Assembly (NCBI GenBank): GCA_017652765.1
Contig: JAGCAJ010000008.1
Location: 73,230-131,891, forward strand
Source: Candidatus Saccharimonadota bacterium
GTDB taxonomy: Bacteria > Patescibacteriota > Saccharimonadia > Saccharimonadales > Saccharimonadaceae
DNA: 58,662 nucleotides
Direction: 5' to 3'
The translations under genes were made by a program, and so were the position numbers. Shown one piece after another: positions 1 to 58,662 of this stretch (within the stretch, counting starts at the first letter, position 1; every line of letters begins with the position of its first letter). Under the pieces are notes generated by a model. That model saw nothing but the letters and a program-made list of their open reading frames with translations. It made no database searches and was not told the DNA's origin.

Positions 1-2
1 TT

Positions 3-1166
3 CGTGACGATGCAGCTGCAATGCAACGCATTAAGGACGAGGCCGAAAAGGCTAAGAAGGAACTTTCTTCTGCAACGTCTACAGATATTAACCTACCATT
101 CCTTACTGCAGATGCGGATGGTCCAAAGCACTTTGAGCATACTCTAACTCGCGCAAAACTAGAAGAGCTAGTTGCTCCATTGCTTGATAGGCTAGCTGGA
201 CCAGTTGAGAAAGCATTAAAAGATGCTAAGCTCAAGGCATCTGACATTGACGAGATTGTGATGGTCGGTGGTATGACTCGCATGCCAGCCGTAGTCGAAA
301 AAGTGAAAGAAATCTTTGGTAAGGATCCAATGCAGGGCGTACATCCGGATGAAGTTGTGGCCGTAGGTGCTGCGATTCAAGGCGGTGTGCTTCAGGGCGA
401 CGTAAAGGATGTACTCCTTCTAGATGTCACCCCGCTAACGCTTGGTATCGAAACGATGGGTGGCGTACGCACTCCACTAATCGAACGCAATACTACTATT
501 CCTACGTCTAAGTCCGAGGTATTCTCTACCGCTTCTGATAACCAGCCACAGGTAGAGATTCATGTGCTCCAGGGCGAACGTGAAATGGCGTCAGATAACA
601 AGTCGCTCGGTCGATTTATCCTAGACGGTATTGCTCCAGCACCTCGTGGGATTCCACAAATTGAAGTAACATTCAACCTGGACGCTAATGGTATCCTAAA
701 TGTAACTGCAAAGGATAAAGGCACCGGCAAAGAGCAATCTATTACTATCCAGAACTCTGGTAACATGAGCAAGGAAGATATTGAGAAGGCCGCCCGTGAA
801 GCTGAGGAGCACGCTGAAGAAGACAAGAAGAAGCGTGAAGGAATCGACGCTAGAAATCAACTAGAAAATGCGATTTATCAGGCAGAAAAAATGCCAAGCG
901 AATATAAAGACAAGATTTCTGATGATGACGCCAAGACTATTAAGGAAGCCGTGGCGGACGCAAAGAAAGTTCTAGAAGACAAAGACGCTAATAAAGACGC
1001 ATTGGAAAAGGCTTCTAAAGATTTGTCCGAAAAGATCATGCCAATCGGCGCAAAGATGTATCAGCAGGCTAGCGATGACGCTAAGAAGGGCGAAGATAAA
1101 GCCGGAAAATCTGACGACAAAGCTTCTGATGACGACGCCGTAGAAGGCGAAGTGGTAGATAAATAA
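3..1166 (+). CDS. dnaK: Chaperone DnaK (Hsp70), 3' part only
   Basis: ATP-dependent cytosolic chaperone that binds unfolded peptides together with DnaJ and GrpE. The window opens inside the gene: the frame is open from base 3, before the first methionine at 21, so the first half of the ATPase domain is missing. Visible are the end of the ATPase domain (VGGMTRMP near residue 90), the interdomain linker ([15 protein letters not shown]), the beta-sandwich substrate-binding domain and the helical lid. The lid ends in a Lys/Asp-rich tail closing with EGEVVDK, a common DnaK ending. The stop codon is immediately followed by the stop of the converging gene, with no room for an ordinary terminator. 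Identification is certain; only completeness is limited by the window. Confidence 0.97.
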
Positions 1167-1173
1167 TTATCTA
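1154..1173. other. Inverted repeat spanning two convergent stop codons
   Basis: GTAGATAA, a 4-base loop (ATAA), then TTATCTAC form a perfect 8-bp dyad. It contains the stop codon of dnaK on one strand and that of the convergent surface-protein gene on the other. The two genes abut with no spacer. The hairpin is AT-rich and weak, and no T-tract lies outside coding sequence, so a terminator role is only a possibility; it may simply reflect mirrored codons at the two gene ends. Confidence 0.5.
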
Positions 1174-2753
1174 CGAAATTTGCCAATAAACCGGCGGAGG
1201 GCGTAGTAGATGTCTCGGCGGAATTGGAATAGGACATAAAGCAGACCTAGACCGAAGACGCCGAGAAGCGCCCAGAGAGCAACAAAACTAGAACTATCTT
1301 CTGTGCCAACCATCGGAACAAGTGGATAATCAGCGCCATTGTTCTGTTTAACCTTACGGCAACGATTAGTTTCGGGGTTGCGCTCATAGCCTTCTTTGCA
1401 GGGCGCGGCTTCCGTGCCGTCATCGCTATCATAAGATTTGCAACGGCCAGTCGCGGGATTCCTGTATTTCCCTGCCGGGCAATCTTTGTTAATAGAGCTT
1501 AACGTGGTAGCATTAACGCAGTTCCCGGTAGTAGTGTTGATAACTTTGCCGGCGGGGCAGGTTCGAAATTCTTGATAGATATTAGCCGTACCGGGCGTAG
1601 ACAAATAAGTGACCTGCCAATCAGAAGATCCGTCAGAGCTTTTGCCAATTAGGGCAAAGCTGGCGGATTTTTTCTGGCCATGCGGAAGGTCTAGTACGTC
1701 GACAACGTCGTCGGTTATATCTAAAATCTCGTAACGATTAGACGTGGTGGGATTTTTGGTTAATGCAATGGGCGGATGAAAAACGTAGTATGAATTGGTT
1801 TTTAGCGCAAAAGGAGTAGCGCTAAGTATATATGTCTTATTTTTGTAGCGCAAGCGACATCTGTCTAGCAAAATATCCGTGCTAGAAGAATTATAAAATT
1901 CTATAAATTGCTCGGATGGATCGTCTTCGTAATAAGTAAAGATTTCGGAAAATTCTAGACCAGAACAAACGGGCGTAGTAGACTCGGCTGGGGTGGGGTC
2001 GGAAGGCGCTTCGGAAGAATCGTCCGCGACAAGCAAATCATCCGCGCGCGATGGAAGATAAAGGCCCGGAGATTCTGGGTCATAGAGCGAAACATAATTA
2101 TTAGTATGAAGATACTCGCCAGTATCATCGTTGCGGACAATGGTAGTATAGGCGCGAGATTTGACCGTGGTAGAAAAAATCGGAAGACAATCTTCTCCGC
2201 CTAGCCAACAAACGGAACTAATTATAGTCTCTCCCTGCATAAGCTTAAGTGAGCCCTCCATAGCAAGAGACGTGGCGTCATAAGTCAAATCTTGGGCGCC
2301 GTCCATAGCTTCGGGCGAAGACGCATAGCGCAACAAAATAGATTCACCAATAAAGCGTGCTCCATCAGGAAAAACATAGAGCGTGGTGGATTTACCTTCG
2401 GGATATGTGGCGGAAGGCTTGGAAATATAGACAATAGCAACGCCAGATAAATCCAGTTCGTCACTAGAAAGATTAACCAGTTCAATTAGCTCACCGGAAT
2501 TTTTGCCGGCTGGCAAAGTATAGCCGGGACTAACCGCGCGAATCGCAATAAGAGGTGTAATAGATGCTGTTTCAGGGTCTGGACTAGAAGATAAAACAGC
2601 GGGAACTTCTCCTAGCTTTAAGGGTTCTATAGTGGCCATACCAGACGCTAGACCACTAGCCACGCCAAGAGCGGAAGTGGGACTCGACGTGACGAAAACC
2701 AATACTTGAAGTAGGAGCAGTATTGCTTTTTTCGCTAACTGTAAAGAACGCAT
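1167..2753 (-). CDS. Exported, membrane-anchored lamin-tail-domain surface protein with Cys repeats
   Basis: Predicted surface protein of 528 aa; function unknown. A signal peptide covers about residues 1-29. Two beta-rich regions look like lamin-tail domains: one around GELIELVNLSSDELDLSGV (from about residue 85) and one around SEQFIEFYNSSSTDILL (from about 280). Residues about 397-461 hold three copies of a short repeat, C-x-x-G-x-x-x-N-x-x-T-x-x-C (CPAGKVINTTTGNC, CPAGKYRNPATGRC, CKEGYERNPETNRC). A transmembrane helix near 490-512 is followed by an Arg/Lys-rich cytoplasmic tail, so the protein is held by its C-terminus with the bulk outside. An extended -10 (TGC-TAAATT) lies six bases before the ATG. 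Lamin-tail domains occur in exported bacterial proteins and nucleases; no nuclease domain is seen. Domain calls are by eye. Confidence 0.75.
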   Translation of the reverse strand: MRSLQLAKKAILLLLQVLVFVTSSPTSALGVASGLASGMATIEPLKLGEVPAVLSSSPDPETASITPLIAIRAVSPGYTLPAGKNSGELIELVNLSSDELDLSGVAIVYISKPSATYPEGKSTTLYVFPDGARFIGESILLRYASSPEAMDGAQDLTYDATSLAMEGSLKLMQGETIISSVCWLGGEDCLPIFSTTVKSRAYTTIVRNDDTGEYLHTNNYVSLYDPESPGLYLPSRADDLLVADDSSEAPSDPTPAESTTPVCSGLEFSEIFTYYEDDPSEQFIEFYNSSSTDILLDRCRLRYKNKTYILSATPFALKTNSYYVFHPPIALTKNPTTSNRYEILDITDDVVDVLDLPHGQKKSASFALIGKSSDGSSDWQVTYLSTPGTANIYQEFRTCPAGKVINTTTGNCVNATTLSSINKDCPAGKYRNPATGRCKSYDSDDGTEAAPCKEGYERNPETNRCRKVKQNNGADYPLVPMVGTEDSSSFVALWALLGVFGLGLLYVLFQFRRDIYYALRRFIGKFRR

Positions 2754-2759
2754 GGCCCC

Positions 2760-2768
2760 AATTTAGCA
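2760..2768 (-). promoter_or_regulatory. Extended -10 promoter, leaderless start of the lamin-tail gene
   Basis: Reading leftward, TGC then TAAATT ends six bases before the ATG at 2753. The arrangement matches the other leaderless starts in the window, although the hexamer itself is a poor match to TATAAT. Confidence 0.45.
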
Positions 2769-2778
2769 CGCGTCGATT

Positions 2779-2806
2779 TTGAATGCAAGCATAAGCATGA
2801 TATAAT
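2779..2806 (+). promoter_or_regulatory. Promoter of the 2813 gene (leaderless)
   Basis: TTGAAT (2779-2784) and TATAAT (2801-2806) are separated by 16 bases, with TGA making an extended -10. Only six bases (ATATCC) separate the -10 from the ATG at 2813, so the transcript should start at or within a base or two of the start codon. There is no Shine-Dalgarno sequence. Confidence 0.7.
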
Positions 2807-2812
2807 ATATCC

Positions 2813-3502
2813 ATGAAACCAGACCTGTATACCGTGATTCTTGCTGGGCTCGTGCATGCGACTTTGCAACTGGGCGTAGGGACGCTACTACTCTTGTACC
2901 ACGCGTCACTCGGCAAGCACGTACGGCGCAAAACACGAGAACTCGTAACAAATTATATCCTGGGAAATGGGTTTTTGACGGCACTAGCGGTAGCGGGGGC
3001 AGGATTCATCATCTATATCGTATGTCAAAGACCGATGAATCCAGCGATGCTGACGATTGTGGTAGGGGTTCTGGTGGGGTTGGCTGTTTCTGTTTGGGCG
3101 TTTTACTACAGGATGGGAAAAAGTACAGAACTATGGCTACCGAAGTCAATTGCGAACTTTATTAATCGGCGCGCAAAATTGTCTGATAGCAATACGGAGG
3201 CGTTTTCATTAGGGATGCTAGCATGCTTTGCAGAATTTCCGTTTACGCTAATTCTGATACTGGTTACGGCAAATAGCATTTTAGCTCTACCACAGGCGTT
3301 ACAAATTTTAGCAATAGCAATTTATGCGTTGTTATCAGTTTTACCATTAGCAATCATGAGAATTGTCGTAAGAAAAGGTCAAACCGTGGTAGATATACAG
3401 AGGTGGAGAATAAAAAATAAGAACTTTATTCGTGTGATTTCTGGTATTGGATTCATGGTGCTGGCGGGATTTTTGTTAGTGTTTAAAATATTGGGGGCTT
3501 AG
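2813..3502 (+). CDS. Six-helix membrane protein, function unknown
   Basis: Hypothetical integral membrane protein of 229 aa. About six hydrophobic helices are visible (roughly residues 7-27, 47-68, 75-95, 130-150, 155-175, 205-225), with a basic stretch after the first (KHVRRKTR). The core around EAFSLGMLACFAEFPF, a Gly/Pro-containing helix pair, recalls small transporters such as the LysE or CcdA groups, but no diagnostic residues are present and I do not assign a family. The stop codon TAG shares its G with the GTG start of the next gene, so the two are translationally coupled and probably act together. The start is fixed by the leaderless promoter. Confidence 0.75.
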   Translation: MKPDLYTVILAGLVHATLQLGVGTLLLLYHASLGKHVRRKTRELVTNYILGNGFLTALAVAGAGFIIYIVCQRPMNPAMLTIVVGVLVGLAVSVWAFYYRMGKSTELWLPKSIANFINRRAKLSDSNTEAFSLGMLACFAEFPFTLILILVTANSILALPQALQILAIAIYALLSVLPLAIMRIVVRKGQTVVDIQRWRIKNKNFIRVISGIGFMVLAGFLLVFKILGA

Positions 3503-3738
3503 TGAAATTTTCTAAAAAGCAAGTGGTAAAAGATATAATGCTAGAGGCAAAAGTGCTTGGCATTTCTGCTGGTGCGGGAGAAAAATATGCAGAAAAAGTG
3601 GCGGACAAAATTGCAAAGTGGGCGGAACGACGCGAGGAAGTAACTCAGGCTGATATCGATGCACAAATCGCAAAAGAAGTGAGTAGGTATAGTAAGGACC
3701 TTGCGTTCGTTTATAAAAATCGTGGTAAAATAATCTAA
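3502..3738 (+). CDS. Small conserved-looking cytoplasmic protein (78 aa), ATP-cone-like at best
   Basis: Soluble, mostly helical and highly charged. It starts with GTG overlapping the previous stop by one base. The C-terminal part (about residues 45-78: VTQADIDAQIAKEV, then LAFVYKNRGKII) resembles the second half of ATP-cone domains found in NrdR and ribonucleotide reductases, where a short helical region ends in a Tyr-x-x-hydrophobic pattern. The N-terminal ATP-binding half (VxKRDG) is not seen, so nucleotide binding is not claimed. Coupling to the upstream membrane protein suggests a regulatory or accessory role. Real gene with good confidence; function unknown. Confidence 0.65.
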   Translation: MKFSKKQVVKDIMLEAKVLGISAGAGEKYAEKVADKIAKWAERREEVTQADIDAQIAKEVSRYSKDLAFVYKNRGKII

Positions 3739-3747
3739 AGAGGTTAT

Positions 3748-5124
3748 ATGGGAAAACGATTTGATTATGAATATATGATCATCGGGGGCGGGACGTCTGG
3801 TATAGTAGCCGCTAAGCAGCTCGCTAGTGCAGGAAGAAAAGTCGCACTAGTTGAACAGGACAGCTGGGCTAATTCTGGCTATGCTAAAGAGCTTCCTAGA
3901 AGAGCGCTTTTCCATTTTTCTCATTTGTACGCAGAGGCGGTAGCCGGAAGTAGGTTTGGGATTACCTCGGCAAACCTGCGTTATAATTATCCTGCTGTAT
4001 TACACTTTAAGGAGAAAGTAACTGGCAAAGACCTAGCCACGAAAAAGGAACTAGAAGATGCCGGCGTGACCTGCATCAAGGGCAGTGCACATTTTATTGG
4101 AAACTATGACGTGGCGATTGAGGGGAAAGGCCAAGTTTCGGCAAGCAAATTCCTAATTGCGACGGGGGCGGTAGCCAACCATGATGGGATTTCCGGACTC
4201 GACACAGTAGAATATCTCACACCAGAGACCGCAATAAATATAGAAAAACCGCCAAAAGCAGTGCTAGTCGTAGGCGGAGGACCAAGCGGATGCGAAATTG
4301 CGCAATATTATGCGGAGCTGGGCGCAAAAGTTGTAATAGTAGAACTTTCTAGCAGACTACTCCCGAAGCAAGACGAGGAAGTGGGCCAAGTAATGGAGCA
4401 ATATTTTGCAAAACGTCTAGGAATTAAGGTGTTTACACATACAAAAGTAGTAGCGTTAGAAAAAGATAAGGTATCTAAGCGCGTAGTGTTTATGCGAAAC
4501 GGACAGGAGCGCACAGTGCGCGTAGAGACAATTGTATTGGCGACCGGAAGCAAAGCGCATACAGACATTGGACTAAAAAATGCAGGGGTGAGTTTTGATA
4601 AAAATGGAATTATTGTAGATAAGACGCTCCAGACTAGCGCTAGAAATATTTGGGCGTCGGGCGATGTACTAGGAACGAATAATAGTTCGACGGAGCGTGC
4701 GACATACACGGCGGAAATTGCCGTAATCAATATGCTGGGTAGAAATAAAACATTTGTAAACTATGATGGTTTTATGGATGTAGTAGATACAGACCCACAA
4801 GTCGCTACGGTTGGGAAAACGGAAGACGATTTATCTAAGCGCTCTCGCAAATATCGCAAGGCGCTAGTACCGCTCTCGGCTACCAGCGCGTCAATGACAG
4901 AAGATTATAAAATCGGCTTCTTGAAAATCCTAGCCGATGGACAAGGAAAGGTATTAGGAGCGTCGATGGTAGGGCCACACGCCTCGGACGCGATGCAGGA
5001 AATAGCACTGGCGATACGACATAATCTACCATTGGTACAGGTGGCGAGTACGCCACACGTAGAAGGTGAATGGAACAATCTAGTAAAAGTCGCGGCACGG
5101 AAGCTACTAACGGCAAAAAACTAA
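3748..5124 (+). CDS. FAD/NAD(P)-dependent oxidoreductase of the dihydrolipoamide dehydrogenase/mercuric reductase fold, redox cysteines absent
   Basis: A 458-aa two-dinucleotide-binding flavoprotein. The FAD motif is GGGTSG (residues 13-18), the NAD(P) motif is VGGGPSG (about 174-180), a second FAD contact is NIWASGDV, and a C-terminal dimerisation domain begins near 335. In this superfamily the segment after the first helix carries a CxxxxC redox disulfide followed by PSK. Here it reads WANSGYAKELPRRALF (residues 40-55) with no cysteine, and the usual C-terminal HPxxxE is replaced by TPHVEGEW. It therefore cannot work as a classical disulfide reductase; an NAD(P)H oxidase or quinone/other acceptor dehydrogenase role is possible. 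A Shine-Dalgarno (AAGAGG) precedes the ATG nine bases after the previous gene, so all three rightward genes may form one operon. Confidence 0.85.
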   Translation: MGKRFDYEYMIIGGGTSGIVAAKQLASAGRKVALVEQDSWANSGYAKELPRRALFHFSHLYAEAVAGSRFGITSANLRYNYPAVLHFKEKVTGKDLATKKELEDAGVTCIKGSAHFIGNYDVAIEGKGQVSASKFLIATGAVANHDGISGLDTVEYLTPETAINIEKPPKAVLVVGGGPSGCEIAQYYAELGAKVVIVELSSRLLPKQDEEVGQVMEQYFAKRLGIKVFTHTKVVALEKDKVSKRVVFMRNGQERTVRVETIVLATGSKAHTDIGLKNAGVSFDKNGIIVDKTLQTSARNIWASGDVLGTNNSSTERATYTAEIAVINMLGRNKTFVNYDGFMDVVDTDPQVATVGKTEDDLSKRSRKYRKALVPLSATSASMTEDYKIGFLKILADGQGKVLGASMVGPHASDAMQEIALAIRHNLPLVQVASTPHVEGEWNNLVKVAARKLLTAKN

Positions 5125-5136
5125 AACAACAAAAAT

Positions 5137-5174
5137 GGCGCTACTATTGGGGGAAATAGTAGCGCCGTTTTTGT
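5137..5174. terminator. Strong bidirectional rho-independent terminator
   Basis: GGCGCTACTATT (5137-5148) pairs perfectly with AATAGTAGCGCC (5155-5166) around a six-base loop. It is followed by a T-run on the right and, read leftward, by ATTTTTG. It ends the oxidoreductase transcript and, from the other side, the initiator tRNA transcript. Confidence 0.92.
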
Positions 5175-5198
5175 CTTCAATCGGAGCGATTAAAAACT

Positions 5199-5275
5199 TG
5201 GTGGCGGGGGTTGGATTTGAACCAACGACCTTTTGGTTATGAGCCAAACGAGCTACCAGGCTGCTCTACCCCGCG
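5199..5275 (-). tRNA. Initiator tRNA-fMet (CAU)
   Basis: Full cloverleaf of 77 bases including an encoded CCA. The sequence closely follows bacterial initiator tRNA: CGCGGGG acceptor strand, AGAGCAGCCTGGTAGCTCGT D-arm region, CTCATAA anticodon loop and the GTTGG/CCAAC T-stem with TTCAAAT. The initiator hallmark, an unpaired first acceptor position, is present as C1/C72. The anticodon stem is TTTGG/CCAAA, so only two of the usual three consecutive G-C pairs next to the loop remain. It is preceded by a near-perfect promoter and an unusual leader hairpin. Confidence 0.95.
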
Positions 5276-5285
5276 ATATTGAAAA

Positions 5286-5312
5286 TACAGAGCTAGAGTT
5301 TCTAGCTCTGTA
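5286..5312 (-). other. Perfect 12-bp hairpin between the tRNA-fMet promoter and the tRNA
   Basis: TACAGAGCTAGA (5286-5297) and TCTAGCTCTGTA (5301-5312) are perfectly complementary around a three-base loop. Read leftward the hairpin is followed by TTTTC. It lies downstream of the pilin operon end (5367), so it could terminate that operon. However, it also lies between the tRNA -10 box and the tRNA itself, so it must be in the 5' leader of the tRNA precursor, where it could act as an attenuator or processing element. Confidence 0.75.
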
Positions 5313-5315
5313 AAG

Positions 5316-5344
5316 ATTCTAGCAAACTTTGGCGATTTTGTCAA
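5316..5344 (-). promoter_or_regulatory. Promoter of tRNA-fMet
   Basis: Reading leftward: TTGACA (5339-5344), a 17-base spacer ending in TGC, then TAGAAT (5316-5321). This is the closest match to the sigma-70 consensus found in the window, as expected for a stable RNA. Transcription should start near 5309, within the leader hairpin. Confidence 0.85.
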
Positions 5345-5366
5345 GAGTTCTAGCGAAGCAAGCGGA

Positions 5367-6659
5367 TTAGTCAGAGACCCAACCAGAGTTGGCACATCCT
5401 TGCGCACCGCCACTTTTGTCGGACTTCCAGCAGTTGCGTGTAACATAGAAGTTCTTGTCGGAAGCGTCGTTACCACTTAGATGAAGCGCATATTCTGGAT
5501 ATGGATAGTAGAGATCTACTAGCTCGATGCGGGTTTCTATGCGACGATATAAATCATTAGCACGACCAGTAGAATCAACAGCGGCTTGGACGCCAGTAAG
5601 AGTAGTATAGCTACTGCAAGCGTTATCGTTTACGCTTTTACAAAGCGCAACCGAAATGTCAGTATTAGGGCGTTTGTATGGCAAGTTGACTTTGAGGAAA
5701 GTAGTGGCAGATACGCGTGGAGTGTGCCTATACGTATCTGGCAATTCTATTGTAACCGTACAGGCAAAACCATTAGGGCTACTGGTAGCATTGCACTGAG
5801 TCTGGATCATATCGTTGTTGTATTTATCTGAATGATCATAGACGGAATCTTTTGAGACAAAATTCTTTGCGTTTCCCTTTCTTGGCTCAAAGATAAGCAT
5901 AGCATGGTCGGTGCCTCGGCTATTGTAGTTGTTGACGTTAAGCTCGGCGACATTGAAATCTGGCACGCCACCAGAAGAGTCAGTCTGGAAAATTTCTAGA
6001 GCGATAATTGGTGGAGCGTATTTCTCGCTGTTATCCTTTAGTGTGGTATTACTATCACTACCACCAATCATGTATTTTTCTCCATCGACGCCAGCATTGG
6101 CGGTGGAGTACCAGCTAAACTGGATTGCATTAACCTGAGAAAGGTCGGCGGAGCGGAGCGGGATAATGCGCGTACTATCAGCATTTGTGAGGGTGGTGAG
6201 GTAGTCGTCAGTTTCCTCGGTGATTTTTACGCAGGTATAGGCTTGTTCCATATAGGAAGCGCTACCATTATTATTTTTGGATTGAGTTTCTTGGACGATA
6301 GTCTCGCCACGATCGCCAGTCTCGCGACCAAGAGTGTTAGTTACAACGTCACAAGAACTCTCGGCAATTCCCTTTTGCATTTCGTAAATGATTCTCTGAC
6401 AACTGCCAACACTAGAACCAGCGTTAGGAGCATAGCCTTGAGAGAGGCAGTCGTGATATTTAAGGATTGCGATTTTAGCATCTTCTACGCCAGCCATAGC
6501 GGAGTCATAAGCGGATTTGGACAAATCAGTATTAACCGTGATAATTGATTCGCCGATAATAATGCGTGTAAAGCTGAGCGTAATAATCCCAAAAACCAAC
6601 GTCAGGAATACTACTGCGTAAATTGAGACTGCACCGCGTTTTGTTGTTATTTTAGTCAT
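5367..6659 (-). CDS. PilX-like pilus/secretion-associated protein
   Basis: A 430-aa protein, last gene of the leftward pilin operon. The N-terminus MTKITTKRGAVSIYAVVFLT has a basic patch, a glycine and one long hydrophobic helix with no Glu at position 5, the layout of PilX-type pilus assembly proteins rather than a major pilin. The body is long, Ser/Thr/Asn-rich and extracellular, with several paired cysteines towards the end (VALCKSVNDNAC; NCWKS with GCANSGW). It starts inside the end of the preceding gene (8-base overlap, ATGACTAA) with Shine-Dalgarno GGAG six bases upstream. Role inferred: minor component of a type IV pilus or pseudopilus on the surface. Confidence 0.7.
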   Translation of the reverse strand: MTKITTKRGAVSIYAVVFLTLVFGIITLSFTRIIIGESIITVNTDLSKSAYDSAMAGVEDAKIAILKYHDCLSQGYAPNAGSSVGSCQRIIYEMQKGIAESSCDVVTNTLGRETGDRGETIVQETQSKNNNGSASYMEQAYTCVKITEETDDYLTTLTNADSTRIIPLRSADLSQVNAIQFSWYSTANAGVDGEKYMIGGSDSNTTLKDNSEKYAPPIIALEIFQTDSSGGVPDFNVAELNVNNYNSRGTDHAMLIFEPRKGNAKNFVSKDSVYDHSDKYNNDMIQTQCNATSSPNGFACTVTIELPDTYRHTPRVSATTFLKVNLPYKRPNTDISVALCKSVNDNACSSYTTLTGVQAAVDSTGRANDLYRRIETRIELVDLYYPYPEYALHLSGNDASDKNFYVTRNCWKSDKSGGAQGCANSGWVSD

Positions 6660-7482
6660 CTGTTTCTCCTGTCGCCTGGGAGGCGAAATTATATTTATTT
6701 AATGCACAGTAAGTAAATTCATCGAAGTAAGCTTCTTTTGGCGCTTTACAGTATTCGCCACTGGCTAGGATGTCCACGTCTCCGTCTAGGGTTGCAAGGA
6801 TGAAGGTGCCAGCGTAGAAGGCTTGACCAGAATAGGCGTGTCGGCCTGGTGGGAAAATGCGCATATCATAAAGGGCGAGGTCGGATTCGGATGGATCAAT
6901 TAGCTCGGCCATATCGGTTGTGCTGACGGTATAGGATGGAGCTTCGTTGCCGTCATAGGCATATGTGCCGGTGTTGACATTATTCATACAGAGCTGGCCA
7001 CCAGAATCGAAGACACGAATTAACCTAAAGTCGTCTCGGCCATTAACCTTGGCCCTAACATTATTATTGCTATTTAAAGCATAGCCAGTATTCCAGATAA
7101 AGGTATATAGGCCCGAACAGAATATTCCGTTAGTAGGAAGGGTTCTATTTTTCATGCTCCCAGGAGCGTCGGCACCAAAGGAGTGAGTACGCTGACGGAA
7201 AATGAAACGAAAAGCGTTATCATTTCTACATGCGTTTCTGGCACCCTCTGCGACAAGGGAACATTTTGCATCCGTACTGACGAGTGTAGAGGCCTTGATA
7301 TGGCGAGTCATATCATCTATGATTTCTTGGGAGGTCTGGTTAACAGCTTTAATCATGAGAGTTTTTTGGTAAATGGCAAGCATTTGGATAATTAGAAACG
7401 CGGTCATTAAAAGCAATACCGAAATAAATGCCATGGAGAGAGTGGTTTCGATAATTGTAAAACCGGATTTATTGCGACGCAT
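6652..7482 (-). CDS. PilW-like prepilin (N-methylation motif)
   Basis: A 276-aa protein beginning MRRNKSGFTIIETTLSMAF: a short basic leader, a G/F prepilin peptidase site after residue 7 and Glu at position 5 of the mature protein, followed by a hydrophobic helix to about residue 35. This is the class III signal of type IV pilins and type II secretion pseudopilins. The rest is a soluble, cysteine-containing globular region (CSLVAEGARNAC; GEYCKAPKEAYFDEFTYC). It shares a TAATG stop/start with the gene before it. A minor pilin role is inferred from size, position and order. Confidence 0.8.
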   Translation of the reverse strand: MRRNKSGFTIIETTLSMAFISVLLLMTAFLIIQMLAIYQKTLMIKAVNQTSQEIIDDMTRHIKASTLVSTDAKCSLVAEGARNACRNDNAFRFIFRQRTHSFGADAPGSMKNRTLPTNGIFCSGLYTFIWNTGYALNSNNNVRAKVNGRDDFRLIRVFDSGGQLCMNNVNTGTYAYDGNEAPSYTVSTTDMAELIDPSESDLALYDMRIFPPGRHAYSGQAFYAGTFILATLDGDVDILASGEYCKAPKEAYFDEFTYCALNKYNFASQATGETDD

Positions 7483-8267
7483 TAGATATCCTCCACGATT
7501 TCTGGGTTATATAGACGGATAATGGTACCGATAGTAGTAGGATTGTCTCTGTCTGGGCTATACCAACAAGCGCGAATATGGAAGTCGAAGAACTCTGGGA
7601 TAGTATTTGCGACTTTAGCATTGTTGGAACGGTCACGGATGGCAATGATATAAATACCTTCGGCGGCGGCAACATAGCGATAATCGCCCTGCTCATAAAT
7701 TTGCTCTTCGGAATTATTAGTACCGGAAGCACTACCGCTAGCAGTCGTATATAATACGCGCGGATAAGTTTTAGTGGCGGTGAATTTATTTTGATTGCCA
7801 TTCCTAGTAGAGATAACAATTCTTTCTTTATTCAATTTGTTCGCGCCACTTTGATCGATATTTCTAGTATCCATAATAAATGCAGTAAGTCCGCTCTTAA
7901 AAATGCTTTTATTTCCGCCATCATAGACTTCGTCACAGGTATTGACGCTAAGCTCGGGGAGTTTGTCCGGCTCGTTAGCCATGCCATTATTAGCTGACGA
8001 GGTGCTGTCAGTTAGGTATTTCCAAAGTGTCCGATATTGTTGCTTTTCTATTACTAATTCCCTCTCTAGGGTAAAGGCGTTATGGATAAAGCGCAACGAC
8101 TCGGCCTGAGCGTCGATTTCGCTTCTAGATTGAGCAACTTCCATGGCGCCTTCGGTAGTCTTAAGGCCAGCACTCATAACATTAAGCGCAAGGACAGAGA
8201 CTAGCGAGAAAACTGCAATCGCAAAGAGGACTTCTACTAGGGTGTCGCCGAGTTTAACTTTTAGCAT
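7482..8267 (-). CDS. PilV-like prepilin
   Basis: A 261-aa protein starting MLKVKLGDTLVEVLFAIAVFS. It has a prepilin site with Gly at residue 7, Asp as the first mature residue instead of the usual Phe/Met, and Glu at mature position 5, then the hydrophobic pilin helix. An extracytoplasmic domain with a few cysteines follows. Its ATG lies within the last codons of the upstream gene (7-base overlap), with a GGAGGTAA Shine-Dalgarno. With its neighbours it makes a K-V-W-X style minor pilin set. Confidence 0.78.
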   Translation of the reverse strand: MLKVKLGDTLVEVLFAIAVFSLVSVLALNVMSAGLKTTEGAMEVAQSRSEIDAQAESLRFIHNAFTLERELVIEKQQYRTLWKYLTDSTSSANNGMANEPDKLPELSVNTCDEVYDGGNKSIFKSGLTAFIMDTRNIDQSGANKLNKERIVISTRNGNQNKFTATKTYPRVLYTTASGSASGTNNSEEQIYEQGDYRYVAAAEGIYIIAIRDRSNNAKVANTIPEFFDFHIRACWYSPDRDNPTTIGTIIRLYNPEIVEDI

Positions 8268-9208
8268 CGGTTACCTCCTTCTCCTTGTGGTTTGTCAGTT
8301 TCGATGATTTCTACGGCTGTAGAATCATGGGCATATTCCTTAATACGGACATTGTTGCGATAAGAAACATGAGAAAACACGTCTGGGGAGTTAATACAGA
8401 AGTCTATCTCGTGAGGGGTGAAGGCATCGCTATTGCCAGAGTTAAGATAGCTAGAGAGGATGTCGCCCCGGCTGGCGGCGGCGTTATAAACCTGGCCAAC
8501 GTAGGCCGGATTGAGCGAGCCTTGGCTATTTTTGTAGTCGCTAATAATTTGCTGATAATCAATTTTACGGCTAGAAAAATAAGTATTAACTGCGCCGGTA
8601 GTAGGAGAGCGGACGATGAGAATCTCGCCTTCAAATTTGGACTTGTCTGGGTTTTCTGGCCAGGCATCCCACGTAGGTTTATAAGCATAATAATTTCCTG
8701 CTGGACCTAGAGTATATGTGCCGTTATCGTTTGCTTTCAAAGCTAGGACGTCGGCATAGATATGTTTGAGATTGTCTAGGACATCACCACCTAAGTTACT
8801 CCGGAAATCAACAGCCTTGCCAATGACATCATAAACATAGAATGAGCCATTGGAGCCGGTCTCGCCAAACGAAATCAACTTGCCATAAACCGCACAACCA
8901 GAACGGCCGGCATAGCTTTGATTGTCGTTAGGGTTAGGCTGGAGATTAGGGTCCTGAGTATAGGCATACTGGCCGGTAAGGGTGCAGAATTGATTCTGCG
9001 CGGAAATGATGCCTCTACGATCGTTTTGAACATTCTCTACTTCGGAGTAAATCGTACGGAGGAAGTCTGCAAAGTTCCTGGTCGCATCGGTATAGCGCTC
9101 CTTGCCGATACGATAGGAAATCGTGCTAATGAAAGCAATTAGCATTAGGGTTGCGACCGCTAGCGCGAGGATGATTTCTACTAGTGTAAAGCCTCTTTTT
9201 TGCTTCAT
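8261..9208 (-). CDS. Type IV pilin/pseudopilin-like protein
   Basis: A 315-aa protein starting MKQKRGFTLVEIILALAVAT, a textbook prepilin peptidase site (RGFTLVE) with one N-terminal transmembrane helix. The C-terminal part is soluble and contains scattered cysteines. Its ATG follows directly on the stop TAG of the giant exported-protein gene (TAGATG), so expression is coupled. Family membership is clear from the signal; whether it is a major or minor subunit cannot be told from sequence alone. Confidence 0.82.
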   Translation of the reverse strand: MKQKRGFTLVEIILALAVATLMLIAFISTISYRIGKERYTDATRNFADFLRTIYSEVENVQNDRRGIISAQNQFCTLTGQYAYTQDPNLQPNPNDNQSYAGRSGCAVYGKLISFGETGSNGSFYVYDVIGKAVDFRSNLGGDVLDNLKHIYADVLALKANDNGTYTLGPAGNYYAYKPTWDAWPENPDKSKFEGEILIVRSPTTGAVNTYFSSRKIDYQQIISDYKNSQGSLNPAYVGQVYNAAASRGDILSSYLNSGNSDAFTPHEIDFCINSPDVFSHVSYRNNVRIKEYAHDSTAVEIIETDKPQGEGGNRC

Positions 9209-12200
9209 CTAGTACCTCGGTGCGAGCTCACGCGTATAGGTTACGTTTGCTTGAGAGAAGCGTTGTGCTTGTGAGTAGGCCCAATATAGCGCGTCTGGAC
9301 GGAGGTTAAAGATTTCGGCAGGCTGGATAGAGCCATCGTCGGAGAGATTCTTTTGGATAGGATTGGCGCGATTAGCGCTTGGGGAATTACCCTGGCCTGG
9401 GTCGGCGCCGGCAGTACGGCTAAGCTGAACGTTTTTAGCGTAAACTGGGCCGTTGAAGATGAGTTGCCTATCACAAGTCTGGGAATCAATGTTTGGAATG
9501 AGCTTGCCATCACAAGTATTGATTGTGCCACTAGTGATAATCCAGGCATCAATCTGGGTGACGGCGGAGCTAATCGTAATGTTGCCGTCAACGACGATGA
9601 GAATTTGTGGGATACTGTAGATATTGTTAAACGTAACGTTGTTTCTATTTAGTAATACTAGGGCGTTATCCATATTCTTACATGAGCCGTCACCTGTACA
9701 GATATTGCGGTCGATGTAAAAGTCTTTGTCAACATGGATGACGAGGACGTTGCTGGCGTAGTTTCTAGTGGTCTGGGTGCTTTCGGTCTGGTTGCCTTTC
9801 ATCTGGCGAATCTCACCACTAGTAATCCTAGTGTTTGGAGTGCTAGTACCATTGGTGTAGCTAAGGTTGGCTAGCTGGCTGGCAGCGATATTATTGGCTG
9901 AATGGACGTAGACTGCGCCGTTATCTAGGGTCTGGATACCGTTACTGACGGTGCCTAGATAGCGTGAGCGAATACGTTCCTTGGTGACGGCGACAGGGTC
10001 ATCGATCTTGGAATTGCCAGACACACCATCTTTACAACTATATTTCTCATTACTAATAGTAACGTCTTCGTTTGCGATAGTCATTGGAACTAGGTCACAG
10101 TAGTCTACGTTGCCATCTATACCACCAGAAGAGCCAAATGGCTTGTGCCCGCCCATGAGACCTAAGGACATAGAGTTATTAGTGTTAGAGCTATAGCCGT
10201 AGTAGCCAAGAGTGGCGCCGGAAGCGAAGCCGATTGTTGTGCCATAGGAGTTCAATAAGTACTCTTCCCAAGAGCCGAACATGCCGTTTGGTTCGTATGG
10301 GACGCCTAGATGAGCATCAACACGCTTGTTGGTAATACTGGTTCGCATACTGCCGTGATTGTACATGTTGCCATTCCAAACCTGGAAGTTAGGTTTCTTG
10401 GCAATAGTACGACAAGAAGCAGGAGAGACACGCCAGCCGGAGCGGTGGTCCATGCCGGATGCCTGAGAGCTGTCAGGAATGCCGTGAGAGTCGGAAGAGG
10501 AGATACCTACCGCTACGCAATATTTAGAGCCGACAGGATAGATGTCCGGAACAGCGCGAGTAGCAGTGCCGGAATAAGTTCTACCGCGATATCTACCTTC
10601 TGGGTTAAGCCCACCAGATTCGCCCCAGAGGCCACTTTGGCAATCATACATTTGGCTACCATATTGGTTGCGATAGAAGGTGCATGGGTCCTGGCCGCTG
10701 CCAACACCGTCGGAGCTAGTCATGCTGGAACCCTGGATACCGGCTTGGCTAGCATCCGGGGAGATGACAAATTCTACGGCGCGAATCTCGGCGTCGACTA
10801 GGGTAGCGTATTCTTCGGAACCTCTAACCTCTTCTACGGCGCGTGGAAGAATGGAGGCGGTAAAGAAGGAGCTGACACTCTCGCCTAGATAGACAACATC
10901 GCCTTCTTGAATCTCGGCGGAGACTTCGGTGCGGTAGCTATATGGAATGTTGACGGTAGCAGTCTGACTTCTTTCGCCGTACTCAGCTTGGGCGGTAGGA
11001 TAGTTCTTGCCTGGGAAGTGATACTTTGTGCCCGGATGGCTTGTGCAACTACCATTGCACGGGGTGCTGTTGTCTGGGTATGAGGAGCCCGGGACGCATC
11101 CGCTATCAACCTTAGGACAATCATACCACTCTATCGTCCACTGCGTACAGACGCCATCATTGTTAGCGACTAGACATGGGGCAACATTTCGCCAACAGCA
11201 TAGGATGCAGTTATATGAGTGATTCCATGCATCGCAGGCACATTTAGAACTGTCGCAGTCTTTTTCGTGAGTATCAGTATCGCGACTATGTTTCGAGATT
11301 AGACCCCATTTGCCATCAGTAGAAAGAGCAGACTCCATAGACTGGAACGGATCCTCAATAGTATTTTGGTTGTTTTCCGTTAAAGTATTATAGGCCTCGT
11401 GGAGCTCTGGGTAGTCTACGCTGACTGGGTCATGGTAGCTTTCTTCTGGAGGGAGGGCGGTACAGTTATCAATGCAATCACCAGTTTCTTCGTGCTTGTA
11501 TAACTGCCAAGCTTTGCCTAGGTTATATCTAATAGTTTGGGAAACTGACTGACCAACAACGGACATAGTAGTCTTCTCGGCAGCGGCACAAGTACCCGTA
11601 GCGATACCAGGAGCCTGGTAACCACCCTGGACAAAGAATGGTGGGAAGTCAAAAATCTGACAGTTGTAGCTAGTAGCGTCAATGCTACGATAGGTCGGAG
11701 AATAAAGAGCAAATTGGTAATTTTGATTATATGAAGTATGATTATCTAGGTTACTAAAACCGGTAGCTGCGCCAATAGTACTACTGCGAGGAGAAATAAG
11801 CTGGTATTTTCTGCTGCCAAAGGCCTGTTCGTCGTCGCCAAAGAGAAAGTCGTCGCCATGAGAACTCTCAATCTGGAAATGCAATTCCCTAATAGGTTTG
11901 TTGCCTACCGCGTATTTGTCATACCAAGCTAGTTCTGGAGTCATGACTGCACCGCCCGTAGAAAGATCGCTGCCAGTACCTAATGCATACGGGCTAGATG
12001 CGCTACTCATAGAGCCACCCACCCTACCAACGCTCCAACAATAAGTGATCTCAAATCTAATAGAGTCGCCCGGGCGAGCCCAAACAGTGTTTCCCTTTGC
12101 GGCAAATGTGGTATTCTCATTCTTAGTCAGGTTAGACACCGAGGCAGTACCAGCCGTATCGCCAGCATGGGAACCACCATTAGTACAGGCGAACTTTGGA

Positions 12201-12904
12201 CGCGTTACAGTAGGCGGATCGCCGTCGCACCTAAGACCCGGGAAGAGGAGAGCGAGAACTTCACATGGCGGAGGAGTCTCGCCGTCTTCTAGGCCACCAA
12301 AGCCACTTCTAGAAAGTAAGGCGGACAAATCTTCAAGCAAACCTGCGTCAACCATTTGCTTGTAGATGGCCAAAACTTCGGCTTGTGGAATGTCGCCATA
12401 CCAGCCCTTAGAGTTGAGGTAACTAAAGGCGCCATTGTAGCCACCGTGACCATCAGGAAGACCGGCGACTGGGATGATTGTTAGTAGCTGACCTTTCCGG
12501 ACGTAGGTCCTAACGCCGTCGATGTTAACATAGCCGTCCTTATTAGCGTAGAGGGCGTAGGAATAGAATTTAGCGCCCACCCTAGTATTACCAGTAGTAA
12601 AGTCCGCTTTATTAGGGTGATAATGAGTATGGCCATAGTCAATGCTGTGGACGCCCTGAAGCTGCATGTTTGGGCTAGTAACCGTCTGGACGTTCCAACC
12701 GGTAGCGCCACTATAAACAACACTGTTACAGTTACCGCCAGCACAGCTACCGTGACCACCGGACGAACCGCCACCACCACAAGTTTGGTCGGCACCACTA
12801 GCATTTCTACCACAGTTAGCATAGGCAGAATTACTCCAAAAATTTATTGCGACAAAGGCCAAGACAATCGCTAGGCCGGTTGCGAGAAATTTATTCATCC
12901 GCAT
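9209..12904 (-). CDS. Giant exported cysteine-rich protein (1231 aa) of the pilin operon
   Basis: Function unknown; candidate adhesin or pilus-associated surface protein. A signal peptide ends near residue 29 (SAYA-NCGRN). About 34 cysteines are present, 12 of them within residues 545-622, including CDSSKCACD and ILCCW, which implies many disulfides. Long Ser/Gly/Asn/Tyr-rich stretches follow. The last ~200 residues alternate short hydrophobic strands (VLVIHVDKDFYI, ILIVVDGNITI, DAWIITSGTI) like a right-handed beta-helix or polymer-forming domain, closing with AEIFNLRPDALYWAYSQAQ. No C-terminal anchor or LPxTG is seen. The gene overlaps its upstream neighbour by 14 bases and touches the next pilin gene. 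A PilY1-like tip role is suggested by context only; no PilY1 propeller was recognised. Confidence 0.75.
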   Translation of the reverse strand: MRMNKFLATGLAIVLAFVAINFWSNSAYANCGRNASGADQTCGGGGSSGGHGSCAGGNCNSVVYSGATGWNVQTVTSPNMQLQGVHSIDYGHTHYHPNKADFTTGNTRVGAKFYSYALYANKDGYVNIDGVRTYVRKGQLLTIIPVAGLPDGHGGYNGAFSYLNSKGWYGDIPQAEVLAIYKQMVDAGLLEDLSALLSRSGFGGLEDGETPPPCEVLALLFPGLRCDGDPPTVTRPKFACTNGGSHAGDTAGTASVSNLTKNENTTFAAKGNTVWARPGDSIRFEITYCWSVGRVGGSMSSASSPYALGTGSDLSTGGAVMTPELAWYDKYAVGNKPIRELHFQIESSHGDDFLFGDDEQAFGSRKYQLISPRSSTIGAATGFSNLDNHTSYNQNYQFALYSPTYRSIDATSYNCQIFDFPPFFVQGGYQAPGIATGTCAAAEKTTMSVVGQSVSQTIRYNLGKAWQLYKHEETGDCIDNCTALPPEESYHDPVSVDYPELHEAYNTLTENNQNTIEDPFQSMESALSTDGKWGLISKHSRDTDTHEKDCDSSKCACDAWNHSYNCILCCWRNVAPCLVANNDGVCTQWTIEWYDCPKVDSGCVPGSSYPDNSTPCNGSCTSHPGTKYHFPGKNYPTAQAEYGERSQTATVNIPYSYRTEVSAEIQEGDVVYLGESVSSFFTASILPRAVEEVRGSEEYATLVDAEIRAVEFVISPDASQAGIQGSSMTSSDGVGSGQDPCTFYRNQYGSQMYDCQSGLWGESGGLNPEGRYRGRTYSGTATRAVPDIYPVGSKYCVAVGISSSDSHGIPDSSQASGMDHRSGWRVSPASCRTIAKKPNFQVWNGNMYNHGSMRTSITNKRVDAHLGVPYEPNGMFGSWEEYLLNSYGTTIGFASGATLGYYGYSSNTNNSMSLGLMGGHKPFGSSGGIDGNVDYCDLVPMTIANEDVTISNEKYSCKDGVSGNSKIDDPVAVTKERIRSRYLGTVSNGIQTLDNGAVYVHSANNIAASQLANLSYTNGTSTPNTRITSGEIRQMKGNQTESTQTTRNYASNVLVIHVDKDFYIDRNICTGDGSCKNMDNALVLLNRNNVTFNNIYSIPQILIVVDGNITISSAVTQIDAWIITSGTINTCDGKLIPNIDSQTCDRQLIFNGPVYAKNVQLSRTAGADPGQGNSPSANRANPIQKNLSDDGSIQPAEIFNLRPDALYWAYSQAQRFSQANVTYTRELAPRY

Positions 12905-13559
12905 GTGTGCCCTCCTCTGGGTCGCCTAACCCTTCTGCGCTGTTGTCGTCTACGTTGACTGATTCGGCTAATTCTCTATAATAATTTGCCATGTCGTTGT
13001 CGCCATCCCAGCTATACATCTTTGCTAGTAGGGCAAAGACGGTATAACGTTGGCGTTCGTTAATTGCGTCTTCTTTTAGACTTTCTGCTTCTGAGAATGC
13101 ATATGCTGGCCAGCCAGAACTATAGAGCATCTGAATCCGGAGAGCTTTGACACCGAAGATCAGATTAATATCTCTAGAAGCATCTTCCAGGTCGGCCATA
13201 AGGTCGGTCAGATAAACTAAGGCATCACTGTAGCCCTTGCCAACGGCGACTTCGTAAGCTTTGGTTTCTATTGTGGAAAGCTCAGTAGGGATTGGTTCGT
13301 GCGTACGTTTGCCAAGATTGTTGCTCGCGACAAGGTTAATAATAAGGGTGATTAGCAAAATAACGGCGAGAAGACTAGCCGTAACTATTGCGATAATTCT
13401 AAGGGTTCTGTGCGAAATATTAAAACGCTTTCGCTCTACTTTTTCTTTATCTTTACGCCCGCCTTTGACGTTGGAAAAATATTCTGGCGTAGAGACATAG
13501 CCAATATTTTTCGATTCAAAAGAATTGTCCGGGACTTTGTCTTGACCTTCTTTGTCCAT
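12891..13559 (-). CDS. Single-pass membrane protein with helical-repeat (TPR-like) domain, first gene of the pilin operon
   Basis: A 222-aa protein. Residues 1-50 are cytoplasmic and charged, one transmembrane helix lies at about 52-75, and an outside domain of antiparallel helices (about 90-205) has TPR-like spacing (KAYEVAVGKGYSDALVYL; QRYTVFALLAKMYSWDGDNDMANYYRELAE). The tail is acidic. Such domains usually hold partner proteins; leading the pilin operon, it may scaffold assembly or export of the giant protein. It begins six bases after a TAATAT box (leaderless) and overlaps the next gene by 14 bases. Confidence 0.7.
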   Translation of the reverse strand: MDKEGQDKVPDNSFESKNIGYVSTPEYFSNVKGGRKDKEKVERKRFNISHRTLRIIAIVTASLLAVILLITLIINLVASNNLGKRTHEPIPTELSTIETKAYEVAVGKGYSDALVYLTDLMADLEDASRDINLIFGVKALRIQMLYSSGWPAYAFSEAESLKEDAINERQRYTVFALLAKMYSWDGDNDMANYYRELAESVNVDDNSAEGLGDPEEGTHADE

Positions 13560-13617
13560 AATAATATATTACCATAAGCATAATCTACTTTCAATGTTTT
13601 TATGCTATACTAGACAT
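13560..13617. promoter_or_regulatory. Divergent leaderless promoters
   Basis: Leftward: TAATAT (13566-13571) six bases before the ATG of the pilin operon. Rightward: TGC-TATACT (13603-13611) six bases before the ATG at 13618. The whole intergenic region is 58 bases, so the two promoters are likely to influence each other. Confidence 0.6.
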
Positions 13618-14325
13618 ATGAAAAAGCGAAAGATTAAGAATTGGAATAAGATTTTTATTAGCGCAACTTGTGCGGTACTTGGTGTAGTAGTGGTGACACT
13701 CTGTGTGATGTATTTTGTATCGCATCATCTAAGCCAGGTTGATGGCGAAGACGAGACTGTAGCGACGCTCATGAAAGAGTATTTCAATGGAGATAAAAGC
13801 TGTACAAATTTTTCTGCGCCACTAATGGACGGCGACACGATGACGCTTAGCGAGATAAGTAGCGAGACAAAAGAAACCGTAACGATCACCAATATTATTG
13901 AGGACAAGGTTACCGGAATAAGCTACAGCTACATCAATGAATATTATCACAATCTATTTGGAAATGACTCAGACATTGAGCGTAAAGAAAAATATGAGGT
14001 AGTAGGGGCGGACTTAACGCTGGACGAGGACGGGCTGTATTACCGGAGTAAATACTGCGATAGGCCTGAAAGAGCAATGTGTTTCTTCTTAGACTCGGCG
14101 TATAAGTCCGATGTAGAGGTAAAGTTAGTATTGGGTGTAATGACGCGCGACCTTGTGAATACCAAATACTATGGTGGAATTGTTGAGAATGCTGAAGGGG
14201 TCGAAGAGATTGACATTGACCCGGAGACTGAAGAATTCGTCAAAGATCTCCCACGATGGGAAGTATGGTTCAAATACAATAACAAGCTTGGGCGATATAT
14301 TTTAGATAGGACCGTAAAAATTTAG
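13618..14325 (+). CDS. Membrane-anchored extracytoplasmic protein, function unknown
   Basis: A 235-aa protein with a basic start (MKKRKIKNWNK), one signal-anchor helix at about residues 12-32 and an acidic beta-rich outside domain. Two short cysteine pairs are visible (KSCTNF; KYCDRPERAMCFF). Longer in-frame starts exist at 13552, but the ATG at 13618 is chosen because it lies six bases from a TATACT box and makes the basic residues the N-terminus. No family recognised. It converges on the FtsB-like gene with a 6-base gap. Confidence 0.68.
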   Translation: MKKRKIKNWNKIFISATCAVLGVVVVTLCVMYFVSHHLSQVDGEDETVATLMKEYFNGDKSCTNFSAPLMDGDTMTLSEISSETKETVTITNIIEDKVTGISYSYINEYYHNLFGNDSDIERKEKYEVVGADLTLDEDGLYYRSKYCDRPERAMCFFLDSAYKSDVEVKLVLGVMTRDLVNTKYYGGIVENAEGVEEIDIDPETEEFVKDLPRWEVWFKYNNKLGRYILDRTVKI

Positions 14326-14331
14326 TTTGTT

Positions 14332-14754
14332 CTATGCGCCGAATAGGAAGGTAAACCATTGCTCGAAGTTGCTTGGTTCTTCGACGACTTCTTCGACTTT
14401 AATCTCTTCGTGTTTGTGCTTGGCGTAGTCGGAATTGTCTGGCAAGTATACTAGGAACTCACCCTCTAGCTTTTTGTTCTGTTTGGCGCGGGCAGAGAGC
14501 TCCTGGTATTCTTCGGACGCGAGATACTTATTTTCTAACTCTATAGAGTCAATTTCTAGCTGTTCTAGCGTCAATTCATAGCGACGGGCGACCAGGCGTT
14601 GTTCTAGCTCCCAGTTACGGCTCATGGCAGAAATAGCGCTCCAGGTCCAAACAAGACAAACGGAAACGGCGACAATAAAAATAACATGTTCGCTAGAGAA
14701 CCAATGTTTAATCCGGTAATTTAACCTCCGGAAAGATGTTTTTATCCGTTCCAT
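14332..14754 (-). CDS. FtsB/DivIC-like septum protein (TM plus coiled coil)
   Basis: A 140-aa protein with a short basic cytoplasmic tail, one membrane helix (about residues 24-44), a Leu/Glu-rich coiled coil (about 45-95) and a short acidic outside tail ending NFEQWFTFLFGA. This is the layout of septum-formation initiators FtsB/FtsL/DivIC, which link FtsQ and the late divisome. Sequence in this family is poorly conserved, so the call rests on architecture and size. A TATAAT box lies 12 bases upstream of the ATG, giving at most a very short leader. Confidence 0.6.
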   Translation of the reverse strand: MERIKTSFRRLNYRIKHWFSSEHVIFIVAVSVCLVWTWSAISAMSRNWELEQRLVARRYELTLEQLEIDSIELENKYLASEEYQELSARAKQNKKLEGEFLVYLPDNSDYAKHKHEEIKVEEVVEEPSNFEQWFTFLFGA

Positions 14755-14780
14755 TTATGCTTTTTTATTATAACATTTCA

Positions 14781-14789
14781 TGTTAGAAT
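14781..14789 (+). promoter_or_regulatory. Extended -10 upstream of the tRNA at 14803
   Basis: TGT-TAGAAT ends 13 bases before the mature tRNA, which would place the start of transcription about six bases before its 5' end. No clear -35 is seen. Confidence 0.5.
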
Positions 14790-14802
14790 AAGTCTAGTTC
14801 CT

Positions 14803-14878
14803 GGGGGCGTAGCTCAGGGGTTAGAGCAGGCGGCTCATAACCGCTTGGTCGTTGGTTCGAGCCCAACCGCCCCCACCA
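14803..14878 (+). tRNA. tRNA with CAU anticodon, best read as tRNA-Ile2 (lysidine type)
   Basis: A 76-base cloverleaf with encoded CCA: GGGGGCG/CGCCCCC acceptor, GCTC/GAGC D-stem, anticodon loop CTCATAA, GTTGG/CCAAC T-stem. It is fully paired at position 1, so it is not an initiator. The D-stem to variable-loop stretch (AGGCGGCTCATAACCGCT, then TGGTCG) resembles the CAU-reading isoleucine tRNA of other bacteria, whose C34 is changed to lysidine by TilS to read AUA. Elongator tRNA-Met is the alternative; identity elements were judged by eye. Confidence 0.9.
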
Positions 14879-14931
14879 AACGGTTTATAAAATTATTTTT
14901 ATCTATTCCGCAATCTGTTAGCGCCTGTTAA

Positions 14932-14960
14932 ATCCCTCGTTAGAATAGAGGGATATTTTT
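14932..14960 (+). terminator. Rho-independent terminator after the tRNA
   Basis: ATCCCTC (14932-14938) pairs with GAGGGAT (14948-14954) around a nine-base loop, followed by ATTTTTA. It lies 54 bases after the tRNA. The rest of 14879-15073 shows no gene. Confidence 0.7.
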
Positions 14961-15052
14961 ATGCCTTTTTTTGCAACAAAAACACGCCAAGAACTATACG
15001 ATTTACCTTTATAATTTTGCCAGTTAAATCCCTAAATCCAGTTATTCACATT

Positions 15053-15071
15053 TGGCATATTTTAAATATGC
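15053..15071. other. AT-rich hairpin after the 105-aa gene
   Basis: GGCATAT and ATATGCC form a perfect 7-bp stem around TTTAA just past the stop of the leftward gene. No T-run follows leftward, so it is at most a weak terminator or mRNA 3' stabiliser. Confidence 0.35.
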
Positions 15072-15073
15072 CG

Positions 15074-15391
15074 CTATCTTTCGTTAGCGCAACCGACAAA
15101 TTCAACACCCACAATACCCCCCACAACATTATAGATTGGCTCAGTACCTATAGGGCAACTATTCGGATCGTCTGGAGTGGTAACTATTTCTACTGTCTTT
15201 GTCTTTATGCATGGTCCAATGTCCCCATGATAATCCATTTCAGTACAAATAGTAACCTTATTAAAAGTGCTATTGCTAGTAAGTATACCAATTACAATAC
15301 CAATTATTACAACAACGCTAGCTGTTATGCCTACTATGATCCATAGTTTTTTCTTATCATTTTGATGTTGTTGTATTTTACTATTTTCCAT
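15074..15391 (-). CDS. Small membrane-anchored Cys-containing protein (105 aa)
   Basis: Function unknown. A charged N-terminus (MENSKIQQHQNDKKK) precedes one membrane helix (about residues 16-38), then a short outside domain with four cysteines (VTICTEM; IGPCIKT; DPNSCPIG; VGCANER) that could form two disulfides. The reading is preferred over an overlapping 109-codon frame on the other strand because TGG-TATAAT lies exactly six bases before this ATG and the protein has a normal signal-anchor shape. Confidence 0.6.
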   Translation of the reverse strand: MENSKIQQHQNDKKKLWIIVGITASVVVIIGIVIGILTSNSTFNKVTICTEMDYHGDIGPCIKTKTVEIVTTPDDPNSCPIGTEPIYNVVGGIVGVEFVGCANER

Positions 15392-15397
15392 AGCCTT

Positions 15398-15406
15398 ATT
15401 ATACCA
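15398..15406 (-). promoter_or_regulatory. Extended -10, leaderless start of the 105-aa gene
   Basis: Reading leftward TGG-TATAAT, then AAGGCT, then the ATG at 15391: a six-base spacing identical to other leaderless genes here. Confidence 0.7.
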
Positions 15407-15490
15407 TTTAACTTTTTATTATCGCTGTTAAAGCCTAGTTAATTAACCCCCACCACAGGAAGTGGGCCGTAACTTGCTTTTTGTATTTGA

Positions 15491-16015
15491 TTATTTGCGA
15501 GAGCAGTTGATGAGGCCGTCGATGTTGTGGTTTGCCATAATTTTGACATTGCCTTTGTCATCGGTAACTTCGGTGGTTTTGAGGCCGATATTGGTAACAG
15601 TTCCCTTGAACCCGTCCGCCTGTGCAATTACCGTATCGCCTACACTAAATTGATTTTCGACAATAATAGCAATTCCGGCAATAAAATCTTTAATCATATC
15701 CTGGAAGGCGAGACCGACGACAGCCGTCATGATCCCAAGCCCGGCGAGCAGAGAAGTAACGTTAACGCCAAGAACTGAGAGAATAACGAGCAAAACAATA
15801 ATAAGGAAGAGATATCTCAAGATACTAGAAAGAAGCTGAGAAATAGTCTTAATGCGTTGACGTCCGGCAGGACTGGTCTTCTTGCCACCGGCTCGCTCAA
15901 AGGCGAGCTTTAGAATCCGGCGGAGAATAAGATAGACGGCCAGGACAAACAGGACGTAGAGGATGGAATTTATCAGCTTTTTTACTCCGATTTCTGTACC
16001 AAAAAAGTTGAGCAT
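15491..16015 (-). CDS. Short MscS-type mechanosensitive channel
   Basis: A 174-aa small-conductance mechanosensitive channel core; such channels release solutes on hypo-osmotic shock. Two N-terminal membrane helices (about 13-33, 65-85) are followed by the pore helix with Gly/Ala packing (SLLAGLGIMTAVVGLAFQDMIKDFIAGI, about 88-115) and the beta domain (VENQFSVGDTVIA; TVTNIGLKTTEVTDDKGNVKIMANHNI). It stops right after the beta domain, lacking the C-terminal alpha/beta cage of the 286-aa E. coli protein. It follows the acylase gene by six bases and is probably co-transcribed with it. Confidence 0.88.
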   Translation of the reverse strand: MLNFFGTEIGVKKLINSILYVLFVLAVYLILRRILKLAFERAGGKKTSPAGRQRIKTISQLLSSILRYLFLIIVLLVILSVLGVNVTSLLAGLGIMTAVVGLAFQDMIKDFIAGIAIIVENQFSVGDTVIAQADGFKGTVTNIGLKTTEVTDDKGNVKIMANHNIDGLINCSRK

Positions 16016-16021
16016 TATAAT

Positions 16022-16969
16022 TTATCCTTGGATAAGCTCCGAACTATTAGTATCAAAATCGGAAAGGGCAGAGTGCTTAATAGCTGGGTCGTCATAAGTG
16101 TTCCAATAGTAAGTCTTGGTACTAGCAGAAAAGCCACCAGTATAGACAGTCTTCTCGAAATCACCAGAAGCCATCGCGGCGGCACCGTCAATCATAGCAA
16201 CACCCGTGAGCGTATGGAACAAACGAGAGACGTTTTCTTCTTCGGTAGATTTAGCTGGGTAGTGAGTATTAAGATAGGCGACACGGACGAAGCGAGAAGG
16301 GGAATAGTAATCGCCAGGAAGACCACGCATGAGCGAGCCAGAGCCAAAGGCGGTCATTTCGGCTTTACCCCAAGTGACTTTTTCTGGCTGTGGACTAGAT
16401 AGGTTCATGTAATTACGTAGATTTTCTTTGTGCCAAGCGTAGCCTGGTTGGTTAGTGAGAACGTCGACATCATTATGAAAAATTTCCATACCTTTGTCGG
16501 TGTACTCTACGACGATGCTACGAGTTTTGTCGCCGATAATCCAGTGAAGCATCGAAACTGGGTATTTGTCATTAATCGGCTTGGCGATAATAGCAACGTT
16601 TTTTAACGTAGCTTCAACTTCATCTACAGTAGAGAAGTTCATCGCGACCCAAAGAGGGAATTCGTAGGCGGAAATATTAGTCTTCCCTTCTACTGGTTTT
16701 TCTTCGTATTTAGCGTAACCTGGGAAATTGAGTCCGGCAATAGCAAGGCCAGCTTCGTTGCCACAGTCAAAATAGAGCGGGGTGTTTTCCTCTACGATGC
16801 CCATACCAATTAGAGCATATTTTGGAACTAGATCGCCAAGGAAGGCGGAGTGGTATTGATAGCCCTTAGGGGTAACAACGATTCTCTGTCCATAGCCAAC
16901 AGACCAGTCAAGATTGCGCCCAAAGAACATGTTGCCTTTGTCGTCATTAAAGCGAATACCTGTACACAT
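16022..16969 (-). CDS. Bile-salt-hydrolase/penicillin-V-acylase family amidase (choloylglycine hydrolase)
   Basis: N-terminal-nucleophile hydrolase of 315 aa that cleaves linear amides; the family includes conjugated bile salt hydrolase, penicillin V acylase and N-acyl-homoserine-lactone acylases. The start is set at the second ATG, giving MCTGIRFNDDKGN: after Met removal Cys2 is the catalytic N-terminus, and AAGGAG lies six bases upstream. The other active-site residues are in place: Arg18 and Asp21 (GRNLDW), Asn81 (GLNFPGYA), Asn173 (LTNQPGY) and Arg226 (SPSRFVR). The wording of these motifs is closest to gut Gram-positive bile salt hydrolases. No signal peptide, so cytoplasmic. Followed after six bases by the MscS gene. 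Substrate not determinable from sequence. Confidence 0.9.
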   Translation of the reverse strand: MCTGIRFNDDKGNMFFGRNLDWSVGYGQRIVVTPKGYQYHSAFLGDLVPKYALIGMGIVEENTPLYFDCGNEAGLAIAGLNFPGYAKYEEKPVEGKTNISAYEFPLWVAMNFSTVDEVEATLKNVAIIAKPINDKYPVSMLHWIIGDKTRSIVVEYTDKGMEIFHNDVDVLTNQPGYAWHKENLRNYMNLSSPQPEKVTWGKAEMTAFGSGSLMRGLPGDYYSPSRFVRVAYLNTHYPAKSTEEENVSRLFHTLTGVAMIDGAAAMASGDFEKTVYTGGFSASTKTYYWNTYDDPAIKHSALSDFDTNSSELIQG

Positions 16970-16999
16970 TTGCATCTCCTTCTATTCATGTTTCTTGTT

Positions 17000-17008
17000 A
17001 TTATAGCA
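17000..17008 (-). promoter_or_regulatory. Extended -10 of the acylase-mscS transcript
   Basis: TGC-TATAAT reading leftward, about 30 bases before the start codon; unlike most genes here the transcript has a leader with a clear AGAAGGAG ribosome-binding site. Confidence 0.65.
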
Positions 17009-17017
17009 CAAGCAGAA

Positions 17018-17047
17018 TCAAAAAACTGCGAGCGTCGGCTCGCAGTT
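17018..17047 (-). terminator. Rho-independent terminator of the 68-aa gene
   Basis: AACTGCGAGC (17024-17033) and GCTCGCAGTT (17038-17047) form a perfect 10-bp stem with a four-base loop. Reading leftward the stem runs into a T-tract (17018-17023). Confidence 0.9.
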
Positions 17048-17069
17048 ACAACACAAACGTATTAACAGC

Positions 17070-17276
17070 TTATTTCTTCTTGGAAAGAGTCAAGAAACCA
17101 TTGCGAGGGTTCTCATTGACGACGCGATCTGCAGGAAGATCAACTGGAGTACCTTTGCCACCGTCTTCAGTCTTGGTGAAGAAGTAAATAGTCTGCTTCT
17201 TGCCACCACGAAGGGTAACTTCGGACTGACGAAGGTAGTAGGTAATTCCTTTACTGTTAGTATGTTGGTAGGCCAT
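17070..17276 (-). CDS. Small conserved-type cytoplasmic protein (68 aa)
   Basis: Starts MAYQHTNSKGITYYLRQSEV; the core VTLRGGKKQTIYFFTK and the C-terminal PADRVVNENPRNGFLTLSKKK match, from memory, a family of short proteins common in Patescibacteria with the pattern TYYL...VTLRGG...IYFF. Function unknown. A longer in-frame start at 17333 is rejected because an AAGGAGGAATTT Shine-Dalgarno sits directly before this ATG. It has a classic promoter, a strong ribosome-binding site and its own terminator, so it is a well-expressed monocistronic gene. Confidence 0.85.
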   Translation of the reverse strand: MAYQHTNSKGITYYLRQSEVTLRGGKKQTIYFFTKTEDGGKGTPVDLPADRVVNENPRNGFLTLSKKK

Positions 17277-17304
17277 AAATTCCTCCTTAGTTGTTGTACT
17301 TTTT

Positions 17305-17333
17305 ATCTTATGACCCCAGGACAAAGAAGTCAA
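17305..17333 (-). promoter_or_regulatory. Classic sigma-70 promoter of the 68-aa gene
   Basis: Reading leftward TTGACT (17328-17333), 17 bases, TAAGAT (17305-17310), then a leader of about 20 bases carrying AAGGAGG. Confidence 0.7.
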
Positions 17334-17343
17334 GAGGTTTTTG

Positions 17344-18045
17344 CTAATTTTTTATAAATACTAATGCTAAACGGAGGAAAACCCAGGTGAAAAACCTTAT
17401 GATTAGGATAGCAAAGAGAGCTAGACAAATAATAGAAACGAAGCCGGAGAGAGTTGGAGTCCAGATAGGCGAAGCAAAGTCATAACGGAAAAGCGCAGTA
17501 GAGGGAAGAGAAGCTACGTACGTGTCCTGAATAGACTCTGCAGTGGGATATTTGGCGATTTCTCCGGTCATACAATCTAGATAGCCTTGGCTATTCCAGG
17601 CCCAGCCATATGCAATAGCTAGAGGCTTACAAACGTCCATAGCCTTAGCAAAGACATTGCCGTTAGGGTTCTCATCTGTGCCAGCCTTAGCCTCGGCAGA
17701 CGCTAGAGCCTCGGTGGCTTTTCTAAGGTATTGATGCTCTAGATAGATTGGACCGGTGCCAAAAGAGATAAATGATTCCCCGTTTTTTTCTACAACGTTA
17801 ACAACTGTATGCGTACGGACGAAATTATTTAGATTGTTCAAAGCATCCGCGATAGCCTGGTCGTCTTCGGATTCGTCTGCAACAGAAACGGCGGATTTTA
17901 GATCGGTCATTTTGATATGGTCGAAACGGAGAAGTGTGGCCTCAATAAAAAGCAAGAGCACAAAAATAATCAAAAGTTGCCAAGTCTTGACACGCTTAAG
18001 TTTACGGAGTGCAACCTTCAAATCTTTTTTCTTGATACCACCCAT
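17344..18045 (-). CDS. Two-helix membrane protein with extracytoplasmic domain, function unknown
   Basis: A 233-aa protein. The basic N-terminus (MGGIKKKDLKVALRKLKR) and a helix at about residues 22-38 are followed by an outside domain of ~150 residues with a cysteine pair (MDVCKPLAIAYGWAW; YLDCMTG) and a second hydrophobic region at about 195-228. No family recognised. It diverges from murC across 19 bases with a shared palindromic -10. Confidence 0.7.
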   Translation of the reverse strand: MGGIKKKDLKVALRKLKRVKTWQLLIIFVLLLFIEATLLRFDHIKMTDLKSAVSVADESEDDQAIADALNNLNNFVRTHTVVNVVEKNGESFISFGTGPIYLEHQYLRKATEALASAEAKAGTDENPNGNVFAKAMDVCKPLAIAYGWAWNSQGYLDCMTGEIAKYPTAESIQDTYVASLPSTALFRYDFASPIWTPTLSGFVSIICLALFAILIIRFFTWVFLRLALVFIKN

Positions 18046-18049
18046 AAGC

Positions 18050-18062
18050 TGTTATAATTATA
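18050..18062. promoter_or_regulatory. Overlapping divergent -10 boxes in one palindrome
   Basis: TATAATTATA (18053-18062) reads as TATAAT on both strands. Rightward it is TGT-TATAAT six bases before the murC ATG at 18065; leftward TATAAT lies 11 bases before the ATG at 18045. Only one RNA polymerase can use it at a time. Confidence 0.65.
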
Positions 18063-18064
18063 CC

Positions 18065-19369
18065 ATGAATATATATATTTCTGGGATTTCTGGTACGGGA
18101 CTCGGACCACTAGCACTAATGGCACATTCTGCGGGACTTAGTGTTTGCGGGTCGGATTTAGCGGAAGGGGCGGTGTCGCACGAACTCGCAGAGGCGGGAA
18201 TTGAATTTAATGTGGGTAAGCAAGACGGGAAATACTTGCAAAAATGTATAGACGAGGGAAAAGTAGATTGGTTTGTATATACCTCAGCACTGCCTAAGGA
18301 TCACCCGGAGTTAGTACTGGCTAGGGAAGCGGGGATACGAACTTCTAAGCGCGATGAGCTAATAGCGTATCTAGTAGAGAAATTAGGGTTAAAAATGGTG
18401 GCCGTAGCGGGTACACATGGCAAGACAACTACAACCGCAATGATTGTATGGACAGCACTACAATTAGGGCTACCCGTATCGTATTTGGTGGGAACAACTT
18501 TACCGTTTGCAGAGGCGGGGAAATATGACCCAAAGTCAGAATTCTTAATCTATGAAGCAGATGAATATGATCGGAATTTCTTGCACTTCTTCCCTTGGCT
18601 GTCCGTAATTACGACTGTATCTTATGATCATCCAGATATATATCCGACAAAGCTAGATTATATGCAGGCGTTTGCAAAATTTGAGGGGCAGAGCGAGCAG
18701 GTGATTCGTGGCAGAGAACTGGAAGGCGACGCTGTGTCCGCTAACGAGGATACGCTAGATTTTTCTGGAAAGTTTAGACTGGCGGGGAAGGCTAGGAGAT
18801 ATGATGCAAATCTGGCAATGCAAGCGATTTTTGAGATGATAGAAGAAGTAGACATGCAGACAGACGCAAAGGGGCGCAAGATTGATGAAGATTTAATCGT
18901 GGAAATTTTAAATGAGTTCCCTGGCGTAGGGAGGAGATTTGAGAGGATTACTGACGGGGTGTATTCTGACTATGGACACCATCCAGAAGAGATTTCTGCA
19001 ACCATAGAGATGGCACTTGAGGAGGCGGAGCAGACGGGAAGGTCTGGCGTGGTGGCAATTTATGAGCCACACCAGAACACCAGACAACATGAAGTGTTTG
19101 ATGGATACAAAGATGCCTTTCTTGGTGTAGAAAAATTGTACTGGCTCCCAACCTATCTAACGAGAGAAGACCCGTCACTTAAAATTTTGATGCCAGAAGA
19201 TTTTATTGAAAGCCTAGAAAATAGTGGGGCGGGCGAGCCGGCAGAGATGGGGCCAGAGCTAGCAGAAAAAATACGTGCACTTCACGATGAAGGAAAATTG
19301 ATTTTATTAATGACGGCAGGACCAGCCGATAATTGGCTAAGAGAGGTGTTCAATGCAAAGAGTGCTTAA
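18065..19369 (+). CDS. murC: UDP-N-acetylmuramate--L-alanine ligase MurC
   Basis: Cytoplasmic Mur ligase adding L-Ala to UDP-MurNAc in peptidoglycan synthesis; 434 aa, slightly short for the family. Seen: N-terminal Rossmann Gly pattern (SGISGTGLG, residues 6-14), ATP P-loop AGTHGKTTTT (115-124), middle-domain EADEYDRNF, and the C-terminal MurC-type DYGHHPEEI followed by EPHQNTR. The murein tripeptide ligase Mpl is the main alternative. An upstream extension in frame exists, but the ATG at 18065 is six bases from TATAAT and starts the Rossmann fold directly. The GtrA gene begins inside its last 17 bases. Confidence 0.88.
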   Translation: MNIYISGISGTGLGPLALMAHSAGLSVCGSDLAEGAVSHELAEAGIEFNVGKQDGKYLQKCIDEGKVDWFVYTSALPKDHPELVLAREAGIRTSKRDELIAYLVEKLGLKMVAVAGTHGKTTTTAMIVWTALQLGLPVSYLVGTTLPFAEAGKYDPKSEFLIYEADEYDRNFLHFFPWLSVITTVSYDHPDIYPTKLDYMQAFAKFEGQSEQVIRGRELEGDAVSANEDTLDFSGKFRLAGKARRYDANLAMQAIFEMIEEVDMQTDAKGRKIDEDLIVEILNEFPGVGRRFERITDGVYSDYGHHPEEISATIEMALEEAEQTGRSGVVAIYEPHQNTRQHEVFDGYKDAFLGVEKLYWLPTYLTREDPSLKILMPEDFIESLENSGAGEPAEMGPELAEKIRALHDEGKLILLMTAGPADNWLREVFNAKSA

Positions 19370-19904
19370 ATTTATTGGCGGGGGAGTAGCGGCGACAGTA
19401 GTAGACTATGTAGTCTATACACTATTTGTAATGGTGGTATTCGGGGGGAATGTGGGGATGGCGTGGCTGGCTTCGATATTTTCTGGAATTGCGGCGACGT
19501 TTGCTGCGTTCATACTGCATAGTAAGATTACTTGGAAAGAACGAAATCCAGGAAAGTATGGAATAATTAAGTTTTTTGCTTGGAATGCATTCGTAATAAT
19601 ACTAGTTAGGCCGCTACTAACTAAGCTGTTTGGACTTCTAACTGGATTATACCAATTTGCTTTTATGATTTCCGAGGCAATACATCTGCCATTTGACTAT
19701 GACTTTGTAGAAAGCACAGGGATATATGTACTGATGACAATCGTGACAATGACACTAAACTATATCTTTTATGAGAAGGTAGTTTTTGGAAACGTGACTA
19801 AAGTTCAGGAAGAGGAGCGGGAAGAGGTAAACGTGAAGAGCGTTAGGAAGACCGGAAAAGAAACAAAGAGTCAGAAGAAAACCAAGCACAGTACAGATAG
19901 GTAG
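19353..19904 (+). CDS. GtrA-family membrane protein
   Basis: A 183-aa, four-helix membrane protein (about residues 5-28, 35-57, 72-95, 122-145) of the GtrA/PF04138 type, which helps move or present polyprenyl-linked sugars for wall or O-antigen glycosylation. Typical features are the FIGGGVAATVVDYVVY opening and the HSKITWKE loop. The tail after the last helix is a ~40-residue Glu/Lys-rich segment. It overlaps murC by 17 bases and overlaps the opposing O-antigen ligase gene by 150 bases, so its charged tail is antisense to that protein's last hydrophobic helix. Confidence 0.85.
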   Translation: MQRVLKFIGGGVAATVVDYVVYTLFVMVVFGGNVGMAWLASIFSGIAATFAAFILHSKITWKERNPGKYGIIKFFAWNAFVIILVRPLLTKLFGLLTGLYQFAFMISEAIHLPFDYDFVESTGIYVLMTIVTMTLNYIFYEKVVFGNVTKVQEEEREEVNVKSVRKTGKETKSQKKTKHSTDR

Positions 19905-21203
19905 GGGATTTTTAGCTAGGAGCTTGTGCTTTATTAGAGTAAATGTTGTAAAAATTACAACACCTAGGACAGTAGCACAGCCTACTAGGCCAACCTCTAG
20001 GAGGAGGCTAACGTATTGATTTTGGACGATTTCTTTTGGACCGATTTCTTCGGGGTTGTAACTATGCATAGCAAGGCCAGCAGAACCAAGTCCGGCGCCA
20101 ATAGTAATATATTGTGGTGATGAAGCCCAAGTTTTAATGGCGAGGGAATTAAGATTCAAACGGGTATTAGTAGATTCGGGGACGTAGCCATCAAAAATCG
20201 GAGCTGGGGGTTGGTACGGAATTTCCTCTTCGACATCAACAACGGAAGAGACTGGAGTGGTATTGTTAATAGGCTCAGCAACTTTTTGGCGGAGATCAAT
20301 TATGCCAAGGGAAAGCTGGTGCAAGGCCTTAGTGGCGCCCGTCCTAAAACCGTCCGAGGTAGGGCCAAGCACAGAAAGAAAACCAAAGCCGGCGAGGGAA
20401 AAGATACCTGCTAAGATGCAAATACCAAGAGATTTGAAAAAGGCGGATTTTTTGTGAATCCAAATTTGCAAGGTGAGCAGAGCCACAACAAAAGCATAAA
20501 TAGCTCCGCGAGAGAGGGTAAGGAAAAGCGTCATAGTCAAAAACAGAGTTAGCGAGAAAAGAAGGACTTTCTTTTTTCTGGTAGTAAAAACGGAAGTAGA
20601 GACAAGATAAAAACAGAGAAGGGTAGGTGCAAGGAGGAGATTGCCCATAAATTGAGGCTCAATGGCAAATCCACTAGGGTGAGGGAAGCCAAACATGGAA
20701 GCAGTACAGCCAGAACAGAGAAGAGTGATGTGGCGATCAAAACCGGCAACATCGGCGATACACTGAACCCAGCAAAAAGCTGAAACAATAGCAGAGGCAT
20801 AGAGCAGGGATTTGATAAGATGGTGGCGGAGACGGTTCTTGACATCATTTTTAAGACGATAAATTAAACTCAACATGGCAAAAATTACTAGGAAGGACAG
20901 GCCGGAGGTCAAAATTGTACGGAGGCGATTGTCCGACCAAATAGCAGACAGGGCAAAATAGAGGGGAATCAGAGCTATAATGCAAAGATTTTTTAGCTTG
21001 TAGAAACGAAAAAGATCTGGAATTTGGGGTAGAGAAAACAGAAAAAAGAGAACTAGCCAGATTTCTGGCAGGGAAAGCTCAAGATTCATGGATTCGGTAC
21101 TACCTAGTGAAATTAGCGGATAATACGACAGAAAAAAGATGGGCGGAAAAATGACTAGCATACCCGTCGTAATTAACTTGCTATATTTTTTTAACTTTTG
21201 CAT
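19755..21203 (-). CDS. O-antigen ligase/polymerase-like membrane protein
   Basis: A 482-aa polytopic membrane protein (about 10-12 helices) with a large outside loop near residues 290-370 rich in Pro/Val/Asn. The run MTLFLTLSRGAIYAFVVALL and the following loop match the O-antigen ligase/WaaL-Wzy fold, in which an Arg in SRG is typical. It probably polymerises or transfers a polyprenyl-linked glycan outside the cell. Strong GGAGGAGG Shine-Dalgarno; overlaps the upstream glycosyltransferase by 23 bases. Its last ~49 codons are antisense to the GtrA gene. Confidence 0.82.
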   Translation of the reverse strand: MQKLKKYSKLITTGMLVIFPPIFFLSYYPLISLGSTESMNLELSLPEIWLVLFFLFSLPQIPDLFRFYKLKNLCIIALIPLYFALSAIWSDNRLRTILTSGLSFLVIFAMLSLIYRLKNDVKNRLRHHLIKSLLYASAIVSAFCWVQCIADVAGFDRHITLLCSGCTASMFGFPHPSGFAIEPQFMGNLLLAPTLLCFYLVSTSVFTTRKKKVLLFSLTLFLTMTLFLTLSRGAIYAFVVALLTLQIWIHKKSAFFKSLGICILAGIFSLAGFGFLSVLGPTSDGFRTGATKALHQLSLGIIDLRQKVAEPINNTTPVSSVVDVEEEIPYQPPAPIFDGYVPESTNTRLNLNSLAIKTWASSPQYITIGAGLGSAGLAMHSYNPEEIGPKEIVQNQYVSLLLEVGLVGCATVLGVVIFTTFTLIKHKLLAKNPLPICTVLGFLLTLCFFSGLPNALHVYLFPLLFLNFSHVSKNYLLIKDIV

Positions 21204-22368
21204 CTACCTCCTCCTTGATTTTTGTTTTGAATATTTTTTTGTCAAATTCGAGCGTTGTATTTTTTACAACATTTGGATCGTAGTCAGCTGGATTTAGATT
21301 ACTCATAGCTTCTATCAAAGAGGACGGAGTCTGCTTATCAAAGAAAATGCCGTTAATACCTGGCTTGATATAATCTAGGGCACCACCTTTGCCAAAGGCG
21401 ATACCGGGCGTACCACAGGCCATAGCCTCTATCGGGGCAAGACCGAACGGTTCTAAGCTAGGAAAAAGATAGACGTCGGAACTTCTTAAATATTTTTTTA
21501 GCTTGTCTTGACTCATGGCCTTTAGGAATTTAATATTTGGCGCGCCATTTGCAATTTTTACTAAATTATTGTGTTCTGGGCCATCACCAATCACGGTGAG
21601 ATTCGCCCCTGTTTTTAGGCAGGCTTTGATACAGATATCAAGACGTTTCCAGTTGACTTGTCTGGAAGTTGTGATGTAGCTAGTGTGTTTTTCCGCTTGA
21701 CTTTTCCCTGCTTTTGTTTTGTTACTTGTGGAAAAGTCTGTGGAAAACTTTTTTAGGTCGAGCGGTGGATAAATAACTACTGATTCCCTTTTGTAGTACT
21801 TTTTAATCTGGTCAGAAGCGTAACTTGAAATAGTGATGAATTGATCTGGGTGCTGGGCGGATTCAAAATCTTTTTTACGTAGAGGTTTTACTATAATTTT
21901 TAGGGCTAGGCGAGCAAGCGGGTTAAATATGCCAAAGCCTGGGTTTTCTAGATATTCATCGTATTTGTCCCAGTAATATTGAGTGGGAACATGGCAGTAA
22001 CAGAGGTGAACACAACGATGTTCGGTCTGTTCGGGTTGTTCGGTTTTACGTGATTTTGTTCGGGTTTTAGGGGTGGTGCGGACAGATTTAGCCTCGGCAC
22101 CCGTAACGGAAATAACTAAATCATAATCCGACAAATCTAGATGTGAAAAATAGCTCTGGCGAAGCGGGCCAATTAGCCGGCGAAAACAACTAGGGAAAAT
22201 TTGGAGCCAGCCAGTACGGACATCGGCATCCAAAAACCAGTCAATTCCCTTTTTATTATACTGGGAAGTATAAATTGGGGCGCTAGGATACATCTCGTGG
22301 AGCGCTAGAAGTACAGACTCTGCACCGCCAACAGTAGTAAGCCAATCGCAAACTAGGGCAACTTTCAT
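21181..22368 (-). CDS. GT4-family glycosyltransferase
   Basis: A 395-aa cytoplasmic glycosyltransferase with the GT-B fold. The N-terminal acceptor domain has WLTTVGGAESV, the C-terminal nucleotide-sugar domain has TTSRQVNWKRLD and the E-x7-E signature EPFGLAPIE. A Lys/Thr/Glu-rich insert (about residues 100-120) is unusual for the family. It is the second gene of a leftward set (sugar transferase, this GT, O-antigen ligase) with one-base and 23-base overlaps, so it probably adds a sugar to the lipid-linked glycan started by the sugar transferase. Confidence 0.88.
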   Translation of the reverse strand: MKVALVCDWLTTVGGAESVLLALHEMYPSAPIYTSQYNKKGIDWFLDADVRTGWLQIFPSCFRRLIGPLRQSYFSHLDLSDYDLVISVTGAEAKSVRTTPKTRTKSRKTEQPEQTEHRCVHLCYCHVPTQYYWDKYDEYLENPGFGIFNPLARLALKIIVKPLRKKDFESAQHPDQFITISSYASDQIKKYYKRESVVIYPPLDLKKFSTDFSTSNKTKAGKSQAEKHTSYITTSRQVNWKRLDICIKACLKTGANLTVIGDGPEHNNLVKIANGAPNIKFLKAMSQDKLKKYLRSSDVYLFPSLEPFGLAPIEAMACGTPGIAFGKGGALDYIKPGINGIFFDKQTPSSLIEAMSNLNPADYDPNVVKNTTLEFDKKIFKTKIKEEVDAKVKKI

Positions 22369-23792
22369 TATTTGGCACCTTTTCTTAGGATGACAGCCGT
22401 AATAGTTCTAAGTAAAATATTAAGATCAAGCCAGATGGACCAGTTCTGTACATAATAGAGGTCTAGCGCGCGACGCTCTTCGAAGGAAATATCGCGACGA
22501 CCAGATACCTGGGCAAGGCCGGTAAGGCCTGACTTAACAGAGAGAAGTAAGGAGCGGTCACCGTAGTCGCGGAGCTCACCCGGTACAAGGGCGCGTGGAC
22601 CGACAAGGGCAATATCGCCACGAAGGACATTAAATAGCTGTGGTAGTTCGTCTAGAGAAGAGGCACGAAGGAATCGGCCAATCTTAGTAATGCGCGGGTC
22701 GTTTGGGATAAAATCGCCACCCTTGCGATATTTTTCTATTAGCCCTGGGCGACCCATTCTAGTAAAGGCTTCTTCTGGAGACATCCCGGAAAATTGGGGC
22801 TTCATAGAACGAAACTTGTAGATTTTAACTTTTTTATTGTAGCGAGAGAGGCGATACTCGCCATAAAAGGCACTGTGCTTTGGGTCAGAAATTTTAACAA
22901 TAATCCAGATAATAGCCATCGGAATAAGCGCCAGTATAAATGCTAGCCCGCCCAAAATAACATCCATTAGACGCTTAATAATGCGAGCGCCACCAATGAG
23001 CGGGGTAATCCTAACTAGAATAGCGGGAGTGCCACCGATGAGCTCAAGATCCCCAACGTGGGAAGACAGCGTAGAGTCGCTAGGCACGAAATAATAAAGC
23101 ATATGATGCTTAATACACTGGCCATAGACGTATTCGCTTCCCTGTTCGTCGGTCTGAAAGATGACGTCGGCCTCGGCTTTCTTTAGTGCGTCCTTTAGCG
23201 AAGAGAATCGACGGTCTAGAAATTCTTCTGGAACGTTACGTTTGTTAGAGACTACGCCGACCAGAGAGTAGCCGTCCTCAGGATAATCGGCGAGATGGTC
23301 AATTAAGCGCTCGGTATTGGGGCTATTACCAATGATAATGGCACGGAGAGTACCTTTGTCTTTTCTAACGATATGGGTGCGGATACGATGGATGATGCCA
23401 CGAAAAAGACAGAGGGTAATAAAACAAAGTAGGGCGGCATAAACTGCGACCATGCGAGTTGGGAAAATGTGGCTCTCGGCAAAGAAATCATAAGAAATCA
23501 AGACCATCATACCAAGAATGGAGCCAAAAAGAAGTCGGAGTAATTCTGGAGCGCGAGAACGGCCGAGGATAATGGATTTTTTGTATAATCCAAGAAAGGC
23601 GTTTAAGATAATCCAGGCTGGAACTAAGAGTGCGATGGTAGAAGTAAAGGCGAGTGGTTCTGCCTCGAAGAAATAGGGGCGGTTATCGATGTGAATGCGA
23701 GCGAGATAGGCCACCAAAAAGGCCACGATAATAGCGATGGCGTCCGTAAACGCCAAGATGACACGGAAAATCAATCCGGGATCTTTTTTCAT
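22368..23792 (-). CDS. Polyprenyl-phosphate sugar-1-phosphate transferase (WbaP/WcaJ type)
   Basis: Membrane enzyme that starts glycan synthesis by moving a hexose-1-phosphate from UDP-sugar to undecaprenyl phosphate. 474 aa: four N-terminal helices (to about residue 125), a Rossmann-like middle region ([17 protein letters not shown]) and a C-terminal bacterial sugar transferase domain (about 270-470) with [38 protein letters not shown] and [12 protein letters not shown]. The N-terminal half is the variable part in this family. Its ATG lies six bases after TGG-TATAAT. Which sugar is transferred is not readable. Confidence 0.92.
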
Positions 23793-23848
23793 ACCATTAT
23801 TATACCATTTTACAGTATAATAGTATAGAGTAATACAAGAGGCATAAA
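23793..23848. promoter_or_regulatory. Divergent promoters: sugar transferase (leaderless) and galE
   Basis: Leftward TGG-TATAAT (23799-23807) is six bases before the ATG at 23792. Rightward TATAAT (23816-23821) precedes a 27-base leader with AGAGG before the galE ATG at 23849. Confidence 0.65.
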
Positions 23849-24844
23849 ATGAAAATTTTAGTTACGGGTGGAACGTGATATATTGGAAGTCATACCGTAG
23901 TCCAACTCATCAAAGCGGGACACGAGGTGGTGATTTTGGATAATTTGTTCAATTCTAAAGAAAGCGTATTAGATAAAATTGAGAAAATCGTAGGTGTGCG
24001 TCCGAAATTCTATAACGTTGATTTGTTGGATTTTTCTGGACTAGAAAAAGTTTTTGATGAAAATGAATTTGAAGCAGTGATACATTTTGCTGGACTAAAA
24101 GCCGTAGCGGAAAGCGTGGAGCAACCCGTAAAGTATTATGAGAACAATATTTCTGGAACGCTAAACCTGCTAAAGGTGATGCAGAATCATAGTGTTAAGA
24201 GAATTATTTTTTCGTCTTCGGCAACGGTCTATGGAGAGCCAAAATCGGTGCCGATTTCCGAGGATTTACTAACTGGGCAAGGCATTACTAATCCGTACGG
24301 GCGCACAAAATATATGATTGAAGAAATTTTGAAAGATATATGTGTGGCGGATTCGGATTTTTCTGCGACGATTTTAAGATATTTTAACCCAGTAGGTGCA
24401 CATGAATCTGGATTACTTGGTGAAGACCCAAGCGGTAAGCCGAATAATTTAATGCCGATCGTGATGAAAGTAGCCAAAGGTGAATATCCAGAGCTATCTG
24501 TGTATGGAGACGATTATAATACACCGGATGGAACTTGTATTCGTGATTATATTCATGTAGTAGACCTAGCAAAGGGCCACATTGCGTCACTTAATAAAAT
24601 GTCTGCTGGCGTTCAGATTTATAATCTAGGAACCGGAAAAGGCACAAGTGTATTAGAAATGATAAACGCATTCGAGAGGGCAAGCGGAGAGAAATTACCA
24701 TACAAAATCGCCCCGCGCAGAGCTGGAGATCTGCCGGAACTATATGCGAACCCAGAAAAAGCACTGCGCGAACTTGGCTGGAGGGCGAAACTCACAATTG
24801 ACGATGCGATGGAAGACACGATGCGATTCTTGCGTCAAAACTAG
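23849..24844 (+). pseudogene. galE: UDP-glucose 4-epimerase GalE with an in-frame TGA at codon 10
   Basis: GalE interconverts UDP-glucose and UDP-galactose. The start MKILVTGGT is followed by TGA (23876-23878), then YIGSHTVVQLI and a full-length epimerase (331 residues if the stop is read through). It includes SSSATVYGEP, the YxxxK motif (YGRTKYMIEE), FNPVGAHESGLLGEDPSG and the C-terminal NPEKALRELGW. The TGA replaces the second Gly of the GxxGxxG NAD motif; GGA to TGA is one base. There is no other disruption, so it is a very recent mutation, a sequencing error, or a site of recoding. Internal starts (e.g. GTG at 23927) would lose the NAD-binding loop. The promoter and AGAGG ribosome-binding site are intact. 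Confidence 0.85.
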
Positions 24845-24848
24845 AGGA

Positions 24849-25832
24849 TTATGGGCGGAGCTTGGAATAAATTTGCCAGGCTAGTTTGAAAATATTTTTG
24901 TGGATTAATAGCGTATAGATAGCAAGCTTGTCTCGCGAGGTGGCGTAAGGATTTTTGGTGACAAACTTTTTGTGCTCTTTTAGGTAGTCTATAATTTCTT
25001 GTTCCCTGGCCTGGTCGATAGAGCCTAATTCCTTAGCTAATACCATCTGGCGAAGGACGGAAAAACGAGCATGCATACGGCGAAGATTGACGGTATTGAT
25101 AAGATATGGAAAACGGGCTTCAATTTCGTCGCACATTTCGTCGGTGAGCCTGATGATGTCATACTTCCCCGACGAAAAATCAGTAGAAGAAATAGAGCTG
25201 GCGCGTTTGACGTAAATATATTTAGCTTCTGGACCAAAGGCGATGCGTGGACAGTTTTTAATGACCTTGTAGGTAGTGCCCAAATCTTCGTGGAGCGCGC
25301 CGGCTGGAAATTTGACGTTTTGCCATAAACTCTTATGGTAAAGCTTAGCATAGGCAGTAACCGTAAAACCTTCTTCTCTAAGCATGCGACCAAGAGTTTC
25401 TTCTGTACTCATGACCTTTTCTGGGTAATCAGAAGCGTAGTCAATTTCTTTATTCTTGGCGGTGATTTCTTTGATTCCGCAAATGGCAATCCTGGTCTGA
25501 TATTTAGAAATGAGTGAGAAAAGATATTGCGCAAAATCCGGCAAGATATAATCATCGGAATCGACAAAAGTAATATAATCGCCGGTAGCTTCTCTAATGC
25601 CACGGTTTCTAGCTTCTGATAGACCTAGGTTTTGTTGGTGAACAATCCGAGCGCGTAGCTCGTGTTTTTTGAATTCGTCGCAAGTAACGCCACTACCATC
25701 AGTAGAGCCGTCGTCCACTATGACAAACTCTAGCTTGGGGTAGGTTTGTTTCTTTAGAGACTCTAGACAACGCGGTAAAAGACGCTGGACATTATAAACT
25801 GGAACTATGATGGATATAAGGGGTGTTTCCAT
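24849..25832 (-). CDS. GT2-family glycosyltransferase
   Basis: A 327-aa GT-A-fold transferase opening METPLISIIVPVYNVQRLL, with VDDGSTDGS and the metal-binding DSDD (FVDSDDYILPDF). The C-terminal third is helical and basic, typical of capsule/wall GT2 enzymes. A longer frame reaches 25946, but the ATG at 25832 is seven bases after TATAAT and directly precedes the conserved strand, so it is chosen. It ends four bases from the convergent galE stop. Donor and acceptor unknown. Confidence 0.88.
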   Translation of the reverse strand: METPLISIIVPVYNVQRLLPRCLESLKKQTYPKLEFVIVDDGSTDGSGVTCDEFKKHELRARIVHQQNLGLSEARNRGIREATGDYITFVDSDDYILPDFAQYLFSLISKYQTRIAICGIKEITAKNKEIDYASDYPEKVMSTEETLGRMLREEGFTVTAYAKLYHKSLWQNVKFPAGALHEDLGTTYKVIKNCPRIAFGPEAKYIYVKRASSISSTDFSSGKYDIIRLTDEMCDEIEARFPYLINTVNLRRMHARFSVLRQMVLAKELGSIDQAREQEIIDYLKEHKKFVTKNPYATSRDKLAIYTLLIHKNIFKLAWQIYSKLRP

Positions 25833-25865
25833 ATATATTATTATACAATATGATATAATACTTGT
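25833..25865. promoter_or_regulatory. Two leaderless promoters in a 33-base divergent gap
   Basis: Leftward TATAAT (25840-25845) is seven bases from the GT2 start. Rightward TGA-TATAAT (25851-25859) is six bases from the ABC permease start. The -10 boxes are eight bases apart, so both promoters share their upstream DNA. Confidence 0.7.
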
Positions 25866-26672
25866 ATGGGAAAAACTTTGTTCAGTAAGAAAAACCGGGT
25901 GCTCCTGGCGGAACTTACGAAGACTGACTTTAAGCTGAGATACCAAGGATCGGTACTGGGGTATATGTGGGCAGTATTAAAGCCTCTTCTAATGTTTGCA
26001 ATTCTGTATGTAGTTTTTGCGAAGGTACTTAGATTTGGAGATTCAATTCCTCACTATCCGGTATACCTATTGGTCGGAACCGTACTATGGAACTTCTTTA
26101 ATGAGTGCGCGCAACAAGGAATTCATGCAATTGAACAGAGAGGCGATTTAATTAGGAAACTTAGTTTTCCAAAATATATCGTAGTGGTGAGTGCAACAAG
26201 TACAGCCGTAATAAATGTCTTAATTAATCTCTGCGTAGTGATTGTGTTTGCGCTAATTAATGGCGTGACACCAAGCTTGACGTGGCTACTAGTATTGCCA
26301 CTTCTAGCAGAACTGTATTTCTTAGCGCTTGGTATTTCCCTACTACTTGGCGCAATGAACGTCAAGTTTCGTGATATTGGATCTATCTGGGAGGTGCTAA
26401 TGCAGGCAATGTTTTATGCAGTGCCAATTATCTATCCGGTTTCTATGGTAGCAGATAATTCTGTGATGGCGGCGAAGATTATGCTTCTAAACCCGGTAGC
26501 ACAAGTAATTCAGGATATGCGTTATAGTCTAATCACACACGAGGCCGTGACATTAACATCGCTTTCTGGAGTAGTTTGGGAATTTGTATCAATTGGAATT
26601 GTAGCGGTAGTACTAGTAGTTGGAATTTTGTACTTCCGAAAGAAAGCTAAATATTTTGCGGAGGAAGTATAA
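25866..26672 (+). CDS. ABC-2 polysaccharide export permease (Wzm/TagG type)
   Basis: A 268-aa inner-membrane permease with six helices. The amphipathic N-terminus (LLAELTKTDFKLRYQGSVLGYMW) and helices with MQAMFYAVPIIYPVSMV match Wzm/TagG/KpsM proteins that export lipid-linked polysaccharides. It starts leaderless and is followed by the ATPase gene, whose ATG lies one base past this stop. Together they form the export pump for the glycan made by the surrounding genes. Confidence 0.9.
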   Translation: MGKTLFSKKNRVLLAELTKTDFKLRYQGSVLGYMWAVLKPLLMFAILYVVFAKVLRFGDSIPHYPVYLLVGTVLWNFFNECAQQGIHAIEQRGDLIRKLSFPKYIVVVSATSTAVINVLINLCVVIVFALINGVTPSLTWLLVLPLLAELYFLALGISLLLGAMNVKFRDIGSIWEVLMQAMFYAVPIIYPVSMVADNSVMAAKIMLLNPVAQVIQDMRYSLITHEAVTLTSLSGVVWEFVSIGIVAVVLVVGILYFRKKAKYFAEEV

Positions 26673-26673
26673 A

Positions 26674-27468
26674 ATGAAGTGGAGCGAAAAATATTTACGT
26701 AGAATGCGTGAAAAAGCGCATGAAGAAGCTGAAGCAAATGAGAATGCTATCGAAGTAAAAGATTTGTACAAGAGCTTTAAGCTACCGACGGAGAGGGCTT
26801 GGGGGCTGAAGCAGGCTATATTCAATAGATTAAAAGGTATTAAGGGCTTTACTCGGCAGGAAGTACTCCGCGGAATTACGTTTGATGTGAAGCGCGGAGA
26901 ATTTTTGGGGATTGTTGGCAGGAATGGTAGTGGTAAGTCTACGCTTCTAAAAGTTCTGTCCGAGATTTATGTGCCGGACAAAGGCAGTGTAAAGATTAAC
27001 GGGACATTAGTGCCATTCATTGAGCTGGGGGTAGGATTTAATCCGGAGCTAACTGGGCGAGAAAACGTCTACCTAAATGGTGCACTACTCGGATTCTCTA
27101 ACAAAGAGATGGATGGGATGTTTGATGATATCGTGAAGTTTGCCGAGCTGGAGCCATTTATGGACCAGAAGCTAAAAAACTATTCGTCTGGTATGCAAGT
27201 CCGCCTAGCATTTTCTATTGCGATTCGCGCACGCGGAGATATTCTAATTCTTGATGAGGTGTTAGCGGTAGGTGACGCAGCGTTCCAGGAGAAATGTAAC
27301 GATTACTTTAAGAGTCTCCACGGTAATCAGACCGTAATTCTGGTAACGCACGATATGGGTAACGTAGAGAGATTTTGTGATAGAGCAATCTTAATTGAAA
27401 ACGGAAAAATTGCCTGCGAGGGTAAGCCTAGCAAGGTAACTAAAGCCTACCAGAAGCTTTGGGATTAG
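26674..27468 (+). CDS. ABC polysaccharide export ATPase (Wzt/TagH type)
   Basis: A 264-aa ATPase partner of the permease. Seen: Walker A GRNGSGKST, Q-loop region, Wzt-type insertion FIELGVGFNPELTGRENVYLNG, signature YSSGMQ, Walker B ILILDEVLAVGD and the H-loop (THDMG). It lacks the C-terminal carbohydrate-binding domain of O9a-type Wzt, so export is probably not chain-length-specific in that manner. A longer frame begins at 26620 but the ATG at 26674 with GAGGAAG upstream fits. Four bases separate its stop from the convergent GT gene. Confidence 0.9.
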   Translation: MKWSEKYLRRMREKAHEEAEANENAIEVKDLYKSFKLPTERAWGLKQAIFNRLKGIKGFTRQEVLRGITFDVKRGEFLGIVGRNGSGKSTLLKVLSEIYVPDKGSVKINGTLVPFIELGVGFNPELTGRENVYLNGALLGFSNKEMDGMFDDIVKFAELEPFMDQKLKNYSSGMQVRLAFSIAIRARGDILILDEVLAVGDAAFQEKCNDYFKSLHGNQTVILVTHDMGNVERFCDRAILIENGKIACEGKPSKVTKAYQKLWD

Positions 27469-27472
27469 CACG

Positions 27473-28534
27473 TTAGTCTAACTCATCGTCCGACTTGGGC
27501 TTGGTTTTGGTTTTGGTGGGTTTTTGGTTGTTGGATTTTAGTTGTTTTTTGTTACGGTTCTTAAAAATAAGCAGAAATGCGGTTGGTGAAGTATCTAGGA
27601 GCACGCGGAGCATGCGCCAGTGATTTTTTGGAAAGTAAGGTTTCCTCAGCATATTTTTATTATCGGCATCATGGAACTCGGCGCGCATACGGAGGGCAAA
27701 TTTTTCTAAAAACTCCTTCTTGAGATTTAACATATTCCAGTGGTAGGAAGCAAATTTGACAGCCTCAAAAATATATCCATACACCTTCCAGACGTCTTTC
27801 TTTTTTAAGTATCTTTCGGCCTCGGCGAATTCTTCATTAATATTAAAAGCCTCTTCTGCGTTATCTATGACGGTTTTAATTGGACGATGATGAAGATAGG
27901 GCTTGTCCGTCAAAACGATTGCTCCGCCAGAGGCAAGGATTTTGACATTAAAACTAATATCCTGACAAGCACAAGCGGAGGTTTCTAGGAAACCAATTTT
28001 TTCTTTTTCTAGGAAGGATTTTTTGTAAATAGCAGACCAGATGGCCGGTGGCTGATAAAAAATCCTGGTATTCTCCATAGGATCAATAATAAATCCAGCC
28101 TCTTCGGGCAAAATGGCGTCCTTTAATTCGTCTTTATCTTTGTCAAAAATAAAATAATTACTCTTGGCGACGTCAGCGTCGAATTTCTTGGCGAGGGCAA
28201 AGAGCTCAATAAACATTTCTGGATTAATAAAGTCAGTCGCCTCTATAATACCAATGTATTCTCCACTAGCCAGCTTAATTCCGCGGTTAAGTACGCGACC
28301 ATAGCCAGCAGATTTTTTTAGTTCTATTACACGCATACGTGGTTCTTTGGTAGCGAAATTCTTTAAAATATCAGCCGACTCATCCGTAGAGCCATCGTTA
28401 ATACAGATGATTTCCATATCATCTAGAATCTGGTTACTAAGGCTCTTTAGACAATCGATGAGATATTTTTCGGCATTGTGAACGTAAACCAAGACTGTTA
28501 CGCGCACAGGCTTTTCCATCTTAGGCCTCGCCAT
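27473..28534 (-). CDS. GT2-family glycosyltransferase, last gene of the rhamnose operon
   Basis: A 353-aa GT-A transferase: RVTVLVYVHNAEKYL, CINDGSTDES, then a TDF motif in place of a clear DXD. The central region carries three close cysteines (SACACQDISF). The C-terminal tail is a low-complexity Lys/Asn/Thr/Pro run ending SDDELD. It overlaps rfbD by 14 bases, so it is co-expressed with dTDP-rhamnose synthesis and may be a rhamnosyltransferase; that is inference from position. Confidence 0.82.
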   Translation of the reverse strand: MARPKMEKPVRVTVLVYVHNAEKYLIDCLKSLSNQILDDMEIICINDGSTDESADILKNFATKEPRMRVIELKKSAGYGRVLNRGIKLASGEYIGIIEATDFINPEMFIELFALAKKFDADVAKSNYFIFDKDKDELKDAILPEEAGFIIDPMENTRIFYQPPAIWSAIYKKSFLEKEKIGFLETSACACQDISFNVKILASGGAIVLTDKPYLHHRPIKTVIDNAEEAFNINEEFAEAERYLKKKDVWKVYGYIFEAVKFASYHWNMLNLKKEFLEKFALRMRAEFHDADNKNMLRKPYFPKNHWRMLRVLLDTSPTAFLLIFKNRNKKQLKSNNQKPTKTKTKPKSDDELD

Positions 28535-29423
28535 CCTCTTTGAGGGCTTTTAGATATCTACTCAAAGCGTCTTGCCAAGTCGGGAGCGGAGTAAAACCGG
28601 CTTCTTTTAGCTTTGACTTATCCAGGCGCGAATTGAATGGGCGAGCGGCGACAGATGCGCCATATTCTGCGGTCGTAACCGGAATAACCTTTGAATCAAT
28701 GCCGGCTTGTTTGAAGATTTCTTTGGTAAAATCAGCCCAGGAGATGAATCCACCTTCGTTAGTGGCGTGGTAATAGCCGTATTTGTCAGACAAAATCATA
28801 TCAACGAGAAGCCTAGCTAGATCTGGGGTATAAGTTGGGGTACCGATTTGGTCGTTAACAACGCGAACCTCGGTGTGAGTCTTCCCTACGCCGAGCATGG
28901 TCTTAACAAAGTTCTTACCGTTTTTGCCAAAAACCCAAGCAATACGGACGATAAAGTATTTGTCTAGGGTGTTTGCGACAGCTAGTTCCCCGTCTAATTT
29001 AGACTGGCCATAAACGTTCAAAGGGGCGTAGTTTTTGTCGTCTGGGGTCCACGGTTTTTCTCCCTGACCATCAAAAACGTAGTCAGTAGAAATATAAATC
29101 ATCTTGGCGCCAATTTCTTTGCAGGCTTTGGCTAGATTCTCTGTACCTTCTACATTGACTTTTTTGACGGCAGGCTGGTTAGCCGGGTCTTCGGCGCCAT
29201 CAACATTGGTCCAGGCGGCACAGTGAATCACGGCATCTGGATGATAATCGTTTAGAAGCTTCTCGACATTGTCCTTGTCGGTAATATCTAGGATTGCAGT
29301 CTTGAACTCTGGATTTTCTCCACCTTTTCTGTCGGCGCCAATGGCGTCAATCCCACGGGATTTTAGCTCTAGCATGACGTCGTGGCCGAGCTGACCAGAA
29401 GTGCCAGTGACTAAAACTTTCAT
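28521..29423 (-). CDS. rfbD: dTDP-4-dehydrorhamnose reductase RfbD/RmlD
   Basis: Final step of dTDP-L-rhamnose synthesis: NAD(P)H reduction of dTDP-4-keto-L-rhamnose. 300 aa; Rossmann motif VTGTSGQLG at residues 5-13, HCAAWTNVDGAE, the STDYVFDG segment and the YxxxK pair (YGQSK). GGAG precedes the ATG one base after rfbB. Complete and intact. Confidence 0.95.
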   Translation of the reverse strand: MKVLVTGTSGQLGHDVMLELKSRGIDAIGADRKGGENPEFKTAILDITDKDNVEKLLNDYHPDAVIHCAAWTNVDGAEDPANQPAVKKVNVEGTENLAKACKEIGAKMIYISTDYVFDGQGEKPWTPDDKNYAPLNVYGQSKLDGELAVANTLDKYFIVRIAWVFGKNGKNFVKTMLGVGKTHTEVRVVNDQIGTPTYTPDLARLLVDMILSDKYGYYHATNEGGFISWADFTKEIFKQAGIDSKVIPVTTAEYGASVAARPFNSRLDKSKLKEAGFTPLPTWQDALSRYLKALKEDGEA

Positions 29424-29424
29424 A

Positions 29425-30435
29425 TTAAATCTCCGCCTTTTGATATTCGCCAGAAAGGATGTTTTCCCACCATTCTTTGTTGTCTAGGTACCACTTAATA
29501 GTCTTCTTAATACCATCTTCGAATTTGGTTTCTGGGAGCCAGCCAAGTTCGTCGTGAATAAAGGTTGGGTCTATGGCGTAGCGACGATCGTGACCTTTTC
29601 TATCTTCTACAAAAGTAATTAAGGATTCTGGTTTTCCAAGTTCTTTGCAAATTAATTTCACAATATCAATGTTTGCCATCTCGTTGTGGCCACCAACATT
29701 ATAAACTTGGCCGATTTTGCCGTTATGGATAATTAGATCAATAGCACGACAATGATCTTCAACGTAGAGCCAGTCGCGAACGTTAAGTCCGTCGCCATAA
29801 ACTGGGAGAGGCTGGTCGTTCAAAGCGTTAATAATAGTGAGCGGGATAAGCTTTTCTGGGAAGTGATATGGGCCATAGTTGTTAGAGCAACGGGAGATAG
29901 TAGCTGGGAATTTGAAGGTGCGACAATAGGCTAAAACTAGCATATCAGCACCAGCTTTAGAAGCGCTATACGGACTAGAGGCATGAAGCGGAGTGGTCTC
30001 CGTAAAATAGAGCTCTGGCTTGTCAAGCGGTAAATCGCCATAAACTTCGTCGGTAGAGACTTGGTGGTAACGTGGAATGTTTAGCTCTCTACAGACTTCC
30101 ATAAGAGTCTGAGTACCCTCAACGTTAGTCTTGACGAAAATTTCTGGGCCAGTGATAGAACGGTCGACGTGGCTTTCGGCAGCGAAGTTTACTACGATAT
30201 CTGGGTGCTCTTCTTCAAAAAGCTGCTTGATGGCGGGCTTGTCGCAGATATTAATCTTGGCGAAGCGGAAATTTGGATTTTCCATAGCTTTCTTCAGAGT
30301 ATTAATATTCCCTGCGTAGGTTAGACAGTCTACGCAGATAATGCGATAGTCAGGATATTTGTTTAGCATGTAATAGACAAAGTTAGAGCCGATGAAGCCG
30401 GCGCCGCCTGTAATTACGATAGTTTTTTTATTCAT
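29425..30435 (-). CDS. rfbB: dTDP-glucose 4,6-dehydratase RfbB/RmlB
   Basis: Converts dTDP-glucose to dTDP-4-keto-6-deoxyglucose. 336 aa; NAD motif TGGAGFIGSNFV, FAAESHVDRSI, catalytic TDEVYGDL and YSASK, and NNYGPYHFPEKLIPL. The start MNKKTIVITGG at 30435 is used; it overlaps the end of rfbC by eight bases and has GAGGAG upstream. A longer frame to 30450 adds only five residues. Confidence 0.96.
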   Translation of the reverse strand: MNKKTIVITGGAGFIGSNFVYYMLNKYPDYRIICVDCLTYAGNINTLKKAMENPNFRFAKINICDKPAIKQLFEEEHPDIVVNFAAESHVDRSITGPEIFVKTNVEGTQTLMEVCRELNIPRYHQVSTDEVYGDLPLDKPELYFTETTPLHASSPYSASKAGADMLVLAYCRTFKFPATISRCSNNYGPYHFPEKLIPLTIINALNDQPLPVYGDGLNVRDWLYVEDHCRAIDLIIHNGKIGQVYNVGGHNEMANIDIVKLICKELGKPESLITFVEDRKGHDRRYAIDPTFIHDELGWLPETKFEDGIKKTIKWYLDNKEWWENILSGEYQKAEI

Positions 30436-31000
30436 TCTCACTCCTCTCAAATTTAATGTTTGCGTCTTTCAAGCTTGGGTGCTTGCCATCTTTTTCACTC
30501 AAAGTATATTCTACGTCGATTTCTGGCCACTTAATATCCACATCGGGGTCATTGTACATAATACCGCCTTCGTCTTCTGGATGATAGAAGTCGTCGCATT
30601 TGTAGGCGAATTCAGCATGGTCGGACAAGACTAAAAAGCCGTGCGCAAAACCGCGCGGAATCATTAGTTGCTTCTTGTTTTCTTCTGAAAGCTTAGCGCC
30701 AACCCACTGGCCATAAGTTTCGCTACCGTCGCGAAGATCAACGGCGACGTCAAAGACTTCACCTTTTAGAACGCGGACGAGCTTGGCTTGAGGGTGATTT
30801 TTTTGAAAATGAAGGCCACGAAGGACGCCCTTAAACGAGCTGGACTGATTGTCTTGGACAAAGTTATAATTAAGTCCCGCTTCTTTAAAATCTTTGGCGC
30901 TATAGGTTTCCATAAAATACCCACGCTCATCACCAAAAACCTTTGGAGTGATAATATAGACGTCTTTAATCTTAGTCTTTTCAAAAGTGAAATTACCCAT
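30428..31000 (-). CDS. rfbC: dTDP-4-dehydrorhamnose 3,5-epimerase RfbC/RmlC
   Basis: A 190-aa cupin enzyme that epimerises C3 and C5 of dTDP-4-keto-6-deoxyglucose. Seen: GDERGYFMETY, QDNQSSSFKGVLRGLHFQ (with the catalytic-region His), AKLVRVLKGEVFDVAVDLR and PRGFAHGFLVLSD. Starts one base after rfbA. Confidence 0.95.
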   Translation of the reverse strand: MGNFTFEKTKIKDVYIITPKVFGDERGYFMETYSAKDFKEAGLNYNFVQDNQSSSFKGVLRGLHFQKNHPQAKLVRVLKGEVFDVAVDLRDGSETYGQWVGAKLSEENKKQLMIPRGFAHGFLVLSDHAEFAYKCDDFYHPEDEGGIMYNDPDVDIKWPEIDVEYTLSEKDGKHPSLKDANIKFERSENE

Positions 31001-31001
31001 A

Positions 31002-31886
<885 letters not shown>

Positions 31887-31990
31887 TAAAAAACTCCTGT
31901 AATTACTTCTTATATTTTAGCATATTTTGGGGAGGAAGGCTAGATTTGCAAAAAGGGGTGGCGTAAATTATAATAAAATCCAATAAGGTC
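31887..31990. promoter_or_regulatory. Divergent promoters: rfb operon and the 31991 membrane-protein gene
   Basis: Leftward: TGC-TAAAAT at 31914-31922 then AGGAG. Rightward: TTGCAA (31946-31951), 17 bases, TATAAT (31969-31974), start codon 16 bases later. Confidence 0.6.
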
Positions 31991-33697
31991 ATGAAACGAA
32001 AGAAAAAAATGTCACCCAGCAAAAAGGCTATTATTGCCGTTCTTGTAGTTTTGACTGTATTTCGTGCCTGGCTAGGACTTAAAACCCCGATGGTTTTTCA
32101 GCCGTTCGCTATACATGATGACATGCTGTACGCCAACTATTCTTCACAATTACTAAGCGGGCATTATCTCGGCGCGTTTTCAACATTTACGCTTCTTAAA
32201 ACAATCTCTCCGTCCGTCCTGTTGGCGTTTGGATTCTTGTTTAATATCTCGTACCCAGCATTTATGACGTTTGGTTATATCGTGGCGGTTGGGCTCTTGT
32301 CTTTTGCGCTCTACAAATTATCAAGAAGCAAATCCTTATCCATCTTTACATATATCCTACTTCTATACTCGCCGATAATGTTCCACGAGGAAAATGTCCA
32401 GCTCGTTTATCGCGGTGGGTATATTATCATATTTTCCCTGCTTGTAATTTCGGCGATTGTAGGCATGTATGCAGTCGCAAGACAACAAACATTCAAGAGT
32501 CGGTCTTTTTATTGCTGGGTAGCTCTTGCAACAATTTCATTGCCGAATTTTTATTATATGAAAGAGGATTCAATTTGGATAATGCCTTTTGTCCTCGTCG
32601 GGACGGCTATGACTATTTTTGCGATGAAGAAGAACAAGAGCTTAAGACGATCTTCTCTTTTCATCTCGGTCGTTCCAATTATATCATTAGGTGTTGCAGG
32701 ATTATTATATCGTACCGTCAATCTTATAGCATATGGAGAATTTGCATTAGTTGATCGTTCTGGCACCAATTTTTCTAAGGTGCTAAACGATTTAGTTACT
32801 CTAGATGCCGAAGAGGAGCACCCATCGACGGTTTGGGTCAGCAACCATATGCTCGAAACTGCCGCCAGCCAATCCGAGACCATGAATGAATTAATGCCTT
32901 TCATCAAGCAGAGCTGGAAGAATTGGTTCAGGGATGAAGGTGCAGAAGCTCCCGGAGATTTTTATATTTGGGCGTTACGTGATGCGGTGAATCTGGCTGG
33001 ACATTATACGAGCGGCAAAGACGTTGAAGAATATTATGCAAAAATACATAACGAGCTTTCCGATGCGTACAAATCCGGTAAACTAAAACATGCTACTGGC
33101 AAGGCCTATATTTCCCCAACGATGTACGGTATGACGACTGGCGAATTCTTCGACTATTTCCCGCAACGATTTGCGGTGGCGTTAAATGAGGTCGTTACCT
33201 ACAATCATAATATTACCGAAGTCAAAACCGACTACGAGGATTTTTATGGCACAACAGAAATGGCAAATTTAACCCTTGCCGAACCAACAAGTTCACGACA
33301 AGTATACGAGAGATATAGTCATGGAGCCGTAAAGATTGATACCGGTATTACTAAAATATACAAGCTGGCTGGACGCATAGTATTTGGCCTAGCCATTATG
33401 GGACTCTTGTCATCTATCATTACGCTGATTATCCGCGCAAAATCCCACAGGCTGATTTATTCGGAGGAAACTGCAACTTGGTTGGTTGCTGTAGGTTTAT
33501 TTACTACAGCAATAATAATTTTATTCGCCGTAGTTTGGTTTTGCAACTTCTTGGATGATAAAAAGATTTATGACTACGCCAGTGCAACTATACCATGCAT
33601 TCAAATATTTGAAGCGATATTCATTTGGTCACTTATTAGTAACTTAAAACAACTATATAATAGAATAAAGGAAAAACATGAAAGAAAAAATAGTTAA
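31991..33697 (+). CDS. Polytopic membrane protein, GT-C-like glycosyltransferase candidate
   Basis: A 568-aa protein with about 10 membrane helices and a large central outside domain (about residues 255-455) without cysteines. The first outside loop carries an acidic pair near a Tyr/Asn run (AIHDDMLYANYSSQLLSGHYLG, best read in two parts), the position where GT-C transferases keep catalytic acids. No closer family recognised. Codons look richer in ACC/GTC than neighbouring genes. The next gene starts 20 bases before its stop, so the two are a coupled pair. Confidence 0.6.
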   Translation: MKRKKKMSPSKKAIIAVLVVLTVFRAWLGLKTPMVFQPFAIHDDMLYANYSSQLLSGHYLGAFSTFTLLKTISPSVLLAFGFLFNISYPAFMTFGYIVAVGLLSFALYKLSRSKSLSIFTYILLLYSPIMFHEENVQLVYRGGYIIIFSLLVISAIVGMYAVARQQTFKSRSFYCWVALATISLPNFYYMKEDSIWIMPFVLVGTAMTIFAMKKNKSLRRSSLFISVVPIISLGVAGLLYRTVNLIAYGEFALVDRSGTNFSKVLNDLVTLDAEEEHPSTVWVSNHMLETAASQSETMNELMPFIKQSWKNWFRDEGAEAPGDFYIWALRDAVNLAGHYTSGKDVEEYYAKIHNELSDAYKSGKLKHATGKAYISPTMYGMTTGEFFDYFPQRFAVALNEVVTYNHNITEVKTDYEDFYGTTEMANLTLAEPTSSRQVYERYSHGAVKIDTGITKIYKLAGRIVFGLAIMGLLSSIITLIIRAKSHRLIYSEETATWLVAVGLFTTAIIILFAVVWFCNFLDDKKIYDYASATIPCIQIFEAIFIWSLISNLKQLYNRIKEKHERKNS

Positions 33698-35378
33698 AGC
33701 TCTACCGTATATTTTAATAGCATTAGTAGCTTTGGCGTCTGTGTCATTTTTTGTCGACAGCAATTACATTGGTGGACATGACTATAGCTATCACGCAGCA
33801 TCGATTGAGGGAAAGGCTGGAGGAAGCTTTTTGAATATTTTTACTGGAAAAATATATGGTGTTATGGCAAACGACTTGGGCTATGGAGAAGGATTGTTCT
33901 ATCCCCCATTTGCACATTCAGCATCCGCATTAATCCTTAAAACAATACGTCATTTTGGAGCTAATGATGTCTATCTCGCTATGAAGATAACATTTTTCCT
34001 AATCCTATTCTTCGCCGGCGTGTTTATGCGAAAGCTAATTCTATTGTTGACAAAAAATCGTCGCGTCGCAATACTCTCGGCATTTTTTTACATAACGTTC
34101 CCCTACATATTAACTGACATCATTGTTCGATGCGCCATGGCCGAGTGTGCACTTTTTATGTTTATGCCGTTAGTGCTAATAGGTCTATATTACTTATTTC
34201 ATGAAGAGTATAAAAAATTCTTACCTTTTTTTGTGGTTGGATGTGTCGGGATGATTCATTCTCATCTTATGATGACGCTGTTTTTTGTAGGATTTTGTAT
34301 TCTTGGATTCTTGCCCAGCATTAAACTGTTTCTTAAGAAAAAGAAAATTCTTTTCTTGGCTTTAAGCATTGTAATAACTACGCTCATTAGTTTGCCATTT
34401 CTATTGCCAATGCTGGAAAACAAGGCTCATACTGACTACAAAGTCTTTGAAGATGGTTTCATGTCGAACGCCATCAGCGTAGATTTGTGGCGAGTTCCGA
34501 TTGGACGATATCTTTCACTGGACGGCTCGGTAGCTGCTTCGTCAGATACGCCAGTTACTCCAGTTTATATTTCTTTCATAGGGCTACTGGCAATTATTTA
34601 TGCTGTCTTCCGCTATAAAAAAATAAAATCAAAAGACAATAATCCATTCTTGATATTTTCGATTGTCATAGCTATACTAGGGCTATTATGCTCGACGACA
34701 TTACTCTCGTGGGAGATGATGCCAAAAACATTACTCCTAATACAGTTCCCTTGGAGACTTTTAACATTTGTTGCGCTCGGCAGTACTATAGCAGTAGGGC
34801 TAAGTTTACCAACATTCGAAAAGCAGACCTGTAGCGATATAGTTATCGCAGTAATTGCGCTTTCTGCAATAATAAGCATAGCGAGAGTTAATTCTTTTGC
34901 ATATAATAATTTAAAAATCGCAGTGCCTGCAACAGAATTAAAGAGTCTGGCGGCGGATAACGCCGATTATTTGCCAACCATAAGCCCTGGGGCTAGTTCG
35001 AATACCTTTATTAGGGACTACGACCCGATTAAGATAGTGGCCGACAATAAGGATACTGTTGTCCTAAGCATTAATAATAGCGTTCCTAATCTAGATTTTG
35101 AAATTTCCAACGTATCACAAAAGACAACCCTAACATTGCCACGAATATATTATCTTGGCTATAATATTGAGGCTGAATATGACGACGGATCAAAAGAGAG
35201 TCTTCCATACGAGATGTCTGAACATGGATTTATAAATATCTATGTAGATAAAGATGCAAAAATTAGAGTAACTTATCCTGGCACAAAGTTACAACGTATT
35301 TCTTATTGGGTGGCTAGCCTTACGACTGTAGCGTCTATCATATTTTACATTTATCTGTACAAGAGGAAGAGGGCGTAA
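33678..35378 (+). CDS. Polytopic membrane protein, GT-C/YfhO-like
   Basis: A 566-aa protein with 11-13 membrane helices in the first ~410 residues and a beta-rich outside domain after about residue 420. The first loop has GGHDYSYHAASIEG, again acidic residues where GT-C enzymes act. Overall shape recalls YfhO-like and related membrane glycosyltransferases that decorate wall polymers. The gene overlaps the previous one by 20 bases. Its stop is immediately followed by the stop of the opposing DUF2142-like gene. Confidence 0.6.
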   Translation: MKEKIVKALPYILIALVALASVSFFVDSNYIGGHDYSYHAASIEGKAGGSFLNIFTGKIYGVMANDLGYGEGLFYPPFAHSASALILKTIRHFGANDVYLAMKITFFLILFFAGVFMRKLILLLTKNRRVAILSAFFYITFPYILTDIIVRCAMAECALFMFMPLVLIGLYYLFHEEYKKFLPFFVVGCVGMIHSHLMMTLFFVGFCILGFLPSIKLFLKKKKILFLALSIVITTLISLPFLLPMLENKAHTDYKVFEDGFMSNAISVDLWRVPIGRYLSLDGSVAASSDTPVTPVYISFIGLLAIIYAVFRYKKIKSKDNNPFLIFSIVIAILGLLCSTTLLSWEMMPKTLLLIQFPWRLLTFVALGSTIAVGLSLPTFEKQTCSDIVIAVIALSAIISIARVNSFAYNNLKIAVPATELKSLAADNADYLPTISPGASSNTFIRDYDPIKIVADNKDTVVLSINNSVPNLDFEISNVSQKTTLTLPRIYYLGYNIEAEYDDGSKESLPYEMSEHGFINIYVDKDAKIRVTYPGTKLQRISYWVASLTTVASIIFYIYLYKRKRA

Positions 35379-36899
35379 TTACATCATATAATATGCCAGC
35401 ATAGAGGCCAGTGCATAGAGATTTATGGCCGAAAGTATAGCAAAAGTATAAAGGACAAAATCCTTCTTGGCATGGCTGGCGAATGGTTTAATTAGGAATA
35501 GGATAGGCAGAGCAAGTGGTATAAAGTATCTACCCTGAATACCTTCAATAAGTGGGTTTTTGACTGGGGTCCATTGGACATAGATACTCGTAAAGATCAA
35601 CCCCGCACAAACGGCAGATATTGCGGTGATAGCAACTTTCTGCTTAGTTGATAGGCAGTTTTTATCCTCTTGGAGATATGCATACGGAATAAAGAATGCC
35701 AACAATAGAAGATATGGCTCGGCTAGTCCAATATTGAAATGAGCGAGGCTAGACCCAAAGAATGAAAAGAAGTAAAATGTACCCTGCTCGGCAATTGAAC
35801 TACCGACGATGGCGAGATACTTGAATGGGTTTGTTAAGATAAATTTCACTTGCTCGGCAGAATTAACCCCTTCCCTAAACTCCACCAAAAAACCGGCAGA
35901 GATTGACAGCCATAAAAGGTTAGCTGCGACAATGGCAAGAAGCAAGCCACCAATTTTGAGCCACTTTTCTTTGTTGTTCTTAAAACATTTTCCAGGTAGC
36001 AAAAGGAGCAAGAAGCAAAATGGGAGATAAACGATCTTGCTCATGGAAACTAATACGGCCAAAATCGCCGATATCGCATAGTCTTTCCTAGTCATGAGTT
36101 TTGGCGCGCTAATTTTATTTAGGACAAAGGCAAAGAGCGCTATAGTAGAAGCATTAGTAATAGCGTCGGCCTGGCAAGAAGTGGCAGCCTGCATAGAGAT
36201 TGGCAGGAACAAGATTAGAAGTAATACATTTTTGCCGAATGGAAGTTTTTTGATTGCGTAATAGCCCAGGATAATCCAGAACGCCAAGTTAAAAATGCGC
36301 GCAAGATAAAAAATAGCAAACAGCGGCAGATGTAGAATTCGCCCAATTAGGATACCAATAGACTGTGGTAGATAAACTACCGGGGAATAGAGTGCAGTGT
36401 TGCCAAAATTCTGGAATACATCGTCTGAAGGCTGATTCGCCTTTGAAGCGATCTCCGGAATATTGCTATATCTAACGTTGGTCGGCCAAATACTGAATAG
36501 CTCGTTAATAGATTCTGGTAGATAATCACCGCCTTCGCCATCCGTCTCCGCTCTAGTAGAGATGAACTTAAACTCGGATATCTCGTAGGCGCGCCTAAAA
36601 TGATTATATTCGTCAGGTGCGGTTCCCGGTGGCATCACAAAGACATACATCAAGCCAATCGCAATTGAGAAAAGTAAAAAGAGTCGGTGAGGTTGCCAGT
36701 TTCTAGCCTTATATAGATAATAACCGAGGGCGCAAAGTGTCAGTTGGGCCACTAAAAGACTAGCAATAAGTAAAAATTTCCACCCCCCAATAGCACCATG
36801 AATTCGCAAAATGAAAAATGAGTTAATCACTAAAAACACTGTGCAAAACAAAATATATTTGTAATTATCTTTGATGAATTTTTTGATATTTCCTAGCAT
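35379..36899 (-). CDS. DUF2142-like polytopic membrane protein
   Basis: A 506-aa membrane protein with about 12 helices. The first outside loop reads PPGTAPDEYNHFRRAYEISE, the DE-x-x-H pattern of DUF2142 proteins, which sit in rhamnose-rich polysaccharide and capsule loci and are thought to be GT-C transferases. First position of the acidic pair follows a helix, as in that fold. The next gene of the leftward run begins upstream at 37773; the gap is one base, so they are co-transcribed. Confidence 0.8.
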   Translation of the reverse strand: MLGNIKKFIKDNYKYILFCTVFLVINSFFILRIHGAIGGWKFLLIASLLVAQLTLCALGYYLYKARNWQPHRLFLLFSIAIGLMYVFVMPPGTAPDEYNHFRRAYEISEFKFISTRAETDGEGGDYLPESINELFSIWPTNVRYSNIPEIASKANQPSDDVFQNFGNTALYSPVVYLPQSIGILIGRILHLPLFAIFYLARIFNLAFWIILGYYAIKKLPFGKNVLLLILFLPISMQAATSCQADAITNASTIALFAFVLNKISAPKLMTRKDYAISAILAVLVSMSKIVYLPFCFLLLLLPGKCFKNNKEKWLKIGGLLLAIVAANLLWLSISAGFLVEFREGVNSAEQVKFILTNPFKYLAIVGSSIAEQGTFYFFSFFGSSLAHFNIGLAEPYLLLLAFFIPYAYLQEDKNCLSTKQKVAITAISAVCAGLIFTSIYVQWTPVKNPLIEGIQGRYFIPLALPILFLIKPFASHAKKDFVLYTFAILSAINLYALASMLAYYMM

Positions 36900-36900
36900 T

Positions 36901-37773
36901 TTATTCCTCCTCGATTTCCCAATTTTTTGTCAGCATTTTTTCGATTTTTACTATGCGTTCTTTGGTCTTGTTTGATAGGTTTAGCGACTTATTAACGTAT
37001 CTATGGATTGCTTTAGTTTCTTCGAAGCGCTTTTGGTAGTCGGTACTACTTGTTACACTCCGCTTATGAATACGATGGAAATTTAAGATCCTACTAGAAT
37101 AAGCAATTTTTCCAAGCTTACAGACTTCGATGTAGAAATACCAGTCGCCACAAAGTTTAAATTTTTTGGCAGTGTTAAGAATATCGACTAATCTGGCTTG
37201 GTTTTTAAAAACAACCGCGGAGACGTTTGGGATAGAATTATATACGGCTAAATTTTTGTCGATCTCGTCAATACCATCGACGACGTAGCCTCCCAATCCC
37301 CTGCCACGACGGAGCACGTCTTTGAATTTTCTAAGATCGTCTTTTATGACTGGCTTGCCGTTTTTGTTAATACTTTTTGAGTTGCAATATGATATTACTA
37401 CATTTCTATTCTCAAAAGGTCTCATGACCTCGCGTAGAAAGTCTTTCTTGGCGGAATCGTCTAGCTCGCAAATCCAAATATAGTCAGACGTTGCTAGCTT
37501 AATTCCCTGTTGCCATTGCGAAAAAACGTTACCAGAGTTTTCTTTATTGACTTTTACTTTGACATTAATTTTGGGATTAAATTTTTTGATTTCTATGACA
37601 GCTTTTTTGATTGCCTCGACACTATTATCGGTAGATGCATCATCTAGGATAATAATTTCTGAAACGGGATAGGTCTGAGACAAAACTTCTTTTACACGAC
37701 GAAGAACATGTTTAGCGTAATTGTAGTTCGGCAAGATTGCGGTAACGGTTTTACTTTTTTGCGAAGGAATCAT
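36901..37773 (-). CDS. GT2-family glycosyltransferase
   Basis: A 290-aa GT-A transferase: VTAILPNYNYAKHVL, LDDASTDNS, and ICELDD in the DXD position. The C-terminus is basic. It starts inside the preceding GT gene (23-base overlap) and ends one base before the DUF2142-like gene, within a leftward run of glycan genes. Confidence 0.87.
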   Translation of the reverse strand: MIPSQKSKTVTAILPNYNYAKHVLRRVKEVLSQTYPVSEIIILDDASTDNSVEAIKKAVIEIKKFNPKINVKVKVNKENSGNVFSQWQQGIKLATSDYIWICELDDSAKKDFLREVMRPFENRNVVISYCNSKSINKNGKPVIKDDLRKFKDVLRRGRGLGGYVVDGIDEIDKNLAVYNSIPNVSAVVFKNQARLVDILNTAKKFKLCGDWYFYIEVCKLGKIAYSSRILNFHRIHKRSVTSSTDYQKRFEETKAIHRYVNKSLNLSNKTKERIVKIEKMLTKNWEIEEE

Positions 37774-38896
37774 AAGCGTCCTCGATTTGTTTTAGACATG
37801 CTTCGCCCGTATAGTTTTTTAGACAATAATCATGTGCGGTTTTTGCGATTTCTCGGCCGAGCTCTTTATCGTTACGAAGGTGAAGAATTGTATCATACCA
37901 TTCGCCCGGTCGACATAGGAATCCGTTCTTTCCATCTGTGATGGTCTTACTAAATGCGTATGTGGGCGAGGCTATGGTTGGGGTTCTTACGAGGCTCGCC
38001 TCAAAGAACTTTAGGTCGGATTTGCAGTTGGCGAAAATATTGTCGGCAAGCGGAGCGATATTGACGTCGACTCCTGACTGTAGCTCTAGGAGGGTGAGAA
38101 AATCCACCATCTTACGGTACCTAATCTGACCGTTTTCCAGGTATTTTTTATAAGATTCTGGAAGGTCTAGCATGCCAACAATTTCGAGCTTAATATCTGA
38201 GTAGTCGTGCAATAGCTGAATAAGCTCCGGATAGACAGTTTCGAAATCGGTTAAATGGGTATGAGAGCCACTAAAGTAGCCAATCGTAAAACCTATGACG
38301 TCATTCTTCTGAATCGTATCCGCAAACTCTATCTGCTCCTTATTCAAGAAATTCTTGATAACTTTATATGGCTTGTCACAGTGCGATTCTGACAGTTTTT
38401 TGCCTAGGTAATCATTCGTAACGATGAAGCCATCAGCAAGATAAGAAATAAGTTCGTAGTGAGCGCAAGTGTTAATCCAATATTCTTGGTCAATAAAATC
38501 TGGTGATACGACGTTAAACATGTCTTTGATGTATTTAGTCCCACAGATACAATCGTCTAAGTCCTGCAGAATACATACGTTATTATCACGTGCAATCCTG
38601 GCGAGCTCGTCAAGCAGTGGCGACCAGCGAGTAATTCTGCCAAAGATTAAGATTTCTACTTTTGGCAGAGCTTTAAATAGTGCATTAGTTTCATTCGTGA
38701 AGAAATAAATCAATTGCCATTTCTTACTATTCTTGGTGGCCTGATAAATATTGTATCCGCGATAGCGGAAGGAGGAGACTTTATCTTCTTCTGGATACAA
38801 AATTACAGCAACTTTTTTGTGAGATTTTTTGGCGTTTTCTAATTCTGCAATTCTCTTTTCTAGAGATATATTCCAGGGCTCGGGATTATTTTGCAT
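37751..38896 (-). CDS. GT-B (GT1/GT4-like) glycosyltransferase
   Basis: A 381-aa protein. The N-terminal domain has VILYPEEDKVSSFRYRGYNIYQ and ILIFGRITRWSPLLDELARIA; the C-terminal domain has GYFSGSHTHLTDFE, a LEIVGMLDLP strand and a KFFEASLVRTPTIAS segment resembling the donor-binding E-x-x signature. Related, by pattern, to rhamnan/teichoic-type glycosyltransferases. The last codons overlap the next GT2 gene and its ATG lies inside the end of the 166-aa gene, so the three are coupled. Confidence 0.75.
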   Translation of the reverse strand: MQNNPEPWNISLEKRIAELENAKKSHKKVAVILYPEEDKVSSFRYRGYNIYQATKNSKKWQLIYFFTNETNALFKALPKVEILIFGRITRWSPLLDELARIARDNNVCILQDLDDCICGTKYIKDMFNVVSPDFIDQEYWINTCAHYELISYLADGFIVTNDYLGKKLSESHCDKPYKVIKNFLNKEQIEFADTIQKNDVIGFTIGYFSGSHTHLTDFETVYPELIQLLHDYSDIKLEIVGMLDLPESYKKYLENGQIRYRKMVDFLTLLELQSGVDVNIAPLADNIFANCKSDLKFFEASLVRTPTIASPTYAFSKTITDGKNGFLCRPGEWYDTILHLRNDKELGREIAKTAHDYCLKNYTGEACLKQIEDAYDSFAKK

Positions 38897-39386
38897 TTTT
38901 GATCCAATCTTTTAGTTTGTCTAGCTCGTCTTCTGCAAAAAAGATGTCATTTTTTGTAATTTCTAGGCGATATGCTTTTCCGGAAACGCGCCTGGCGCTA
39001 TCAGTATAAAAGCTATATGTTTCTGGCCCTTTTAGATTGTTAGCTTTCAAAAAATCAACATAAGCCTTAGGGTCGGCTAGATTGTTTCTAGAAATAATTC
39101 TGAGCGCGTAATTGTTATTCCTGGCAAATTTTATGCCAATAGATAAAAAGTCCGCAAAATCTGCAACCTTTTTTGTACTAAAATCACAAAATACAAGATT
39201 AAGGCGCTTAGGACTGTCGTTTACAAAAATAATAGCAAGCGGAGAGTTTACGCTAGCTACGCCTTCGTGGGCTATATTGTATAGCTTTTCGGTTTCTTTT
39301 AGCTTTTTGCTATTTTTTGAGGTATCACGAACAGACCGCGCAAGGGCGTAAAGACCAGAAAAATGCGTTTTGACATATTCCTTCAT
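38886..39386 (-). CDS. Hypothetical protein of the glycan locus (166 aa)
   Basis: Function unknown. Soluble alpha/beta protein: helical N-terminus (about 1-45), then a strand NSPLAIIFVNDSPKRLNLVF and alternating helices/strands ending in a charged helix (DELDKLKDWIKNAK). It looks like an isolated Rossmann-type N-terminal domain of a GT-B enzyme. The next gene, a GT-B protein, starts within its last four codons, so it may be a split-off domain or partner. It starts leaderless from TGA-TATAAT, whose TGA is the stop of the upstream gene. Confidence 0.62.
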   Translation of the reverse strand: MKEYVKTHFSGLYALARSVRDTSKNSKKLKETEKLYNIAHEGVASVNSPLAIIFVNDSPKRLNLVFCDFSTKKVADFADFLSIGIKFARNNNYALRIISRNNLADPKAYVDFLKANNLKGPETYSFYTDSARRVSGKAYRLEITKNDIFFAEDELDKLKDWIKNAK

Positions 39387-39392
39387 GCTTAT

Positions 39393-39401
39393 ATTATATC
39401 A
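39393..39401 (-). promoter_or_regulatory. Extended -10 fused with the stop codon of the upstream gene
   Basis: Reading leftward TGA-TATAAT, then six bases (ATAAGC), then the ATG at 39386. The TGA is also the stop codon of the two-domain GT gene, so gene end and promoter share bases. Confidence 0.7.
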
Positions 39402-41240
39402 CGCCTGTGGATCTTTAGCTTTGTCTAGGAGATAGCCGGCTGTCGTCTTTTTGGTGAGATTAGGATTATAAAAAATGTCATTCTCGATACGTTTTTTCCA
39501 TTTTTTGTACATAAATTCCTGCTCAGAATCAAAGCGAATCTTCTTCTCTCCGGAGGTATCAGAACCCCGCGACCTAGATTCGTGGTGGTAGAGCTCAATA
39601 TTGGCCAGACAAACATTATAATAACCTTTTTCTAGCAACTTAAGATTAAAATCAACGTCGTTATACGCCACTTTCAGTTTCTCTTCTAGACCGCTGACTT
39701 CGCTCCATTTTTCTCTGCTCACCACTAGACAGGCACCAGTCACCGCGCTAAAATCATGCGGGACAGCTAGTTGGCCAGCCCAGGCTACGACTTCGCGCTT
39801 TTTTTCTAGATGCACATGCGAAGCTACGCCAATACCTAGAACAATACCGGCATGTTGCACGGTGTCATTTGGATAGAGTAATTTTGCACCTACTGCACCA
39901 ATATGTTTTTGAGAGGCGTAGCCAATCATCCAGGTAAGCCAGTCTGGACTAATAACTTCTATATCATTATTCATTAGTACAATGTAATCGGATTCTGTTT
40001 CCCTGGCTGCAAGATTGTTAATTTTAGAATAATTGAACTCGAAGTTAGCGTCAATAACACGGAAATTTTTATATTTTTTCTTATATTTGTCAAAGAGCGT
40101 AAAAGTTTCTGGCTTTTCACTATTGTTATTTACGACTACGACCTCATAATTTTTGTATGTGGTCTTCTCATAGATTGACTTTAGACAAACTTCAGTGACA
40201 TCGGCTAGGTCTTTTGTTGGAATAATAATGGTCGCCTTGGGATTACCCACCGGCTCATATTCTACGCAATAGTATGGGCAGTTTTTAGCGATGTGGACTT
40301 TACCCTTAATCTTTCTCCGCCCGAGTGCGTCCTCTAGAGCTTTTTTACCGCGCTCTAGGGCATAATCTTTTTTGTCGATACTGCTCGCAGTAGACCCTTC
40401 GGCCATACGCCAATGATATAGGATCTTTGGAATGTGATAAATGTTGTCGGTTTTCTCAAAGAAACGAAGATACAAGTCGTAGTCCTGGGCGCCTTCAAAG
40501 CCAGCCCTAAAACCACCGATTTTATTAATAATCGAACGCCTCAAAACCCCAAGATGTGAAATATAATTGACACTCATAAAAGTATCTGGAGAATAATCAG
40601 GCTTAAAATTTGGATAGCAATATCTACCATCCTCATCTAGCTTGTCTTCATCGGTATAAATCATATCGATTTTTTTGTCTTTATTTAGAACTTTGACTAC
40701 TTCATAGAGCGCATTTTCTGGAATAGTGTCGTCATTATCCATGAGCGCTACAAATTCGCCTTTGGCTAGTTTCAGTGCGCTATTAGTAGCCTTAGAAATG
40801 TGCCCGTTCTTTCTGCGATAAGTGATTTTAATTTTTTTGTTCTTTTCGTATTCTTTTAGCGTGGCTTTAGTATCTTTATCAGTGGAGGCATCATCGGCGA
40901 GGCAGATTTCGAAGTTTTTGTAGGTCTGTGCAAGAATGGAGTCAATACACTCCTTGAGATATTTTGGCTCGGCATTGTAGACTGGAATTACTACGGAGAT
41001 GAGCGGTTTGTACTTGAAACTGTTGGCGGTTTTTGGGTATCGACTAGGATTTTCTTCTAGCCATTTATTGTAGTCTTTTTTGTCTAGCGGATTATAGAAA
41101 AGGTTTATTGGTCTCATCCCGAGCAACAGCTTAATGTATTTTTTCCAGAGTCTTGGTGGAATCAAAAAGTGATATTTTTTCCACGAAGATTTAGACCCGC
41201 GATATAATGTCACAAAAAAATTTTCTAGCCGATTCTTCAT
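39399..41240 (-). CDS. Two-domain GT2 glycosyltransferase
   Basis: A 613-aa protein with two GT-A domains in tandem. Domain 1 (about 60-290) has SVVIPVYNAEPKYL, DDASTDKDT and MDNDD. Domain 2 (about 315-560) has TIIIPTKDLADVTE, VVNNNSEKPET, MNNDIEV and the ED-like acceptor region YNDVDFNLKLLEKGY. This layout is typical of rhamnan, O-antigen and glycan-chain synthases that add two different linkages. It starts leaderless and ends in TGA, one of two clear TGA stops in the window, which argues that TGA is a normal stop here. Confidence 0.9.
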   Translation of the reverse strand: MKNRLENFFVTLYRGSKSSWKKYHFLIPPRLWKKYIKLLLGMRPINLFYNPLDKKDYNKWLEENPSRYPKTANSFKYKPLISVVIPVYNAEPKYLKECIDSILAQTYKNFEICLADDASTDKDTKATLKEYEKNKKIKITYRRKNGHISKATNSALKLAKGEFVALMDNDDTIPENALYEVVKVLNKDKKIDMIYTDEDKLDEDGRYCYPNFKPDYSPDTFMSVNYISHLGVLRRSIINKIGGFRAGFEGAQDYDLYLRFFEKTDNIYHIPKILYHWRMAEGSTASSIDKKDYALERGKKALEDALGRRKIKGKVHIAKNCPYYCVEYEPVGNPKATIIIPTKDLADVTEVCLKSIYEKTTYKNYEVVVVNNNSEKPETFTLFDKYKKKYKNFRVIDANFEFNYSKINNLAARETESDYIVLMNNDIEVISPDWLTWMIGYASQKHIGAVGAKLLYPNDTVQHAGIVLGIGVASHVHLEKKREVVAWAGQLAVPHDFSAVTGACLVVSREKWSEVSGLEEKLKVAYNDVDFNLKLLEKGYYNVCLANIELYHHESRSRGSDTSGEKKIRFDSEQEFMYKKWKKRIENDIFYNPNLTKKTTAGYLLDKAKDPQA

Positions 41241-41246
41241 TGTTTT

Positions 41247-41255
41247 ATTATACCA
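41247..41255 (-). promoter_or_regulatory. Extended -10, leaderless start of the two-domain GT
   Basis: TGG-TATAAT reading leftward, six bases (AAAACA) before the ATG at 41240. Confidence 0.72.
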
Positions 41256-41281
41256 TATCTGTTAGATATGGGGAATGCGGA

Positions 41282-43399
41282 CTACTGAGTTTTGGTTAGT
41301 ATCCACCCCTGCGCTTTAGTGTCATTGCTAGACCAGATTTGGACGTTGCCACCATTTTTTGCGACGCCACCGGCAAGGTCTAGAACAATATTTGATGAGC
41401 ATGCAGAAGTAATACGATAGGTTCCGTCAGTATTTTTCTTAATTTGCCATTGTTGAGCACACGTAGAATTACTCGTGAATAACTGGACGTTAGTGCCAGG
41501 AGTCTTAGACCCACCCGCAACGTCTAGCGCGCGATTGGTCTTGGTATTTTTTATGGTATACGTGCCGTTGTTATTTTTTATGATTTTCCAATCTTGAGCG
41601 GGGGTGCCATTCTTCTCCCAAACCTGAATATTAGTACCATCCTTTGCGGTGTTTATCCCATTAGTAATATCAATCGCAAGTCTCTCATTAACCGCGGAAG
41701 TAATTACGTAATTACCATCTATGGCCTCGTCGGTATATGAGGATAATGTCCAGACTTGAGCGTTGGAGTCGTTGGCGGTGTAGATCTGTAGCTTTTGCCA
41801 TGAGGTACTGACGTAGCCGCCTTGGACGTCAATAGCCTTTTTAGTACAGGCAGAGAGGAATCTGTAGCCAACGCCACTTTTTTCAACAATCCATTTCTGG
41901 GCGCAAGTACCATTATAGTCGTAAAGTTGGAGCGGGGTACCATCTGCTTTTTCGCCCGCTTTTACGTCGACGACTCTTCCGGAAGTAGTATTTTTGATAG
42001 AATATAGCCCATCGCTCGATCTGCTAACTCTGTAAAGCTGCCCTCTATCGTAATTGACGTCATAGATCTGCATCTTCGTTCCGTTGTCAACCGCACCACC
42101 ATAAGAATCCATAGCCTTCCCACCGGTAGTCTTTAATACATATGAGCCGTCTTCAATTATTGCGGTAGAATTATCTTGCGCGGTAAATTTTTGGGCTGAG
42201 GAATTATTACTGTCGTAAATCTGAATTTTTAGCCCTGCAGTGCCACTATTCCCTGCGGGTATATCAATCGACTTATTTGAGCACATTGATTTAATTGTAT
42301 ATTTATCGTGATCAACCGAAAAATACCATTTCTGCGCGCATGTATCGTTAGATTCGTAGAGCTGAATATTGGTGCCATTTCTTACCTCGCCACCGACTAC
42401 ATCCAAAACAAGATTGGATGCTATGTGGCGAATGGTATAGTAATCACCCTTTCTTTCGAATTTATACTCGGCTGGGGTACTAGATAAGGCAATCTTGGCG
42501 CCAGAAGCATTTGATTCTGGAGTGAGGTAGAGTCCAGCCTGCGTCTTAATGGCAATCTTGTCGCCATCTGGCAAATAGGCACTAGAGACGGTAGTATGTG
42601 TATCACCAAACCATCTAGTGTAATAGAAATAGAAATTACTGTTGCCGTAAGCGCCACAGTGGACGACCGTGCCAGGGTTAGAATCCAAGACAGAGGCATT
42701 TGGCTGATATGGAGTGTATTGATATAGTGCGGAGGTGGCGCGGTTTTCAATATTAACTGTGAAGCCGCCACAGTTGCCATCTGGATTATACTTGACGAAG
42801 TTGCTTCCTACTGGGTAGTACCTAGAGCCGTTGTCTAGGATATAACGGAAAAGCTCGGCAGAGTTTCTAACCTGATTTTTAAACCCATAGTACTGCGAGT
42901 CACAAGCGGCGGTATCAGGGCAGCCATAGCCGGTGGCGGAGCGATATTGCAAATTGGAGTTTGGCCAAGTGTCGGTGACTAGACCCTGTTCTTTTTCTAG
43001 CAAAACAATAATGACTTTTGGATTAATGCGAAAATCCTGGGCTGCCTGCCAGATAATATGCGCAGCGGTTTCACCATTAAAATTCTCGTCGGCCATACAA
43101 ACAAAGTGGCCGTTTTCTATGTGATAAGAAAGATTTGGGTAAGCGGAAGCCTTGGCGATATTAGTATCGTTGCATGGGTTTTTAGACTTTAGAAACGCCT
43201 GAATCTCCGCCTCGGACATAGAGGCATAGTCGGACATGACATAGTCGGAAATAATATTACCAGCGCTAAACCCGTTATAGGCGGAGTTTATGGCAGAGGA
43301 AGAATTCATATTCTTAAAAGCCAAAAAGCCAATGGTGGCCATAAGTCCAAAAATTAGTCCTAGGCGAAGTTTTTCTGGAAAAGCAAATCTACGGCGCAT
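41282..43399 (-). CDS. Exported ricin-type lectin repeat protein with actinobacterial-style N-terminal domain
   Basis: A 705-aa protein with a signal-anchor helix (about residues 11-30). Residues ~45-255 form a domain with SMSEAEIQAFLKSK, INPKVIIVLLEKEQGLVT, GYGCPDTAACDSQYYGF, ALYQYTPYQPNASV and FYFYYTRWFG. From memory this pattern is common in secreted actinobacterial proteins and may have a lysozyme-like fold (Glu in LEKEQG). Residues ~265-705 are beta-trefoil lectin repeats: eight Q-x-W-type units (CAQKWYF, SAQKFTA, RGQLYRV, CAQKWIV, NAQVWTL, PAQDWKI, CAQQWQI, KAQGWIL), enough for about three trefoils. Such repeats bind carbohydrates. It shares TAATG with the upstream gene. Possible role: binding or cutting the wall of a host bacterium. 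Confidence 0.8.
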   Translation of the reverse strand: MRRRFAFPEKLRLGLIFGLMATIGFLAFKNMNSSSAINSAYNGFSAGNIISDYVMSDYASMSEAEIQAFLKSKNPCNDTNIAKASAYPNLSYHIENGHFVCMADENFNGETAAHIIWQAAQDFRINPKVIIVLLEKEQGLVTDTWPNSNLQYRSATGYGCPDTAACDSQYYGFKNQVRNSAELFRYILDNGSRYYPVGSNFVKYNPDGNCGGFTVNIENRATSALYQYTPYQPNASVLDSNPGTVVHCGAYGNSNFYFYYTRWFGDTHTTVSSAYLPDGDKIAIKTQAGLYLTPESNASGAKIALSSTPAEYKFERKGDYYTIRHIASNLVLDVVGGEVRNGTNIQLYESNDTCAQKWYFSVDHDKYTIKSMCSNKSIDIPAGNSGTAGLKIQIYDSNNSSAQKFTAQDNSTAIIEDGSYVLKTTGGKAMDSYGGAVDNGTKMQIYDVNYDRGQLYRVSRSSDGLYSIKNTTSGRVVDVKAGEKADGTPLQLYDYNGTCAQKWIVEKSGVGYRFLSACTKKAIDVQGGYVSTSWQKLQIYTANDSNAQVWTLSSYTDEAIDGNYVITSAVNERLAIDITNGINTAKDGTNIQVWEKNGTPAQDWKIIKNNNGTYTIKNTKTNRALDVAGGSKTPGTNVQLFTSNSTCAQQWQIKKNTDGTYRITSACSSNIVLDLAGGVAKNGGNVQIWSSNDTKAQGWILTKTQ

Positions 43400-43998
43400 T
43401 AGAGATTAACCTCCCCGGTGATTGTACCGGTTTTATTGTCGGCGGAAACAGTGGCGGTAATTTTCCAGTTACCAGAAGTGGCGCCAGCTTTAGCAACACA
43501 GAAGCTAGAGGATGGACCCGGTTCTACCTGCGCACTGATAGTGTTAGTGGCGCCGGAGCTATGCGCAAGGGTGATTGTGCAAGTGCCGGAGCTCAAAGCC
43601 TGATCTATAATAACACGGACCGAAAGCGCGCCAGTTTCATCGGTGCCAGCGTTAACTACGCCCGTAATTGTACCCAACTTATTTGGGTCTTCTCCGTCAT
43701 ATTGAGAAATGTCGGACTTTTCTGACTCGCGCGTAGGCTCGTTGTTTTGATTATCCGAGGTCGTATCGTCGGATTTTTTGTCATCGTTAGAATTAGTATT
43801 AGAACTACTAGTCTGAGATGTGGGATTATCGTTTTTCTCCCCCTTAAAAATGTCTATTATTTTGTCTTTATTCAAGAATGCAAAGACCCCAGCAATAATA
43901 ATGCCCAAGATTACAAACAAAACAATCACAACTTTAACCGGACTTTTCTTGCGGCGTCCAAAAGGGCGGTTGTTTATGTTTTTTGTTGTTTGTGTCAT
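43399..43998 (-). CDS. Membrane-anchored protein with Ig-like outside domain
   Basis: A 199-aa protein: basic cytoplasmic tail (RRKKSPVK), one membrane helix (about 21-42), a disordered Ser/Asn/Asp linker (about 55-105), then a compact beta domain (about 106-199) with two cysteines (GTCTITL; SFCVAKAG), like bacterial Ig-like or carboxypeptidase-regulatory folds. It is coupled to the ricin-repeat gene by a one-base stop/start overlap, so the two are likely partners on the surface. Leaderless start from TGA-TAAAAT. Confidence 0.68.
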   Translation of the reverse strand: MTQTTKNINNRPFGRRKKSPVKVVIVLFVILGIIIAGVFAFLNKDKIIDIFKGEKNDNPTSQTSSSNTNSNDDKKSDDTTSDNQNNEPTRESEKSDISQYDGEDPNKLGTITGVVNAGTDETGALSVRVIIDQALSSGTCTITLAHSSGATNTISAQVEPGPSSSFCVAKAGATSGNWKITATVSADNKTGTITGEVNL

Positions 43999-44004
43999 GT
44001 TTTT

Positions 44005-44013
44005 ATTTTATCA
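44005..44013 (-). promoter_or_regulatory. Extended -10, leaderless start of the Ig-like gene
   Basis: TGA-TAAAAT reading leftward, six bases before the ATG at 43998. Confidence 0.6.
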
Positions 44014-44022
44014 TATTTATGT

Positions 44023-45054
44023 TTATTTGAAAAGACCGAGGTGACGTTTTCCGTCGTAAATCATAGTTGGGATACCCTTAGGCTTAATTTGACTATTTAT
44101 TATTTCTATGTTCTGTTTTAGTTGGTCGGTAATCTCGTCGCTGATTGCTAAGTTCGTAATACTGGCAACATCTTCTGGTTTAATTCCCCATTCTTTTAGC
44201 CAAGACGTAAGTAGTTGGGCCGCCTCAGCCTCAGATAATTCGTTATTAAATACACTTTGGTAAATGGCTCCGTCATTATTGAACTCCGTAAAGATTCGGT
44301 TAATAATCTTGGTGGAATATTCGTCCGTGCCAGTAAACTGATTTGTGGCAAGAACAATACGAGTAATGAGTTCAGAGTTAGCAAAACGGAGGTCGCCGTT
44401 AGTGTTTCTAATTGGGTATAAAACAACGCGGAGCTGATGTTTTTCTAAGAAGTCCGGATTGTTTTTTAGGTTTCTATAGGATTGTAAGCAGACTGAGCAA
44501 CCTGGATCGACGATGGAAAGTGCGATATTTTCACTGGATTTGTTACCGGTAGTGAAGGTGAGGCTCAAATCAGGATAATCTGTGGCTTGCCAGTTTTTTA
44601 GTCGATCTGGGATATTGCTAAATAGCTCACCCCATTCCGTAAACCAGTTGAGGTTGTCTTCGTCGAGGCCGCAAGAGTCGGCACTAAGAGCACAGTTGCT
44701 CGGCTGGGAAATATTACAAGTGCCAAGAACCCAGAGAGATAGGCCGGCTTTGGTCGCCTCGATGATGGACCAAACCGTAAGGACTACGAGTAGGACGCTA
44801 GCGACCTCAATAGTAATACTGAGTGGTTTTACTAATTTTGGTTTCTTAATAATGATTTTTCTGAGTAGTAAAGTTTTTACGTCGTCAGAAAAATTAGTAT
44901 CGCATTTCTGCAAGCGGACTTTTTTGCCAAAACAATAAAAAGATTTCTTTAGAACTTTCCAATATTTTTTGCCAAAGTCACGCTTAAAAATAGAAATAAT
45001 AGCAACAAAAACGCCAATTAAAACTAAAACAATAAATGCAGCTATACAGACCAT
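44023..45054 (-). CDS. Membrane-bound thioredoxin-fold protein (DsbA-like)
   Basis: A 343-aa protein with two N-terminal helices (about 2-22 and 78-100) and an outside domain. The CxxC active site is DPGCSVC (Cys186 and Cys189) and a cis-Pro loop is KGIPTMIYDG near residue 331, both typical of the thioredoxin fold. A loop with three cysteines (GTCNISQPSNC, then DSCG) lies before it. The likely job is making or reshuffling disulfides in exported proteins such as the cysteine-rich surface proteins of this window. A TGC-TATACT box is nine bases upstream of the ATG. Confidence 0.72.
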   Translation of the reverse strand: MVCIAAFIVLVLIGVFVAIISIFKRDFGKKYWKVLKKSFYCFGKKVRLQKCDTNFSDDVKTLLLRKIIIKKPKLVKPLSITIEVASVLLVVLTVWSIIEATKAGLSLWVLGTCNISQPSNCALSADSCGLDEDNLNWFTEWGELFSNIPDRLKNWQATDYPDLSLTFTTGNKSSENIALSIVDPGCSVCLQSYRNLKNNPDFLEKHQLRVVLYPIRNTNGDLRFANSELITRIVLATNQFTGTDEYSTKIINRIFTEFNNDGAIYQSVFNNELSEAEAAQLLTSWLKEWGIKPEDVASITNLAISDEITDQLKQNIEIINSQIKPKGIPTMIYDGKRHLGLFK

Positions 45055-45063
45055 ATATTATAT

Positions 45064-45072
45064 AGTATAGCA
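45064..45072 (-). promoter_or_regulatory. Extended -10 of the thioredoxin-fold gene
   Basis: TGC-TATACT reading leftward, nine bases before the ATG at 45054; a leader of only one to three bases is expected. Confidence 0.55.
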
Positions 45073-45074
45073 GA

Positions 45075-46247
45075 TTAAAAATTTTTGAGAGCCTCTTCAA
45101 TCCTATCAATGTCTCCTGGGCGAGTGTGGTAGCCTAGAGAAAATCTGACTAGAGGTGGATAATGCTTGATGTGATCAAGATAATAGTGGACACAAAAATA
45201 TCCTGTGCGTGCCATAATGCCAGCATCGGCTAGAGCTGCGCCGAGGACATGGCTATCATAGCCCATTTCTTTTTTGTCAATATAAAATGACATTGTAGTA
45301 GCGGGCTCTTTGTTTATGAGGTGGATTTTTGACTTGCTTTCTAAAATATCAAACAGACGCTCGGTGCAATCTTTTAGCCTCTGATGATCTTCTTTAGTTA
45401 AGCTGTTTAGCCAATCAATAGCGGCGCCTAAGCCAATAATCTCTCCCCAAGCCTGGAGACCCGCCTCAAACTGAGTATAAAGATGTTCTTTGTTGTCTTT
45501 GGACAATAAGTAGGTTTCTTTGTCTACGTCGTCTACCATACCCCCGCCGATGAAATTCGTATCAATTAGTTTGGCGAAGTCTTTTTTGATGATAATTCCA
45601 CCGAGAGACGGGGCATACATTTTGTGAGCGGAAAAACAAATTGCGTCCGGCTCTACGCCGTATAGAATTTCTTTAGAGTGAGCCATAGCCTGGGCTCCGT
45701 CAATGATAATATAGCCGTGAGACTTATGGACCTTTTTCACAACATCTTTGATGTTAACCAGCAAACGGCCGTCAATGTTGGAAGCACAGTTAACTACAAC
45801 AAGTGAATGTTCTGGGATTTTATCTACTGGAAGCGAGCCGTCATCTTCGCGTGTAAGCACGATACGTTTAATCTTGTTCTTTTTGGCACAAGAAATCGTG
45901 GAAAGGAATGGGGAGTTGTGTTCTATGTCGGATGTAACGACAGTTTTGATGCCGGCAGATTTAATATTGATTTGTGACAATAACAAATTAAGTCCATAGG
46001 TAGTATTAAGCGTAAAAGATACAAAGTAGCGGCGTGGGGATTTTTTGACGTATTTTAGGGCTTTGGCACGGGTAGCCTCAACCTTTTCGTCAGTGATGAC
46101 ACCCCAATCGTACTTAACGCGTTCACCACAAGAATTATGCTTAGTATAATATTCGTTTACTGCGTCAATCACTGGTTGCGGGCGGAGAGATTGGCAAGCG
46201 CAGTCGGCATAAACAGAATTTTTGTCTAGGTATTTAAAATCTTTCAT
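45075..46247 (-). CDS. Cysteine desulfurase / class V aminotransferase (SufS/Csd-like)
   Basis: PLP enzyme of 390 aa that removes sulfur from L-cysteine for Fe-S clusters or tRNA thiolation. Seen: DIEHNSPF (His of the cofactor pocket), DGAQAMAHS (Asp binding PLP), SAHKMYAP with the PLP lysine, and RTGYFCVHYY with the catalytic cysteine, matching the R-x-G-x-x-C pattern of group II desulfurases. No suf/isc scaffold gene is adjacent; it sits between a thioredoxin-fold gene and two GT2 genes. A strong AGGAGG precedes the ATG. Confidence 0.85.
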   Translation of the reverse strand: MKDFKYLDKNSVYADCACQSLRPQPVIDAVNEYYTKHNSCGERVKYDWGVITDEKVEATRAKALKYVKKSPRRYFVSFTLNTTYGLNLLLSQINIKSAGIKTVVTSDIEHNSPFLSTISCAKKNKIKRIVLTREDDGSLPVDKIPEHSLVVVNCASNIDGRLLVNIKDVVKKVHKSHGYIIIDGAQAMAHSKEILYGVEPDAICFSAHKMYAPSLGGIIIKKDFAKLIDTNFIGGGMVDDVDKETYLLSKDNKEHLYTQFEAGLQAWGEIIGLGAAIDWLNSLTKEDHQRLKDCTERLFDILESKSKIHLINKEPATTMSFYIDKKEMGYDSHVLGAALADAGIMARTGYFCVHYYLDHIKHYPPLVRFSLGYHTRPGDIDRIEEALKNF

Positions 46248-46255
46248 GCTCCTCC

Positions 46256-47188
46256 TTATAACTTAGCTTTTAATAGGGTAACTGTGACAAGTTTATACTC
46301 AAATTCGCGAGCATCGCGGACGAGCGACATTTTGGAATAAAAACCAATAACGTAGAAAAGTAGAGCAATCAGTAATAAAAAACTTGCCACAATTAGAGTC
46401 GGAATACGCGGAACAAGTTTGGTATTAAAATATTCAATCAGGATAGGAACAAATAAGCCAATTCCAATAGCGGTTAAAATAGTTGCAATTGTGCAGAAAA
46501 ATTGAAGCGGTTTATATGTAATGATAAGATATAAAATCGTACGTAAAACTTTAAATCCGTCAGAAAAAGTACTGAGCTTACTTTCACTGCCTTCGGGGCG
46601 GTCTTTGTATGTAATAGTAATGTTTTCCGTGCGCATACGACGAAAAGCGGCATGGATAGACATTTCGGTTTCGATTTCAAATCCTTGTGACAAAACTGGG
46701 AAAGTTTTAACGAACTCATAACTCATGGCGCGATACCCCGTCATAATATCGGAAATATTGGCTCTAAAAATTTTATTAACAAATCCTCTGACTAGATTGT
46801 TCCCAAAGTTGTGAAATGGGCGCTTATTTTCTGTATAGTATGCGCCAGACAGCCTATCGCCAACTACCATCTCGGCCTTTTTGCCTTTAATCATCTCTAT
46901 CATGGCTGGAGCGTCTTTAGCGGAGTAGGTAGCATCGCCATCAACCATAATGTAAACTTCTGCATTAATTTCGCGGAACATTCGACGAATCACATTTCCC
47001 TTTCCTTGGGCATATTCATGGCGGACAATGGCGCCAGCTTTTTTGGCTAGTTCTGCGGTTTTGTCGGTGGAGTTATTGTCATAGACATAGATTTTGGCTC
47101 CGTCTAAATGCTTTTTAAAATCATTTACAACTTTTTCAATGGTTTTTTCTTCGTTGTAGCATGGAATTAGAATTGCGACTTTATCCAT
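46256..47188 (-). CDS. Polyprenol-phosphate glycosyltransferase (GT2) with two C-terminal helices
   Basis: A 310-aa transferase of the dolichol-phosphate mannosyltransferase type: AILIPCYNEEKTIEKV, VYDNNSTDKT, MVDGDATY as metal site and GYRAMS. Two membrane helices (about 225-250 and 265-290) hold it at the membrane. Such enzymes charge undecaprenyl phosphate with a single sugar for later transfer outside the cell. It overlaps the next-upstream GT2 gene by eight bases. Confidence 0.87.
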   Translation of the reverse strand: MDKVAILIPCYNEEKTIEKVVNDFKKHLDGAKIYVYDNNSTDKTAELAKKAGAIVRHEYAQGKGNVIRRMFREINAEVYIMVDGDATYSAKDAPAMIEMIKGKKAEMVVGDRLSGAYYTENKRPFHNFGNNLVRGFVNKIFRANISDIMTGYRAMSYEFVKTFPVLSQGFEIETEMSIHAAFRRMRTENITITYKDRPEGSESKLSTFSDGFKVLRTILYLIITYKPLQFFCTIATILTAIGIGLFVPILIEYFNTKLVPRIPTLIVASFLLLIALLFYVIGFYSKMSLVRDAREFEYKLVTVTLLKAKL

Positions 47189-48134
47189 TTTTTAGATTCC
47201 TCGATTCTTTCTTATTAATAATATATAGTGGACGGGATTGCGTTTCGGCGTGAATATGGGAAATATAAAGAGCAGTAATAGCCTGGGAGATAAGAACGAT
47301 ACCAATGAGGAAGGTAATAAAAATTGCCATCTGTACGGCACCATTCCAATAAAGCCCCAATGGGTCGCCCAGGACGTATTGCTGAATAATAACAAAAAGA
47401 CCCAAAATACCGGAGAGAAAAGTAATAATTAGACCCAAGTAGCCTAAAACGACTAGCGGTGTAGTGGACATAGAGACGAAACTATCAATAGCAAGCTTGA
47501 ACAACTTTTTCATACCATAAGATGGCTTACCAGCAAGGCGAGCTCCATAAGTATATTTAATATATTCTTGTTTAAATCCTAGCCAATCGATTAGTCCACG
47601 CGTAATACGGTTGTGCTCGGAAAGCCGATTAAACTCATCAACCACGGCACGGTCCATAAGGCGAAAATCCGTACTGCCAGGAACAGTATATTTGTTCCCC
47701 ATTTTACGGAGGAGCCAGTAGAATAATTTGCTACCCATCTTCTGGATAAGGCCATGTTTAGTATAGTGGTCGCGAACACCAGTAACAATATCGGCGCCGT
47801 CTTCCCATTTTTTAATAAACTCCGGGATAAGTTTTGGTGGTTGCTGTCCGTCGGCATCAATCGTAATAACGGCGTCACCAGAAGCCTCAGCGAGACCAGC
47901 AGAGAGAGCTGGTTCCTTACCAAAATTACGAGATAAAGCTATAATGCGGATGTTTTTCTGCTTTTTGGCATATTCTTGGATAATCTCAAGGGAGTTATCG
48001 GTTGAGCCGTCATCCACAAAAATCACTTCGTGACGATATTTTTTGATTTTTTCTAACTCGGGAAAAAGCTCTTTGTCTAAAAAGTTTTTAATTCCCTCTG
48101 ATTCGTTGTGGATAGGGACAACAACAGAAAACAT
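47181..48134 (-). CDS. Polyprenol-phosphate glycosyltransferase (GT2, GtrB/DPM1-like)
   Basis: A 317-aa protein: FSVVVPIHNESEGI, FVDDGSTDNS, TIDADGQQPP, TDFRLMDR, then two C-terminal helices (about 230-255, 265-290) as in GtrB/ArnC. A GtrA flippase-like partner is encoded at 19353, so this pair may decorate glycans after export. GGAGGAAT lies before the ATG. It ends overlapping the following GT2 gene. Confidence 0.9.
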   Translation of the reverse strand: MFSVVVPIHNESEGIKNFLDKELFPELEKIKKYRHEVIFVDDGSTDNSLEIIQEYAKKQKNIRIIALSRNFGKEPALSAGLAEASGDAVITIDADGQQPPKLIPEFIKKWEDGADIVTGVRDHYTKHGLIQKMGSKLFYWLLRKMGNKYTVPGSTDFRLMDRAVVDEFNRLSEHNRITRGLIDWLGFKQEYIKYTYGARLAGKPSYGMKKLFKLAIDSFVSMSTTPLVVLGYLGLIITFLSGILGLFVIIQQYVLGDPLGLYWNGAVQMAIFITFLIGIVLISQAITALYISHIHAETQSRPLYIINKKESRNLKNG

Positions 48135-48135
48135 A

Positions 48136-48471
48136 TTATTCCTCCGCGATTTCTATACCTAATATTTTAGCAGATTCTCGAAGAATTTCAAGTTCTGTCT
48201 CTGTGGCGGTAGCCATTCTATCCTTGAATAATGCAACGGTTTCTGGATAGGTAAAATCGACCACTTCTAGAGAGCGAGCGGCGCCCGGAGATTTTTTGAG
48301 GGCGCCTAAGCGTACAAGATTGTCTACGTGTTCTGCTACGGCGGAAACAGAAGAAAGCCCAAGACCAGCACAAATATCCCGATATGATGGCGACATACCA
48401 TTATGGTTTTCGATAAACTCAGCAATAAAATTATAGACTAGAGTTTGCTTCTTAGTTAATTTAATACTCAT
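48136..48471 (-). CDS. LexA-type winged-helix regulator without protease domain
   Basis: A 111-aa DNA-binding protein. Residues 1-70 match the LexA N-terminal domain (LTKKQTLVYNFIAEFI, SPSYRDICAGLGLSSVSAVAEHVDNLVRLGAL). The C-terminal 40 residues are a helix, not the S24 Ser/Lys autoprotease domain, so it cannot self-cleave like LexA. It could regulate its own promoter and the divergent LCP gene 71 bases away. It starts seven bases from TATAAT, leaderless. Confidence 0.82.
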   Translation of the reverse strand: MSIKLTKKQTLVYNFIAEFIENHNGMSPSYRDICAGLGLSSVSAVAEHVDNLVRLGALKKSPGAARSLEVVDFTYPETVALFKDRMATATETELEILRESAKILGIEIAEE

Positions 48472-48542
48472 CTCTATAATTATATCTCATAAATAATAAA
48501 ATATAAAAATTCTAGAAGCTTATGCTATAATTAATAAATAAG
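48472..48542. promoter_or_regulatory. Divergent promoters and possible operator between the LexA-like and LCP genes
   Basis: Leftward TATAAT (48479-48484) seven bases from the regulator ATG; rightward TGC-TATAAT (48523-48531) 11 bases from the LCP start. A palindrome TTCTAGAA (48510-48517) lies just upstream of the rightward -10, a plausible but unproven regulator site. Confidence 0.5.
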
Positions 48543-50198
48543 ATGGTCGAGAGAAGTGGAGTAACTATTGACGGCATGCGCGTGCGTGGAAAAAGCGCGC
48601 AAAAGAGAAGTATGCCAAAAAAAGTCACGCCTAGGCGGAAGACTGTTGGTTTTGACGAGCCAAAAAGAAAAAAGCGCCCCGTTCAGAAACGCGAGGAAGA
48701 CTTTGGTCTAATTAGGGACGATTCTACCACCCTAAAAAAAGCAAGATTAAAAGCAAGTGAGGATTTCTTAAAGCCCGTGTCTACATTGGAATTTGATATA
48801 TCATCCAAAGAGTTAAAACCTGATTATAGCCTAAAGAAAAGAGACGCAGCCGAGGCACCAAGTAAGCATAAAAAGAACAAAAACAAGAAAAGCCACAAGG
48901 GGCGCATCGTTGCACTTGTAATCATATTTATTCTAACGGCCGGTATAACGGGAGCAATGCTCTGGGGCAACAAAATTATCACTAAGTTAACCGGTGGAAA
49001 TTCTAATATTTTTGATTTAATTGGAGCAATTTCTAGCAACGTTAAATTAAAGGTGGATGAAAATGGTCGCACTAATATCTTAGTCTTTGGGACGTCCGGA
49101 TATACCATGGATGGCGACGAAGGAAATGGGGTACATGATGGAGCGCAATTAACTGACTCTATTATGGTTGTCTCACTCGACCAAGAAAACGGCGACGTAG
49201 CAATGGTGAGCCTGCCGAGAGATCTCTACGTAGGTAACACTTGTACCGCTACGGGTAAAGTAAACGAAGTATATTATTGCGCAAACTTAAATGGTGACGA
49301 TGAGAAGGCTGGCGCAGAAGCCCTAAAGTCCGTAATGAAAGATATCTTTGACCTTGATATCCAATATCGCGTACACGTGGACTGGGGAGCATTGGTATCC
49401 GTAGTGGATGGGCTTGGTGGAATTACGGTTACACTTGATGAAGATATAGAAGATGACTGGACCCAAACATTCATCAAGGCAGGCGAGCCAGTCACACTAA
49501 ACGGCGAACGAGCGCTTGGTCTAGCACGCGCTAGACACGGTACGGAGATGGGCGATTTTACACGTGGAAACAGCCAGCAAAAAATTCTAGCCGCGATTCA
49601 AGATAGGATTGTGAGTGGCGGAATTGATTTTGGAACGGCACTTGGCCTAATTGAGGCAGTAGGCGATAATGTACGAATGGACTTTAATGCGGAAGAGCTA
49701 AAGAGCGTATTCTATCTAGCAAAAGATATGGAAATTGCTAATATGCGTCAAATTCCGTTAATCGACTATAAGAACAATATCTATTATCTCTCTACGGCAG
49801 AAATGAATGGAATTTCTTATGTGGTGCCAGCAGATGGATTTAAGAAATATACTAGTATCCAAAAATACGTAAAGGGATTACTGTCTAGCGACCCAGCCGT
49901 ACGTGAAAAGGCTGTAGTAGCTATCTATAACGGTTCGGGCAGAACCGGCGCAGCGTCCGCCGAGAAGGAAGTGCTAGAAAAGGCAGGCATAAAGGTTAGT
50001 ACTGCATCTGATGCTCCGGATGGAAGCTATACAGAAAAGTATTATATATATAGCACAAATCCAGAAAAATCTGCCAGCGCAGAGAGCATCGCAAAAAGAT
50101 ACAACGTAGGAATACGTCCAACTGAAGAAATCCCAGCAGGAATCGACACTACTGGAGTTGACGTGGTGGTTATAGTCGGCGAAGATAAACAGATATAA
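48543..50198 (+). CDS. LCP (LytR-CpsA-Psr) glycan ligase with LytR_C domain
   Basis: Enzyme that joins undecaprenyl-linked polymers to peptidoglycan, outside face of the membrane. 551 aa: a long, very basic cytoplasmic N-terminus (about 1-117), one membrane helix (about 120-142), the LCP domain with ILVFGTSG, DSIMVVSL, SLPRDLYV, KVNEVYY and the Arg pairs LARARH, and a C-terminal LytR_C domain from about residue 457 (VAIYNGSGRTGAASA ... VVVIVGED). It probably attaches the polysaccharides of the 18-48 kb region to the wall. Followed by a strong terminator. Confidence 0.92.
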   Translation: MVERSGVTIDGMRVRGKSAQKRSMPKKVTPRRKTVGFDEPKRKKRPVQKREEDFGLIRDDSTTLKKARLKASEDFLKPVSTLEFDISSKELKPDYSLKKRDAAEAPSKHKKNKNKKSHKGRIVALVIIFILTAGITGAMLWGNKIITKLTGGNSNIFDLIGAISSNVKLKVDENGRTNILVFGTSGYTMDGDEGNGVHDGAQLTDSIMVVSLDQENGDVAMVSLPRDLYVGNTCTATGKVNEVYYCANLNGDDEKAGAEALKSVMKDIFDLDIQYRVHVDWGALVSVVDGLGGITVTLDEDIEDDWTQTFIKAGEPVTLNGERALGLARARHGTEMGDFTRGNSQQKILAAIQDRIVSGGIDFGTALGLIEAVGDNVRMDFNAEELKSVFYLAKDMEIANMRQIPLIDYKNNIYYLSTAEMNGISYVVPADGFKKYTSIQKYVKGLLSSDPAVREKAVVAIYNGSGRTGAASAEKEVLEKAGIKVSTASDAPDGSYTEKYYIYSTNPEKSASAESIAKRYNVGIRPTEEIPAGIDTTGVDVVVIVGEDKQI

Positions 50199-50228
50199 AA
50201 ATAACGCCCCATGGGGCGTTATTTTTTT
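50199..50228. terminator. Bidirectional rho-independent terminator
   Basis: AACGCCCC and GGGGCGTT form an 8-bp stem with an AT loop, flanked by AAAAT on the left and ATTTTTTT on the right. It ends the LCP gene and lies just past the leftward khpB stop at 50237. Confidence 0.92.
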
Positions 50229-50236
50229 GTGCGATA

Positions 50237-50698
50237 TTATTCGGCGACGGGTTCAATAATTAGCTGACGCTCACGACCTTCGCCCTCGGAATGGGTAGTG
50301 ATGCCGGAATAATCTTCTGCGAGTTTATGAACTACGCGACGATCCGCCGGAGAGAGATTTAGACGTATAGGCTCGCCGGTTTCTCTAACCTTCCTAATCC
50401 AACCTTCGGCTTTCTCAGCAATGCGATCGGCGCGCTGACGCTTATAGTCGGCTACGTCTACGTTGACACGGGTAACTTCGGCGCCACGAGCAGATAAAGA
50501 CTGGGAAACGATAAATTGCAAAGCGCGCAAATTGTCGGCGTTTCTACCAATTAGGAGTGAATTCATTGAAGTTGATGGGACAGAAAGCTGGATTACTTCG
50601 TCGTCAATAGTAGAGTCTACGGCAACATTAATCCCAAAGAAGCTCAAAAGATCCTCTAGGTATTTAGTGGCAAAACGGACTGATTCGTCTTTATCCAT
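50237..50698 (-). CDS. khpB: RNA-binding protein KhpB (Jag/SpoIIIJ-associated)
   Basis: A 153-aa KH-R3H protein that binds RNA and affects cell division and elongation in Gram-positives. KH domain: LLIGRNADNLRALQFIVS with the GRNA loop. R3H domain: SPADRRVVHKLAEDYSGITTHSEGEG with the Arg-x-x-x-His core. The N-terminal Jag_N domain of longer homologues is missing. It follows yidC by two bases, the standard order. Confidence 0.9.
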   Translation of the reverse strand: MDKDESVRFATKYLEDLLSFFGINVAVDSTIDDEVIQLSVPSTSMNSLLIGRNADNLRALQFIVSQSLSARGAEVTRVNVDVADYKRQRADRIAEKAEGWIRKVRETGEPIRLNLSPADRRVVHKLAEDYSGITTHSEGEGRERQLIIEPVAE

Positions 50699-50700
50699 GG

Positions 50701-51762
50701 TTATTTTCTCCTTTTCTTTTTAACATCCTTGGCAGTAATTCTAGTGATTTTGGTTCCGGATTTTTTGTTTTCTACAACTTCGGCTTCTTTGATTTTGCGA
50801 AGTTCTTTAAGGATGCTCTTGTCGGCAGAGATTTCCATTTCTTCTCCCGCTTTGCTTAGAGCGATTTTTTGTTGAACAACAGCAATAGAGCTAGAAAGAA
50901 GATAGTAGAATACTAGGGCGCCTGGGAGGTAAAACATAATAAAGAACATCATAAATGGCATCATTAGGGACATTTGTTTGGACGCGATAGCGTTTAGCTC
51001 GGATTGGTCTGGCTCTTCCCCATTACCAGCTTCCTTCATGAGCTGGCGGAAAGATTTAGACTTTTCTGACTTGCCGGATGGATTTTGCTGGCGGGAGGCA
51101 ACGTATTGTAAAACTGCCGCACCAACCGCACAGAGTAGAATGAGAATGGTACTAACGGAAATCTTGCCCTGGAAAACATCGGATGGGTGGACACTGAGGT
51201 CAACTAAGTTAAATAACTTTGGCTCAAAATGATAGGTGACAGCCTGAGATGTTTCACCTGCTTCGGCGGCAGACTTAGCGTTGTCGACATCGATAAAATA
51301 TTCGTCTTGCTTACTAATGATTTCGGAAATGCGCGGAAGATTACGAACCGGCTCATAGGCACAGTTAGCAACATTGGTATTGCCACAAGTGTCGCCGGAT
51401 GGGCGAGGGTTAGCCATAGCATTGATAGACATGAAGAGTGCAAAGAAAATTGGGAGCTGGATGAGCGTGGTAATGACTGTTCTAAAAGGCTTAATGTTAT
51501 TCCGCTTATAAAGGTCCATCATCTGCAAGGACTCTAATTGGCGATTACCCTTACAATTTTTCTTAATCTCGGCAAGCTCTGGCTGGATTTTTCTCATGAG
51601 CTTAGTTTGGTGAAGCTGACGTTTAACTAGTGGCCAAGTGAGAAGCTTAACAATTACGGTGAGTAAGATAATAGCAAGGCCAAAATCGCCCACAAAATTA
51701 TAGATAACAAATAGAAAATTAACAATAGGACGAATAATAATTACATCTATTAGCCAAAACAT
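50701..51762 (-). CDS. yidC: Membrane protein insertase YidC
   Basis: A 353-aa YidC/Oxa1 insertase that helps proteins into the membrane, alone or with Sec. Seen: FGLAIILLTVIVKLLTWPL (first conserved helix), the helical hairpin KIQPELAEIKKNCKGNRQL, and later helices with MMPFMMFFIMFYLPGALVFYYLLSS; basic C-terminus. No lipobox. The promoter TGG-TATAAT lies nine bases upstream and overlaps the rnpA stop, so it has its own start besides any read-through. Confidence 0.93.
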   Translation of the reverse strand: MFWLIDVIIIRPIVNFLFVIYNFVGDFGLAIILLTVIVKLLTWPLVKRQLHQTKLMRKIQPELAEIKKNCKGNRQLESLQMMDLYKRNNIKPFRTVITTLIQLPIFFALFMSINAMANPRPSGDTCGNTNVANCAYEPVRNLPRISEIISKQDEYFIDVDNAKSAAEAGETSQAVTYHFEPKLFNLVDLSVHPSDVFQGKISVSTILILLCAVGAAVLQYVASRQQNPSGKSEKSKSFRQLMKEAGNGEEPDQSELNAIASKQMSLMMPFMMFFIMFYLPGALVFYYLLSSSIAVVQQKIALSKAGEEMEISADKSILKELRKIKEAEVVENKKSGTKITRITAKDVKKKRRK

Positions 51763-51771
51763 ATTAGGGGT

Positions 51772-51780
51772 ATTATACCA
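51772..51780 (-). promoter_or_regulatory. Extended -10 of yidC, overlapping the rnpA stop
   Basis: TGG-TATAAT reading leftward; rnpA ends ATG-GTA-TAA inside this same sequence. The yidC ATG is nine bases further on. Confidence 0.6.
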
Positions 51781-52111
51781 TACTCTGGGAGAAAAGTGAA
51801 CGGACTAGAGAGCAGAGTTCGGTAAAGTCCATCGTCATCACATCTTTATTATATACTACAAAGATGTTATCACGCTTTTTTGGCGCACGATCAAACTCCG
51901 TGCGAATGGCTTCGTAGACGCGACGGCGAATTCTATTTCTGCCAACGGCAGTCTTCTCTACTTTTTTGGAAACTACGACGGCAAACCGCTGGAAGCCACG
52001 CGAGTTATCATTATACACCAAAGAAATTTTAGGCGTGCGAATAGTTTTGCCGTGCGCATAAGTGAAGCGTACACCACCACGAGAATGAAATCGAAACTTC
52101 TTTGATAGCAT
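51773..52111 (-). CDS. rnpA: RNase P protein component RnpA
   Basis: A 112-aa basic protein subunit of RNase P, which matures tRNA 5' ends. The RNR motif (AVGRNRIRRRVYEAIR, about residues 64-79) and the FAVVVSKKVEKTAV strand are typical. It starts six bases after TATAAT, so it is transcribed separately from the ABC genes that separate it from rpmH here. Confidence 0.92.
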   Translation of the reverse strand: MLSKKFRFHSRGGVRFTYAHGKTIRTPKISLVYNDNSRGFQRFAVVVSKKVEKTAVGRNRIRRRVYEAIRTEFDRAPKKRDNIFVVYNKDVMTMDFTELCSLVRSLFSQSMV

Positions 52112-52117
52112 ATATAT

Positions 52118-52123
52118 ATTATA
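52118..52123 (-). promoter_or_regulatory. -10 of rnpA (leaderless)
   Basis: TATAAT reading leftward, six bases (ATATAT) before the ATG at 52111. Confidence 0.65.
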
Positions 52124-52125
52124 TG

Positions 52126-53826
52126 CTATTTTTGGAGGAGTTGATAATATTTATTCCTAAGGAGATTCTTATGTGTGCCACGCCCGACCAGCTCACCTTT
52201 TTCTATGACGATTAATTCGTCCATTTGACGCATGACTTCCGGCTTATGCGTAACAACTAAAACAGTATGATCCTCTTTTAGTTTCTTTAACACTTCTATA
52301 ATTTCTTTAGTAGTATCAGCATCGAGAGCAGAAGTTACCTCATCAAAGAGGAGGATTTCTGATTTACTAAGCAGAGTGCGGGCGAGCGATAGTAGCTGTT
52401 TTTGGCCGGCGGAGAGATTTTCCGCGTCACCAACTAGTGGGGTGTCGTAGCCTTTTTTGAGTCTCATAATAGCGCCATGTACTCCAACTTTTTTACAGGC
52501 TTCGACTTGGTGCTCGAAATCCGGGTCGACAAGGCTGAGATTTTCTTTAATGGTCATATCAAAGACGAATGGCTTTTGTGTAACAATACTGACATTAGTG
52601 GAGTGAACTTTTTCATTGTAGTTAAAAATGTTTTTACCATCAATAGTGATTTTGCCATGCGTTGGTTTATAAAGACGAAGCAGGAGCTTAAAAATGGTAG
52701 ATTTTCCGGAGCCAGATTTCCCTACGATACCAACTAGGCTTTGCGGGGCAATGCTGAAACTAACGTTTTTTATGAGCGGTTTCCTACCATAAGTAAACGA
52801 AACGCCATCAAAGACGACCTCGCCCTTAATGTCGTCATTACTATTAGAGCCAAATACTAATTTACGTGGTGGGCGATAATTAAGAAGTCGATAAACGCGG
52901 TTGATCCCGACGTTAGACTTAGTAACTTCAGTGATGATATCCGTGGCCTCGTCATAGCTTTCGTGCATATTTTCGTAGTAGCCAATAACTAAGACGAGGG
53001 TGGCGACACTATATTCACCTTTAATGATGAGATATGCGGAAATACCATAGGCGATAATACGACCCAAGCCCTGAACAAATGGAGTGAGCGCACCACCCAA
53101 ATCGGAATGAATACGCTGACGATAGTAATCCTTCCTCCATTCTTTCTTTTCCCTCTCAATGATTCCGCGGAGGTCTTTTTCTAAATTAAAGGCGTGAACC
53201 TCTTTGTGTCCGTCAATAATTTGATTATATAAGCCCGAGATTTCGTCTTGATGAGTACGGCGAAGACTAGCATAATAATCACGACGGCGCATATGATGAA
53301 TAAAGACAAAGAATGAAATCACGGTAAGAATTAAGGTGATTCCACCAATAAGTGGATCAACAAATACCAATATAAATGCATCCGCTATGATACTTATTAT
53401 TGTTAATACAAAATCAAATAAATAGTCTGGGATGCGTTGACATTTTGTGACGTCTTCAAAGCCTGTATTAATAATTTCTTCGTGGGAAATTTTTTTAGTA
53501 TAATCCTGATCTAACGCAATAACCTTATCTAAGATTTTTTGCTGGAGTACATCGTGAATATAGACGGCGTTTTTTCCGTAAGCTACATAATTTAGATGGT
53601 GGAAAATTGAATACAGAACCGAAATGACAACAAACAGCCCGACGCTCCAAATTGCACCCCGGTAATTTCCTTCCGTAGCACAGTCCACAACCATAGAAAC
53701 TGGAATTGGGATAAGCAAGCGCAAGACAGTGCGAACGGTGGCGGTAGAAAGTAGAGCAAAAAGCAGTTTCTTATTGCCAAGCCTAAAACTCATATATCTT
53801 TTGATTAATCTAAAATAATGTCTCAT
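52126..53826 (-). CDS. ABC exporter half-transporter, catalytically complete ATPase
   Basis: A 566-aa type IV ABC half-exporter: six helices (about 20-310) then the ATPase. Walker A GKSGSGKS (about 367), signature LSAGQKQ, Walker B LLFDEVT with the catalytic Glu (about 489), H-loop THKPE (about 528). The signature has Ala for the first Gly. It starts four bases inside the preceding ABC gene (ATGA), so the two are made together as a heterodimer. Substrate unknown. Confidence 0.9.
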   Translation of the reverse strand: MRHYFRLIKRYMSFRLGNKKLLFALLSTATVRTVLRLLIPIPVSMVVDCATEGNYRGAIWSVGLFVVISVLYSIFHHLNYVAYGKNAVYIHDVLQQKILDKVIALDQDYTKKISHEEIINTGFEDVTKCQRIPDYLFDFVLTIISIIADAFILVFVDPLIGGITLILTVISFFVFIHHMRRRDYYASLRRTHQDEISGLYNQIIDGHKEVHAFNLEKDLRGIIEREKKEWRKDYYRQRIHSDLGGALTPFVQGLGRIIAYGISAYLIIKGEYSVATLVLVIGYYENMHESYDEATDIITEVTKSNVGINRVYRLLNYRPPRKLVFGSNSNDDIKGEVVFDGVSFTYGRKPLIKNVSFSIAPQSLVGIVGKSGSGKSTIFKLLLRLYKPTHGKITIDGKNIFNYNEKVHSTNVSIVTQKPFVFDMTIKENLSLVDPDFEHQVEACKKVGVHGAIMRLKKGYDTPLVGDAENLSAGQKQLLSLARTLLSKSEILLFDEVTSALDADTTKEIIEVLKKLKEDHTVLVVTHKPEVMRQMDELIVIEKGELVGRGTHKNLLRNKYYQLLQK

Positions 53827-55574
53827 ACTATCTCCTCATCCTCTAAATCATTAGAATCGGAAGACCGGAGAGTTTGCATAGAGCGATATAGAGCGCTTCG
53901 TTCTAGGAGTTTTTCGTGTGTGCCACTAGCAACAATCTTGCCGTGATCCAAGACAATAATGCGATCTGCTGCCCGCATTAATTCTGGTTTTTTAGTAACC
54001 ATAATAACAGTATGTTTATTTTTAATGCGCTGGATTAAGCCCGGGACAAGTTTAGCAGTGTCAGGATCAAGCGAAGTAGTAACGTCGTCCAACAAAAATA
54101 CCTCCGCGTTAGTTAGAATCGTGCGTGCGATAGAAATCATTTGACGTTGCCCGCCAGAAATATTACCACCATTTTCGCGCAAAATCGTATTATAACCCAT
54201 CGGTAAAGTTTCAATAAAACTGTGGATACCAGCAATTTTACAAGCCTCGATTTGATGTTTAATGTCCGTGTCAATAAAATTAAGATTTTTTCTAATAGAT
54301 GTATTAAAGATAAACGGTATCTGATTAGCAACAGCAACGTTGGCGGTATAAATTTCTTTGCTAAATTCGTTAATATTAATATTGTCTAGATAAATTTTAC
54401 CTTTGGTAGGCTGATTAAGTCGTAAAATCAGGTCAAATAGTTTAGTTTTTCCGGAACCGGGATAGCCCACAATCGCAACAAATTCGTGAGGATGGACCTT
54501 GAAATTGAGATTTTTAAGGATTTGGTGTCCGCCTAGGGATAATGAAACATTTTTAAACGTGACTTCACCCCGAACATCATCTAGGTCTAAGTTGCCGAAT
54601 TGATATTTTTCATCAGCCTTATAGTTTAGGATTGAGGTGAGGCGCCTAATAGCGGCGTCGTTTAGACGAATAGCAATAGTGGAATCGGTAAAATTTTTAG
54701 CATATGTTAATAATTGTTGATGGTAGGTATAGAACATAACTAGAGATCCAACTTCCATGTGTCCATTCGCTATCATAGCAATACAAATAAGCAGGATTAT
54801 TGCTCTAACCGGATAATAAATGAAACGGATATCATTATCTCTTGCCGTAGTTTCCCTACGCTGGGCCATATAGTTTTTGTCGTAGCGTTTTTGCAACATA
54901 TCCAGGCGCTCGTGAAGCGGGCGTTTTAGATTAAAAACCTTTACTTCTTGTAGGCCTGTTAAGATTTGGTTTAGGAAGTTACTGTAATTATCGTTCTCAC
55001 TCTGAGAGCGCCACCAATAATAGTTGTATTTTCGGTCGTGACGCGTACGCATATGAGAATAAGCTGTAACGGAGACAGCCATGATAATAGCAATAAGTGG
55101 ACTATAGAATGCAGAAATAGCAATAATGAATATTACTTGGAAAATACTAGTAATAAGCTCAGAAATCTCGTCGTTCATTTCTCCGATTTCAAAAAGATCG
55201 TTACCGATAATATTAAGGAGACGGCCACGATTAACTTTTTTCTTAAAACTATGGTCTACGGAGAGAATTTTATTAAAGAGTTTATCTTGAAGTTTAAGAT
55301 AACAGTAGGAGACGTTCCAGCTATATGTGCGCCAGTTTAAAAATAGAAAGAATCGATAAGCGACATAGATAACAGTATAAAGAATGATAGCGTGGACAGT
55401 GCCGGTAGCATCTTGCTCGGTAAGCCTATCGATAATTTGGGCAGCGATGAACGGGCGAGTGACGTCTAAAATCTTATAGATAACCGAGGTGATAAAATTT
55501 GCAGAAAAAAGCCAAGGGTTCAGCTCGACCACCCTAAAGTAATCTTTGATATACTTTAGCTCCTCCCTAAACAT
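53823..55574 (-). CDS. ABC exporter half-transporter with a degenerate ATP site
   Basis: A 583-aa partner of the next gene. Six helices precede an ATPase with Walker A GYPGSGKT (about 369) and signature ISGGQRQ. Walker B is FLLDDVT (catalytic Glu replaced by Asp, about 494) and the H-loop is VTKKPE (His replaced by Lys, about 526). In heterodimeric exporters the degenerate site joins these Walker motifs to the partner's signature, which here is the imperfect LSAGQ. It ends in TGA, overlapping the next ATG. Starts nine bases after TGC-TAAAAT. Confidence 0.9.
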   Translation of the reverse strand: MFREELKYIKDYFRVVELNPWLFSANFITSVIYKILDVTRPFIAAQIIDRLTEQDATGTVHAIILYTVIYVAYRFFLFLNWRTYSWNVSYCYLKLQDKLFNKILSVDHSFKKKVNRGRLLNIIGNDLFEIGEMNDEISELITSIFQVIFIIAISAFYSPLIAIIMAVSVTAYSHMRTRHDRKYNYYWWRSQSENDNYSNFLNQILTGLQEVKVFNLKRPLHERLDMLQKRYDKNYMAQRRETTARDNDIRFIYYPVRAIILLICIAMIANGHMEVGSLVMFYTYHQQLLTYAKNFTDSTIAIRLNDAAIRRLTSILNYKADEKYQFGNLDLDDVRGEVTFKNVSLSLGGHQILKNLNFKVHPHEFVAIVGYPGSGKTKLFDLILRLNQPTKGKIYLDNININEFSKEIYTANVAVANQIPFIFNTSIRKNLNFIDTDIKHQIEACKIAGIHSFIETLPMGYNTILRENGGNISGGQRQMISIARTILTNAEVFLLDDVTTSLDPDTAKLVPGLIQRIKNKHTVIMVTKKPELMRAADRIIVLDHGKIVASGTHEKLLERSALYRSMQTLRSSDSNDLEDEEIV

Positions 55575-55583
55575 CTTATGCTT

Positions 55584-55592
55584 ATTTTAGCA
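55584..55592 (-). promoter_or_regulatory. Extended -10 of the ABC exporter pair
   Basis: TGC-TAAAAT reading leftward, nine bases before the ATG at 55574. Confidence 0.55.
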
Positions 55593-55622
55593 TAAAAAAG
55601 ACCTCTTTTATAGAGGTCTTTT
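55593..55622 (-). terminator. Rho-independent terminator of rpmH
   Basis: AAAGACCTCT and AGAGGTCTTT pair around TTTAT; reading leftward the stem runs into TTTTTT. It separates rpmH from the ABC genes. Confidence 0.85.
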
Positions 55623-55630
55623 AGGTTAAA

Positions 55631-55768
55631 TTAAGCGGTAAGGCGAGCGCGACCTTTAATACGACGGCGCTTCAAAACCTTCTGGCCGTTTTTAGTGGCA
55701 TTTCTCTTCATGAAGCCGTGTTCAACTTTGCGCTGACGCTTGTGTGGCTGATAAGTGCGTTTTGGCAT
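55631..55768 (-). CDS. rpmH: 50S ribosomal protein L34
   Basis: A 45-aa very basic ribosomal protein: [19 protein letters not shown], then [21 protein letters not shown]. The pattern matches bacterial L34, with one residue (P2) added at the start and a few substitutions. It lies 250 bases upstream of dnaA on the other strand, the classic origin-region order. Confidence 0.97.
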
Positions 55769-56021
55769 AAAATAATTCCTATTAGTTTTAAATTCTTAAA
55801 ATCTTTGTTATAGTATAGCACTTTTTACACAAAAAGCCAAGGAGTTTTCCACAATTTCCCCAGATTTGGTGATTCCCTTGTGGAAAAGTGCATCTCTGTT
55901 ATATGGGATTTTTATTACGTAATAAAAACTTTTTAGGGCAAAACCTGTGGAAAAGTTTTAAATTGGTGTATAATCTATTAAAAGAGGTTAAATAAAGGTA
56001 AGGTTGAGGAGGTAGCCTATT
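55769..56021. other. Candidate origin of replication and dnaA promoter
   Basis: Gene-free 253 bases between rpmH and dnaA. DnaA-box-like 9-mers: TTTTCCACA at 55845-55853, TGTGGAAAA at 55879-55887 and 55946-55954, plus TTTTACACA at 55823-55831. An AT-rich stretch lies at 55901-55935. The dnaA -10 TATAAT is at 55969-55974; the third box covers the -35 position, which would allow DnaA to repress its own gene. The boxes match the common TTTTCCACA variant of TTATCCACA. Whether initiation occurs here or after dnaA is not decided by sequence. Confidence 0.6.
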
Positions 56022-57392
56022 ATGTTTGATGTGTGGAAAAATGTTCTAGAGGAGGTAGAACAAAATATCCCACCATCCCAGTTTGCAACTTGGTTTAAGG
56101 ATGTGCATCTTGCCTCTATTTCCGATGGGGTAGTAACGATTAAAGCGCCAAATATCTTTAAGGTGGGGCAAATACAAAAGAAATATGACCCAGTAATTAA
56201 ATTAGCACTAAAACATAATTCGGTAGAATTTACGGATGTTAGATATGTAGTATCGTCGGAGACCACCGTAAAGCCTAGATCGCGAGAAGTAAAGCTAGGT
56301 GATATTAATAAAAAACCAGCGAAACAAAAGACTACTACGCCAGAACGAGTAGAAAAAACTCAAAGAAAATTCGACCCTAACCTAAAGGCTGATTATACGA
56401 TGGATACATTTGTGGTATGTTCCAATAATAATCTAGCTGCAGCCGTAGCAAGGGCGGTAATAGATAATCCCGGTGGAAAATATAATCCATTCTATCTATA
56501 TGGTAGCCCGGGGCTAGGTAAGACGCATCTAGTGCAGGCGATTGGCAATGAGCTCCTAAAGAAAAACCCAGATATGAAGGTACTTTATATGCCGACAAAT
56601 AATTTCTATTCTGAATATATCTATATGATTAGAAATCAGCAGGGTGAGGCCTTTGCAGAAAAGTATGCCTCCGTAGATGTATTGATTATTGATGATATTC
56701 AGATGATTGTGGGCAAGGAGCGGAGTCAGGAGGCTTTCTTTGATATCTTTAATGATATGTACCAGAAAGGTAAGCAGATTATTATTACGAGCGATCGCTT
56801 ACCGGAGCAGATTAGAGAGCTAGATGTAAGGCTTTCGTCACGTTTAGCGTCTGCTGGGGCGTTTGATTTACAACTGCCAACATTTGAGGACAAGTGCGCA
56901 ATTCTTAAGGCTAAATCCGAGTATGATGAAGTAGAAATCGAAGATGAGGCAATTGAGTATATTGCTAATATAGTAAAAACTAACGTACGCGACTTAGAGC
57001 GCGAATATAAACGTATATTAACCTACGCAGATCTAAAGGGTGTAACACCACTAGAGATTATTGATAGTGGGTATTCTAATACAGCAAGCGACTCTAGAAA
57101 GAACGGTGTAACTCCTAGAAAAATCGTGGAAACCGTAGCAAAGTTTAATAATCTCTCCGTAAAAGAGATGTGTGGCAAGAGTAGGGTGGCTAATATTAAG
57201 ACGGCTAGACAGGTTGCGATGTATCTGCTCTCGGAAGAACTCTCTATGAGCACCACCAAAATCGCACTCGAAGTAGGAGTAAAGGACCACACTACAGTAA
57301 TGCATGGCGTAAAAAAGATAAAGGCGGACCTTAATACGGATTTTGGCTTGCGCGAAGTGGTAGCGGAAATACGGGAGCAGATATATGTGTAA
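56022..57392 (+). CDS. dnaA: Chromosomal replication initiator DnaA
   Basis: A 456-aa AAA+ initiator that binds DnaA boxes and opens the origin. Domain I is about residues 1-80 (VWKNVLEEVEQNI); the linker is Lys/Thr-rich (about 85-115). Domain III has Walker A GSPGLGKT (161-168) and Walker B LIIDD (221-225), with sensor motifs LSSRL. Domain IV (about 360-456) has the DNA-binding signature VKDHTTVMHGVKKI. GAGGAGGT precedes the ATG, with a leader of about 45 bases. Confidence 0.98.
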   Translation: MFDVWKNVLEEVEQNIPPSQFATWFKDVHLASISDGVVTIKAPNIFKVGQIQKKYDPVIKLALKHNSVEFTDVRYVVSSETTVKPRSREVKLGDINKKPAKQKTTTPERVEKTQRKFDPNLKADYTMDTFVVCSNNNLAAAVARAVIDNPGGKYNPFYLYGSPGLGKTHLVQAIGNELLKKNPDMKVLYMPTNNFYSEYIYMIRNQQGEAFAEKYASVDVLIIDDIQMIVGKERSQEAFFDIFNDMYQKGKQIIITSDRLPEQIRELDVRLSSRLASAGAFDLQLPTFEDKCAILKAKSEYDEVEIEDEAIEYIANIVKTNVRDLEREYKRILTYADLKGVTPLEIIDSGYSNTASDSRKNGVTPRKIVETVAKFNNLSVKEMCGKSRVANIKTARQVAMYLLSEELSMSTTKIALEVGVKDHTTVMHGVKKIKADLNTDFGLREVVAEIREQIYV

Positions 57393-57656
57393 AAGTCTGC
57401 GAAAAACTTTGCGCGAAACTATGTGGGAAAACGGTGGAAAGTTTTCCTCTTTTTTGCTAAATTGTACGGTTTATTATATAACTCTGTGGAATATGTTCGG
57501 TTTCCACAAAATAGTACACATTATTTTCAACATGTTTTACACAAAACATTTGTTCGGTTATAATCTGTTATACAGGGGGTTTTGCACAGTTTCCACATAG
57601 CTTACTATTACTACTACAAAATAAATTAATATATTATTATAAAAGAAGGAGAGGAT
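57393..57656 (+). other. dnaA-dnaN intergenic region: DnaA-box-like sites, inverted repeat, dnaN promoter
   Basis: 264 bases without a gene. Possible DnaA boxes: GTTTCCACA at 57500-57508 and 57589-57597, TTTTGCACA at 57580-57588, TTTTACACA at 57535-57543, TGTGGAATA at 57485-57493. ATGTTTT-ACAC-AAAACAT (57532-57549) is a perfect inverted repeat. TATAAT at 57559-57564 is a likely dnaN promoter. A very AT-rich stretch (57608-57644) is a candidate unwinding element. AAGGAGAGG precedes the dnaN ATG. Confidence 0.6.
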
Positions 57657-58662
57657 ATGGAAATTGAAGTATCACAGGAAAAAATAGCAAGAGCATTAAA
57701 TATTGTAAGTAGGGTAGCAATGGGGGCTAAGTCTACTCTACCGGTTCTTTCTAATGTGCTTATTAGAGTGGATAGTGGTAAGGTATCTCTAACTACGACC
57801 AATTTAGATATGGCAGTAGTAGATTATGTACCAGTAATTAGTGCAAAAGATGGAATTATCACGGTACCAGCTAGGTTATTAGCGGAATTTGTACAGAATT
57901 TACCTAGGGGTGAAAAAATCAAGCTCACTGTGGATGGGAATAAAGTGAAGACGACGGCGGGTAGATATGTCTCTACGATAAATGGAGCTTCGGCGGATGA
58001 TTTTCCAGAGCTCCCTGATATTGACGAGAAAAAAGCGGTAATTTATAGGATGGGGATAGATGAGTTTAAACTGGGGCTATCCGAGGTGATTATTGCGGCG
58101 AGTGGTGATACTTCTAGGCCAGCGCTTACGGGTGTATATTTTAATACTGATGAGGGAGCGTTATTTGTAGCGGCGACGGACGGGTATAGATTGGCGGAGC
58201 GAAAGTTTATCCCTAAGGTGGAAAGTGAAGTTAAGGCGATTGTACCAACCTCTTCCCTGCAAGAAGTTTTGCGCTCGATTTCTGACGACGTGGAGGAGAT
58301 AGAAATTCTGTTTGACGAAACACAGGTGAGATTCCGCGTGGGTGAACTTGAGGTAACGTCTAAACTGATTGATGGGGCTTTCCCTGACTATAGGCAACTT
58401 ATTCCTAAAGATAACGAAGTAAAGGTAACAGTAGATAGGGACGAGTTGAATAGGATTGTAAAAATGGCAGCGCTATTTGCGAGAGAGTCTAACCGTGCAA
58501 TTACTTGTGAGACAGATGTGGAAAAGAAAATTTTCTCCGTTTCGTCTATCTCTAATGAGATTGGGGAGAATAGGTCGGAAATTGAGACTGATGTAGAGCA
58601 GAGTGGAAAAGTGAAGCTTGATTCTAGATTCTTAATGGATGCATTAAATGTACTTGAAGAAG
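57657..58662 (+). CDS. dnaN: DNA polymerase III sliding clamp (beta), 5' part
   Basis: The clamp that tethers DNA polymerase III; the frame is open to the window end (335 codons). It starts MEIEVSQEKIARALNIVSR, with LPVLSNVLIRV and ATDGYRLAERKF typical of the beta clamp, and the second domain continues to the edge. AAGGAGAGG precedes the ATG. Truncated only by the window. Confidence 0.95.
   Translation, partial: MEIEVSQEKIARALNIVSRVAMGAKSTLPVLSNVLIRVDSGKVSLTTTNLDMAVVDYVPVISAKDGIITVPARLLAEFVQNLPRGEKIKLTVDGNKVKTTAGRYVSTINGASADDFPELPDIDEKKAVIYRMGIDEFKLGLSEVIIAASGDTSRPALTGVYFNTDEGALFVAATDGYRLAERKFIPKVESEVKAIVPTSSLQEVLRSISDDVEEIEILFDETQVRFRVGELEVTSKLIDGAFPDYRQLIPKDNEVKVTVDRDELNRIVKMAALFARESNRAITCETDVEKKIFSVSSISNEIGENRSEIETDVEQSGKVKLDSRFLMDALNVLEE

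Follow-up and report, generated by a model that had tools for sequence, protein, structure and literature searches.

The analysed window, a stretch of 58,662 nucleotides representing positions 73230–131891 of contig C4 of a 748-kb genome (95% complete), harbours an operon at positions 5367–13559 of its minus strand. This operon was shown to consist of six ORFs, encoding a single-pass membrane protein, a giant exported protein and four pilin-like proteins (designated here P4, P3, P2 and P1), with the following features:

12891..13559, minus strand: single-pass membrane protein, 222 aa (ORF)
9209..12904, minus strand: giant exported protein of 1231 aa with 34 Cys; putative PilY1-like primer/adhesin of the pilus tip (ORF)
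12818..12904, minus strand: signal peptide of the giant protein, aa 1–29, ...NSAYA/NC, type-I-like (read from the translation)
11435..12817, minus strand: variable N-terminal region (aa 30–250) and less variable module (aa 251–490) of the giant protein (identity, alignment)
11045..11257, minus strand: cysteine cluster of the giant protein, aa 550–620, 12 Cys in 71 residues (residue positions)
10397..10933, minus strand: predicted Ig/CARDB-like β-sandwich of the giant protein, aa 658–836 (residues 22–200 of the AlphaFold2 model)
9296..10393, minus strand: predicted β-solenoid of the giant protein, aa 838–1203 (model and VIA structural alignment)
9212..9295, minus strand: short helix and conserved, predicted unstructured tail of the giant protein, aa 1204–1231, ending in YTRELAPRY (homologue comparison, model)
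8261..9208, minus strand: P4, minor pilin, FimU/GspH-like (GFTLVE), 315 aa (N_methyl match; gspH match of an orthologue)
7482..8267, minus strand: P3, minor pilin, PilV/GspI-like (G/DTLVE), 261 aa (gspI as best NCBIfam match, below cut-off)
6652..7482, minus strand: P2, minor pilin, PilW/GspJ-like (GFTIIE), 276 aa (mainly gene order)
5367..6659, minus strand: P1, minor pilin, PilX/GspK-like, without Glu5, 430 aa (PilX_N in orthologues)

All six ORFs were confirmed on the minus strand at these positions, with the overlapping or touching ends described in the initial annotation: in gene order, the junctions comprise an overlap of 14 nt, a direct contact (0 nt) and overlaps of 7, 1 and 8 nt. As the same gene set recurs in the same order in many relatives, the operon is not a chance arrangement.

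The giant protein was found to start with a type I-like signal peptide (MRMNKFLATGLAIVLAFVAINFWSNSAYA/NC, identified by eye from the translation) and to lack both a prepilin motif and any further transmembrane segment. The earlier estimate of some 34 cysteines including a dense cluster proved accurate, as 34 were counted, with 12 of these located within 71 residues (positions 550, 555, 557, 566, 569, 570, 577, 586, 596, 603, 616 and 620). Comparison with eight relatives revealed amino acid identities of 19–41% (aa 30–250), 22–44% (aa 251–490), 13–33% (aa 491–636), 33–55% (aa 637–836), 25–44% (aa 837–1060) and 45–54% (aa 1061–1231), the region containing the cysteine cluster (aa 491–636) representing the least conserved part of the protein. 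This combination of a poorly conserved section (aa 30–636, 13–44%) and a well conserved C-terminus (aa 1061–1231, 45–54%) follows the pattern of PilY1. In a 52-row alignment of the core (aa 637–1231), no substitution occurs at cysteines 796, 1131 and 1144, and hardly any at Cys 831. Furthermore, 86 of 133 homologues end in the tail motif E[LIVM][APS]P[RK][YF], with a penultimate arginine in 121/133 and a glutamate at the sixth position from the end in 109/133; these last residues are conserved, yet predicted to be unstructured (pLDDT <50 for the last 15).

No convincing Pfam or NCBIfam family was obtained for the giant protein, for its orthologues (568–1188 aa) or for its paralogues (up to 2354 aa), and a sequence search of the PDB returned no match. 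Nor did these Pfam/NCBIfam searches reveal a match to a housekeeping family, which the initial annotation had named as a finding that would refute its reading. PilY1-type models matched neither the giant protein in Pfam/NCBIfam at E-values up to 1 nor 52 homologues in Pfam. Similarly, the Pfam ice-binding model (DUF3494 family) was not detected among 52 members at E-values up to 1, Pfam indicated no adhesion domain in the N-terminal half, and no RCC1 or propeller match was found in Pfam/NCBIfam. The suggestion that the giant protein is a secreted polymer was rejected, as neither repeats nor polymerisation features were observed.

Protein structure prediction using AlphaFold2 for aa 637–1231 (pLDDT 78.5, pTM 0.78) yielded a β-sandwich followed by a β-solenoid, which supports, as a prediction, the β-helix-like C-terminus proposed from sequence inspection; for aa 30–640, the model confidence was too low to assign a fold (pLDDT 34). 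A Foldseek search with the core model produced no match at E ≤ 0.001. Upon VIA re-alignment, the solenoid was shown to resemble the ice-binding protein FfIBP (4nu2; Z 12.8, 171 residues aligned, 2.9 Å) and next ComZ of T. thermophilus (6qvi; Z 10.2, 197 residues aligned, 4.0 Å), while the VIA matches of the β-sandwich were generic β-sandwiches only (Z of about 7–8).

In the comparison with eight relatives, the four pilin-like proteins exhibit 30–57% identity. P4 (GFTLVE) and P2 (GFTIIE) possess canonical prepilin motifs, and in P3 (G/DTLVE) the phenylalanine at +1 is replaced by an aspartate, a substitution retained in its orthologues. P1 has no prepilin motif and no Glu5, like PilX/GspK. All four conform to the rule of Gly(-1) and Glu5, from which PilX/GspK is exempt. 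P4 matched the Pfam N_methyl model above cut-off (23.6 bits) and a P4 orthologue gave gspH as its best match (3.8e-5); the best NCBIfam match of P3 was gspI (E 0.0012, below cut-off), as was that of a P3 orthologue (0.0055). P2 displayed weak matches to general prepilin and ComGF models, and PF14341 (PilX_N) was detected in 4/10 P1 orthologues (best E 0.0028) and not in P1 of the window itself. All of these matches are short and N-terminal, and such matches are usual for pilins. Judged from sequence, P4-P3-P2-P1 is the canonical minor-pilin order FimU/GspH, PilV/GspI, PilW/GspJ, PilX/GspK, with the PilW/GspJ identity of P2 deduced mainly from order. Absence of Glu5 is a known property of PilX and GspK (PMC7541494).

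The 222-aa protein encoded ahead of the giant gene comprises a cytoplasmic N-terminal part of ~55 aa, one transmembrane helix and a TPR-like helical outer part, and showed no convincing match in Pfam/NCBIfam. A protein of 70–400 aa with at least one transmembrane segment near its N-terminus precedes the giant gene in 89 of 133 non-redundant loci, and 16 of the remaining loci have no upstream sequence.

The initial annotation had made its reading dependent on a pilus motor elsewhere in the genome, and such a motor was found together with a platform and a prepilin peptidase. Contig C18 carries pilM-N-O, a gene for a small 'X' protein, pilB, a pilT-like gene and pilC in one run, and contig C7 encodes a PilD-like peptidase (E 8.8e-4, below the Pfam cut-off) beside a major-pilin-like pilA. 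This PilC is the only one in the genome, on which ground an origin of the operon from the second type IV pilus (T4P-2), with its RCC1-propeller PilX2, was rejected. The genome also encodes two Thioredoxin_4 (DsbA-like) proteins, which could serve disulfide formation; VKOR gave no match in this genome.

To compare locus organisation, homologues of the giant protein were gathered from genomes and named contigs (contig scan with a 7-row alignment) and gene maps were drawn. The loci closest in the giant protein belong to Saccharibacteria MAGs, several of which originate from the duodenum or ileum of goats or the rumen of roe deer. In the cultured TM7i (CP075337), the gene order is small transmembrane protein-giant (1142 aa)-pilM-N-O-X-B-T-C-pilA-pilD-P4-P3-P2-P1. 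Two overlapping stretches, one with giant-pilM...pilC and the other with pilC-pilA-[gap]-P4-P3-P2-P1, were seen in five other genomes. The unlabelled gap between pilA and P4 in these five genomes is PilD-sized, pilD having been read directly in TM7i only. In most families outside the clade of the window, the giant gene (about 350–1140 aa, median 653) is situated directly upstream of pilM-N-O-X-B-T-C. On this gene-order comparison, the window operon is the first and last parts of a T4P locus joined together, with the middle part moved elsewhere, leaving the locus split in three.

Among the 133 non-redundant giant genes, 51 precede pilM/N, 25 precede P4/P3, four lie near pilin genes in another orientation, seven are located at contig ends and 46 are found elsewhere. 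The latter group, away from recognised T4P genes, consists mostly of paralogues in the genus of the window, suggesting that some family members may perform other surface functions; the window genome itself encodes a single copy. A quick tree built from 117 cores contains a branch (SH-aLRT 94) that separates every pilM-linked copy from the pilin-linked copies and most of the dispersed ones; the window copy falls on the latter side, grouping with pilin-linked relatives.

Of the 392 Saccharimonadia genomes sampled, 354 contained the giant family when searched with an alignment of the core (aa 637–1231), as did 136 of 152 genera. Outside Saccharimonadia, matches are weak and confined to the solenoid part; in six of the loci that were mapped in other Patescibacteria (L199–L202, L204 and L205), the gene of the weakly matching protein immediately, or nearly so, precedes pilM/O-B-T-C-type genes. 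The proposed restriction to this lineage thus holds for the N-terminal half and not for the core, which is class-wide and, in other Patescibacteria, has weak relatives with a matching genomic placement. As pilC was present in all 30 genomes tested, including 20 listed genomes in which the giant gene was not detected, the T4P may function without this protein, or the copy may be too diverged to be detected. No description of the giant protein was found among the Saccharibacteria pilus papers of a library covering few subscription journals or preprints.

Based on these findings, the operon probably encodes the tip (priming) complex of the organism's T4P, in which the giant protein would be PilY1-like on a different fold. 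Membership of the giant protein in the T4P system is strongly supported; its location at the pilus tip is what we infer by analogy with PilY1, and host recognition is a plausible candidate role. The reading is founded on the overlapping or touching arrangement of the six genes, on the position of the giant gene within the T4P locus of relatives, on the minor-pilin set, on the class-wide core, on the predicted ComZ-like solenoid, on the contrast between a variable N-terminal and a conserved C-terminal half and on a plan shared with PilY1. The 'pilus-tip adhesin' of the initial annotation fits well with the minor pilins in the operon, the signal peptide, the variable N-terminal and conserved C-terminal regions and the motor-gene neighbours in relatives. 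Evidence against this reading includes the 46 of 133 giant genes away from T4P genes, the 20 pilC-bearing genomes in which no giant gene was detected, the lack of a PilY1 domain and of a β-propeller, and the lack of a Pfam adhesion domain in the N-terminal half. Following Sec export, the giant protein would be held or chaperoned at the membrane by the single-pass partner and would dock on P1, the PilX-like subunit that would terminate the minor-pilin stack. This docking would probably involve the conserved solenoid and the ELxPR[YF] tail, in a strand complementation of the kind modelled for PilX-PilY1, for which the tail is a candidate strand. The complex would prime pilus extension and then ride at the tip, with the variable, cysteine-rich N-terminal half pointing outward and touching surfaces or host cells, after which PilT-driven retraction would pull the epibiont in.

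The same operon could be viewed differently if the giant protein were a cell-surface adhesin or envelope protein, merely co-transcribed with T4P genes and anchored by the single-pass partner. The single-TM gene that precedes the giant gene in 89/133 loci, whether T4P genes are nearby or not, the 46/133 giant genes that do not adjoin T4P genes and the absence of a pilin helix are all consistent with this explanation. However, linkage to pilM is found repeatedly across many families of the class and is shared by the weak relatives in other Patescibacteria, and the minor-pilin set travels with the giant gene in the clade of the window, which makes an envelope protein of this kind unlikely.

A tip position may also serve a purpose other than host contact. 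ComZ, a pilus-associated match of the solenoid (Z 10.2), binds DNA (PMC6561018), and Saccharibacteria are naturally competent (PMC10633639), so that the giant protein could be a tip-borne DNA receptor, as proposed for ComZ of Thermus, rather than a host adhesin. A fold match to ComZ alone carries no functional information, however, and the marked variability of the N-terminus, together with the recurrent expansion of paralogues, suits ligand diversity better than DNA binding; a DNA receptor is accordingly judged very unlikely. Finally, the weak matches of P3 and P4 to GspI/GspH models and the GspK-like character of P1 might point to a type II secretion pseudopilus with the giant protein as its secreted substrate. 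Such a system appears highly unlikely, given that PilT-like retraction ATPases and pilM-N-O are encoded in the same locus of relatives, and that Saccharibacteria twitch and bear T4P as visualised by cryo-ET (PMC12206443).

T4P have been implicated in the recognition and seizure of hosts by ultrasmall epibionts. Under the pilus-tip reading, a single conserved gene adjacent to pilM or to the minor pilins, whose product combines a constant core with a variable outer half, provides a concrete candidate for the host-contact molecule of the T4P-1 system. If correct, it would also signify that the task of PilY1 can be performed by an unrelated fold. More tentatively, and with somewhat more doubt than confidence, the giant family may represent an unnamed, class-wide T4P component, in which a β-solenoid protein took over the PilY1 role at the tip and a fast-changing N-terminal half decides the host, with weak relatives elsewhere in Patescibacteria.

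Among the closest known systems is PilY1/PilC, the T4aP tip adhesin of Pseudomonas, Myxococcus and Neisseria. PilY1 is modelled as a soluble protein with a type I signal peptide, a variable N-terminal and a conserved C-terminal region, which together with FimU, PilV, PilW and PilX forms a complex responsible for priming and capping the pilus (PMC7541494); strand complementation between PilX and PilY1 has been predicted, and PilY1 has a high cysteine count (PMC13190605). The giant protein shares with PilY1/PilC the type I signal peptide, the variable N-terminal and conserved C-terminal organisation, the high cysteine content, paralogues with differing N-termini and an operon with four minor pilins, including a PilX without Glu5. 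Conversely, it has no match to the PilY1 family, and its gene precedes those of the minor pilins (or pilM). Its core is predicted to form a β-sandwich and a β-solenoid, the modified C-terminal β-propeller of PilY1 being absent from the AlphaFold2 model of aa 637–1231.

With ComZ, the competence pilin of Thermus thermophilus (6qvi), which has been argued to be a pilus-tip protein on structural grounds and binds DNA (PMC6561018), the giant protein shares its predicted β-solenoid of the ice-binding type and a tie to T4P minor pilins. The solenoid of ComZ is inserted in its own GspK-like pilin domain, whereas the giant protein carries a signal peptide and no prepilin motif or N-terminal pilin domain, the pilin domain being encoded by the separate gene P1. 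In Saccharibacteria, PilX2 of the second pilus (T4P-2) of TM7x, which contains an RCC1 β-propeller, was proposed by the TM7x authors to be a PilY1-like adhesin and is, like the giant protein, a proposed adhesin of a Saccharibacteria T4P. PilX2, however, is a pilin with a propeller that belongs to a second, non-essential pilus, while the window genome encodes one PilC only.

A further comparison is with the T4P-1 loci reported for Nanosynbacter lyticus TM7x (TM7x_00415–00475, with five pilins) in the TM7x T4P study, and for Southlakia epibionticum (SEML1_0104–0116) in a Tn-seq study. Each range encompasses 13 genes, the same number as from pilM to P1 in TM7i, and the five pilins of TM7x match pilA and P4–P1; in the window organism, by comparison, the locus is split in three. 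With pilM apparently the first gene in either published range, the giant gene would presumably lie one position upstream of each.

Besides the motor of the type IV pilus (T4P), contig C4 of the genome under study encodes a further ATPase resembling PilB, which adjoins a small ATPase gene resembling tsaE:

G000:C4:60741-61919 (about 7502-9130 of mapped locus L035), second PilB-like ATPase, 542 aa (match 2.2e-91)

No second copy of the platform protein PilC was found in this genome to pair with the ATPase, which is an orphan motor. The PilC survey identified one PilC each in this genome and in the tested members of its genus, and two in many further genomes from the same family and order; it seems that this genus either lost the second T4P machine or never acquired it.

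Two features lie close to the operon encoding the 1231-aa giant protein:

14332-14754, minus strand, 140-aa single-TM protein of unknown family
about 5199-5276, minus strand, tRNA-like stretch with an apparent CAT anticodon (read by eye)

The single-TM protein was also observed close to the giant operon in relatives (loci L037, L103 and L105), and genes of similar size were seen at L040, L042 and L117. The tRNA-like stretch lies a short way downstream of the operon.

Within the genus of the organism under study, paralogues of the giant (1832-2354 aa; L074, L075, L090, L081 and L076) are present in several copies per genome, distant from T4P genes, and those scanned displayed no Pfam domains at E ≤ 0.01. 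Giants were also identified in metagenome-assembled genomes labelled Nomurabacteria or Chloroflexi, i.e. L112, L114, L125, L129, L135, L136, L168 (JAISJL, JAISOF) and L159 (SEAL01), with at least five copies in JAISOF. In a quick tree of 117 giant core sequences these fall with Saccharibacteria, and the genomes carrying them are probably mislabelled or mixed bins.

Elsewhere in the window, a further candidate for a surface adhesin or a protein that binds glycans is encoded next to a glycosyltransferase gene (39399-41240):

41282-43399, minus strand, protein of 705 aa in which ricin-type beta-trefoil lectin domains recur (six stretches matching RicinB_lectin_2, 4.5e-85)
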